From: an uncultured Treponema sp.
GTDB lineage: Bacteria; Spirochaetota; Spirochaetia; Treponematales; Treponemataceae
Direction of reading: 5' to 3'
Assembly (NCBI GenBank): GCA_947174385.1
Contig: CAMWIU010000010.1
Location: 1 to 32,012, forward strand
DNA length: 32,012 nt
The notes beneath the pieces were generated by a model. It saw only the letters and a list, made by a program, of their open reading frames with translations, did not search any database and had not been told where the DNA came from. The translations under genes were made by a program, and so were the position numbers. Positions 1-32,012 of the stretch are shown here, one piece after another. Positions within the stretch are counted from its first letter, which is position 1, and each line of letters starts with the position of its first letter.

Positions 1-109
1 CTGAAAAACGCCATTTTGCAACGCAGTGAAAAATGGCAGTGAATAAGCGAGTTTTCGCAGAAAACTCGTCATTAAAATAGGCAACGCCATTTTAGTTGCC
101 TATTTTAAT
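1..109. repeat. Tandem hairpin element: GCCATTTT 10-17/AAAATGGC 30-37; CGAGTTTTC 48-56/GAAAACTCG 60-68; ATTAAAATAGGCAAC 71-85/GTTGCCTATTTTAAT 95-109
   Basis: Three consecutive inverted repeats read directly from sequence; the third is a perfect 15-bp stem with 9-nt loop. Related copy at 17738-17825. Confidence 0.8.
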
Positions 110-187
110 TGTCCATATTTTTTCAGCGATGAATCCACAAAAGCCAACTACGAAATAAAATCTCGCGGCGGCTTTCAGATTCATTCC

Positions 188-1075
188 TCAATATTTTACT
201 TTTCCTTCCGCCACGGCTTTGAGATGCACTCCATACGGAGACTTGCCGTAATTTTCGGCGGACTTTAAAAGTCCTTCTTTGTCAATCCATTGATTGATGA
301 ACGCGATTTCCTCGGGAGCCGAAATTTCGATGCCTTGACGGTTTTGCACCATTTGGACAAAATTCGAAGCGTCAAGAAGGCTGTCCATCGTTCCTGTGTC
401 AAGCCACGCGAAACCGCGCCCGAAAATCCGAACATCAAGCAAACTTTCGTCAAGATACATTTCATTCAATGTGGTGATTTCCAATTCTCCGCGAGCAGAA
501 GGTTTGACTTGATTCGCTTTTTTGCTCACGCCTGCCGGATAGAAATACAAGCCCGTTACGGCATAATTGCTTTTCGGGGCGGACGGCTTTTCTTCGATGG
601 AAAGTGCCTTGCCGTTTTCATCAAAATCGACAACGCCGAAACGCTCCGGGTCGGGCACATAATAGCCGAAAACAGTCGCGCGATTGTTTTCTTCCGCATT
701 TTTTTTGGCATTGCGAAGAATCGTTCCAAATCCATTGCCATAAAAAATATTGTCGCCAAGCACCATTGCGCAAGCATCATCGCCAATGAAATCTTCGCCG
801 AGGATGAACGCCTGCGCAAGTCCATCGGGACTCGGCTGCACTTTGTAGCTCAAATTGATTCCATATTGCGAACCATCGCCGAGCAATTTTTCAAAATTGG
901 GAAGATCCGCCGGAGTGGAAATTATGAGGATGTCCCGTATGCCCGCGAGCATAAGCGTGGACAGCGGATAAAAAATCATTGGCTTGTCATAAACGGGCAA
1001 AAGTTGTTTTGATGTCACTTTTGTAAGCGGATAAAGTCTTGTGCCAGATCCGCCGGCAAGGATGATTCCTTTCAT
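188..1075 (-). CDS. rfbA: Glucose-1-phosphate thymidylyltransferase
   Basis: [46 protein letters not shown] is the characteristic RmlA nucleotidyltransferase N-terminus; full length 295 aa. Confidence 0.96.
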
Positions 1076-1104
1076 AAAAATTTCTCCTTAAAAGAATATG
1101 ATAA

Positions 1105-2037
1105 TTGAAAAAAGCATTTGCGTCAATGCGCGATGAAAACAGTTTGTTTGAATGGCAAATTGTTCGAGAATCGCGTCTTGCGAAAAAGCGAAAAATTTTT
1201 TTCAAAAAGAAACTTGCAAATCCGCGAATTTCGGTTTATCATAAAAATGTGGATATAAATTTCTACGGCGGCTTTTACAAAAAATGCGAGTCGGAGGGCT
1301 TTCGAATCAACATTCCCGAGGGAACGTTCGAATGGGTTCTCCTGCATTTTTATTCGCCGATGGTGATTACTCTCGGCGAGCGCAGAATCGAAACTCAGGC
1401 AAATGCGTGCATTTTGTACAAGCCCGGCACGCCGCAGGATTATTACGGCCGCTTCGGGAAATTCGAAAACGACTACATCAGATTCCGCACGCCTCCGCAG
1501 GACAGGAGTTTTTACAAGGATTTCAATTTGCCTGTGGACGAAGTTTTTTATGTGAAAGATTCCGACGTGATAAAAACCGAAATGCAGAACATCACTTGGC
1601 TTCTCACCGACAAGGGCGCGAATCACGACTACGAGCTTACGAAGAACGCGATCGGCGTGCTCAAGAAGCTTCAGTGCGCGAGAATTTTTCCCGACCAAAA
1701 GGCGCAGCGCGAAAGCGAGACGCTTTTTCGGCTCGAACAATTGCGCGGCGAAATAAGGCGCAATCCCGAAAAATGGACTGTGCGTGCGATGAGCGAGAAT
1801 TTCTTTTTGACGCGAAGCCACTTTTCGGTTTTGTACAAGGAAAGTTTCGGAGTTTCGCCCGCGCAGGATTTGAAATTCTTTTTGAACGAAAAGGCAATCG
1901 CCCTTCTTTTGACAAGCGAAAAGACGATTGCGCAGATTGCCGAAATCTTGAATTATAAGGAATGCGAAAATTTTATCCGCGCCTTCAAGAAGATGAACGA
2001 CATTTCGCCGCTTCAATTCAGGAAAACGCGGAATTAA
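1105..2037 (+). CDS. AraC-family transcriptional regulator (true start uncertain, may be downstream of 1105)
   Basis: C-terminal two-helix-turn-helix pattern (WTVRAMSENFFLTRSHFSVLYKESFGVSPAQDLKFFLNEKAIALLLTSEKTIAQIAEILNYKECENFIRAFKKMNDISPLQFR). The ORF begins at a TTG without an obvious RBS. Confidence 0.85.
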   Translation: MKKAFASMRDENSLFEWQIVRESRLAKKRKIFFKKKLANPRISVYHKNVDINFYGGFYKKCESEGFRINIPEGTFEWVLLHFYSPMVITLGERRIETQANACILYKPGTPQDYYGRFGKFENDYIRFRTPPQDRSFYKDFNLPVDEVFYVKDSDVIKTEMQNITWLLTDKGANHDYELTKNAIGVLKKLQCARIFPDQKAQRESETLFRLEQLRGEIRRNPEKWTVRAMSENFFLTRSHFSVLYKESFGVSPAQDLKFFLNEKAIALLLTSEKTIAQIAEILNYKECENFIRAFKKMNDISPLQFRKTRN

Positions 2038-2040
2038 AAT

Positions 2041-3093
2041 TTACGCCTTGTCTTTGTTCTTGCGCGAAAGCACGATGCTTTGAATCAGCAGGAACAAGCA
2101 AATCATAAACGCCACTGTGATGTTCGTCCACCACGCTTCGTCAAGTCCGAGCGACGAGACGATGTTCTTTATCGTTGCGAGCGAAAGCACTCCGAAGAAA
2201 GTTCCGGCGATGTTGCCGACGCCTCCAGTGAGCATCGTGCCGCCGATAATCGAGGACGCTATGGCGTTCATTTCCGCGCCAGCCGCGTGCGATGGCGAGC
2301 CAGATCCGACGTGCAAAAAGTAGACGAATCCGCCCACCGCCGCAAGCATGCTGCAAATGAAATGCGCCAAGAATCTCGTGCGGCGCACGTTTATTCCGAG
2401 CATGTTCGCGCTTTGCGCGTTTCCGCCCACCGCGTAGAAATTCCGCCCGAGCTTCGTTTTTCGCAGGACGAAGAAAAGCAGGACAACTACGAGAATCGCG
2501 ACAATCGCGCCGATTTCAACGTAAGCCGGAATCCATTTACCAAGTTTGTTCGTCGAGCCGACGCCCGGAACATAAATCCTTGTTTCCACGAGCTTTACGA
2601 ACGCTTCGTTTTGGACATTGAACTGCGTGGAATTGACGATGGTCGTCATTCCCTTGGCAAAGAACATTCCCGCGAGCGTTACGATGAAAGGCTGAATGTC
2701 GAGGAACGCCACCAAATATCCTTGCACAAGTCCGAACGCCGCGCCAATCAAAAGCGCGATTGCGATCGCGCCGCCAACGTTTCCGCCCTTGAAGTCAAGG
2801 TGAACCGCGCAGCACATGCAAACCAAAGCCGTCATCGTTCCCACGGAAATGTCGATTCCGCCGGTAATCATCACGAGGCTCAATCCGCACGAAAGAATTA
2901 TCAGCGATGCGTTTTCGTTGAGCATGTTGAAAAATGTCTGAGGCTTGCGGAATCCCGCGCCCAAGAAAATTATCGAGCACAGATACATCACCGCGAAAAC
3001 CACAACCGTAATCAAAAGCAGCAAATTCGTGTCCGAAAGCGGCTTCTTTTTCGCAAGACCTTCGTTCAATTTTACGTTTGTCGAATTTTCCAT
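2041..3093 (-). CDS. yjfF: Sugar ABC transporter permease (YjfF/RbsC-like)
   Basis: Multi-TM permease with GGIDISVGTMTAL and GGNAQSANMLGINVRRTR motifs; last gene of a Q-R-T-F-like operon. Confidence 0.85.
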   Translation of the reverse strand: MENSTNVKLNEGLAKKKPLSDTNLLLLITVVVFAVMYLCSIIFLGAGFRKPQTFFNMLNENASLIILSCGLSLVMITGGIDISVGTMTALVCMCCAVHLDFKGGNVGGAIAIALLIGAAFGLVQGYLVAFLDIQPFIVTLAGMFFAKGMTTIVNSTQFNVQNEAFVKLVETRIYVPGVGSTNKLGKWIPAYVEIGAIVAILVVVLLFFVLRKTKLGRNFYAVGGNAQSANMLGINVRRTRFLAHFICSMLAAVGGFVYFLHVGSGSPSHAAGAEMNAIASSIIGGTMLTGGVGNIAGTFFGVLSLATIKNIVSSLGLDEAWWTNITVAFMICLFLLIQSIVLSRKNKDKA

Positions 3094-4188
3094 TTAGTTG
3101 CCTCCTTGCGCTGCCGCCGCGAGTTTTTTCGCGCCGATTTTTTTGGAAAGCGCGGCCATTTTTTCGCGGAAAACCGGCGCGCTGATTATTACGAGCACGA
3201 TTACGACGACCGCCTTGTACGCTGGAAGCGCGGTGGAAGCCACGTTGAATTTGAAAAGCGTCGTCGTCAAGAATTGAATCACATACGCGCCCAAAATCGA
3301 AGCCCAAATGTTGAACTTTCCGCCGCTCAATGCGTTTCCGCCCAAAGCGACCGCCAAAATCGCGTCCATTTCAATGTCCTTCGCGATGACCGAATAATTT
3401 ATCGATGAAATTCGGCTCACCTTGATGAATCCTGCCACCGCCACGCAAAGTCCCATAAAAACGTATGTCACGAATTTTATGAATTGCGGATCGATTCCGT
3501 TCAAGCGCGATGACGATGCGTTGATTCCGACCGACTGCGCGTAAAGTCCGAGCGTCGTGAATTTCAAAATCAAGATCGTTATCGCGATGCAGATTATCGC
3601 GATGAAAATCGGCGTGGGAATCGGAATTCCCGGAATGTAATTTCCGAAGTACGCGAAACGCGGCTCGCTCACGATTGGAAGCGCGTTGTTGTTTATCCAG
3701 GCGGCGATCGAACGTCCCGCCGTAAACAGAATGAGCGTTGCGACCATCGGCTGAATCTTGAAGTATGCCACAAGCATTCCGTTGAACGCGCCGAAAAGCA
3801 TTGACACAATGCACGCGATCAAAAACGCAACGATTATCGGAGCCTGCAAAGTTTCGGGTCGCGCCTCAGTTCCGCAAAGCACGCGCAGCACGACGCTTCC
3901 CGCGATCGCAATTACCGCGCCCACGGAAATGTCCTGTCCGCCCGAAGCCGCCGTCACGAGCGTCATTCCCAAGGCGAGAATCGCCAGTTCCGAAGCGTTG
4001 TCCAAAATCGTAATCAAGTAGCCCGAAAGCACGGGATTTCCGTCGCTGTTCTGGCCAATCGTGATTTTGAAGAACGAAGGATCGGCAATCAAATTGAAGA
4101 TTACCAAAATCAAAAGGGCCGCAAGCGGAATGAAAATCTGCTTTTTGAAAAGGCCCATGACAATTTCCTTTGGATTTTTGGAATTCAT
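3094..4188 (-). CDS. ytfT: Sugar ABC transporter permease (YtfT-like)
   Basis: RbsC-type permease (ASGGQDISVGAVIAIAGSVV, AVALGGNALSGGKFNI); ATGA-type overlap with the upstream ATPase gene. Confidence 0.85.
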   Translation of the reverse strand: MNSKNPKEIVMGLFKKQIFIPLAALLILVIFNLIADPSFFKITIGQNSDGNPVLSGYLITILDNASELAILALGMTLVTAASGGQDISVGAVIAIAGSVVLRVLCGTEARPETLQAPIIVAFLIACIVSMLFGAFNGMLVAYFKIQPMVATLILFTAGRSIAAWINNNALPIVSEPRFAYFGNYIPGIPIPTPIFIAIICIAITILILKFTTLGLYAQSVGINASSSRLNGIDPQFIKFVTYVFMGLCVAVAGFIKVSRISSINYSVIAKDIEMDAILAVALGGNALSGGKFNIWASILGAYVIQFLTTTLFKFNVASTALPAYKAVVVIVLVIISAPVFREKMAALSKKIGAKKLAAAAQGGN

Positions 4189-5696
4189 TTTTCTCCTCCC
4201 GCGATTGTCGCCATAATTTTAGATTGAGTCAAATCTTCGCCTTTGAGCTCGCCCACTTGCTTCAAGTCGCGCATGACGACGAGGCGAGAACAAGTGCGCA
4301 GCATTTCGTCGATTTCGGAAGAAATGAAGGTGACGCTTTTTCCTTCCTTCGCAAGCTTGAGCACGAGTTCCTGAATTTCGGTTTTCGTGCCGATGTCGAT
4401 TCCGCGCGTCGGCTCGTCCAAAATCAAATATTGCGGATCGGAAAGAAGCGCGCGCGCCAAAAGGACTTTCTGCTGGTTTCCGCCCGAAAGCGATTTTATT
4501 GGCGTGTCCGCGCTCGCGGTTTTTATTTCCAAAAGCTTGATGTATTCTTCGGCGAACGCCTGCGCCTTCGCGTAGGAAATCGGCTTGAAAAATCCTTTCA
4601 GAACTTGCAAAGCCAAAATTATGTTGTCGCGGACAGAAAGGTCTCCCACAATTCCATCGTGCTTTCTGTCTTCGGGAAGATAGCTGATTCCTTTTTTCAT
4701 CGCGTCGATTGGGCGGGAAATTTTCGCGGGCTTTCCGTTCACTTTGACTTTTCCGCCGAAGACTTTGTCCGCGCCGTAAATCGCGCGAACGCTTTCGCTT
4801 CGTCCCGAGCCTAAAAGTCCCGTGAATCCGTTCACTTCGCCCTTGTAAATTGAGAAGTCGAACGGCTTTACGCCGGACGCGCTGCAAAGCGATTCCGCCT
4901 GGTAAACCGGAACTTCGCCCGGAGCGCAGGAAAACGATTCGGGCTTTTTCACCGTGGAAAGTCCGTCCAAAGCCTTGCCGAGCATTTTCGAGACAAGCTC
5001 GACTTTCGGCAAATCCTTGATTTCGTATTCGCCCACCAATTTTCCGTCGCGCAAAACCGTGATTCTGTCGCAGACTTCGTAGACTTGTTCCAAAAAGTGC
5101 GTCACGAAAATTATTCCGACGCCTTTCGCCTTTAGTCCGAGCATCAGCTTGAAAAGCTTCGCCACTTCGTTGTCGTCAAGCGAGGATGTCGGCTCGTCGA
5201 GAATGAGGATTTTGCATTCCATATCGACGGCGCGAGCGATGGCGACCATTTGCTGGATCGCGATGGAGCAGCTCGAAAGTTGCGCCGTCGGCTCGACCGG
5301 GATTTGCAGTTCGTTCAAAATCTTCGCGGCATCCGCGTTCATTTTTTTCCAATCCACGAACGCGCCTTTCGTGCGGCCGATGTACATATTTTCCGCCACG
5401 GTCAAATTGTTGCAAAGCGTTATTTCCTGATAGACCGTGCTGATTCCGACTTTTTGCGCGTCTTCGGGCGAGCGGATGTTCACGGCGTTTTCAAAGCCTT
5501 TTACAAAAACCGTGCCTTCGTCTTTCGGATGAACGCCCGTCAAAACTTTTATAAGCGTGGATTTTCCAGCTCCGTTTTCGCCCATGAGCGCGTGGATTTC
5601 GCCCTGCCTCAAAGTAAAGTCCACATTTTGAAGCGCCTTCACTCCTGGAAAACTTTTGAAAATTCCGCGCATTTCCAAAACGGAATTGTCCTGCAT
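4185..5696 (-). CDS. ytfR: Sugar ABC transporter ATP-binding protein (YtfR-like, two ABC domains)
   Basis: Walker A GENGAGKSTLIKVLTGV; Walker B ILILDEPTSSL and YLILDEPTRGIDIGTK; second-domain signature LSGGNQQKVLLARAL. Confidence 0.93.
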   Translation of the reverse strand: MQDNSVLEMRGIFKSFPGVKALQNVDFTLRQGEIHALMGENGAGKSTLIKVLTGVHPKDEGTVFVKGFENAVNIRSPEDAQKVGISTVYQEITLCNNLTVAENMYIGRTKGAFVDWKKMNADAAKILNELQIPVEPTAQLSSCSIAIQQMVAIARAVDMECKILILDEPTSSLDDNEVAKLFKLMLGLKAKGVGIIFVTHFLEQVYEVCDRITVLRDGKLVGEYEIKDLPKVELVSKMLGKALDGLSTVKKPESFSCAPGEVPVYQAESLCSASGVKPFDFSIYKGEVNGFTGLLGSGRSESVRAIYGADKVFGGKVKVNGKPAKISRPIDAMKKGISYLPEDRKHDGIVGDLSVRDNIILALQVLKGFFKPISYAKAQAFAEEYIKLLEIKTASADTPIKSLSGGNQQKVLLARALLSDPQYLILDEPTRGIDIGTKTEIQELVLKLAKEGKSVTFISSEIDEMLRTCSRLVVMRDLKQVGELKGEDLTQSKIMATIAGGEK

Positions 5697-5808
5697 ATTC
5701 CCTCCATAATCGAAAATCGAATATTAAAATCCAAGAGCGATTTTGGACAGAAACTTCGTTGCCGGCACAAAACCGCGATTGGCAGTTTTAGATTTTTTGC
5801 AAAAAAAT

Positions 5809-5851
5809 AAGGCGGGAACGGAATTCCAAAAAAATTCCGAAATCCCGCCTT
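5809..5851 (-). terminator. Intrinsic terminator/attenuator between the binding-protein and ATPase genes
   Basis: AAGGCGGGA 5809-5817 pairs with TCCCGCCTT 5843-5851, inner stem GGAATT/AATTCC; followed on the minus strand by TTATTTTTTT. Confidence 0.85.
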
Positions 5852-5867
5852 CAAATTTCAAGAAAAA

Positions 5868-6815
5868 TTAGATGCCGTATTGGTCAACATCTTTTTTCGT
5901 GATTGTCTTCGCGTCGAAGCCTTTTTCCTGCATGATGACAGTCTTCTGCGCGGGCTTCTTTCCGTTTTCCAAATCCTTGATGATTGTGTTGATGTATGAA
6001 GCCTGGAACGGATTGCACTGGCCGTCGTAGTTCCAGCGTTTCGCCAAAAGCTCTTCCAACGCCCATTTGTTGCAGTCGAATCCCATCACGACAACGTCTT
6101 TGCCGACTCCGTGAGAAATGTTCGCCTTGTCCAAAGCGGCCACCGCGCCTTTCGCCATGTCGTCGTTTTCGGCGTAAATCACGTTGAATTTTTTGCCAGA
6201 GTCGATGACAGACTGAACGATCTGCTGGGCGGTTTCCGCGTTCCATTCGGCGGTCTGCTGAGTGATCAAATTCCAGTTTGAATCGGCCTTGACTTTCGCA
6301 TCCAACGCGCCCGTGCGTCCGATTTGAGCGGCAGAACCCATAACGCCCTGAATGTGGACGACATTGTATGTGCCCAAATTCTGAGAAGCGAGCCAATCAA
6401 CGGCCGTCTTTCCTTCCTGCGCCATGTCGGAAACGATCGAAGCCTCGTAAAGGCTCGGATCCGCGTCAATCGTGCGGTCGAACAAAATCACGCGAACGCC
6501 GGCATCCTGCGCGTCCTTGAGAACGTTCGTCCAGCCAGAAGTTCCGGCGGCAGAAATCAAAAGGTAATCCACTTCGTCCTGAATGAATTTGCGCGCGGCG
6601 GCAATCTGCTCGTCATTCTTGAGACTATAGGCGAAAGAAGCGGAATATCCGTTTTTCTTCGTGAATGTGGCCTTCATGTCGCGATCGTTCGCAGTGCGGT
6701 AGCCGGATTCGTTGGGATCATTGTTGATGATTCCAACTTTGATTGTTTTTGGCTTTGCCGCGAACACGCTGGCAGCGAGAACCAAAGCCATTGAGAATAA
6801 TGCAACCTTTTTCAT
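5868..6815 (-). CDS. ytfQ: Sugar ABC transporter substrate-binding protein (YtfQ-like)
   Basis: Signal peptide MKKVALFSMALVLAASVFA, then KTIKVGIINNDPNESGYRTANDRDMKATF...; RBS GGAGG just upstream of the 6815 start (ORF track starts further upstream). Confidence 0.9.
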   Translation of the reverse strand: MKKVALFSMALVLAASVFAAKPKTIKVGIINNDPNESGYRTANDRDMKATFTKKNGYSASFAYSLKNDEQIAAARKFIQDEVDYLLISAAGTSGWTNVLKDAQDAGVRVILFDRTIDADPSLYEASIVSDMAQEGKTAVDWLASQNLGTYNVVHIQGVMGSAAQIGRTGALDAKVKADSNWNLITQQTAEWNAETAQQIVQSVIDSGKKFNVIYAENDDMAKGAVAALDKANISHGVGKDVVVMGFDCNKWALEELLAKRWNYDGQCNPFQASYINTIIKDLENGKKPAQKTVIMQEKGFDAKTITKKDVDQYGI

Positions 6816-6993
6816 AATTTCCTCCATAGGTTGAAAACGTTTTGTGAATAATTTTTCATTCACAACTAATATTTTAAGGGCGTTCCGCAAAAATTGGTAT
6901 AGTCATTTTGTTACCAATGTTGCAAAAATACTATCATTTTGTTCGGTTTCCAAACATAAAGAATGAATTTGCGAAATTTTGAAAATTTTTCGC

Positions 6994-7021
6994 TTGCGTT
7001 TTCAAAAAAATATTGTATCAT
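6994..7021 (+). promoter_or_regulatory. Candidate sigma-70 promoter for the FGGY kinase
   Basis: TTGCGT (6994-6999), 16 nt, TATCAT (7016-7021). The -10 end is only 8 nt upstream of the 7029 ATG, so either a near-leaderless transcript or the match is fortuitous. Confidence 0.4.
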
Positions 7022-7028
7022 TTTAATT

Positions 7029-8636
7029 ATGGAAAACAGCAAAATCACGCAAGAAATTTCGGAAGGAAAAGCAGTTTTGGGAATCGAGCTAGGCTCGACA
7101 AGGATAAAGGCCGTCCTCATCGATTCGGAAATGAATCCGGTGGCTTCGGGCGATTTCAGTTGGGAAAGCGTCCTTTCCGACGGAATTTGGACTTACTCTA
7201 TGGAAGAAATCCATTCGGGCGTAAAGGCGGCGTATTCCGCGCTCAAAAAGGACGTTGCGCAGAAATTCGGCGTAAAGCTTTCCCGGCTCAAGGCGATGGG
7301 AATCAGCGCGATGATGCACGGATATTTGGCGTTCGACAAAAACGGGCGGCTTTTGGTTCCGTTCCGCACTTGGCGAAACACGATCACGGCGCAGGCTTCA
7401 AAGGAACTCACGGATTTGTTCAATTTTCCGATTCCCGAGCGATGGAGCATCGCGCATTTTTACCAGGCGATTTTAAATGGCGAAGAGCATGTCGCGCAAG
7501 TCGATTATTTTACGACGCTCGCGGGCTACATTCATCAAATTCTTTGCGGGGAAAAAGTGCTCGGCGTGGGCGACGCGAGCGGAATGTTTCCAGTGGATAT
7601 GGATGCGTGTTCTTACGACAAAAAAATGCTCGACCTTTTCAACGCGAACAAAAAGGTGAAGGCCGCGATTTCGCGCCCGCTGGAAAGCCTTTTGCCGAAA
7701 GTTTTGCCGGCGGGAAAATCGGGCGGAAATCTTACGAAAGAAGGCGCGATTTGGCTCGATCCCGAAGGCGACCTTGAGCCGGGCGTTTTGCTCGCGCCTC
7801 CCGAAGGCGACGCTGGAACTGGAATGGCGGCAACGAACGCAGTTTCTCCGCGAACTGGAAACATAAGCTCAGGCACTTCGGTTTTCGCGATGGTGGTTTT
7901 GGAAAAGCCGCTTTACAAGGCATATCCCGGCGTAATTGACATTGTTGCCACTCCCGACGGAAAGCCCACGGCGATGGTTCACGTGAACACTTGCACGGCG
8001 GAATACAATAAATGGGTTTCGATTTTCGGCGAGGCCGCGAAAATCTTGGGCGCGCAATTCGGAACAGGTCAGCTTTACGACAGCATTTTGGGATGCGCCA
8101 AGGACGGCGAAAAAGATTGCGGCGGCGTTTATTCGCTCGGATACATTTCGGGCGAAAGCGTCACGGGATTTTCCGAAGGGCGGCCGATTGTCGTGCGCTC
8201 GCAGGATTGCAATTTCACTTTGCAGAATTTCATCCGAAGCCAAATCTATTCTGCCGTGGCGACGCTTCGCATCGGAATGGACGTGCTTTTTGAAGGCGAA
8301 AAAGTTCAAATTGATTCGCTCACAGGGCACGGCGGATTTTTCAAGACGGAAGGCGTGGGGCTTGAAGTGATGGCGGCCGCGATGCACACTCCGATTTCCG
8401 CGATGGAGACGGCAGGCGAGGGCGGCCCTTGGGGAATGGCTTTGCTCGCTTCTTATTCTGCGGACACGAAATCGAAGAGCCTTGGCGAATGGCTTTCGAG
8501 CGAAGTTTTTTCTTCCGCGAAAATCCGCACGGTTCGCCCTGATCCTGCGGACGAAGAAGGCTTTAACAAATGGCTTTGCGGCTACAAGGAAACTCTCAAA
8601 GTAGAACGCGCCGCAGTCGAGAATCTGAAATTCTAG
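7029..8636 (+). CDS. FGGY-family carbohydrate kinase (ribulokinase/xylulokinase-like)
   Basis: VLGIELGSTRIKAVLID N-terminal and GHGGFFKTEGVGLEVMAAAMHTPISAMETAGEGGPWGMALLASY C-terminal FGGY motifs. Confidence 0.9.
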   Translation: MENSKITQEISEGKAVLGIELGSTRIKAVLIDSEMNPVASGDFSWESVLSDGIWTYSMEEIHSGVKAAYSALKKDVAQKFGVKLSRLKAMGISAMMHGYLAFDKNGRLLVPFRTWRNTITAQASKELTDLFNFPIPERWSIAHFYQAILNGEEHVAQVDYFTTLAGYIHQILCGEKVLGVGDASGMFPVDMDACSYDKKMLDLFNANKKVKAAISRPLESLLPKVLPAGKSGGNLTKEGAIWLDPEGDLEPGVLLAPPEGDAGTGMAATNAVSPRTGNISSGTSVFAMVVLEKPLYKAYPGVIDIVATPDGKPTAMVHVNTCTAEYNKWVSIFGEAAKILGAQFGTGQLYDSILGCAKDGEKDCGGVYSLGYISGESVTGFSEGRPIVVRSQDCNFTLQNFIRSQIYSAVATLRIGMDVLFEGEKVQIDSLTGHGGFFKTEGVGLEVMAAAMHTPISAMETAGEGGPWGMALLASYSADTKSKSLGEWLSSEVFSSAKIRTVRPDPADEEGFNKWLCGYKETLKVERAAVENLKF

Positions 8637-8651
8637 ATTTTTTGAAAAAAA

Positions 8652-8836
8652 CGCGCTGCAAAACAGCGCGGCGTTTTATTAGGAGATATGATAAAAAGTT
8701 GCCTGAAATGTCGTCAACTTTTTATCATGACAAGTTTCCGTTGGAAACTTGCATATCAAATGCCACTTCTCATTTCATTACGAAGTGGCATAAAAAGTCA
8801 AGAAAGAAAGTTGCAACTTTCTTCTTGACTTTTTAT
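8652..8836. repeat. Array of five consecutive hairpins in the kinase-araD intergenic region
   Basis: CGCGCTG/CAGCGCG 8652-8670; ATGATAAAAAGTTG 8688-8701/CAACTTTTTATCAT 8715-8728; CAAGTTTCC 8731-8739/GGAAACTTG 8743-8751; TGCCACTTC 8761-8769/GAAGTGGCA 8782-8790; AAAAAGTCAAGAAAGAAAGTTG/CAACTTTCTTCTTGACTTTTT approx 8792-8834 with one bulge. Confidence 0.85.
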
Positions 8837-8849
8837 AGGAGAAAATGCT

Positions 8850-9566
8850 ATGTCAAAATATTCCGAATTGAAACAGCAGGCTTACGAAGCGAACATGCAA
8901 ATCCCGGCTCAGCATCTCGCGCTTTATACTTGGGGCAACGTGAGCGCGTTCGACAAGGACGCGGCCGTTTTCGCAATCAAGCCGAGCGGAGTTCCTTATC
9001 CTGAACTTTCTGCCGAAAGCATGGTCATTGTCGATGTGGAAGGAAATATTGTGGAAGGAAAATTGCGCCCTTCAAGCGACACGCCGACCCACGCCGTTTT
9101 GTACAAGGAATTCGCGCTTTGCGACGGCGCAAAAATCGGCGGAATAATCCACACGCATTCGACGTTCGCCGTGAGCTGGGCGCAGGCCGTCCGCGAGATT
9201 CCGCTTTTCGGAACGACGCATGCCGACCACATTCAGACGGCAGTTCCGTGCACTCCGTACCTTTCCCGCGAAGCCGTCCAAAACGATTACGAAAAGGAAA
9301 CGGGAAATCTAATCGTGAGCCATTTCCGCGAGCGCAAGCTCAATCCCGAAGAAGTGACGATGGTTTTGGTGGGCGGACACGGGCCTTTCGCGTGGGGCGG
9401 CACTGCCGAAAAATCAGTCTACAACGCCGCCGTGCTTGAGGAAGTGGCGCACATGGCGATGAACACGCTGCAAATCCGCGCGGAGCAAAAGCCGCTTCCG
9501 GACTACATCATCGAAAAGCACTATTCGCGAAAGCACGGCCCGAACGCATATTACGGACAAAAATAA
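8850..9566 (+). CDS. araD: L-ribulose-5-phosphate 4-epimerase (class II aldolase family)
   Basis: LALYTWGNVSAFD, IKPSGVPY, GIIHTHSTFAVSWAQA, GTTHADHIQTAVPCTPYL, and VGGHGPFAWG motifs of AraD-type epimerases; AGGAG RBS upstream. Confidence 0.93.
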   Translation: MSKYSELKQQAYEANMQIPAQHLALYTWGNVSAFDKDAAVFAIKPSGVPYPELSAESMVIVDVEGNIVEGKLRPSSDTPTHAVLYKEFALCDGAKIGGIIHTHSTFAVSWAQAVREIPLFGTTHADHIQTAVPCTPYLSREAVQNDYEKETGNLIVSHFRERKLNPEEVTMVLVGGHGPFAWGGTAEKSVYNAAVLEEVAHMAMNTLQIRAEQKPLPDYIIEKHYSRKHGPNAYYGQK

Positions 9567-9575
9567 TTTTCACCG

Positions 9576-11963
9576 TTATTTTTTCAAAAGCGCGGCGAAA
9601 GGATTGTAGCGCATTCCGTCGTCGCTGCCGAAATTTTGGCGTTCGCGCGGCGGGCGGCGATTTTCCTGCGAAGGCTTTGCGTTCTTCGCGCCTTGCGGAA
9701 GGCTTCCTTTTTTCACCACGATTTTTTTCGCGCCATTCGAAGATGATTGCGGTTTTTCGCGCTTGGCATTTTCTCCGCTTCCCCTTGTGGCGGCATCGCT
9801 TTTGAGCGAAAGGCTGATTCGTTTTCGCGCCATGTCCAAATCGATTATCGTGAAATCTTTCACGTCGCCGACTTTTATAACGTCCATCGGATCGGAAACG
9901 AAATTGTCGCTCAGCTCGGAAATATGAATGAGGCCTGTTTCATGCAAACCGATGTCCACGAACGCGCCGAAATCCACGACGTTGCGGATTTTGCCGGTGA
10001 CTTTCATTCCCACCTTCAAATCCTCGAAATTCACCACGCCTTTTTGCATGATCGGGGCAGGGTAGCCGTCGCGCGGATCGCGATTCGGTTTGGCGAGTTC
10101 TTCCACGATGTCGTTGATTGTGGTTTCGCCGAGAGAATATTTTTCCGCGATTTTCTTTTTGAGTTCGGAAGAAATTTTCTCGCCGGATTTTATCAGCGGA
10201 AGTACTTCGCCTGCCACTTCGTAATTTTCGGGATGAACCCAAGTGTTGTCGAGCGGATTTTCGCTTTCTGGAATTTTTAGAAATCCGGCGCATTGCTCGA
10301 ACGCCTTCGGACCGAGGCCGCTCACATTTTTGAGTTCCTCGCGATTTTTGATTTTTCCGTTCGCGTCGCGGTACGCAACGATTTTCTTTGCCGTCGCGCT
10401 CGTGATTCCGGAAACGTATTTCAAAAGGCTCGCGCTGGCTGTGTTCAAATTCACGCCGACATTGTTCACGACGCTTCCCACGACTTCGTCGAGAGTTTCG
10501 GAAAGTTTCTTTTGATTCACGTCGTGCTGATAAAGTCCAACGCCGATTGACTTCGGATCGATTTTGACAAGCTCCGCAAGCGGATCTTGCAAACGCCTTC
10601 CCATCGAAATCGCGCCGCGAATCGTCAAATCCAATTCGGGGAATTCCTCGCGGGCAATGTCGCTCGCAGAATAAACGGACGCGCCGCTTTCGTCAACAAC
10701 TGTGTACATCACGTCCGAATAATTTTCGCTGATGACTTTGGAAACGATTGCCTGCACTTCTTGGCTTCCAGTTCCGTTTCCCACAGCCACCACTTGGATG
10801 TCATACTTGTCAATCGCGTCGTTGATTGCCTTGTAGCTGCCTTCGGGATCTGCCACTTGCTTGATGAGAAAGTAGCCCAAATATTTTCCTGTTTCGTCGA
10901 GCGCGGCGCATTTTGTTCCAGTGCGAATTCCCGGGTCGATTCCGAGGACGCGGCTTCCTTTGATCGGCTGCTGCATCAAAAGATTTTTCAGGTTTTCGCT
11001 GAAAACGCCGATTCCATGATTGTCTGCGGCATCGGTTTGGTCGCTTCGAATTTCGCGGACGACGGCAGGCGAAAGAAGGCGCACAACGCCGTCCTCGATG
11101 GCCTCAGAAAAATATTTGTTCGCGCACTTGTATTTTTTTTGAATTGATTTAACGCCGTCCTCGACGCTCACTTCGATTTGCACTTCCAACGCGCCTTCGC
11201 GTTCCGCGCGATTTATCGCAAGAATTCTGTGCGGCTTGACTTGCGCCAAAGGCTCGCGGTAATCCCAGTACATTTTGTAAGTCGAAGTTTTTTCGGCTTC
11301 TTCTGCGTTCGCGCCTTCGGGAACAATTCCCTTCGTCACGATTTGTCCGTTCGCCAAATAAAGCGTGCGCAAATCCTCGCGGTTTTTCGAATCTTGCGAA
11401 ATCCGTTCCGCGATAATGTCCTTCGCGCCGGCAATCGCATCGGCCGCGCTTTCCACGTTCAAAGCCGAATCTTCGTTGTCCGTTTTGACGAATTTTTCAG
11501 CCTCGGCTTCCACGGCGGAATCTGCATTTTCGCCTTCGATAAAATCCGCCAAAGGCTCGAGACCTTTTTCCGCGGCGAGCATTCCGCGAGTCTTTTTTTT
11601 CTTTTTGAAAGGCGCCCACAAATCTTCCAATTCCGAAAGAGTCTTTGCGCCCATCGCGGCATTGTAAAGAGATTCGGTGAGTTTTCCCTGCTTGAAAATT
11701 CCGCGCACGATTTCCAAACGCCGCTCTTCCAAATTTTTGAGAGAAGTAAAAAGATGGTCGCATTCGCGAACTTGAAGCTCGTCCAAAGAGCCGTGCTTTT
11801 CCTTGCGATAGCGGGCGATGAAAGGAATCGTGCATCCTTCTTGGACAAGGCTTATCACCGCGCTTACCTGCGGAACGCGAATCGAAAGTTCGTCCGCGAT
11901 TTTTTTCATAATTTCAACTTCGTTGACTTGCAACGCGTCGATCGCTTCTTGAGTGAATTCCAT
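9576..11963 (-). CDS. tex: Tex-family RNA-binding transcriptional accessory protein
   Basis: RVPQVSAVISLVQEGCTIPFIARYRKE N-terminus, YqgF-like core LGIDPGIRTGTKCAALDE, helix-hairpin-helix region, C-terminal S1 domain GMKVTGKIRNVVDFGAFVDIGLHETGLIHISELSD. Confidence 0.96.
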   Translation of the reverse strand: MEFTQEAIDALQVNEVEIMKKIADELSIRVPQVSAVISLVQEGCTIPFIARYRKEKHGSLDELQVRECDHLFTSLKNLEERRLEIVRGIFKQGKLTESLYNAAMGAKTLSELEDLWAPFKKKKKTRGMLAAEKGLEPLADFIEGENADSAVEAEAEKFVKTDNEDSALNVESAADAIAGAKDIIAERISQDSKNREDLRTLYLANGQIVTKGIVPEGANAEEAEKTSTYKMYWDYREPLAQVKPHRILAINRAEREGALEVQIEVSVEDGVKSIQKKYKCANKYFSEAIEDGVVRLLSPAVVREIRSDQTDAADNHGIGVFSENLKNLLMQQPIKGSRVLGIDPGIRTGTKCAALDETGKYLGYFLIKQVADPEGSYKAINDAIDKYDIQVVAVGNGTGSQEVQAIVSKVISENYSDVMYTVVDESGASVYSASDIAREEFPELDLTIRGAISMGRRLQDPLAELVKIDPKSIGVGLYQHDVNQKKLSETLDEVVGSVVNNVGVNLNTASASLLKYVSGITSATAKKIVAYRDANGKIKNREELKNVSGLGPKAFEQCAGFLKIPESENPLDNTWVHPENYEVAGEVLPLIKSGEKISSELKKKIAEKYSLGETTINDIVEELAKPNRDPRDGYPAPIMQKGVVNFEDLKVGMKVTGKIRNVVDFGAFVDIGLHETGLIHISELSDNFVSDPMDVIKVGDVKDFTIIDLDMARKRISLSLKSDAATRGSGENAKREKPQSSSNGAKKIVVKKGSLPQGAKNAKPSQENRRPPRERQNFGSDDGMRYNPFAALLKK

Positions 11964-12010
11964 AGTAAAAGCATTTTAACGAAAAATCAAATTTGTGGCA
12001 ATATGCGTCG

Positions 12011-12097
12011 CAGGGCAAAGCCCTGCTTAACGAGTTTTCGTTTGCTCGCACCGCTCGCATTTTCGTTCGCTTCGCTACCGAAAACCACGAAAACTCG
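12011..12097. repeat. Nested inverted-repeat element between tex and the XRE gene
   Basis: CAGGGC-aaa-GCCCTG 12011-12025; long-range arms CGAGTTTTCGT 12031-12041/ACGAAAACTCG 12087-12097; inner TTTTCG 12060-12065/CGAAAA 12079-12084. Confidence 0.7.
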
Positions 12098-12116
12098 CGG
12101 GCATTTTTTCCGCATT

Positions 12117-12449
12117 CTATTTTTCGGATTTTAGGTCGTCAACAATTCGCTGCGCCATGAGTTCGAATTTCGGATTTATAAAATTCATTATGCGCGCGGA
12201 AACTGCGTTCGCAATCCGCGTCTCGCTGCTTGTTCCTCCGAAAAGTTCGGCTGGCTCCACTTTCAGCGCGGCAGCAATTTTTGCGATAAGCGGCGCACTC
12301 ACAAACTGCGTTCCTGTTTCGATAACGGAAAGATGCTTTTGCGTAACGTCGAGCATTTCCGCGAGCTGCGTTTGCGTGAGATTCCGGCTTTTTCTGAGCC
12401 TCCGCAAATTCTCGCCGAAAAGTTTCGGAATGTCGATGAGTGCTTCCAT
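12117..12449 (-). CDS. XRE-family (Cro/CI-type HTH) transcriptional regulator
   Basis: FGENLRRLRKSRNLTQTQLAEMLDVTQKHLSVIETGTQFVSAPLIAKIAAALKVEPAELF HTH_3 pattern; start chosen at MEALIDIPK. Confidence 0.9.
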   Translation of the reverse strand: MEALIDIPKLFGENLRRLRKSRNLTQTQLAEMLDVTQKHLSVIETGTQFVSAPLIAKIAAALKVEPAELFGGTSSETRIANAVSARIMNFINPKFELMAQRIVDDLKSEK

Positions 12450-12492
12450 ATTGAAAATTATGACATCGGAAAGCGAAAAAGAAAACATTCCG

Positions 12493-12584
12493 TTATGGAA
12501 TAAATATACTTGTGAATATGTAAAACTGTTGACTTTTTGCGAGATTTCAAATAGAATAGGATTTGTAAGGTATATTTATACTTT
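12493..12584 (+). repeat. 92-bp promoter-bearing repeat, copy 1
   Basis: 91/92 identical to 14998-15089 (single A/G difference at 12558 vs 15063). Contains TTGACT 12529-12534, 17 nt, TAGAAT 12552-12557; flanking IR ATAAATATAC 12500-12509/GTATATTTAT 12570-12579. Confidence 0.95.
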
Positions 12585-12614
12585 GCGAAACATGATTTTT
12601 TTAAGGAGGAAATT

Positions 12615-13649
12615 ATGAAGCGAGTTGCGCTGGGTTTAGCAATGTTTTGCTTGATTTTTTGTACACGAGCATTCGCAGAAATAAAATACATAGAGATAAA
12701 AGATGTTTCGAATGTTTCTGAAATTGAATTTTCAAATTTAAGCGACTTTGAAAAATTTGCCGTGGGCGACATTTTCTTTTGCAAAAAGACTTCGAAATCC
12801 TATGTACTTGTCGGCGGCACTTATTATTCCTACAATTTGCAAGGCTATAAAACTGTGGCGGATTTTAAAGCTGGAAGCAACTACAAAAATGCGATTGATT
12901 ATTATGAATCCGTCGAGCAAAAAATCCCAGACGCGGAACGTTTTTATTTTTACAAGTCAAATCATTTTGCGAACGGTGCTGACGCTTTGGATGCATGGGC
13001 GAACGGTTGGGGCGAGAAATTTGAGCGTGCCAATTATGCTAGATTTGAAGATGAAGAAATTTATCTTGGCTCGCCGATTTCCAATTTGTATTATTCTGCC
13101 AAACAATATGGAATCAACACTTTATCGGAATGCGTTGAACTTCTTTTTTTGCAAAAGCATGAATTCGAATCAATGGAAATTTACAGAATCGCAAAGTCCA
13201 AAGGATTTAAAGAAAATTCGGATTATCAAAGCGCAATCGCAAAAGGCTTTGAAACAAAAGAAGTTTGGGACGCTGCTAGAAAATTGAATCTTGCAAATGC
13301 CAGTGAATATCAAAATTATATTGCGTTTGTCGCAGAAATCGGAAATAAAATTGACGAAAAAGATTTTACGAAAGAAGCCGCAGTGGTTTATCATTATATT
13401 GCTAAAGTTTCAAAAGATAATTATTCGCTCGAAAAACTGATTGAAAATTGCAATAGTCAAATGAAAAATGAGAATGCGAATGTAAAACTTGCGATAGAAA
13501 AATATGTCGAAAAAAAAGTTGATTATTACAAAAACAGTTTTGAAAAAATGGAAAATTATTTGAGTAATTCGCTTGTTTTGAGAATCATAGAGAATTCAAA
13601 GGAACTCGGAAAATACAATGAAAAGAATGATGTGTTCAACAAGAAATAA
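12615..13649 (+). CDS. Secreted protein of unknown function
   Basis: AAGGAGG RBS; signal peptide MKRVALGLAMFCLIFCTRAFA; no family recognised; AT-rich. Confidence 0.75.
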   Translation: MKRVALGLAMFCLIFCTRAFAEIKYIEIKDVSNVSEIEFSNLSDFEKFAVGDIFFCKKTSKSYVLVGGTYYSYNLQGYKTVADFKAGSNYKNAIDYYESVEQKIPDAERFYFYKSNHFANGADALDAWANGWGEKFERANYARFEDEEIYLGSPISNLYYSAKQYGINTLSECVELLFLQKHEFESMEIYRIAKSKGFKENSDYQSAIAKGFETKEVWDAARKLNLANASEYQNYIAFVAEIGNKIDEKDFTKEAAVVYHYIAKVSKDNYSLEKLIENCNSQMKNENANVKLAIEKYVEKKVDYYKNSFEKMENYLSNSLVLRIIENSKELGKYNEKNDVFNKK

Positions 13650-13707
13650 AAATTGCGCTGAAAATTTTTGGCGAAATTTTTAACAAGAAATATAAATTGA
13701 AATGAAA

Positions 13708-13731
13708 AAAGCCTCGTAAAAACGAGGCTTT
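13708..13731. terminator. Bidirectional intrinsic terminator between convergent genes
   Basis: AAAGCCTCG-taaaaa-CGAGGCTTT with A tract on the left and T-rich sequence on the right. Confidence 0.85.
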
Positions 13732-13770
13732 AAAATTTTTTGCGCTGTAGTTAGAATTTTGAATCTGAAA

Positions 13771-14772
13771 TTAGCCAAGCAATTCTTTCAAAGCATTTAT
13801 GGCGGCTTCTTTTTTTGCCTCTTTTTTTGTGGTTCGCTTGCCACAAAAATACTTGTCGAAAGATTCTAAATCAATTTTGCAAATCCAAAAATGCTCATTT
13901 GTTTCTTCATCAAATCCTTCTTCCCAAATGTATTTCGGCTCGTCAATCCAATTGTGTTGATATAATTCTTGAAGTTGACTGACTGGGTTTTCGTGATTTA
14001 TTTTGTCTACTATACGATTTTTCATATATTCACGTTCGAATGCTTCGCATGCTTTTTTTGCGGCTTCCATTTTGGCTTCAAACGCGGTATTTCCCGTAGA
14101 TTTAAATTTAAGAGGTGGATATGGGCATAGGGAGCGGTGAAGGGTCAATGTGCAAGTATAAGTAACACCACCAAGATACATGAGTGTTAAAAAAGAATCA
14201 TCGGAAAGGATATATGGACTTTTATGGCAATAATCTTGAAGACGCCGAATATAATTTTCCGCATATTTTCCAGCACCCAGCATTGTGGTGCACACGGGAA
14301 AAATTTTTTCAAAATTCCAATTTGAATCAATGGCGACCGCGCCAAGAATTGCTTCAAACAAATCCTCTGCCACCGTCGCTTTGTTCCGAACTTCGTTGCT
14401 TTCGTCGCTTTTGCCCAAACGCAAGTAGGATTCAAGACCAAGATTCCAAATGCATTTTGACAGCATTTCAGTATCAGAATAATATGAAAACAATTTTGAA
14501 AGTTCGCCTTCATTCTTTTGCGAAAAATAATATTTTTGCACTAGAGAATAAGATTGCCTTTGTTCTTTTGCAAAAGATTGCTCAAACCATTTTGTCAAAT
14601 AAATTGACAAAACCTTGTCCCCATAAAATTCCAATACTTCATTGTCAGCACATTCGGAATGCTCGTTCGCGTAAGAACGTCGAGTGAACGCTTGTTCAAG
14701 AAGTTTTTGGTTGCTGAAAGAATATCCAATTTTGGATTGAATATCCTCGCCATTGAAATTTTTGTTTTCCAT
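13771..14772 (-). CDS. RNase III-family protein with catalytic domain and two dsRBD-like domains
   Basis: DNEVLEFYGDKVLS (E45, E48, D52) and ATVAEDLFEAILGAV (D137, E140) keep canonical RNase III acidic residues; C-terminal dsRBD PVSQLQELYQ...GKRTTKKEAKKEAAINALKEL; middle segment ending KSTGNTAFEAKMEAAKKACEAF resembles a second dsRBD. Confidence 0.88.
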   Translation of the reverse strand: MENKNFNGEDIQSKIGYSFSNQKLLEQAFTRRSYANEHSECADNEVLEFYGDKVLSIYLTKWFEQSFAKEQRQSYSLVQKYYFSQKNEGELSKLFSYYSDTEMLSKCIWNLGLESYLRLGKSDESNEVRNKATVAEDLFEAILGAVAIDSNWNFEKIFPVCTTMLGAGKYAENYIRRLQDYCHKSPYILSDDSFLTLMYLGGVTYTCTLTLHRSLCPYPPLKFKSTGNTAFEAKMEAAKKACEAFEREYMKNRIVDKINHENPVSQLQELYQHNWIDEPKYIWEEGFDEETNEHFWICKIDLESFDKYFCGKRTTKKEAKKEAAINALKELLG

Positions 14773-14997
14773 AAAGTCCTCCTAAAGTTTTTAAGAGGCA
14801 CAATCATCGTGCGCAATCGAGAAGATTTTTTGGCGGATGATTAACAAAATAGAAAAATTAAAAATCAATATCGTAGAAAACCACAGCGCAATAATCAACG
14901 ATAATAAAAGTTAATCAAAATATTTTGTCTTTCGTGCCTTTTTTTCAGCATAATATAATTTTGTGTTTCTGTCAAGAAGTTTTGTTATGATATTTTC

Positions 14998-15089
14998 TTA
15001 TGGAATAAATATACTTGTGAATATGTAAAACTGTTGACTTTTTGCGAGATTTCAAATAGAATGGGATTTGTAAGGTATATTTATACTTT
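14998..15089 (+). repeat. 92-bp promoter-bearing repeat, copy 2
   Basis: See copy 1 (12493-12584); -35 at 15034-15039, -10 at 15057-15062. Confidence 0.95.
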
Positions 15090-15124
15090 ATGACATACGA
15101 TTTCTATTTTTCAAGGAGGTTTTT

Positions 15125-15913
15125 ATGAAAAAATTTATTTTCACAATCATTGCACTTGCGATGCTTTTTACAAGCTGCGAAACTTTGTCGAATTTATTTG
15201 GCGGAAATTTTTTCAATTCGAATTCGGAAAATGAAAGCGGCGGTCAAAAAGTTACGCCTATTTCAAAGTCGGTTTCAAAACAAAATCCCGCGATTCGGGA
15301 CACTGCGAATTGGGATATTGAATCGCTTGATACGGCGCGGAATGTGGATTATCTTTCCGAAATTGAAAAGGACGTGATTTTGGAAATGAACAAGGCGCGC
15401 AGCGATCCTAAAAAATATGCGGAACTTTACATTGCGCCGTTCGCCAAAAAATTCCGAAGCGATGGAACTTATATGAAAAATGGCGTGATCATGCAGACGA
15501 ACGAAGGCGTTGCTGTGGTGAACGAATGCATCAAGGAAATGTCGGCAAAAAAAGCCATGGGAATTTTGAAGCCCGAAAAAGGTCTCTCGCTTGCCGCGCA
15601 AAGTCACGCCACAAGTCAAGCGAAGACAAATCAAACTGGGCACAAAGGAACGGACGGAAGCACGCCTTTCACGCGAATTCAAAAGTACGGCTCTTTCCGC
15701 ACTGCTGGCGAAAACATTTCTTATGGAAGCAAAGATGGGCAAGAAATTGTGATTCAGTTGCTGGTTGATGACGGCGTAAAAAATCGCGGACACAGAAAGA
15801 ACATTTTCAATTCGGCGTTTACTCAAACTGGCGTTGGTTATGCCGAAGGACATAAGGTCTACAAAACAGAATGCGTGATAACTTACGCCGGCGGATACGA
15901 GGAAAAAAAGTGA
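15125..15913 (+). CDS. CAP/SCP-domain (cysteine-rich secretory protein family) lipoprotein
   Basis: Lipobox LFTSC; EMNKARSDPKKYAELYI, LSLAAQSHATSQAKTNQTGHKGTDGSTPFTRIQKYG, AGENISYG, GHRKNIFNSAFTQTGVGYAEG typical of CAP domains. Confidence 0.9.
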   Translation: MKKFIFTIIALAMLFTSCETLSNLFGGNFFNSNSENESGGQKVTPISKSVSKQNPAIRDTANWDIESLDTARNVDYLSEIEKDVILEMNKARSDPKKYAELYIAPFAKKFRSDGTYMKNGVIMQTNEGVAVVNECIKEMSAKKAMGILKPEKGLSLAAQSHATSQAKTNQTGHKGTDGSTPFTRIQKYGSFRTAGENISYGSKDGQEIVIQLLVDDGVKNRGHRKNIFNSAFTQTGVGYAEGHKVYKTECVITYAGGYEEKK

Positions 15914-16068
15914 TGGAAAACGATTATATGCGTTGGCGATTTTTGTTGGAATGCATATAACTGCCGTGAATTTTCTCTTGCAAAAAATTCTCATCTTTCC
16001 CTTGCATTTCTTGTAAATAATAACGCGCTTTTTAAAAACAAAAATCGCGGCTTCGCCTTGCGTCTACC

Positions 16069-16098
16069 TTGTCAAACTTCGCGCACAAATGTTATAAT
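16069..16098 (+). promoter_or_regulatory. Candidate sigma-70 promoter upstream of mscS
   Basis: TTGTCA 16069-16074, 18 nt, TATAAT 16093-16098. Confidence 0.55.
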
Positions 16099-16143
16099 GT
16101 TTTCAATTTGCAGTTTGCCACATTGCAATTATTTGGAGGATTC

Positions 16144-16980
16144 ATGTTCAAAATAAAAGTCAAAGAGTTGTTCGATTCATTTATGGCTTGGGCGAAAGAT
16201 TTGATTACGTGGAATCATTTTTTCAAATTGGTTGGCGTGGTCATAATTCTTTTTGCGATGTGGATAATCTACCGCATCATCTTGCGGCGCGTGAAAAAAA
16301 TTCCTGCGGAAAAAATGTCTCCGCAACGTTCGCTGATCGTTACGAAAATCATAAACTACGCATTTTTCGTAATTGTAGTTATGTATCTCCTTGGTTTGTT
16401 CGGAATGAAACTTTCCGCTATTTGGGGCGCGCTTGGAATCGGAGGTATGGTGCTCGCTTTTGCGGCGCAGACTTCGGTGAGCAATATCATAAGCGGAGTT
16501 TTTATGTTGGCGGAAAAAAATCTCAAGGTCGGCGATTTGATTACCGTGGGCAGCGAAAGCGGAATCGTTGACGACATCGGATTGCTTTCCGTCAAAGTTC
16601 ACACGTTGGACAATCAGATGGTTCGAATTCCGAATTCTTCAATCATCAATACGAACTTGCGCAACACGAGCTATTTTCCGCAACGGCGAATGACGATTTC
16701 TTGTTCAGTAAGTTACGAAGATGATTTGAGCTTCGCGTTGGAAACTTTGAGGAAAGTGCCGGAGCTTTGCCCGGCCGTTTTGCAAGATCCCGCGCCCGCC
16801 GTTTGGGTTGACGGGTTTGGCGAAAGCGGAATGAATCTGACGCTGGCGATTTGGTTTGAAGGCTCGAATTTTCTCGACGCGAAAAATCAGGCGTTCGTCG
16901 CCATCAAGCGCGTTTTTGACGAAGCGAAAATCGAAATTCCGTACAACAAAATCGACGTGAAGATTTATGGCAACGCATAA
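16144..16980 (+). CDS. mscS: MscS-family mechanosensitive ion channel
   Basis: LGIGGMVLAFAAQTSVSNIISGVFMLAEKNLKVGDLITVGSESGIVDDIGLLSVKVHTLDNQMVRIPNSSIINTNLRN is the MscS pore/beta-domain signature; start at MFKIKV after GGAGG. Confidence 0.93.
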   Translation: MFKIKVKELFDSFMAWAKDLITWNHFFKLVGVVIILFAMWIIYRIILRRVKKIPAEKMSPQRSLIVTKIINYAFFVIVVMYLLGLFGMKLSAIWGALGIGGMVLAFAAQTSVSNIISGVFMLAEKNLKVGDLITVGSESGIVDDIGLLSVKVHTLDNQMVRIPNSSIINTNLRNTSYFPQRRMTISCSVSYEDDLSFALETLRKVPELCPAVLQDPAPAVWVDGFGESGMNLTLAIWFEGSNFLDAKNQAFVAIKRVFDEAKIEIPYNKIDVKIYGNA

Positions 16981-17014
16981 ATAAATATTTTTTATTTTTC
17001 ATATGGAGGAAAAT

Positions 17015-17713
17015 ATGGCTAAAGAACACAAACTTGTTCAGTCAAATGCGGAAGGTGGCGTGGCTAGTCCCGCGCAACCAGTTGGCAATGCGGCGGGGCT
17101 TCGCATTGGAGCGATCATTCTTTGGGTCTGCGCGGTTGTTTTCGAGGTGCTCGGGCTTGGCGCGATTTTTGGAAAAATCGATTTGCAATTTTGCCCGGTG
17201 CTTTACCAGACGATTGGATTTTTGTTGCTGGATTTGGTTTGCGTCGTTATTGGCTCGCAGTTATGGAAAAAGGCAAATCACATCAAGCCCGCTTCGGAAA
17301 AAAACAAATTTGCGTTTTGGCTTTGGAACAATTTGGGACTCATTGTGAGCGTGGTCGCGTTTTTGCCGATTATCGTTCTTGTGCTTGCAAACAAGGATGC
17401 CGACAAAAAAACAAAGACTGTGGTGGCAGTCGCGGCGGCGGTTTGCCTTGCGATTGCAGGCGTGACGAGTTACGATTTCAATCCGGTCAGCGAAGAACAG
17501 CAGACGGCGGCGATGGAAGCGTTCGGCGCGGAACAAGTTTATTGGACGAAGCATGGAAAAGTCTACCACACAAGTCAAAATTGCCAGCATTTGAATCGCA
17601 CCGAAGAATTGATTTATGGAACGGTGGAACAAGCGATTGCGGAAAATCATGTCCGCCTTTGCAAAACTTGTGCTTCGCGCGACGGCATCACGAACGTAGC
17701 CACGGAAGAATAA
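17015..17713 (+). CDS. Membrane protein with C-terminal Cys/His motif, unknown function
   Basis: About four hydrophobic helices, then VYWTKHGKVYHTSQNCQHLNRTEELIYGTVEQAIAENHVRLCKTC; GGAGG upstream of the ATG at 17015. Confidence 0.75.
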   Translation: MAKEHKLVQSNAEGGVASPAQPVGNAAGLRIGAIILWVCAVVFEVLGLGAIFGKIDLQFCPVLYQTIGFLLLDLVCVVIGSQLWKKANHIKPASEKNKFAFWLWNNLGLIVSVVAFLPIIVLVLANKDADKKTKTVVAVAAAVCLAIAGVTSYDFNPVSEEQQTAAMEAFGAEQVYWTKHGKVYHTSQNCQHLNRTEELIYGTVEQAIAENHVRLCKTCASRDGITNVATEE

Positions 17714-17737
17714 AATAATTTGCAAAATTAAAGTCCG

Positions 17738-17825
17738 TAAAACTCGGCATTAAAATTGGCGGCGCAAATTAGTCGTCAATTTTAATTGCTTGAAAAAATT
17801 GTTCCGCAACAAAGTGAGAAAAAAT
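17738..17825. repeat. Second copy of the window-start hairpin element
   Basis: AAAACTCGGCATTAAAATTGGCGGC-gcaaatta-GTCGTCAATTTTAATTG parallels AAAACTCGTCATTAAAATAGGCAAC-gccatttta-GTTGCCTATTTTAATTG at 61-110; followed by TGAAAAA...GCAAC..AGTGAgAAAAA resembling 3-33. Confidence 0.75.
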
Positions 17826-17844
17826 TTTTACAGAGAATTTAAAA

Positions 17845-19227
17845 ATGCGCATCGACAAATCGTTTTACAAAAAAGTTTTTTTCATCGTAATCCCGATCAT
17901 AATCCAAAACACGATTTCGAATTTCGTCTCGCTTTTGGACAACATCATGGTCGGGCAAATCGGCACGGATCAAATGAACGCCGTGAGCATTTCGAACCAG
18001 CTTTTTTTCGTGTATCATCTTTGCCTTTGGGGAGCGGTGAGCGGCGGCGGAATTTTCGCGGCGCAATTTTTCGGGAACGGCGATCACAAGGGCGTTCGAA
18101 ATGCGTTCCGCGCGAATTTCGTGCTTTCAATTTCGATAACGATTTTCGCGATTGCGATTTTGTTTTTTTGCGGAGATTTTTTCACTTCGCTTTTTTTGCA
18201 CAAAACCGATTCGGTGGGCGACATTGCGCGGACGGAATTTCTTGCGCGCGAATATTTGCGAACAATGTTTTTCGGACTTGTGCCGCTCGCCATTGCGAGC
18301 GTCTATTCGAACATTTTGCGATGCACAGGCCAAACCGCCGTGCCGATGAAAGCGAGCGTGTGCGCGGTTTTCATAAATTTGATTTTAAATTACGTTTTGA
18401 TTTTCGGACATTTCGGAATGCCGAAAATGGGCGTGAAAGGTGCGGCGATTGCGACGGTCGTTTCGCGCTTTGTGGAATGCGCCATCATAGTTTTGTGGAC
18501 GCACAATCACAAGCAAAAATGTCAATTCATCGAAGGCGCGTACAAGACGCTGAAGATTCCTGCGACGCTTTTGCGGCAAATCATAATCAAAGGAACGCCG
18601 CTCGCAATGAACGAAACGCTTTGGTCGATGGGACTTACTTTTTTGAATCAAAGCTATTCGCTGCGCGGACTTTCCGTCGTGGCCGCCGTGAACATAACTT
18701 CGACGATTTCGAATTTGTTCAACGTTTTTCTGTTTGCGATTGGAGAAGCGATTTCGATAATCGTCGGGCAACTTTTGGGCGCGGGAAAAAATTCCGAGGC
18801 GAAAAAATCCGCCAAAAATCTCATCGCGCTTTCCGCGTGCGTTTGCATTGTAATCGGATTTGTGATGGCTTGCCTGCGAAATGCGTTTCCCGCGATTTAC
18901 AAAACCGAAGGGCAAGTGCGCTCGCTCGCCGCAAATTTCATTTTGATTTCTTCGTGCATGATGCCGATTTTGGCTGTGGTGCACGCCTGCTATTTTACGC
19001 TTCGATGCGGCGGCAAAACTGTAATCACGTTTTTGTTCGACAGCATTTTCGTTTGGACATTTTGCGTGAGCACGGCGTTCTGCCTCACGCGCTTTACTGA
19101 TTTGCCGATTGTAACGATTTATTTGATTGTGCAAAGCATGGATTTGATAAAGGCTGCAATCGGAATCGCGCTTGTGAAAAAAGGAATTTGGATTCAAAAT
19201 TTGACGGAAGTGTCAAACGCAGATTAG
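17845..19227 (+). CDS. MATE-family efflux transporter
   Basis: IPIIIQNTISNFVSLLDNIMVGQIGTDQMNAVSISNQLFFV and GTPLAMNETLWSMGLTFLNQSYS; 12-TM MATE layout. Confidence 0.92.
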   Translation: MRIDKSFYKKVFFIVIPIIIQNTISNFVSLLDNIMVGQIGTDQMNAVSISNQLFFVYHLCLWGAVSGGGIFAAQFFGNGDHKGVRNAFRANFVLSISITIFAIAILFFCGDFFTSLFLHKTDSVGDIARTEFLAREYLRTMFFGLVPLAIASVYSNILRCTGQTAVPMKASVCAVFINLILNYVLIFGHFGMPKMGVKGAAIATVVSRFVECAIIVLWTHNHKQKCQFIEGAYKTLKIPATLLRQIIIKGTPLAMNETLWSMGLTFLNQSYSLRGLSVVAAVNITSTISNLFNVFLFAIGEAISIIVGQLLGAGKNSEAKKSAKNLIALSACVCIVIGFVMACLRNAFPAIYKTEGQVRSLAANFILISSCMMPILAVVHACYFTLRCGGKTVITFLFDSIFVWTFCVSTAFCLTRFTDLPIVTIYLIVQSMDLIKAAIGIALVKKGIWIQNLTEVSNAD

Positions 19228-19256
19228 GAAAACTTGCTCCCTTGCCGAGTGCGCAT

Positions 19257-20297
19257 TCACTCGCATTTCGAGTTTCCTTTGTCCACGACAATTTTGTATC
19301 CCGCCGATTTCACGCGTCGTTCCAAACATCCGCGGCATTGCGCTGCTTCTTCACCAGTGCAAATTTTGTTTTCATAAATCGAATAAAGTTTCCTAACGCC
19401 TACTGGCGAAAGATTCGGCATCAAAACGTTCGCGCCATGTCGCAAGCCTTTTTCGCGTCCGTCTGGGCAGAGCGTTCCGAGCGCGGTGGTGGCGGGAAGC
19501 AAAACTTTCGGAAACATCAGGCGAATCACTGAAAGCAAGTTCAAAGTTTTTTGCACCGAGCCGTTCGGAAAATCCGCGAGCGGAGTTTGCTTGTGCGCGA
19601 TGAAAGGCCCGATTCCAATCATGTGCGGCTTGAGTTCCTGCATAAAGCGCAAGTCTTCGATAATATTTTCGTCGGTCTGGAAAGGCGCGCCGACCATAAA
19701 TCCCGCGCCCACTTGGAATCCGATTTCGCGCAAATCAAAAAGACATCTTTTGCGGTTTTCGCCCGACATTTTTTTCGGATGCAATTTCTTGTAATGGGCG
19801 GCGTTCGCGCTTTCGTGGCGAAGCAAAAATCTGTCCGCGCCGGCATCGAAAAATTTTTGGTAAACTGAACGCGGGCGTTCGCCCACGGAAAGCGTCACGG
19901 CGCAATCGGGATGGGCGTTTTTTATTTCGCGCACGGTTTCGCATAGCTCGTCGTCGAAAGAAAAATCTTCGCCGCTTTGCAAGACGAACGTTCGGAAGCC
20001 GAGCGCGTGCCCTTCGGCGCAGCATTCCAAAATCTGATTTTTCGAAAGCCTGTAGCGTTCGGCGTTTTTGTTCGACGCGCGGATTCCGCAGTAAAAGCAA
20101 TCATTCTTGCAAAAATTCGAAAATTCGATGAGGCCGCGAATGTAAACTTCATCGCCGTAAATTTTTTTTCGCACAGCGTCCGCTTCGCTCCGCAAATCTT
20201 CCAAATCCGATTCGCTTTTTAAAATTTCCAAAAGCTCGGCATCGGAAAAATTTCTTGGAATCACGTCGGCATTTTGCGCGGAATTTTTTTCTAACAT
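19257..20297 (-). CDS. hydE: [FeFe]-hydrogenase H-cluster radical SAM maturase HydE
   Basis: Radical SAM CX3CX2C (NFCKNDCFYCGIR); FVLQSGEDFSFDDE; SGENRKRCLFDLREIGFQVGAGFMVGAPFQTDENI; HKQTPLADFPNGS. Confidence 0.94.
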   Translation of the reverse strand: MLEKNSAQNADVIPRNFSDAELLEILKSESDLEDLRSEADAVRKKIYGDEVYIRGLIEFSNFCKNDCFYCGIRASNKNAERYRLSKNQILECCAEGHALGFRTFVLQSGEDFSFDDELCETVREIKNAHPDCAVTLSVGERPRSVYQKFFDAGADRFLLRHESANAAHYKKLHPKKMSGENRKRCLFDLREIGFQVGAGFMVGAPFQTDENIIEDLRFMQELKPHMIGIGPFIAHKQTPLADFPNGSVQKTLNLLSVIRLMFPKVLLPATTALGTLCPDGREKGLRHGANVLMPNLSPVGVRKLYSIYENKICTGEEAAQCRGCLERRVKSAGYKIVVDKGNSKCE

Positions 20298-20365
20298 AAA
20301 ACGAATTTTACGCCGATTTTATTTTATGTCAAGACAATATTTTTAAATTCCTCTCGCTAAAAAAC

Positions 20366-20394
20366 TTGCATTATTAGCGATTTTGTTGTATCAT
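20366..20394 (+). promoter_or_regulatory. Candidate sigma-70 promoter for the hydrogenase-MCP gene
   Basis: TTGCAT 20366-20371, 17 nt, TATCAT 20389-20394; AGGAG RBS then ATG at 20432. Confidence 0.6.
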
Positions 20395-20431
20395 TATTTG
20401 ATTAAGAATATTTTAAATTTAGGAGAATTCC

Positions 20432-22555
20432 ATGGCCATTCAAATTGAAAAATCAGCTCCGCCAAGACCCGTAATTGCGGTGGATAAAGACAAGTGCGTC
20501 AACTGTCATCTTTGCATTACGGTTTGCCCTTCGAAAATGTGTAACGACGGAAGTGGCGATTATGTAAACGTGAACAGCGATTTGTGCATTGGATGCGGTG
20601 CGTGTATCGCGGCGTGTATGCATGGAGCGCGAAAAGGATTGGATGACTTTGATGCTTTTATGGACGATTTGAAGAAAGGCCAGGACATCATCGCCATCGT
20701 CGCGCCTGCCATCGCGGTTTCGTTCCGAGGGAAAGATTTGGAATTCAACGGCTATCTCAAGTCGATTGGCGTGAAGGCTGTTTTCGACGTAGGTTTGGGG
20801 GCGGAACTCACCACAAAAACTTATGTGGAATACATCAAGCGGCGCGATCCGAAAATGGTCATTTCGCAGCCGTGCCCCGCTTTGGTAACTTATTGCGAAA
20901 TCTATCGACCGAGGCTCTTGAAATTTTTGGCGCCGGCGGACAGCCCGATGCTTCACACAATGAAAATGATTCGCGAATTCTATCCTGAATACAAGAATTG
21001 CAAAATCGCGGCGATATCTCCATGCTATGCCAAACGGCGAGAATTCGACGACACGGGCTACGGCGACTACAATGTCACGATGAAATCGCTGGGCGAATAT
21101 TTTGAAGCGAATCAAATCAATTTGGATCGTTTCCCAAAAACCGAATACGACAATCCGGAAGCCGAGCGAGCCGTCCTTTATTCCACGCCAGGCGGACTTA
21201 TGCGCACTGCGGAGCGTTTTGTTCCGGGCATTTCAGGCGTTACCCGAAAAATCGAAGGACAGCCGCATGTCATTGAATATTTCGCCCATCTCAACAAAGC
21301 GATTGAAAAAGGCGCGGCTCCGCTTTTCAAGCTGATTGACTGCTTGAACTGCCAAGAAGGATGCAACGGCGGCGCGGGCACTTACAAGACGCACGAGCTT
21401 CTGCTTGACGAAATGGAATCGTATGTAGAAAAACGCCAGCAAGAACGCCAGAAAAAATTGGGAACATTCCAATCGATGCGCGCGCAAAAAAAATACAACA
21501 AGATGCTCGAAAAGTATTGGAACAAGGATTTGTATGTCCGCACTTACACCGACAAAAGCGAAAGTTTCATTTCCACGATAAAGCCGCCCACTCAGGAACA
21601 AATCGAAGAGACTTTCAAGCAAATGGGCAAAACAGAGGCGCGCGATATTTTGAACTGTCGTGCATGCGGCTACCGTTCGTGCGAGCAGATGGCGGTGGCG
21701 ATCATCAACGGACGCAACAAGCCGGAAAACTGCCATCACTTCCTTTCGATGCGCTTCCGCCAGTCCACAGAAGCGAAGTCTGCGGAAATTCAGGAAATCA
21801 TTTCTTCTATGACTCAGGAATCGCTTGAACAAATCAGCGTGAGCGAACGTGAAGTTTCATCAATGTCTGGCATAGCGATGGAAATGCAGGAAAGCGTTTC
21901 CACTTCGTCTTCCGCAATCGAGGAAATGATTGCCAACATTCAGTCGATAAACAATGTTCTTGCCACGAACGCGCAGAGCATAAATGCGCTTTCCAAGGCG
22001 ACGGAAACTGGAAAAGTCAGCATAAACAAGGTCGGCGAATTGGTGGGCAAAATCGAAGAGTCTTCCGCCAACCTTACGGAAATGAGCCACGTGATTATGA
22101 AAATCGCTTCGCAGACAAACTTGCTTGCGATGAACGCTTCAATTGAGGCGGCGCATGCTGGAGATGCCGGACGAGGATTCGCGGTCGTTGCTGAAGAAAT
22201 CAGAAAGCTCGCGGATTCTTCCAACAAGGAAGCCAAGAAAATATCCGATGTTTTGAGCGGGATTCAGGAGCTCATTGAAGGCGCGTTCGAAAAGACGAAT
22301 ACGGCTCAAAAAGAAATCGAACACATTGTCGCCCTTTCCGACACGGTGCAAAATCAGGAACAAGTCGTTAAGAGCGCGGTTTCCGAGCAGGCCGAGGGCG
22401 GAAAACTTTTGCTCACTTCTTTGCAAAAGATGCGGGACAATGCGAACAGCGTGAACAATGCCGTTTCGGATTTGAAAAACACCACCTCCAAAGTCAACGA
22501 TGCTATCCGAAATATTGGACACAGTATTGTCGGAAAGGAAACGTTGGCTGTGTAG
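20432..22555 (+). CDS. Sensory [FeFe]-hydrogenase-like protein fused to a methyl-accepting chemotaxis signalling domain
   Basis: Two 4Fe-4S ferredoxin motifs ([22 protein letters not shown]); H-cluster motifs [32 protein letters not shown]; FeS motif [12 protein letters not shown] tip [38 protein letters not shown]. No obvious TM helix. Confidence 0.93.
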
Positions 22556-22596
22556 GCGAAAGATTTTCATTGACGGAATTCTAAAAGAGGCAATGT

Positions 22597-24012
22597 ATGT
22601 ACAATGTAAATTCTCCCCACGCCGAAGATTTCATAGACGACGCGGAAATTCTTGAAACGCTTGACTACGCGCAGAAGCACAAAAGCGACCGCGCGCTCAT
22701 AGAAAGCCTGCTTGAAAAAGCCGCGCTTTGCAAAGGACTTTCGCATCGCGAGGCCGCGGTTTTGCTTGAATGCGACATTCCTGATTTGAACGAAAAAATG
22801 AAATCGCTCGCTCGGGAAATCAAGCAGAAATTCTACGGTAATCGAGTGGTGCTTTTCGCGCCGCTTTATCTTTCGAACTATTGCATAAACGGCTGCACTT
22901 ACTGTCCGTATCACGCGAAGAACAAGCACATTCCGCGCAAAAAGCTCACGCAAGAAGAAATTCGCGACGAAGTGATTGCGTTGCAAAATATGGGGCACAA
23001 ACGGCTCGCGCTGGAAACTGGCGAAGATCCCGTGAACAATCCGCTCGAATATGTTTTGGAAAGCATCAAGACGATTTATTCGATAAAGCACAAGAACGGC
23101 GCGATTCGTCGCGTGAATGTGAACATCGCAGCGACTACCGTGGAAAATTATTCCAAGTTGAAAGACGCGGGAATCGGCACTTACATTTTGTTCCAGGAAA
23201 CTTACAACAAAAGGGCTTACGAAAAATTGCATCCGCACGGACCGAAAAGCGACTACGCCTATCACACCGAGGCGATGGATCGCGCGATGGAAGGCGGAAT
23301 CGATGACGTGGGCTGCGGCGTTTTGTTCGGCTTGAATTTATACCGATATGATTTTGTCGGGCTTTTGATGCACGCCGAACATTTGGAGGCGACCAAAGGC
23401 GTTGGGCCGCACACGATAAGCGTGCCGCGAATCCGCGCGGCGGACGGAATTGATCCTGCGACTTTTCCCGACGCGATTGACGACGAGACTTTCGCGAAAA
23501 TTGTCGCTTGCATTCGAATCGCAGTTCCGTACACTGGAATGATTGTTTCCACGCGGGAATCTCAGACCACGCGCGAAAAAGTCATCGAACTTGGAGTCTC
23601 GCAAATTTCAGGCGGCTCGCGTACAAGCGTCGGCGGCTATTGCGAATCTTCGCGCCCCGATGACACGGTTCAATTTGACGTGAGCGACACGCGCACGCTC
23701 GACGAAGTTTTGAATTGGCTTATGCGGCTTGGCTACGTTCCGAGTTTTTGCACCGCCTGCTATCGCGCCGGACGCACTGGCGACAGATTTATGTCGCTCG
23801 TTAAATCGGGGCAAATCGCGAACTGCTGCCATCCGAACGCGCTTATGACGCTCAAGGAATATTTGGAAGATTACGCTTCGCCCGAAACAAAAAAAATCGG
23901 CGACGAGCTTATCGCGCGCGAACTTCTTACGATTCCGAATGAAGCCGTCCGAAAACGCGCGGAGCAATATTTGCAAGAAGAAGTGAACGGCAAGCGCGAT
24001 TTCAGATTTTAA
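22597..24012 (+). CDS. hydG: [FeFe]-hydrogenase H-cluster radical SAM maturase HydG
   Basis: YCINGCTYCPYHAKNK radical SAM motif; C-terminal FCTACYRAGRTGDRFMSLVKSGQIANCCHPNA cluster-binding motif. Confidence 0.96.
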   Translation: MYNVNSPHAEDFIDDAEILETLDYAQKHKSDRALIESLLEKAALCKGLSHREAAVLLECDIPDLNEKMKSLAREIKQKFYGNRVVLFAPLYLSNYCINGCTYCPYHAKNKHIPRKKLTQEEIRDEVIALQNMGHKRLALETGEDPVNNPLEYVLESIKTIYSIKHKNGAIRRVNVNIAATTVENYSKLKDAGIGTYILFQETYNKRAYEKLHPHGPKSDYAYHTEAMDRAMEGGIDDVGCGVLFGLNLYRYDFVGLLMHAEHLEATKGVGPHTISVPRIRAADGIDPATFPDAIDDETFAKIVACIRIAVPYTGMIVSTRESQTTREKVIELGVSQISGGSRTSVGGYCESSRPDDTVQFDVSDTRTLDEVLNWLMRLGYVPSFCTACYRAGRTGDRFMSLVKSGQIANCCHPNALMTLKEYLEDYASPETKKIGDELIARELLTIPNEAVRKRAEQYLQEEVNGKRDFRF

Positions 24013-24028
24013 AATTTGAGAGAAACTT

Positions 24029-25285
24029 ATGACGCAAACTCCGAATTCGCTGCGAATCCAAATCGGAATTTTCGGGCGGACGAACAGCGGAAAATCTTCG
24101 CTTTTGAACGCGCTCACAAATCAAGATTTTTCGATTGTCTCGCCCGAAGCCGGAACGACCGCCGATCCCGTAAAAAAGGCGATGGAAATTGCGGGGCTTG
24201 GGCCTGTGCTTTTTGTGGACACGGCGGGCTTTTGCGACCAAACTTCGCTCGGCGAAAAACGCCTTGAAAAAACTCAAGACGCTCTCGCCCGCGCGGATTT
24301 GATTTTGGCAGTTTTTGGCGCGGACGAATTTCAAGAAAAATCGGATTTTGAAAATTGCGAAAAAAATTTGTTGGAAGAAAATTCCGAAGAAAATTTTTTC
24401 ATAAGGCAAATTTTAAAAAGCGGAAAAAAATTTATTCCTGTTCTCACGAAAATCGATTTGGCTTCAAAATCGAAAATTGAATTCGCCACGAAAAAAATTG
24501 AATCGCTCACAAAAAAAATTCCTGTTCAAGTGAGTTCCGTTTCTCGCGAAGGCATCGAAAATCTTTTCCAAAGAATTCGCGATGAGGCGAAAACCGAAGA
24601 CGAAAAATATCTCACGGGAAATTTGTGCGCGGCGGGCGATTTGGTTTTGCTCGTGATGCCGCAGGATATTCAAGCGCCGAAGGGAAGACTGATTTTGCCA
24701 CAAGTGCAAGTGCTTCGCGATTTGCTCGACAAAAAATGCATTGTCGCTTCGTGCACGGCGGATATGTTCGAGCAGACTTTGCGGACGCTCGCCATTCCGC
24801 CAAAATTGATTGTGATCGACAGCCAAGTTTTTCCGCTCATAAATTCGCTGCGACCAAAGAATTGCGCGCTCACTTCGTTTTCGGTTTTGATGGCGACCGC
24901 AAAAGGAAAAATAAATTTGTTCAAGGAAGGCGCCGCCGCGATAAAAAATCTCAATCAAAATTCGCGCGTCCTGATTGCCGAAGCCTGCGCGCACGTTCCG
25001 CAAGACGAGGACATCGGGCGGATAAAAATTCCTCGCATGCTGAAAAAAATCGCGGGCGATCTAAAGATTGATTTTGTGCGTGGCACGGATTTTCCCGATT
25101 CGCTCACGGACGAAAACGGTGCGCCGCGTTACGATTTAATAATCCATTGCGGCGCGTGCATGTTCAATCGCGCTTATGTCTTGCATCGCCAGTCGCTCGC
25201 GGAAGCCGCAGGAATTCCAATGACGAACTATGGAATTGCGATTGCGCAAATCAGCGGAATCTTGGACGAAGTTGTTCTGCCGTAA
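24029..25285 (+). CDS. hydF: [FeFe]-hydrogenase H-cluster maturation GTPase HydF
   Basis: GRTNSGKSSLLNALTNQ G1 motif, DTAG G3; C-terminal ACAHVPQDEDIGRIKIPRML and HCGACMFNRAYVLHR. Confidence 0.95.
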   Translation: MTQTPNSLRIQIGIFGRTNSGKSSLLNALTNQDFSIVSPEAGTTADPVKKAMEIAGLGPVLFVDTAGFCDQTSLGEKRLEKTQDALARADLILAVFGADEFQEKSDFENCEKNLLEENSEENFFIRQILKSGKKFIPVLTKIDLASKSKIEFATKKIESLTKKIPVQVSSVSREGIENLFQRIRDEAKTEDEKYLTGNLCAAGDLVLLVMPQDIQAPKGRLILPQVQVLRDLLDKKCIVASCTADMFEQTLRTLAIPPKLIVIDSQVFPLINSLRPKNCALTSFSVLMATAKGKINLFKEGAAAIKNLNQNSRVLIAEACAHVPQDEDIGRIKIPRMLKKIAGDLKIDFVRGTDFPDSLTDENGAPRYDLIIHCGACMFNRAYVLHRQSLAEAAGIPMTNYGIAIAQISGILDEVVLP

Positions 25286-25333
25286 TTTCGCAATTTTTTT
25301 CGCGAAAATTTCGCTGATTTGCGTGGAAGATTT

Positions 25334-25376
25334 CATATTCCGATGCTGCTGGCATCGGAATATGTTGATTTTTTTT
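25334..25376 (+). terminator. Likely intrinsic terminator of the hydrogenase operon
   Basis: CATATTCCGATGC 25334-25346/GCATCGGAATATG 25352-25364 perfect 13-bp stem, followed by ttga and a T8 run. Confidence 0.7.
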
Positions 25377-25403
25377 GCAAAATTTCTTCGAAGAAATTTT
25401 CCG

Positions 25404-25715
25404 CTAGATTTTCGCGTCAATGAATTTCTTCAAAGAATCTTTCGGGGCAAATCCGACTTGGTTCGCGACAATCTCGCCGTTTTTGAAAAGTGCCACGAAC
25501 GGAATGCTCACGACTCCGAATTGTTGCGCGAGCGCGGGATTTTCGTCAACGTCCACATTGTAGAACGCCACGCGCCCCGCGTATTCTTCGGAAACTTCTT
25601 CCACAATCGGAGCGAGCATTTGGCACGGTCCGCACCATTTCGCCGAAAAATCCACGAGCGCGAACGGATTGTTTCTAACTTGCGCGAATCCGTTTTCATC
25701 AATTTTCTTAACCAT
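25404..25715 (-). CDS. trxA: Thioredoxin
   Basis: ALVDFSAKWCGPCQMLAPIVEEVSEEY; 103 aa. Confidence 0.95.
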   Translation of the reverse strand: MVKKIDENGFAQVRNNPFALVDFSAKWCGPCQMLAPIVEEVSEEYAGRVAFYNVDVDENPALAQQFGVVSIPFVALFKNGEIVANQVGFAPKDSLKKFIDAKI

Positions 25716-25800
25716 AATTTCCTCCTATGTAAATTATAATTTCGAATGCGATTTTTTCAAATCGCATCATTTTATAGCCGATTCAAAATGTCCCCAAAAT

Positions 25801-26667
25801 TTATTTTTCGTTTGCCAAAAAATCCACGGCGGAAAGTGCCGCGACATTTCCTTCTCCGGCAGCCTTCATATATTGATAAGGTTTGCCGGTCGCATCGCCG
25901 CAGGCAAAACATCCTGCGATGTTCGTGCGCATCGCGCGATCAACTTTGATGTGCGCACCGTCCATCGCGAGTCCCGGAACAAGCTGGCCTGCGGAAATGT
26001 TTTCGCGCAAAATGAAAATTCCGTCAACGTCGTAAGAATTTTTTTCCGTGAAAATTTTCGAGGCTTTCATTTCGCCTTCGATTTTTTTCGGCACTTCTTG
26101 AACGATTTCAATGTTCGGGAATTTTGCCGTATCGATTCCGCAATTTTTGTAGACTGGAAAATAAATTATTTTGCCGCAAATCTGCGAAAGATAAATCGCC
26201 TCGTTTTCTTCGGCGGCGGAAAATGCGGCTACTGCCACGGTTTTTCCTTTGAAAAAAATTCCGTCGCAAGTGGCGCAATAGCTCACGCCACGCCCCAAAA
26301 AATTTTCCTCGCCTTCGAGCGGTTTTTGTGCCAAAACGCCCGTTGCCAAAATCACGGATTTCGCTTCGTATTTTTGCGCCGCGCCTTGCAATGAAAAAGA
26401 ATTTCCCATCGCGAAAATCATCTTTATTCTTTCTTCGTTTATTGCGATTTCCATTTGCGAAAGATGCTCGGAAAACGCGCCCTGCAATTGTGCGCCAGAA
26501 ATTGAAGGCAAGCCCAAATAATTTTTTATTTCTTGCGCGGCATTTACTTTTTTGCTGAAATTTTTTTCGCCGAAAAGCAAAAAATTTTTTCCGCGAAGTT
26601 TAAGCGTTACCGCCGCGCTCAAGCCGGCAGGTCCAGTTCCGATAATCGCCACATCAAATTGTTCCAT
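25801..26667 (-). CDS. trxB: Thioredoxin reductase-like FAD/NAD(P) oxidoreductase
   Basis: DVAIIGTGPAGLSAAVTLKLRG; redox-active CATC in GVSYCATCDGIFF; GCFACGDATGKPYQYMKAAGEGNVAA. Start chosen at MEQFDVAIIG. Confidence 0.9.
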   Translation of the reverse strand: MEQFDVAIIGTGPAGLSAAVTLKLRGKNFLLFGEKNFSKKVNAAQEIKNYLGLPSISGAQLQGAFSEHLSQMEIAINEERIKMIFAMGNSFSLQGAAQKYEAKSVILATGVLAQKPLEGEENFLGRGVSYCATCDGIFFKGKTVAVAAFSAAEENEAIYLSQICGKIIYFPVYKNCGIDTAKFPNIEIVQEVPKKIEGEMKASKIFTEKNSYDVDGIFILRENISAGQLVPGLAMDGAHIKVDRAMRTNIAGCFACGDATGKPYQYMKAAGEGNVAALSAVDFLANEK

Positions 26668-26892
26668 TCGATTTCTCCAAATTAAAAATCGCGCAATTTT
26701 TTTCGAAAGCGCAATCATTTTGAATTTACAAAATTCGCGCCCGAAAGTCAATCTTTTCAATGACAAACCAAACGCAAAGTTCAATTTAATTCGTGTGGGA
26801 AATGCTTTGATGCTTGCGTCGAGGTATGTTGATTTACTTTGGAAACCAACTTGAAATTCTTTGGAAAAAGATGGCTCGCGTTTGTTTTTTCC

Positions 26893-26920
26893 TTGACTTC
26901 AAATAATTGTATGCTATAAT
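26893..26920 (+). promoter_or_regulatory. Strong sigma-70-like promoter for mglB
   Basis: TTGACT 26893-26898, 16 nt, TATAAT 26915-26920. Confidence 0.75.
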
Positions 26921-26950
26921 AAATTCAAACACTTTTCCAAGGAGGAATGA

Positions 26951-28144
<1,194 letters not shown>

Positions 28145-28147
28145 GCT

Positions 28148-28178
28148 TAAAGCCGGCAACTAAATGTCGCCGGTTTTA
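28148..28178 (+). terminator. Hairpin after mglB (partial terminator or mRNA stabiliser)
   Basis: TAAAGCCGGC 28148-28157/GCCGGTTTTA 28169-28178, one G.U wobble on the + strand. Confidence 0.6.
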
Positions 28179-28197
28179 GTCGAGTAAAAATCCGCGA

Positions 28198-28233
28198 GTT
28201 TTGTGAACAAGCCTTTTTGCTTGCTCACAAAAC
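28198..28233. repeat. Second intergenic hairpin, mglB-mglA
   Basis: GTTTTGTGAACAAGC 28198-28212/GCTTGCTCACAAAAC 28219-28233; 14 of 15 pairs. Confidence 0.75.
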
Positions 28234-28256
28234 AATAATTTTAACTAGGAAAATTT

Positions 28257-29750
28257 ATGAGCGATGTTGTTCTTGAAATCAAGAATATGTCCAAATCTTT
28301 TGCCAAGAACAAAGTTCTGAACGGAATAAATCTTTCCGTGAAAAAAGGCAGCGTCATGGGCTTAATGGGCGAAAACGGCGCCGGCAAATCCACGATGATG
28401 AAATGCCTTTTTGGAATTTACGGCAAGGACGAAGGGCAGATTTCTCTCAACGAAAAGCCTGTTGATTTTAAAAGCCCGAAAGAGGCGCTTGAAAATGGCG
28501 TGGCTATGGTCCATCAGGAATTGAATCAATGTTTGGATCGCACCGTCACCGACAATTTGTTTTTGGGTCGCTATCCGAAAAAATTCGGAATGATTGATGA
28601 ACAGAAAATGTTCAAAGAGGCGACCGCGCTTTTCGCAAGCTTGAATATGAGCGTGAATCCGAACACCGTCATGCGCACGATGAGCGTTTCGCAGCGGCAA
28701 ATGGTGGAAATTGCGAAAGCCGTTTCGTATAATGCCAAACTTATCGTGCTTGACGAGCCGACTTCTTCGCTCACCGAGCCGGAAGTGAAAAAGCTTTTTT
28801 CTATCGTAAATGATTTAAAGTCAAAAGGCGTTTCGTTCGTTTACATTTCGCACAAAATGGACGAGATTTTTGAAATATGCGACGAAGTTTCGGTTTTGCG
28901 CGACGGAAGCATGGTGCTCACTTCCGCCATCAGCGAAACGGACATGAATCGCCTCATCGCCGCAATGGTCGGCCGCTCGCTCGACAAGCGTTTTCCCGAC
29001 GTGGACAATTCGCCCGGCGAAGATTATTTGGAAATCAAAAATCTTTCCACGAAGTACGAGCCGCATTTGGAAGGCATTTCTTTCAAAGTGAAAAAAGGCG
29101 AAATCTTCGGGCTTTATGGATTGGTCGGCGCGGGACGCAGCGAATTGCTCGAATCGATTTTCGGAACGCGCACGATTGCCACGGGCGAAATCATAGTCCA
29201 AGGAAAAAAATTGCGATTCGATTCCAGCAAAGAAGCGATGAGCTACAATTTCGCGATGGTCACGGAAGAACGCAAATTGAACGGAATGTTCGGCAAGGCT
29301 ACGATTGAATTCAACACGACAATCACAAACCTTGACGCTTATAAAACTGCCGGCGTTCTTTCCGAGATAAAATTGCAGGAAGCCGCAAATCGCGAAATCC
29401 GCCGAATGCACACAAAATGCGTTTCCGCCGACGAGTTGATTACGTCGCTTTCGGGCGGCAATCAGCAAAAAGTCATCATCGGAAAATGGATGGAACGCGA
29501 GCCTGATATTTTTCTGCTTGACGAGCCGACGCGCGGAATTGACGTGGGCGCGAAGTACGAAATTTATCAGCTCATAATTCAGATGGCAAAAGAAGGAAAG
29601 ACGATTGTCGTGGTTTCAAGCGAGATGCCCGAAATCTTGGGAATCACGAATCGCATCGCCGTGATGTCGAATCATCGCCTTGCGGGAATCGTGGACACGA
29701 AGCAAACGAATCAGGAAGAACTGCTTCGCCTTTCCGCAAAATATTTGTAA
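28257..29750 (+). CDS. mglA: Galactose/methyl galactoside ABC transporter ATP-binding protein
   Basis: Walker A GENGAGKSTMMKCLFGIYG; LIVLDEPTSSL; LSGGNQQKVIIGKWM; LLDEPTRGIDVGAKYEIY. Confidence 0.94.
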   Translation: MSDVVLEIKNMSKSFAKNKVLNGINLSVKKGSVMGLMGENGAGKSTMMKCLFGIYGKDEGQISLNEKPVDFKSPKEALENGVAMVHQELNQCLDRTVTDNLFLGRYPKKFGMIDEQKMFKEATALFASLNMSVNPNTVMRTMSVSQRQMVEIAKAVSYNAKLIVLDEPTSSLTEPEVKKLFSIVNDLKSKGVSFVYISHKMDEIFEICDEVSVLRDGSMVLTSAISETDMNRLIAAMVGRSLDKRFPDVDNSPGEDYLEIKNLSTKYEPHLEGISFKVKKGEIFGLYGLVGAGRSELLESIFGTRTIATGEIIVQGKKLRFDSSKEAMSYNFAMVTEERKLNGMFGKATIEFNTTITNLDAYKTAGVLSEIKLQEAANREIRRMHTKCVSADELITSLSGGNQQKVIIGKWMEREPDIFLLDEPTRGIDVGAKYEIYQLIIQMAKEGKTIVVVSSEMPEILGITNRIAVMSNHRLAGIVDTKQTNQEELLRLSAKYL

Positions 29751-29772
29751 GAAAATTCGGAGGTAAATAAAT

Positions 29773-31434
29773 ATGAATATTGATGAATTGAAAACGCTTG
29801 CGCAAAATGCGCCGTCCGACGCGCCGCTTGCCGAAAACGAGACGCTCAAAAAATTTCACGAAACGCTCGACGAGCTTCGGCGCGACGGCGTGAACAAAAT
29901 CGCCGATTTGAAGCAGGAAATTGCGATTGCGAAAAAGAATAAAATGATTTCCGCCGACGAACGGGAAAAATTGATTTCCGACTACAACGCGCAAATTGAA
30001 AAGGCGAAAATTGTCGCCGCGAACAACAAGGTTGCCGACGCGGAACTTTCGAAAATCGGCGTTCAATATGCTAACGCCGCGGCGGAAAAATACATCGCCA
30101 AAGTTGACGCGGAACAAGACAAAATCATCGCGGAAACAAAATCGAATCTCGAAAAGGAAATCGCGAAAATCAAAGCGGACGGCGTGGCGCGAATCGCTTC
30201 CGCTCAAACTGATGTGGACAAGGAAACCGCGAAGTACGAACTCAAGTCCGCTTTGTTCGATGCGAAGAATCGCGCACAAACTACGATTGATCGATGCAAG
30301 GACGCAAAAAAGCAGGCGTTCACCGATCACATTCAGGAAAATCGTTCTTTGCGCAACGGAAAAACGGATTTCATGGAAAATCGCAAGTTGGCGTGGAAAA
30401 ATTATGTCTACAATTTCAAGGCTTCGAAATTTTTCTTGGACAATGGGCTTTACATCGCGATTTGCATTTTCTTCATTGCGTGCATCATAATCGCGCCGCT
30501 TTCGGGGCAAGGCGCGCTTTTGACTTTGCAAAATATTTTGGTAATCCTCGAGCAATCTTCGACGCGAATGTTCTACGCGCTCGGAGTGGCGGGACTTATT
30601 TTGCTGGCAGGAACGGATTTGAGCGTGGGACGAATGGTCGCGCTTGGCGCGGTGACGACAGGTTTGATTTTGCATCCAGGAATGAACATCGTTACATTCT
30701 TCAATTTGGGACCGTGGGATTTTACCGCGCTTCCGATGGGCGCAAGGCTCGTGATCGCGCTTTTGCTTTCGATTGTGCTTTGCACGATGTTCAGCGCGTT
30801 CGCAGGATTCTTTTCCGCGAAATTGAAAATCCATCCGTTCATTTCAACGATGTCAACCCAATTGATAATTTACGGCTTGCTTTTCTTCGGAACTTCCGGA
30901 ACGCCAGTCGGCTCGATTGACGGAAGCATAAAAGATTTGCTCGGCGGACGCTGGATTTTAGGAAGCCTCACTGTTCCGAAATTGATTGTGCCTGCGGCAA
31001 TTGCCGTAATCGTGGCATGGTTCATTTGGAACAAAACGACGTTCGGAAAAAACATGTACGCCGTGGGCGGCAACGCCGAAGCCGCGAGCGTAAGCGGAAT
31101 CAGCGTTTTTTGGACCACGTTGAGTGTCTTCATAATGGCGGGAATTTTTTACGGATGCGGCTCGTTCTTGGAAGCGTTCCGCGCCAATGCCAGCGCGGGC
31201 ACAGGACAAGGCTTCGAAATGGACGCGATCGCGGCATGCGTGGTCGGCGGCATTTCGTTCAACGGCGGAATTGGAAAAATCAGCGGCGCGGCTTTGGGCG
31301 TAATCATTTTCACAAGTTTGACATATTGCCTCACGTTCTTGATGATTGACACGAACTTGCAATTCGTCATAAAAGGCTTGATCATCATCGCGGCCGTCGC
31401 GCTCGACAGCATCAAATATCTCAAACGCAAATAA
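29773..31434 (+). CDS. mglC: Galactose/methyl galactoside ABC transporter permease with long N-terminal coiled-coil extension
   Basis: RbsC/MglC-type permease from ~aa 220 (LILLAGTDLSVGRMVALGAVTTGLILHPGMN; AVGGNAEAASVSGISV). The GGAGG RBS before 29773 supports translation of the ~220-aa charged N-terminal region. Confidence 0.9.
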   Translation: MNIDELKTLAQNAPSDAPLAENETLKKFHETLDELRRDGVNKIADLKQEIAIAKKNKMISADEREKLISDYNAQIEKAKIVAANNKVADAELSKIGVQYANAAAEKYIAKVDAEQDKIIAETKSNLEKEIAKIKADGVARIASAQTDVDKETAKYELKSALFDAKNRAQTTIDRCKDAKKQAFTDHIQENRSLRNGKTDFMENRKLAWKNYVYNFKASKFFLDNGLYIAICIFFIACIIIAPLSGQGALLTLQNILVILEQSSTRMFYALGVAGLILLAGTDLSVGRMVALGAVTTGLILHPGMNIVTFFNLGPWDFTALPMGARLVIALLLSIVLCTMFSAFAGFFSAKLKIHPFISTMSTQLIIYGLLFFGTSGTPVGSIDGSIKDLLGGRWILGSLTVPKLIVPAAIAVIVAWFIWNKTTFGKNMYAVGGNAEAASVSGISVFWTTLSVFIMAGIFYGCGSFLEAFRANASAGTGQGFEMDAIAACVVGGISFNGGIGKISGAALGVIIFTSLTYCLTFLMIDTNLQFVIKGLIIIAAVALDSIKYLKRK

Positions 31435-31934
31435 CTTTCCGAAAGCTTGAACGAAAACTGGCGGTGCGAATTTTGTGCCGTCAGCTTTTTTGCAGCTTCA
31501 TCAAAAGTAAGTAACTTCACTTCAAAATTACTATTATATTCGTATATTTTATTTGCAAGTTTTGTCAAATTTTGTGATATAATCATATTTTTCGCAATGT
31601 CTTTTTCAGTCACAAGTTTTTCTTCTTTTGCGATAGTAAATCTACGTCTAGCATCTTTAGCGCAAGCCGCTATATAGCCTATCTTATTAGATATATTGTC
31701 TACATTTTCAAAAGGAATATTCACATAGAAAGATTTATCTAAAACATCAAGAATTTTAAGCGCTTCTATAACAATTTTATCAAGTTCTTTTCCAATTTTA
31801 GATAAATCTTCTTGTAGTAGTTCTTTTTTTTCATTTTTAGTTTGAAGCATATCTAGCAAAATGCTAGAATAATCACTTAAGCAATCACCAAGCTGCATAA
31901 GAAGATTCTTTATTTTGACTTCATACTTTGTCAT
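31149..31934 (-). CDS. Hypothetical helical protein; only the part right of ~31490 looks like real coding sequence, the tail runs antisense into mglC
   Basis: AT-rich ORF, AAAGG RBS-like sequence upstream of MTKYEVKIKNLL (31934). The reading frame crosses the mglC terminator and overlaps mglC by ~285 bp. Confidence 0.45.
   Translation of the reverse strand: MTKYEVKIKNLLMQLGDCLSDYSSILLDMLQTKNEKKELLQEDLSKIGKELDKIVIEALKILDVLDKSFYVNIPFENVDNISNKIGYIAACAKDARRRFTIAKEEKLVTEKDIAKNMIISQNLTKLANKIYEYNSNFEVKLLTFDEAAKKLTAQNSHRQFSFKLSESYLRLRYLMLSSATAAMMIKPFMTNCKFVSIIKNVRQYVKLVKMITPKAAPLIFPIPPLNEMPPTTHAAIASISKPCPVPALALARNASKNEPHP
31458..31491 (+). terminator. Intrinsic terminator after mglC
   Basis: CTGGCGG 31458-31464/CCGTCAG 31478-31484 (one G.U on + strand) then CTTTTTT. 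Confidence 0.75.
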
Positions 31935-32012
31935 AGCCTTTATATAATATATAAAATTTGGCTCTTGACTAGTTAACACAATCCAAATAGGATGTAACTA
32001 GTGATAAAACAA

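Follow-up and report, generated by a model that had tools for sequence, protein, structure and literature searches.

A family of four-hairpin, probably mobile elements found directly ahead of start codons in Treponema

The window analysed here is a stretch of 32,012 nucleotides from an uncultured Treponema sp. (assembly GCA_947174385.1, contig CAMWIU010000010.1, positions 1 to 32,012 of the forward strand), in which a gene for an FGGY carbohydrate kinase (6963..8636, plus strand; PF02782 and PF00370) is followed on the same strand by a gene for a class II aldolase of the AraD type (8850..9566; PF00596, E 6.9e-40), whose nearest relatives in the genome collection come from gut and rumen Treponema and Spirochaetia assemblies. 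In the spacer, a preliminary description made from the letters alone had listed five consecutive stems of 7, 14, 9, 9-10 and ~21 bp, and all five are where it put them, on the plus strand: hairpin 1 (8652-8658/8664-8670, 7 bp), which is terminator-like, and four that are named here A (the second of the five; 8688-8701/8715-8728, a perfect 14 bp), B (the third; 8731-8739/8743-8751, 9 bp), C (the fourth; 8760-8769/8782-8791, 10 bp) and D (the fifth; 8790-8836, 15 bp, a bulge and a further 6-7 bp). The 14-bp stem and the last stem do share arm sequence (ATAAAAAGT/ACTTTTTAT), as had been pointed out, which makes alternative pairing possible. The folding energy is extreme both for RNA (8637-8849, z = -8.3) and for DNA (8680-8845, z = -11.4), none of 200 dinucleotide shuffles reaching the observed value in either case.

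The stems exist, but they are not a single array, as comparison with a close relative makes clear. In Treponema sp. Mgla_MAG (genome G161, apparently identical to G103; locus L070), which encodes an aldolase 100% identical in protein sequence to that of the window, the spacer reads ...GCGGCGTTTTGAAAATTTTTTAGGAGAAAGTGCTATG, with an equivalent of hairpin 1 and hairpins 2-5 wholly absent, while the window has at that place TATGATAAAAAG...CTTTTTA between ...GCGGCGTTTTATTAGGAGA and TAGGAGAAAATGCTATG. Hairpin 1 is therefore host sequence, and hairpins A to D (8687..8836, ends uncertain by 1-2 bases) are an insertion, flanked on both sides by TAGGAGA. The left copy of this duplicated target (8680..8686) is itself similar to a Shine-Dalgarno (SD) sequence, and the right copy (8836..8842) is the present SD of the aldolase gene, 7 nt ahead of the ATG at 8850; in the relative, a ~96% identical genome, the same site is empty and has a single SD.

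When the other loci of the same genome were compared with ~600 kb of G161, three clean empty sites with one SD emerged, that is, the site in the window, L012 ahead of rpmA (empty ATATTGGGAGAAATAAAATGGG; filled ATATTGGGAGATA...TTTTTATGGGGGAAATAGAATGGG) and L019 ahead of dnaN (empty TTTTTTTTAGGAGTTTAAAATG; filled TTTTTTTTTAGGAGTT...TTTTTTTCTAGGAGTTTAAAATG). At L017 the insertion fell between SD and ATG and a second SD came along with it; hence the target need not be the SD motif itself. Some copies (L011 and the first one in L013) are common to both genomes, and of the second copy in L013 only the right arm of hairpin D is left in G161. Collinearity between the window and contig C14 of G161 breaks near 1100, 9570, 12620-15000 and 19250, the pieces mapping far apart on C14, which reflects either rearrangements or assembly errors.

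Target duplication shows in flank statistics as well. In a set of 67 copies, the two flanks of one and the same copy have a mean longest common substring of 6.63, versus 5.25 +/- 0.14 when flanks are permuted (500 permutations, maximum 5.82), and the test repeated on 20 copies from other genera gives 6.3 versus 5.06 +/- 0.25, which none of 1000 permutations reaches. The clearest duplications are those with non-standard SDs on both flanks (ATCGAGGAAAAT, ATTAGGGGAT, GGGAGGAAAGAT). The length of the duplication is variable, and its exact value is uncertain and partly confounded because the left end of the element (e.g. ATGATAAAA) looks like many gene starts. At L177 (1425-1640) an exceptionally long flanking repeat (GGAGTAGCAGATGAAAACT) extends into hairpin A, the other arm of which shows the matching change; this may be a chance likeness or an arm copied from the target. 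In other genomes, a CGCTAACGCGGAGTTTT-like stretch recurs directly upstream of many insertions (left flanks of L041, L044, L059, L069 and L139); it may be a terminator of a common type or a further repeat.

The inserted sequence belongs to a dispersed family with an element length of ~155 bases and dozens of copies per genome, which bears out an earlier suggestion that the spacer might hold a composite repeat and contradicts the possibility, also raised, that relatives would have it only as unique decaying sequence. The genome-wide search for further arrays that had been proposed yields, in the genome of the window, 60 matches to the stretch itself (partial and inverted ones included) and 72 by covariance model (weak and inverted ones included). 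This model was built on hairpins B, C and D only, since the stem of hairpin A varies in length and is misaligned in a MAFFT alignment of all four hairpins. Of the 146 same-genus genomes searched with it, 67 contain the family and 26 carry at least ten copies (copy numbers per genome are lower bounds in this screen and reach at least 26). Several further genera of the family-level group have it as well, among them genomes of 2.5-3.4 Mb that are complete as a single contig. Beyond that group there is one weak model match (G249), and searches of plasmid, phage and viral collections returned no match to the element. A divergent subfamily (type II) with the same four-hairpin plan is also present in the genome of the window (L037, L227-L231, L233-L237 and L239-L245), mostly away from SDs.

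In several complete or near-complete genomes, copies are arranged head-to-tail in tandem, with a period that equals the element plus an SD (154 nt in G186, 152 in G221, 165 in G276, 174 and 191 in G266). The array in G186 (L249, G186:C3:305317-305889) precedes an IMP-dehydrogenase-like gene, which was recognised by eye, and one of its units has exchanged both arms of hairpin D but kept A, B and C nearly as they were. Insertion into the element's own right-hand SD would be expected to build such arrays, as would unequal recombination. Arrays of element plus SD were also seen in G225. Parts of the element occur alone as well, either a solo hairpin A between two SDs or a solo right arm of hairpin D ahead of an SD (L020:352-394, L024:1543-1586, L025:1558-1603, L027:199-243, L032:6550-6593; L026:1483-1526, L035, L036 and L038), and these are probably deletion derivatives.

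Across loci of many genomes the element lies in sense orientation and ends in an SD followed by a start codon. By a strict pattern (G[GA]AG or GAGG, 2-10 nt, ATG), an SD with its start codon stands directly 3' of 79 out of 93 copies, versus 2.7% of random positions. Eight exceptions to a looser SD test were listed: in L135, L144 and L030 a further copy of the element follows the SD; other exceptions are L034, where this is probably the case too, and L037, L229 and L230, which belong to the divergent subfamily. The downstream genes in the genome of the window, which encode ribosomal protein L27, DNA polymerase III beta, an acyl transferase, a class I lysyl-tRNA synthetase, transketolase, lactate/malate dehydrogenase, isocitrate/isopropylmalate dehydrogenase and a sodium:alanine symporter among others, have no function in common.

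In our view the stretch 8687-8836 is probably a copy of a mobile DNA element, non-autonomous and of the BOX/MITE kind, that targets SD sequences. The element would insert in sense orientation, at or just behind the AGGAG-like SD of protein genes, and would duplicate roughly 6-10 bases including the SD, so that one SD remains by the start codon. It would move through a DNA form, single-stranded or cruciform, in which the hairpins are recognised, by means of an enzyme presumably supplied in trans. The position at SDs could partly reflect survival instead of targeting and, in its strongest form, this argument would have the element landing broadly, the copies at SDs being the survivors because the SD is regenerated beside the start codon. 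Type II copies, which share the architecture and occupy many places that are not SDs, are in keeping with such broad landing. However, type I copies are scarcely found at a distance of 20-100 nt upstream of genes, where they should do no harm, and survival of host genes leaves unexplained the tandem insertion at the element's own SD, which makes this explanation unlikely.

The pairing of the stems is conserved almost perfectly. Over four helices (the first in hairpin B, the second in C, the third and fourth in D), standard pairs occupy 98.8% of cells in 98 distinct copies, 29 of 31 pairs show double changes and there are 480 double-change cells versus 117 in shuffles, in an alignment that was fitted to the model and hence somewhat favours pairing; shifting the partner by one column brings pairing down to ~50%. 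When pairing is maintained in RNA, G.U is expected to be much commoner than A.C. The stems of the element have 30 G.T cells and 23 A.C cells, whereas 22 tRNAs from the same two genomes have 36 and 0, although the tRNA finder may itself disfavour A.C. As an A.C mismatch appears as G.T on the complementary strand, this parity suggests that selection or correction works on DNA, and points to pairing being maintained at the DNA rather than the RNA level. The hairpins may be recognised as folded single strands or cruciforms, or the palindromes may be corrected by template switching.

These numbers bear directly on one of the readings first offered for this spacer, that it may be an RNA regulator. 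If the element were a cis-acting leader RNA (an attenuator, a regulator or a stabiliser of mRNA) that selection has maintained, and spread, because it controls the downstream gene, its sense orientation immediately ahead of start codons, its strong structure with covariation and the terminator-like look of hairpins A and D would all be accounted for. Yet the genes that follow it are unrelated and share no pathway, it is missing at the same gene in the ~96% identical genome, no Rfam family matches the window and G.T is no commoner than A.C. Moreover, the element contains no conserved ORF: the one that starts at the left SD and ATG is 5-53 codons long, for which reason a role of this SD and ATG as an upstream ORF or attenuator was rejected. 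Regulation is hence distinctly unlikely as the primary nature of the element, and the copy in the window most likely resembles a regulator of an arabinose gene without being one. The element may nonetheless affect the downstream gene, for instance through transcriptional attenuation by hairpins A and D, which resemble terminators in sequence.

For translation, a mobile element at the SD would probably be nearly neutral. In RNA folding predictions (n = 61), the probability that the SD is unpaired is 0.49 with the element, 0.38 at a virtual empty site and 0.30 with a shuffled element, which suggests that the SD is shielded rather than hidden, and at least as accessible as predicted for the empty site. 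Because the hairpins would fold on themselves and the SD would stay open, insertion would be tolerated, which would explain the occurrence of the element at housekeeping genes such as dnaN and rpmA.

Which enzyme might move the element was addressed by relating four enzyme families to its copy number over the 146 genomes. Y1_Tnp shows no association (8 of 26 high-copy versus 32 of 120 other genomes, p = 0.64), nor does RVT_1, a reverse transcriptase (p = 0.81), and the latter was dropped as a partner on this ground; Transposase_mut (p = 0.15) was dropped because its association is not significant, and DDE_Tnp_1 because its p value of 0.056 is borderline and the family is found neither in the genome of the window nor in G103, apparently the close relative (both drafts). 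None of the four families occurs in the genome of the window; this is a draft of 87% completeness, and copies may persist after their enzyme is lost. We recognised no autonomous copy, and no parent IS or transposon among the four families screened. A REP-like origin, with movement by an HUH Y1 transposase (RAYT or IS200-type) that recognises GGAG plus a hairpin, had been suggested by a weak association in the first 24 same-genus genomes, and the GGAG-like motif next to a hairpin and the DNA-level pairing fit it. It is nevertheless very improbable, since the association vanished in 146 genomes, the element does not regularly flank RAYT loci and it has a target duplication, which is not generally expected of Y1 elements. 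Least credible of all, and almost certainly wrong, is an ordinary cluster of transcription terminators, such as has been proposed for hairpin clusters in bacteria including Treponema denticola (PMC8355165): hairpin 1 is terminator-like, but the close relative lacks hairpins 2-5 at this site, and elsewhere they precede the start codons of genes unrelated to one another instead of following stop codons.

The SD-targeting mobile element has its nearest described kind, by analogy, in BOX of Streptococcus pneumoniae, a modular MITE-like repeat with multiple stems (PMC3049150). Both are small, dispersed, multi-stem repeats with target duplication, modules, solo modules and arrays, a likeness of architecture only; BOX has other stems and no reported preference for SDs, whereas the element has no excess of G.U and lies in sense directly ahead of start codons. 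With MITEs it shares a length below 200 bp, the lack of a gene of its own, many dispersed copies, AT-rich ends and duplication of the target site on insertion. It differs from them in its inner hairpins B and C, conserved with covariation, and in the targeting of SDs, and perhaps also in its termini, where the inverted repeats (ATAAAAAGT) are merely short and imperfect and lie within hairpins A and D; no parent IS was found. REP/RAYT elements and other IS200-IS605 derivatives resemble it in their GGAG-like motif by a hairpin, their palindromes conserved as DNA and their extragenic position; it differs from them in its target duplication, SD placement, four hairpins and lack of association with Y1 transposases. 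A literature search (open-access and hence incomplete) returned no SD-targeted MITE, no MITE in Treponema and no description of this family, so that near-exclusive targeting of SDs and stem pairing without an excess of G.U would appear to be what is new relative to BOX.

A broader proposal, which we make tentatively, is that these elements make up a class of mobile 5'-leader cassettes, family-wide in Treponema, the hairpins of which are read as folded single-stranded DNA by a recombinase that chooses ribosome-binding sites; the SD being duplicated, housekeeping genes would tolerate insertion, and arrays would arise by targeting of the cassette's own SD. If SD targeting is real, this would be an unusual way for a parasite to spare its host, by landing in ribosome-binding sites yet leaving a working SD, and it would place near-identical structured leaders before dozens of genes that have nothing in common, some of them housekeeping genes. 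With G.U nearly absent amid hundreds of compensatory changes, recognition of hairpins at the DNA level or correction of palindromes during replication becomes open to testing. In more practical terms, copies of the element confound the prediction of leader RNAs and terminators in Treponema.

Two further places in the window had been linked to the spacer in the preliminary description, 1-110 and 17738. The first is indeed related, as a truncated type II member on the minus strand at the contig end (10..110), with a model match at 10-67 and its first hairpin recognised by sequence; the second (17738-17790) goes unreported by the model and resembles, by eye only, the first hairpin of type II in reverse. 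Elsewhere in the genome, the type II copy L231 has a 9-bp repeat (AGGAACGTT) on each side.

What the first reader, a model, noticed from the sequence alone, without database searches (positions are those of the whole stretch)
12493..15089. 92-bp promoter cassette duplicated 2,505 bp apart at 91/92 identity
Seen in sequence: 12493-12584 and 14998-15089 differ at one position. Each carries TTGACT-N17-TAGAAT and a 10-bp inverted repeat (ATAAATATAC/GTATATTTAT) bracketing the promoter. Identity begins and ends sharply, and each copy sits ~30-35 bp upstream of an exported-protein gene. This level of identity in non-coding DNA suggests recent duplication, a mobile promoter element, or gene conversion.
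Basis: partly seen in the sequence, partly recalled or inferred. Interest (0 to 1): 0.75.

Follow-up and report, generated by a model that had tools for sequence, protein, structure and literature searches.

The report
Duplicated repressor-controlled promoter in Treponema
The repeated 92-base stretch is most likely not a mobile element but the control region of a neighbouring DNA-binding regulator (two binding sites around a promoter), present twice so that two exported-protein genes probably answer to the same switch.

Summary
In detail: 12493-12584 and 14998-15089 are 91/92 identical, with TTGACT-N17-TAGAAT and the stated arms. The mobile or invertible promoter reading is not supported: only two copies exist in this genome, one in a single sister genome among the 200 same-genus genomes searched, and none in the viral, phage or plasmid collections.

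Each inverted-repeat arm is itself a dyad (GTATA-TT-TATAC; left arm one mismatch). Copy 1's left arm lies 52 bp from the start of a divergent XRE (HTH_3) gene, exactly where relatives carry GTAATA-WW-TATTAC. In 21 of 27 non-redundant relatives a second half-site follows at 52-55 or 62-65 nt (shuffles 0.5). So the cassette is most likely the operator-promoter-operator control region of that regulator, placed before two members of an XRE/exported-protein/CAP-lipoprotein neighbourhood.

The 92 bp are identical in sister genome G050 although dS of nearby genes is about 0.15-0.36, so near-identity reflects constraint (or conversion), not proven recency. G050 has XRE-cassette-CAP only: the 2,505 bp between the repeats were deleted there or inserted here; which is unresolved. 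Regulation is inferred, not shown.

The parts
12117..12446 (-). XRE / HTH_3 regulator gene (109 aa; an upstream in-frame ATG at 12488 would give 123 aa)
   Evidence: Pfam HTH_3 E 4.9e-13; 99% identical in G050; homologs at E<=1e-12 in 72 of 196 same-genus genomes
12493..12584 (+). cassette copy 1, between divergent XRE and the 344-aa exported protein
12498..12509 (.). putative operator O1 (copy 1), GAATAAATATAC; 52 bp upstream of the XRE start
   Evidence: same offset as GTAATAWWTATTAC / GTAATAWWTATAC upstream of XRE in relatives
12529..12557 (+). sigma70-like promoter TTGACT-N17-TAGAAT (copy 1)
   Evidence: 10 of 12 consensus matches; no transcript data
12503..12532 (-). weak divergent promoter-like site TCAACA-N18-TATATT overlapping O1, possible XRE promoter
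   Evidence: 9 of 12 consensus matches, a level common by chance
12570..12581 (.). putative operator O2 (copy 1), perfect dyad GTATATTTATAC just downstream of the -10
   Evidence: exact pattern GTATAWWTATAC occurs 3 times in the genome: the two cassettes and one site at C30 that lies inside a coding sequence next to flagellar genes
12615..13649 (+). 344-aa protein with N-terminal signal-like sequence, no Pfam or NCBIfam match (S344)
   Evidence: ORF; homologs in 27 of 196 same-genus genomes, several next to CAP and/or XRE
13708..13731 (.). bidirectional terminator-like hairpin between S344 and the RNase III-like gene
   Evidence: 10-bp stem with T tail
13771..14772 (-). second RNase III-like gene with a dsRNA-binding domain, antisense between the copies; absent from G050 and L145 at this place
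   Evidence: Pfam PF14622 2.1e-18 and PF00035 5.1e-10; another RNase III gene on C37
14998..15089 (+). cassette copy 2, upstream of the CAP lipoprotein
15003..15014 (.). putative operator O1 (copy 2)
   Evidence: same sequence as copy 1
15034..15062 (+). sigma70-like promoter (copy 2)
   Evidence: 10 of 12 consensus matches
15075..15086 (.). putative operator O2 (copy 2), GTATATTTATAC
15125..15913 (+). CAP-domain lipoprotein gene (262 aa)
   Evidence: Pfam CAP 1.7e-13; signal ending FTSC; directly behind the cassette in G050

Best explanation
The 92-bp unit is a regulated control region belonging to the adjacent divergent XRE regulator: operator O1, then a sigma70 promoter, then operator O2. 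An XRE dimer binds O1 (over the regulator's own upstream region, probably autoregulation) and O2 (about +6 to +18 from the inferred start), probably repressing the exported-protein gene by blocking initiation or early elongation. Occupation of both sites may be cooperative. A second copy in front of the CAP lipoprotein gene puts that gene under the same control and makes copy 2 a divergent promoter for the RNase III-like gene as well. Shown: sequence, conservation, conserved operator positions, gene neighbourhood, the single-copy arrangement in a sister genome. Inferred: XRE binding, sign of regulation, TSS, autoregulation, cooperativity.
For: Both arms are dyads. GTAATAWWTATTAC is present exactly within 300 bp upstream of XRE in 9 of 28 relatives versus 0.0 in shuffles, and with at most 2 mismatches in 19 versus 0.75. 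Its offset of about 52-55 bp from the XRE start in many relatives equals that of the left arm here. A second half-site lies 52-55 or 62-65 nt further on in 21 of 27 non-redundant loci, shuffle mean 0.47, maximum 4. XRE, S344 and CAP are neighbours in several distant species. CAP promoters of relatives L098, L099, L101, L106 and L107 carry TATTAC[CT] at -42 to -48, next to the likely -10. Zero differences over 92 bp between species with dS 0.15-0.36 in nearby genes implies function. The dyad is otherwise almost absent from the genome.
Against: No binding or transcript data. The G000/G050 dyad (GTATA halves) is a shortened variant of the genus consensus, so the match is by position and partial sequence. 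The first-to-second site distance here is 72 bp, outside the 54 and 64 classes and not exactly one more helical turn. The right half of the operator is fully symmetric only here; in relatives the second site was scored as a half-site. The CAP half-site evidence is from inspection of 22 loci, without its own shuffle test, and also occurs in loci where no XRE was seen nearby (L100, L101).
Confidence: 0.8

Rival explanations
1. Mobile promoter or MITE-like element that inserted twice.
For: Compact, nearly identical, boundaries fairly sharp, short terminal inverted repeats.
Against: Two copies only in 2.3 Mb, both here; one copy, at the orthologous place, in one other genome of 200; no target-site duplication; no match in IMG/VR (exact 36-mer), phages or plasmids; arms explained as operators.
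Confidence: 0.04
2. Invertible (phase-variable) promoter flipped by a recombinase at the arms.
For: Promoter bracketed by inverted repeats ahead of surface or exported proteins.
Against: All three copies (two here, one in G050) have the same orientation; arms are only 10-12 bp and are individually palindromic; no recombinase recognised in the ORF list; the operator positions are conserved in relatives whose sequence between them differs.
Confidence: 0.03
3. Direct repeats as recombination or integration sites: a 2.5-kb module (S344 plus RNase III-like gene) entered this genome by recombination at the cassette, creating the second copy (insertion model of the history).
For: G050 has one cassette with copy 1's left flank and the CAP gene of copy 2's right flank; spacer GC 0.345 versus 0.465 for the window; outgroup L145 has Tex next to CAP with no XRE, cassette, S344 or RNase III gene.
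Against: S344 next to XRE is an old arrangement in distant species, so a deletion between the repeats in G050 explains the data with S344 ancestral; S344 is AT-rich in most relatives as well.
Confidence: 0.4
4. Assembly artefact: the two-copy arrangement is a misjoin of strains at a 92-bp repeat in a metagenome-assembled genome.
For: G000 is a 180-contig, 87% complete assembly; a single-copy relative exists.
Against: XRE-cassette-S344 is supported by the same adjacency in distant species and cassette-CAP by G050; the copies differ by one base; unique sequence at the RNase III/copy 2 junction would have to be created.
Confidence: 0.05

Closest known systems
XRE/Cro-C1 family autoregulators with paired dyad operators in a divergent control region (general class, e.g. 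lambda CI/Cro, SinR; from general knowledge)
   Same: HTH_3 protein, divergent gene pair, two dyad sites around a promoter
   Different: Controls exported and CAP-domain proteins in Treponema; the control region is found in two copies at one locus
C (controller) proteins of restriction-modification systems, e.g. C.AhdI (PDB 1y7y) and C.Kpn2I (PMC6237814)
   Same: Best solved relatives of the XRE by sequence are C.AhdI (E 6.7e-07) and C.BclI; C.Kpn2I shows that such a protein can bind upstream of a promoter and also block elongation from a downstream site (abstract)
   Different: No restriction-modification genes recognised next to it; targets are exported proteins
Invertons (recombinase-flipped promoters, e.g. 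PMC11892184)
   Same: Promoter between inverted repeats near surface proteins
   Different: Arms are operators, orientation fixed in three copies, no recombinase recognised

Membership tests
XRE-regulated control region | Adjacent HTH_3 regulator gene | tested here: met
   HTH_3 E 4.9e-13
XRE-regulated control region | Dyad operator conserved upstream of orthologous regulators | tested here: met
   9 of 28 exact, 19 of 28 within 2 mismatches, shuffles 0.0 and 0.75
XRE-regulated control region | Second operator at conserved spacing | tested here: met
   21 of 27 at 52-55 or 62-65 nt, shuffle mean 0.47; this locus itself is at 72
XRE-regulated control region | The protein binds the sites and changes transcription | not testable with these tools
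   needs EMSA, footprint, mutant RNA-seq
MITE / mobile promoter | Dispersed copies in the genome or relatives | tested here: not met
   2 copies at one locus; 1 orthologous copy in 1 other genome of 200
MITE / mobile promoter | Target-site duplication | tested here: not met
   flanks of both copies read by eye
Inverton | Both orientations seen | tested here: inconclusive
   three copies, one orientation; no read data
Inverton | Site-specific recombinase nearby | tested here: inconclusive
   none recognised by reading the ORF list; only part of the window was scanned with HMMs
Restriction-modification controller | Adjacent methylase and endonuclease genes | tested here: not met
   neighbours are Tex, S344, RNase III-like, CAP, MscS

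The most novel reading that the evidence does not exclude
Treponema has a genus-wide XRE regulon of exported proteins whose O1-promoter-O2 unit is copied as a block to bring a displaced gene (CAP, cut off from its regulator by an inserted RNase III-like gene) back under control, and then recombines to delete or swap the gene in between, making the cassette a driver of exported-gene turnover.
Probability: 0.2. Interest if true: 0.5.

Novelty: new member of a known kind. Interest (0 to 1): 0.38.

Why it matters
It replaces a mobile-promoter guess with a testable regulator and operator pair conserved across many Treponema species and linked to exported and CAP-domain proteins that have no known control. 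It also shows that near-identity of non-coding repeats need not mean recent duplication: here the same 92 bp is unchanged between species with clear synonymous divergence.

Tried and rejected
Mobile element: own genome, 200 same-genus genomes, IMG/VR, phages and plasmids searched, nothing dispersed. Third genomic dyad (C30) was checked as a further regulon member and rejected: it lies inside a coding sequence next to flagellin and FlaG-like genes. The 13-bp relatives' form GTAWWAWWTATAC has no match in this genome. Genus-wide scan for GGTAATAWWTATTACC: sites are rare, 0-2 per genome, many at XRE; two perfect sites elsewhere (L221, L222) lie inside a gene for another protein, so no larger regulon was shown. 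Other genomes' XRE/CAP loci do not show a duplicated promoter. Low GC of the spacer as proof of foreign origin was rejected because S344 is AT-rich relative to its locus in most relatives too. Strict helical phasing was tested: two classes about 10 bp apart, but the 72 bp here is not exactly in phase. Literature searches on Treponema CAP or XRE control gave no papers.

Full report
Observation. The two 92-bp stretches are present as stated and differ only at 12558 (A) and 15063 (G). They carry TTGACT-N17-TAGAAT, 10 of 12 consensus positions, and lie 30 and 35 bp before the start codons of a 344-aa exported protein of no known family (S344) and a CAP-domain lipoprotein. There are no further copies in the 2.3-Mb assembly.

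Distribution. Of 200 same-genus genomes searched (G000 included), only G050 has the 92-mer, once, identical to copy 1. IMG/VR (an exact 36-base stretch), phages and plasmids have none. No target-site duplication is seen. This speaks against a mobile promoter.

Sister genome. G050 (MAG Mgla_MAG_20-bin_15) reads XRE - cassette - CAP: copy 1's left flank and copy 2's downstream gene, without S344 and the RNase III-like gene. The difference is exactly the 2,505-bp repeat-to-repeat unit. That is what recombination between direct repeats would leave; an insertion in this genome gives the same picture. S344 beside XRE is an old arrangement, which favours deletion. The nearest outgroup L145 lacks XRE, cassette, S344 and the RNase III-like gene altogether between Tex and CAP, which favours a gain of at least the XRE part in the G000/G050 line. 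I put deletion in G050 at about 0.6 and insertion here at about 0.4.

Age. At unconstrained rates about 14 changes would be expected in 92 bp (my arithmetic). So identity within G000 is no clock: selection, or conversion, holds the sequence. Leaders just downstream still align between the copies but have diverged (22 of 30), which suits a duplication older than the 91/92 figure suggests.

What the arms are. Each arm is a dyad: GTATA-TT-TATAC at 12570-12581, and GAATA-AA-TATAC at 12498-12509. The gene on the left is an HTH_3 regulator. In relatives whose regulator is only 42-63% identical, the control region carries GTAATA-WW-TATTAC or GTAATA-WW-TATAC, in many of them 52-55 bp before the regulator's start; the left arm here is at 52. 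Exact 14-mers occur in 9 of 28 relatives (shuffles 0.0) and with up to 2 mismatches in 19 (0.75). A second half-site TATTAC or TATAC follows, at or just after the -10, at 52-55 or 62-65 nt in 21 of 27 non-redundant loci (shuffle mean 0.47, maximum 4). Here the distance is 72. The two classes are one helical turn apart; 72 is close to, but not exactly, another turn, so looping is only a suggestion. The site is rare genome-wide.

Regulon. The gene divergent from XRE begins like an exported protein or lipoprotein in most relatives examined (by eye). S344, CAP and XRE share a neighbourhood in L098, L099, L104, L109-L113. CAP promoters in L098, L099, L101, L106 and L107 have TATTAC[CT] at -42 to -48. 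So CAP and S344 probably belonged to one local regulon before the duplication seen here.

Mechanism. Most likely XRE represses from O2 (overlapping the first transcribed bases) and autoregulates from O1. C.Kpn2I, a protein of the same broad class, does both kinds of thing: it binds upstream of one promoter and blocks elongation from another site (PMC6237814, abstract). Binding, sign and cooperativity are inferred.

Caveats. G000 is a fragmented MAG; no reads were available. Signal peptides were judged by eye. Relatedness among the 27 loci is reduced, not removed. Organism name: the records nearest to it are Treponema sp. MAGs.

Noticed in passing
L097 7055, 8860, 9159; L096 4153, 5026, 8987, 10110: CAP genes of two other species are flanked by dispersed 27-57 bp repeats about 1-2 kb apart, reminiscent of a gene-cassette (integron-like) array; the repeat type was not tested.
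   Followed up: no
window 13771-14772 (-): A second RNase III-like gene with a dsRNA-binding domain beside another RNase III gene on contig C37; relatives in 47 of 196 same-genus genomes, at varying places.
   Followed up: partly
L145 5400-5836: A remnant of a CAP gene 3' end (ECVITYAGGYSEKN) lies just upstream of the CAP gene, a trace of tandem CAP duplication.
   Followed up: no
window 12615-13649 (+): S344 is a fast-evolving exported family (about 25-40% identity between species) without any Pfam or NCBIfam match, AT-rich relative to its surroundings in most species.
   Followed up: partly
L221, L222 around 1146-1164: Perfect GGTAATATTTATTACC inside the coding region of a lipoprotein-like gene in two genomes, away from XRE.
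   Followed up: no

Follow-up and report, generated by a model that had tools for sequence, protein, structure and literature searches.

Introduction

Textbook bacterial RNase III carries one dsRBD and is present as one copy per genome. A gene found in 32,012 nucleotides of DNA from an uncultured Treponema sp. (assembly GCA_947174385.1, contig CAMWIU010000010.1; this whole stretch is hereafter called the window) raises the question of whether bacteria also harbour an RNase III of another build, and what such an enzyme would do beside the ordinary one. The original prediction described it as an accessory RNase III with apparent tandem dsRBDs, in a bacterial Dicer-like layout. Here, we report a computational analysis of this protein, its relatives and their genomic surroundings.

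An intact gene in a repeat-bracketed segment

The open reading frame is present as predicted and is a real, intact gene; it lies on the minus strand, a point that had not been mentioned before (Table 1). The promoter-like site and the terminator-like hairpin on either side of it are candidates, as consensus matches are not proof. The gene is indeed AT-rich, with a G+C content of 0.370 against 0.465 for the whole window and a GC3 of 0.33 against about 0.57 for three neighbouring core-type genes, and its context is not a housekeeping one.

Table 1. Features of the accessory RNase III locus (coordinates in the window)
Feature	Position	Strand	Remarks
Accessory RNase III gene	13771..14772	-	333 aa, ATG start; ORF list, Pfam, NCBIfam, AlphaFold
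Shine-Dalgarno AGGAGG	14778..14783	-	5 nt upstream of the accessory RNase III ATG; sequence
Candidate sigma-70-like promoter TTGACA-17-TATGCT	14947..14975	-	consensus match only
Candidate bidirectional intrinsic terminator-like hairpin	13708..13731		between the accessory RNase III gene and the convergent gene 12615-13649; consensus match
RNase III domain	14278..14751	-	residues 8-165; catalytic E48, D52, D137, E140; E45 at the E. coli E38 position
dsRBD1	14002..14259	-	residues ~172-257; aligns with the ordinary bacterial RNase III dsRBD; some region-3 lysines lost
dsRBD2 (extra)	13774..13992	-	residues ~261-333; KKxxK kept; GNPxWxC signature in beta1-beta2 region
Convergent AT-rich gene	12615..13649	+	344 aa; signal peptide judged by eye; no Pfam family; inside the repeat-bracketed segment
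Left copy of 106-bp direct repeat (94%)	12493..12598	+	promoter-like TTGACT-17-TAGAAT
Right copy of 106-bp direct repeat	14998..15103	+	

Together with the convergent gene, the accessory RNase III gene makes up an AT-rich segment (G+C 0.34-0.37) bracketed by a 106-bp direct repeat that occurs in the genome assembly as these two copies only. In the congener G004, genes for an XRE regulator and a CAP-domain lipoprotein like those flanking the segment are adjacent without it, in a different relative orientation, the XRE regulators of G004 and of the window having been matched by eye. This suggests that the bracketed two-gene segment was inserted between flanking genes. The segment has no Rfam match, and no recognised defence or mobile-element gene adjoins the window copy, which stands alone, as do most of its relatives.

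Two other genes of the window deserve a mention. On the plus strand, 20432-22555 encodes a 707-aa protein in which a methyl-accepting chemotaxis signalling domain (2.3e-28) is fused to ferredoxin domains, an Fe-S domain and the large-subunit domain of an iron-only hydrogenase (1.1e-30). Genes of the hydE-like, hydG-like and hydF kinds flank it, and it is possibly a soluble H2-sensing chemoreceptor. On the same strand, 29773-31434 encodes an ABC permease of the sugar type (BPD_transp_2 at 255-541), whose charged N-terminal extension of about 200 aa is unusual.

A conserved active site in a diverged RNase III

The window protein belongs to the RNase III superfamily: its RNase III domain keeps the catalytic acidic residues. 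Pfam Ribonucleas_3_3 matches residues 21-150 (2.1e-18), and the domain aligns with ordinary bacterial RNase III across its length. As had been proposed, the protein is nonetheless divergent from the standard enzyme: it scores 123.9 bits against the NCBIfam RNaseIII equivalog (TIGR02191), under the cut-off of 166.25.

None of E48, D52, D137 and E140 varies in the alignment of 115 full-length family members (115/115), and E45 is kept in 110/115. The original prediction had placed all five residues correctly but counted E45 among the catalytic ones. By spacing, E45 corresponds to E38 of E. coli RNase III, an RNA-contacting glutamate distant from the cleavage site (PMC9291653), so that the catalytic set is restricted to the other four. 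The name “Bacterial Dicer” has been given to an engineered E. coli RNase III in which E38, E65 and Q165 are changed to alanine (PMC9291653); Dicer-like behaviour by this means is not inherent to the family, which keeps the equivalent of E38.

A predicted tandem of dsRBDs

Pfam finds the C-terminal dsRBD of the window protein (263-331, 5.1e-10) and no middle one, and it finds two dsrm stretches in each of two relatives. The AlphaFold model, computed from an alignment of 28 relatives (mean pLDDT 90.5, pTM 0.75), has the alpha-beta-beta-beta-alpha order of a dsRBD at 174-255 (helix 174-183, strands 194-198, 205-213 and 221-227, helix 230-255) and again at 263-332. The model of a distant member, the Lachnospira homologue, built from a separate alignment, has the identical order of secondary structures (pLDDT 89.6). 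In hhalign, a profile of the middle segment built from 94 non-redundant family members reaches 98.0% probability against the dsRBDs of housekeeping RNase IIIs (E 1.8e-13) and 97.7% against the C-terminal dsRBD of the family itself, versus 0.1% for RNase III domains used as controls. Both approaches show the middle segment to be a dsRBD, in agreement with the original prediction, which a different fold of this domain would have refuted; the window protein has two dsRBDs downstream of a single RNase III domain.

A third line of evidence is the family profile, which matches the tandem dsRBDs of PKR (1qu6) across both domains (E 7.5e-7 for positions 176-325); its matches to solved RNase III structures extend through dsRBD1. 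These matches indicate that dsRBD1 is the ordinary dsRBD of RNase III and that dsRBD2 is the extra one. Across the 115 members, the region-3 lysines of dsRBD2 are kept (K316 in 107/115, K317 in 99/115 and K320 in 108/115), whereas the canonical RNA-contacting lysines of dsRBD1 are partly kept; judging from these residues, dsRBD2 would be the stronger canonical binder of the two. W296 is invariant and lies in the family signature GNPxWxC of dsRBD2, of which the window copy keeps only W and C. Finally, dsRBD1 is absent from a few relatives on viral contigs (L104-L106), and tandem dsRBDs are thus dispensable in some lineages.

Comparison with known RNase III enzymes

With bacterial class I enzymes (E. 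coli, A. aeolicus and T. maritima, 1o0w), the window protein shares the catalytic acids, and its dsRBD1 corresponds to their single dsRBD. It differs from them by the addition of dsRBD2, by its score below the equivalog cut-off, by its accessory status and by its position across a long branch with 100% support. Class I is defined by a single C-terminal dsRBD, and the window protein has two.

Of the bacterial Dicer-likeness put forward in the original prediction, only the layout is supported. One RNase III domain with two dsRBDs is the layout of budding-yeast Dicer and of the fungal enzyme R3B2, whereas the parts of a canonical Dicer (PAZ, helicase, second RNase III domain) are missing. Indeed, while plant DCL3 (7vg2) is the top Foldseek match by E-value (2.5e-11 over 364 alignment columns), the rmsd of 14.6 means that the whole domain arrangement does not superpose. 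Plant DCLs carry a second dsRBD, but unlike DCL3 and metazoan Dicer, the window protein lacks a helicase, a PAZ and a second RNase III domain; its 333 aa hold nothing beyond an RNase III domain and a pair of dsRBDs, which sets it apart from class IV. Several giant-virus RNase IIIs also match.

K. polysporus Dcr1 (3rv0/3rv1), which has a single RNase III domain, is matched by the family profile over the RNase III domain and dsRBD1 (E 2.1e-10), and full-length budding-yeast Dcr1 carries two dsRBDs. RNase III is also the known processor of tracrRNA:crRNA. With these two points in its favour, one may imagine a Dicer feeding Argonaute, or an RNase III dedicated to crRNA/tracrRNA processing for type II CRISPR-Cas, but we give this idea very little credence. 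Budding-yeast Dcr1, acting as adjacent dimers, makes 23-nt siRNA for Argonaute, whereas a Piwi match was found in 1/98 genomes of the Treponema sample, which leaves an association with Argonaute unsupported. Nor is Cas9 associated, being present in 8/29 accessory-bearing genomes versus 13/69 others (Fisher p = 0.42), and no match to it turned up in the genome of the window.

R3B2, which takes part in a non-canonical RNAi pathway of Mucorales, has two dsRBDs behind a single RNase III domain, binds both ss and dsRNA and cuts only ssRNA, with its dsRBD2 modulating the activity (PMC8072676). The identical domain layout, and the NYN/PIN-type nucleases found among the operon partners of some relatives, would fit an enzyme of ssRNA or mRNA decay, whose dsRBDs capture RNA that the RNase III domain then cuts as single strands. 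We consider this very unlikely, as the RNase III domain of the window protein aligns with the ordinary bacterial one over its full length. R3B2, for which a loop loss and a narrowed site are described, is a fungal protein that partners RNA-dependent RNA polymerases, and its comparison with the window protein is one of described layout.

An accessory enzyme with a patchy distribution

The genome of the window encodes a separate housekeeping rnc (G000:C37) of 252 aa with one dsRBD, which scores 234.2 bits against the equivalog cut-off of 166.25. The window RNase III is therefore accessory, as predicted, and not the genome's only rnc. Nor is it common to all related spirochaetes: counting strong, non-housekeeping matches in the genus sample, the accessory type is found in 29/98 congeneric genomes. 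A separate housekeeping rnc was found in 24 of these 29 (the own genome and 23 others). In G037, G089, G024 and G053 it was not found, and in G062 it is present as a contig-end fragment only; all five are draft assemblies, 78-94% complete. In the first four, the missing rnc is probably due to assembly incompleteness, its replacement by the accessory type being less likely.

Outside the genus, an alignment-based scan of species genomes yielded at least 80 accessory loci in Clostridia and relatives, named isolates included. A scan of genome contigs with the single protein, whose peptide patterns were probably too narrow, returned no relatives. The accessory enzyme is present in 4/200 genomes of the family of Lachnospira multipara, and both RNase III types were found in 12/12 clostridial-type genomes tested. 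Further relatives lie on viral contigs and on plasmid pRUMAL01 of Ruminococcus albus 7, whose WP_013483357.1, annotated as a “ribonuclease III domain-containing protein”, is a family member (RNase III domain 150-295, dsRBD1 308-391, dsRBD2 399-465) that differs from the window protein by about 140 additional N-terminal aa. Plasmid and phage tblastn matches reflect similarity in the RNase III domain at <60% coverage, and many of the plasmid ones are annotated as ordinary rnc; pRUMAL01 is the one such match that was followed to true family membership. Altogether, this is a large, patchily distributed family, mostly of gut Clostridia and treponemes, and it is seemingly undescribed: we found no paper on it in the open-access literature, most subscription journals lying outside the search.

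In a tree of 97 rows built from the RNase III domain and dsRBD1, the housekeeping RNase IIIs are set apart by a branch of length 1.84 whose SH-aLRT support is 100%; the method was a quick one, several end branches are long and the root is for drawing only. The treponeme accessory copies are placed among copies from Bacillota and Mycoplasmatota, the pattern expected from lateral transfer. In close pairs of relatives, dN/dS is about 0.07-0.33: in these relatives the accessory RNase III is under purifying selection.

An ordinary diverged paralogue sharing redundant housekeeping work (rRNA, mRNA or sRNA processing) would account for the conserved active site, and for the four accessory-bearing drafts where no housekeeping rnc was found. 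It is nevertheless a distinctly unlikely explanation, as the distribution is patchy, the proteins form a separate long-branched group, the housekeeping rnc coexists with them in most accessory-bearing congeners and in every clostridial-type genome tested, and no rRNA or ribosomal context is seen.

Accessory RNase III genes reduced to fragments or with a broken frame were observed in congeners (G015:C10:63779, G030:C33:22894, G087:C359:2825 and G095:C111:640), which is consistent with repeated gain and loss. One contig of Merdimmobilis hominis (L177 / G393:C20:11111 and 25045) carries the accessory RNase III gene twice, with about 14 kb between the copies.

Gene neighbourhoods of the relatives

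Restriction, BREX, Gabija or Zorya-type genes are often close to relatives. Within three genes of clostridial copies, we found BrxL, GajA, GajB, ZorD, type I and II methyltransferases, two MvaI/BcnI-type enzymes and two GmrSD proteins; at the same distance from treponeme copies, type I methyltransferases and MADS-like genes. REase_II is among the PADLOC families matched near relatives. Up to three genes away, PADLOC families matched number 265 for Clostridia (144 proteins) and 175 for Treponema (144 proteins), versus 55 for controls (125 proteins), a comparison that is qualitative because families rather than proteins were counted and because the controls, 20 regions from 12 clostridial-type genomes, are a convenience sample. 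The accessory RNase III itself matches no PADLOC model.

Serine recombinases are found in 12/125 neighbourhoods and tyrosine-integrase-like genes in 10/125, these classes having been named by eye from sequence, with further support for the recombinases. On viral contigs, paired serine recombinases and phage-like genes adjoin the accessory RNase III (L096, L099 and L105). Along with the copy on pRUMAL01, these loci argue for a factor serving its carrier, be it a prophage, a plasmid or an integrative element, in RNA processing or counter-defence. Its tasks might be to mature element transcripts, to control antisense-regulated copy number or to remove duplex RNA that would trigger host immunity; a structured phage RNA can trigger bacterial immunity (PMC10686824). 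We regard such a role as unlikely, though to be taken seriously. Many copies in Clostridia and treponemes have defence genes near them and lie outside recognisable complete elements; a treponeme subgroup (L052, L055, L056 and L058) has the gene at a constant chromosomal position, next to a glucosidase-like gene; and no annotated phage record holds a relative at 80% coverage (tblastn).

A same-strand gene follows within 120 nt in 38/117 loci with room for one. These partners vary (CoiA-like in 8 treponeme loci, NYN plus LOTUS, PIN7, HNH_3, Thg1-like, a protein of about 470 aa), and a single conserved operon partner is rejected, since most copies are alone and partners differ among the rest. The NYN-LOTUS and PIN7/NYN RNases lie 6-24 nt downstream of treponeme accessory RNase III genes (L046:9905-10642, L034:3847-4581 and L053:2322-3023). 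The protein of about 470 aa is near the accessory RNase III in seven loci (L097, L107, L111-L114 and L117), and no Pfam family reaches its cut-off on it.

Possible function

We tentatively propose, at a little short of an even chance, that the window protein is a horizontally spread, competent-looking accessory RNase III working beside the housekeeping enzyme, a dimeric cutter of dsRNA carried as defence or silencing cargo against foreign duplex RNA. The enzyme would act as a homodimer and cleave duplex RNA on both strands through two-metal catalysis. A dimer with the additional dsRBD would present four duplex-binding modules, which may allow tighter binding or the selection of longer duplexes. 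Its likeliest job would be to destroy the duplex RNA of foreign elements, arising from convergent or structured phage or plasmid transcripts, or from sense-antisense pairs.

This proposal of a defence or silencing cargo builds on the conserved active site, the two dsRBDs, the selection, the patchiness, the lateral spread and the defence- or mobile-rich neighbourhoods of many relatives. B. subtilis offers a precedent: there, the essential role of RNase III is the antisense RNA-based silencing of prophage toxin mRNAs (PMC3531473). Counting against the defence reading, the window copy has no recognised defence or mobile-element neighbour, only a minority of loci have a close same-strand partner and these partners are variable, the PADLOC comparison is qualitative, the RNA-contacting lysines of dsRBD1 are partly lost, a few relatives do without dsRBD1, and no PADLOC model covers the protein.

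A bolder version would make the family a bacterial counterpart of R3B2 and budding-yeast Dicer: a mobile immune RNase III that dices foreign duplex RNA by means of its tandem dsRBDs, with no Argonaute and, in some lineages, with an operon-partner nuclease (NYN/PIN, one with LOTUS; CoiA-like; HNH) that would take over the products or act alongside it. We consider it quite improbable.

Beyond the window, our analysis brings out a large accessory family of gut and rumen Clostridia, some Mycoplasmatota and treponemes, with a layout otherwise described for fungal silencing enzymes. If its members do restrict foreign duplex RNA, they would represent a direct dsRNA-cutting immune enzyme in bacteria. 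Bacterial Dicer-like dsRNA immunity would then be testable with a single gene from the culturable Ruminococcus albus 7, Lachnospira multipara or Pseudobutyrivibrio xylanivorans.
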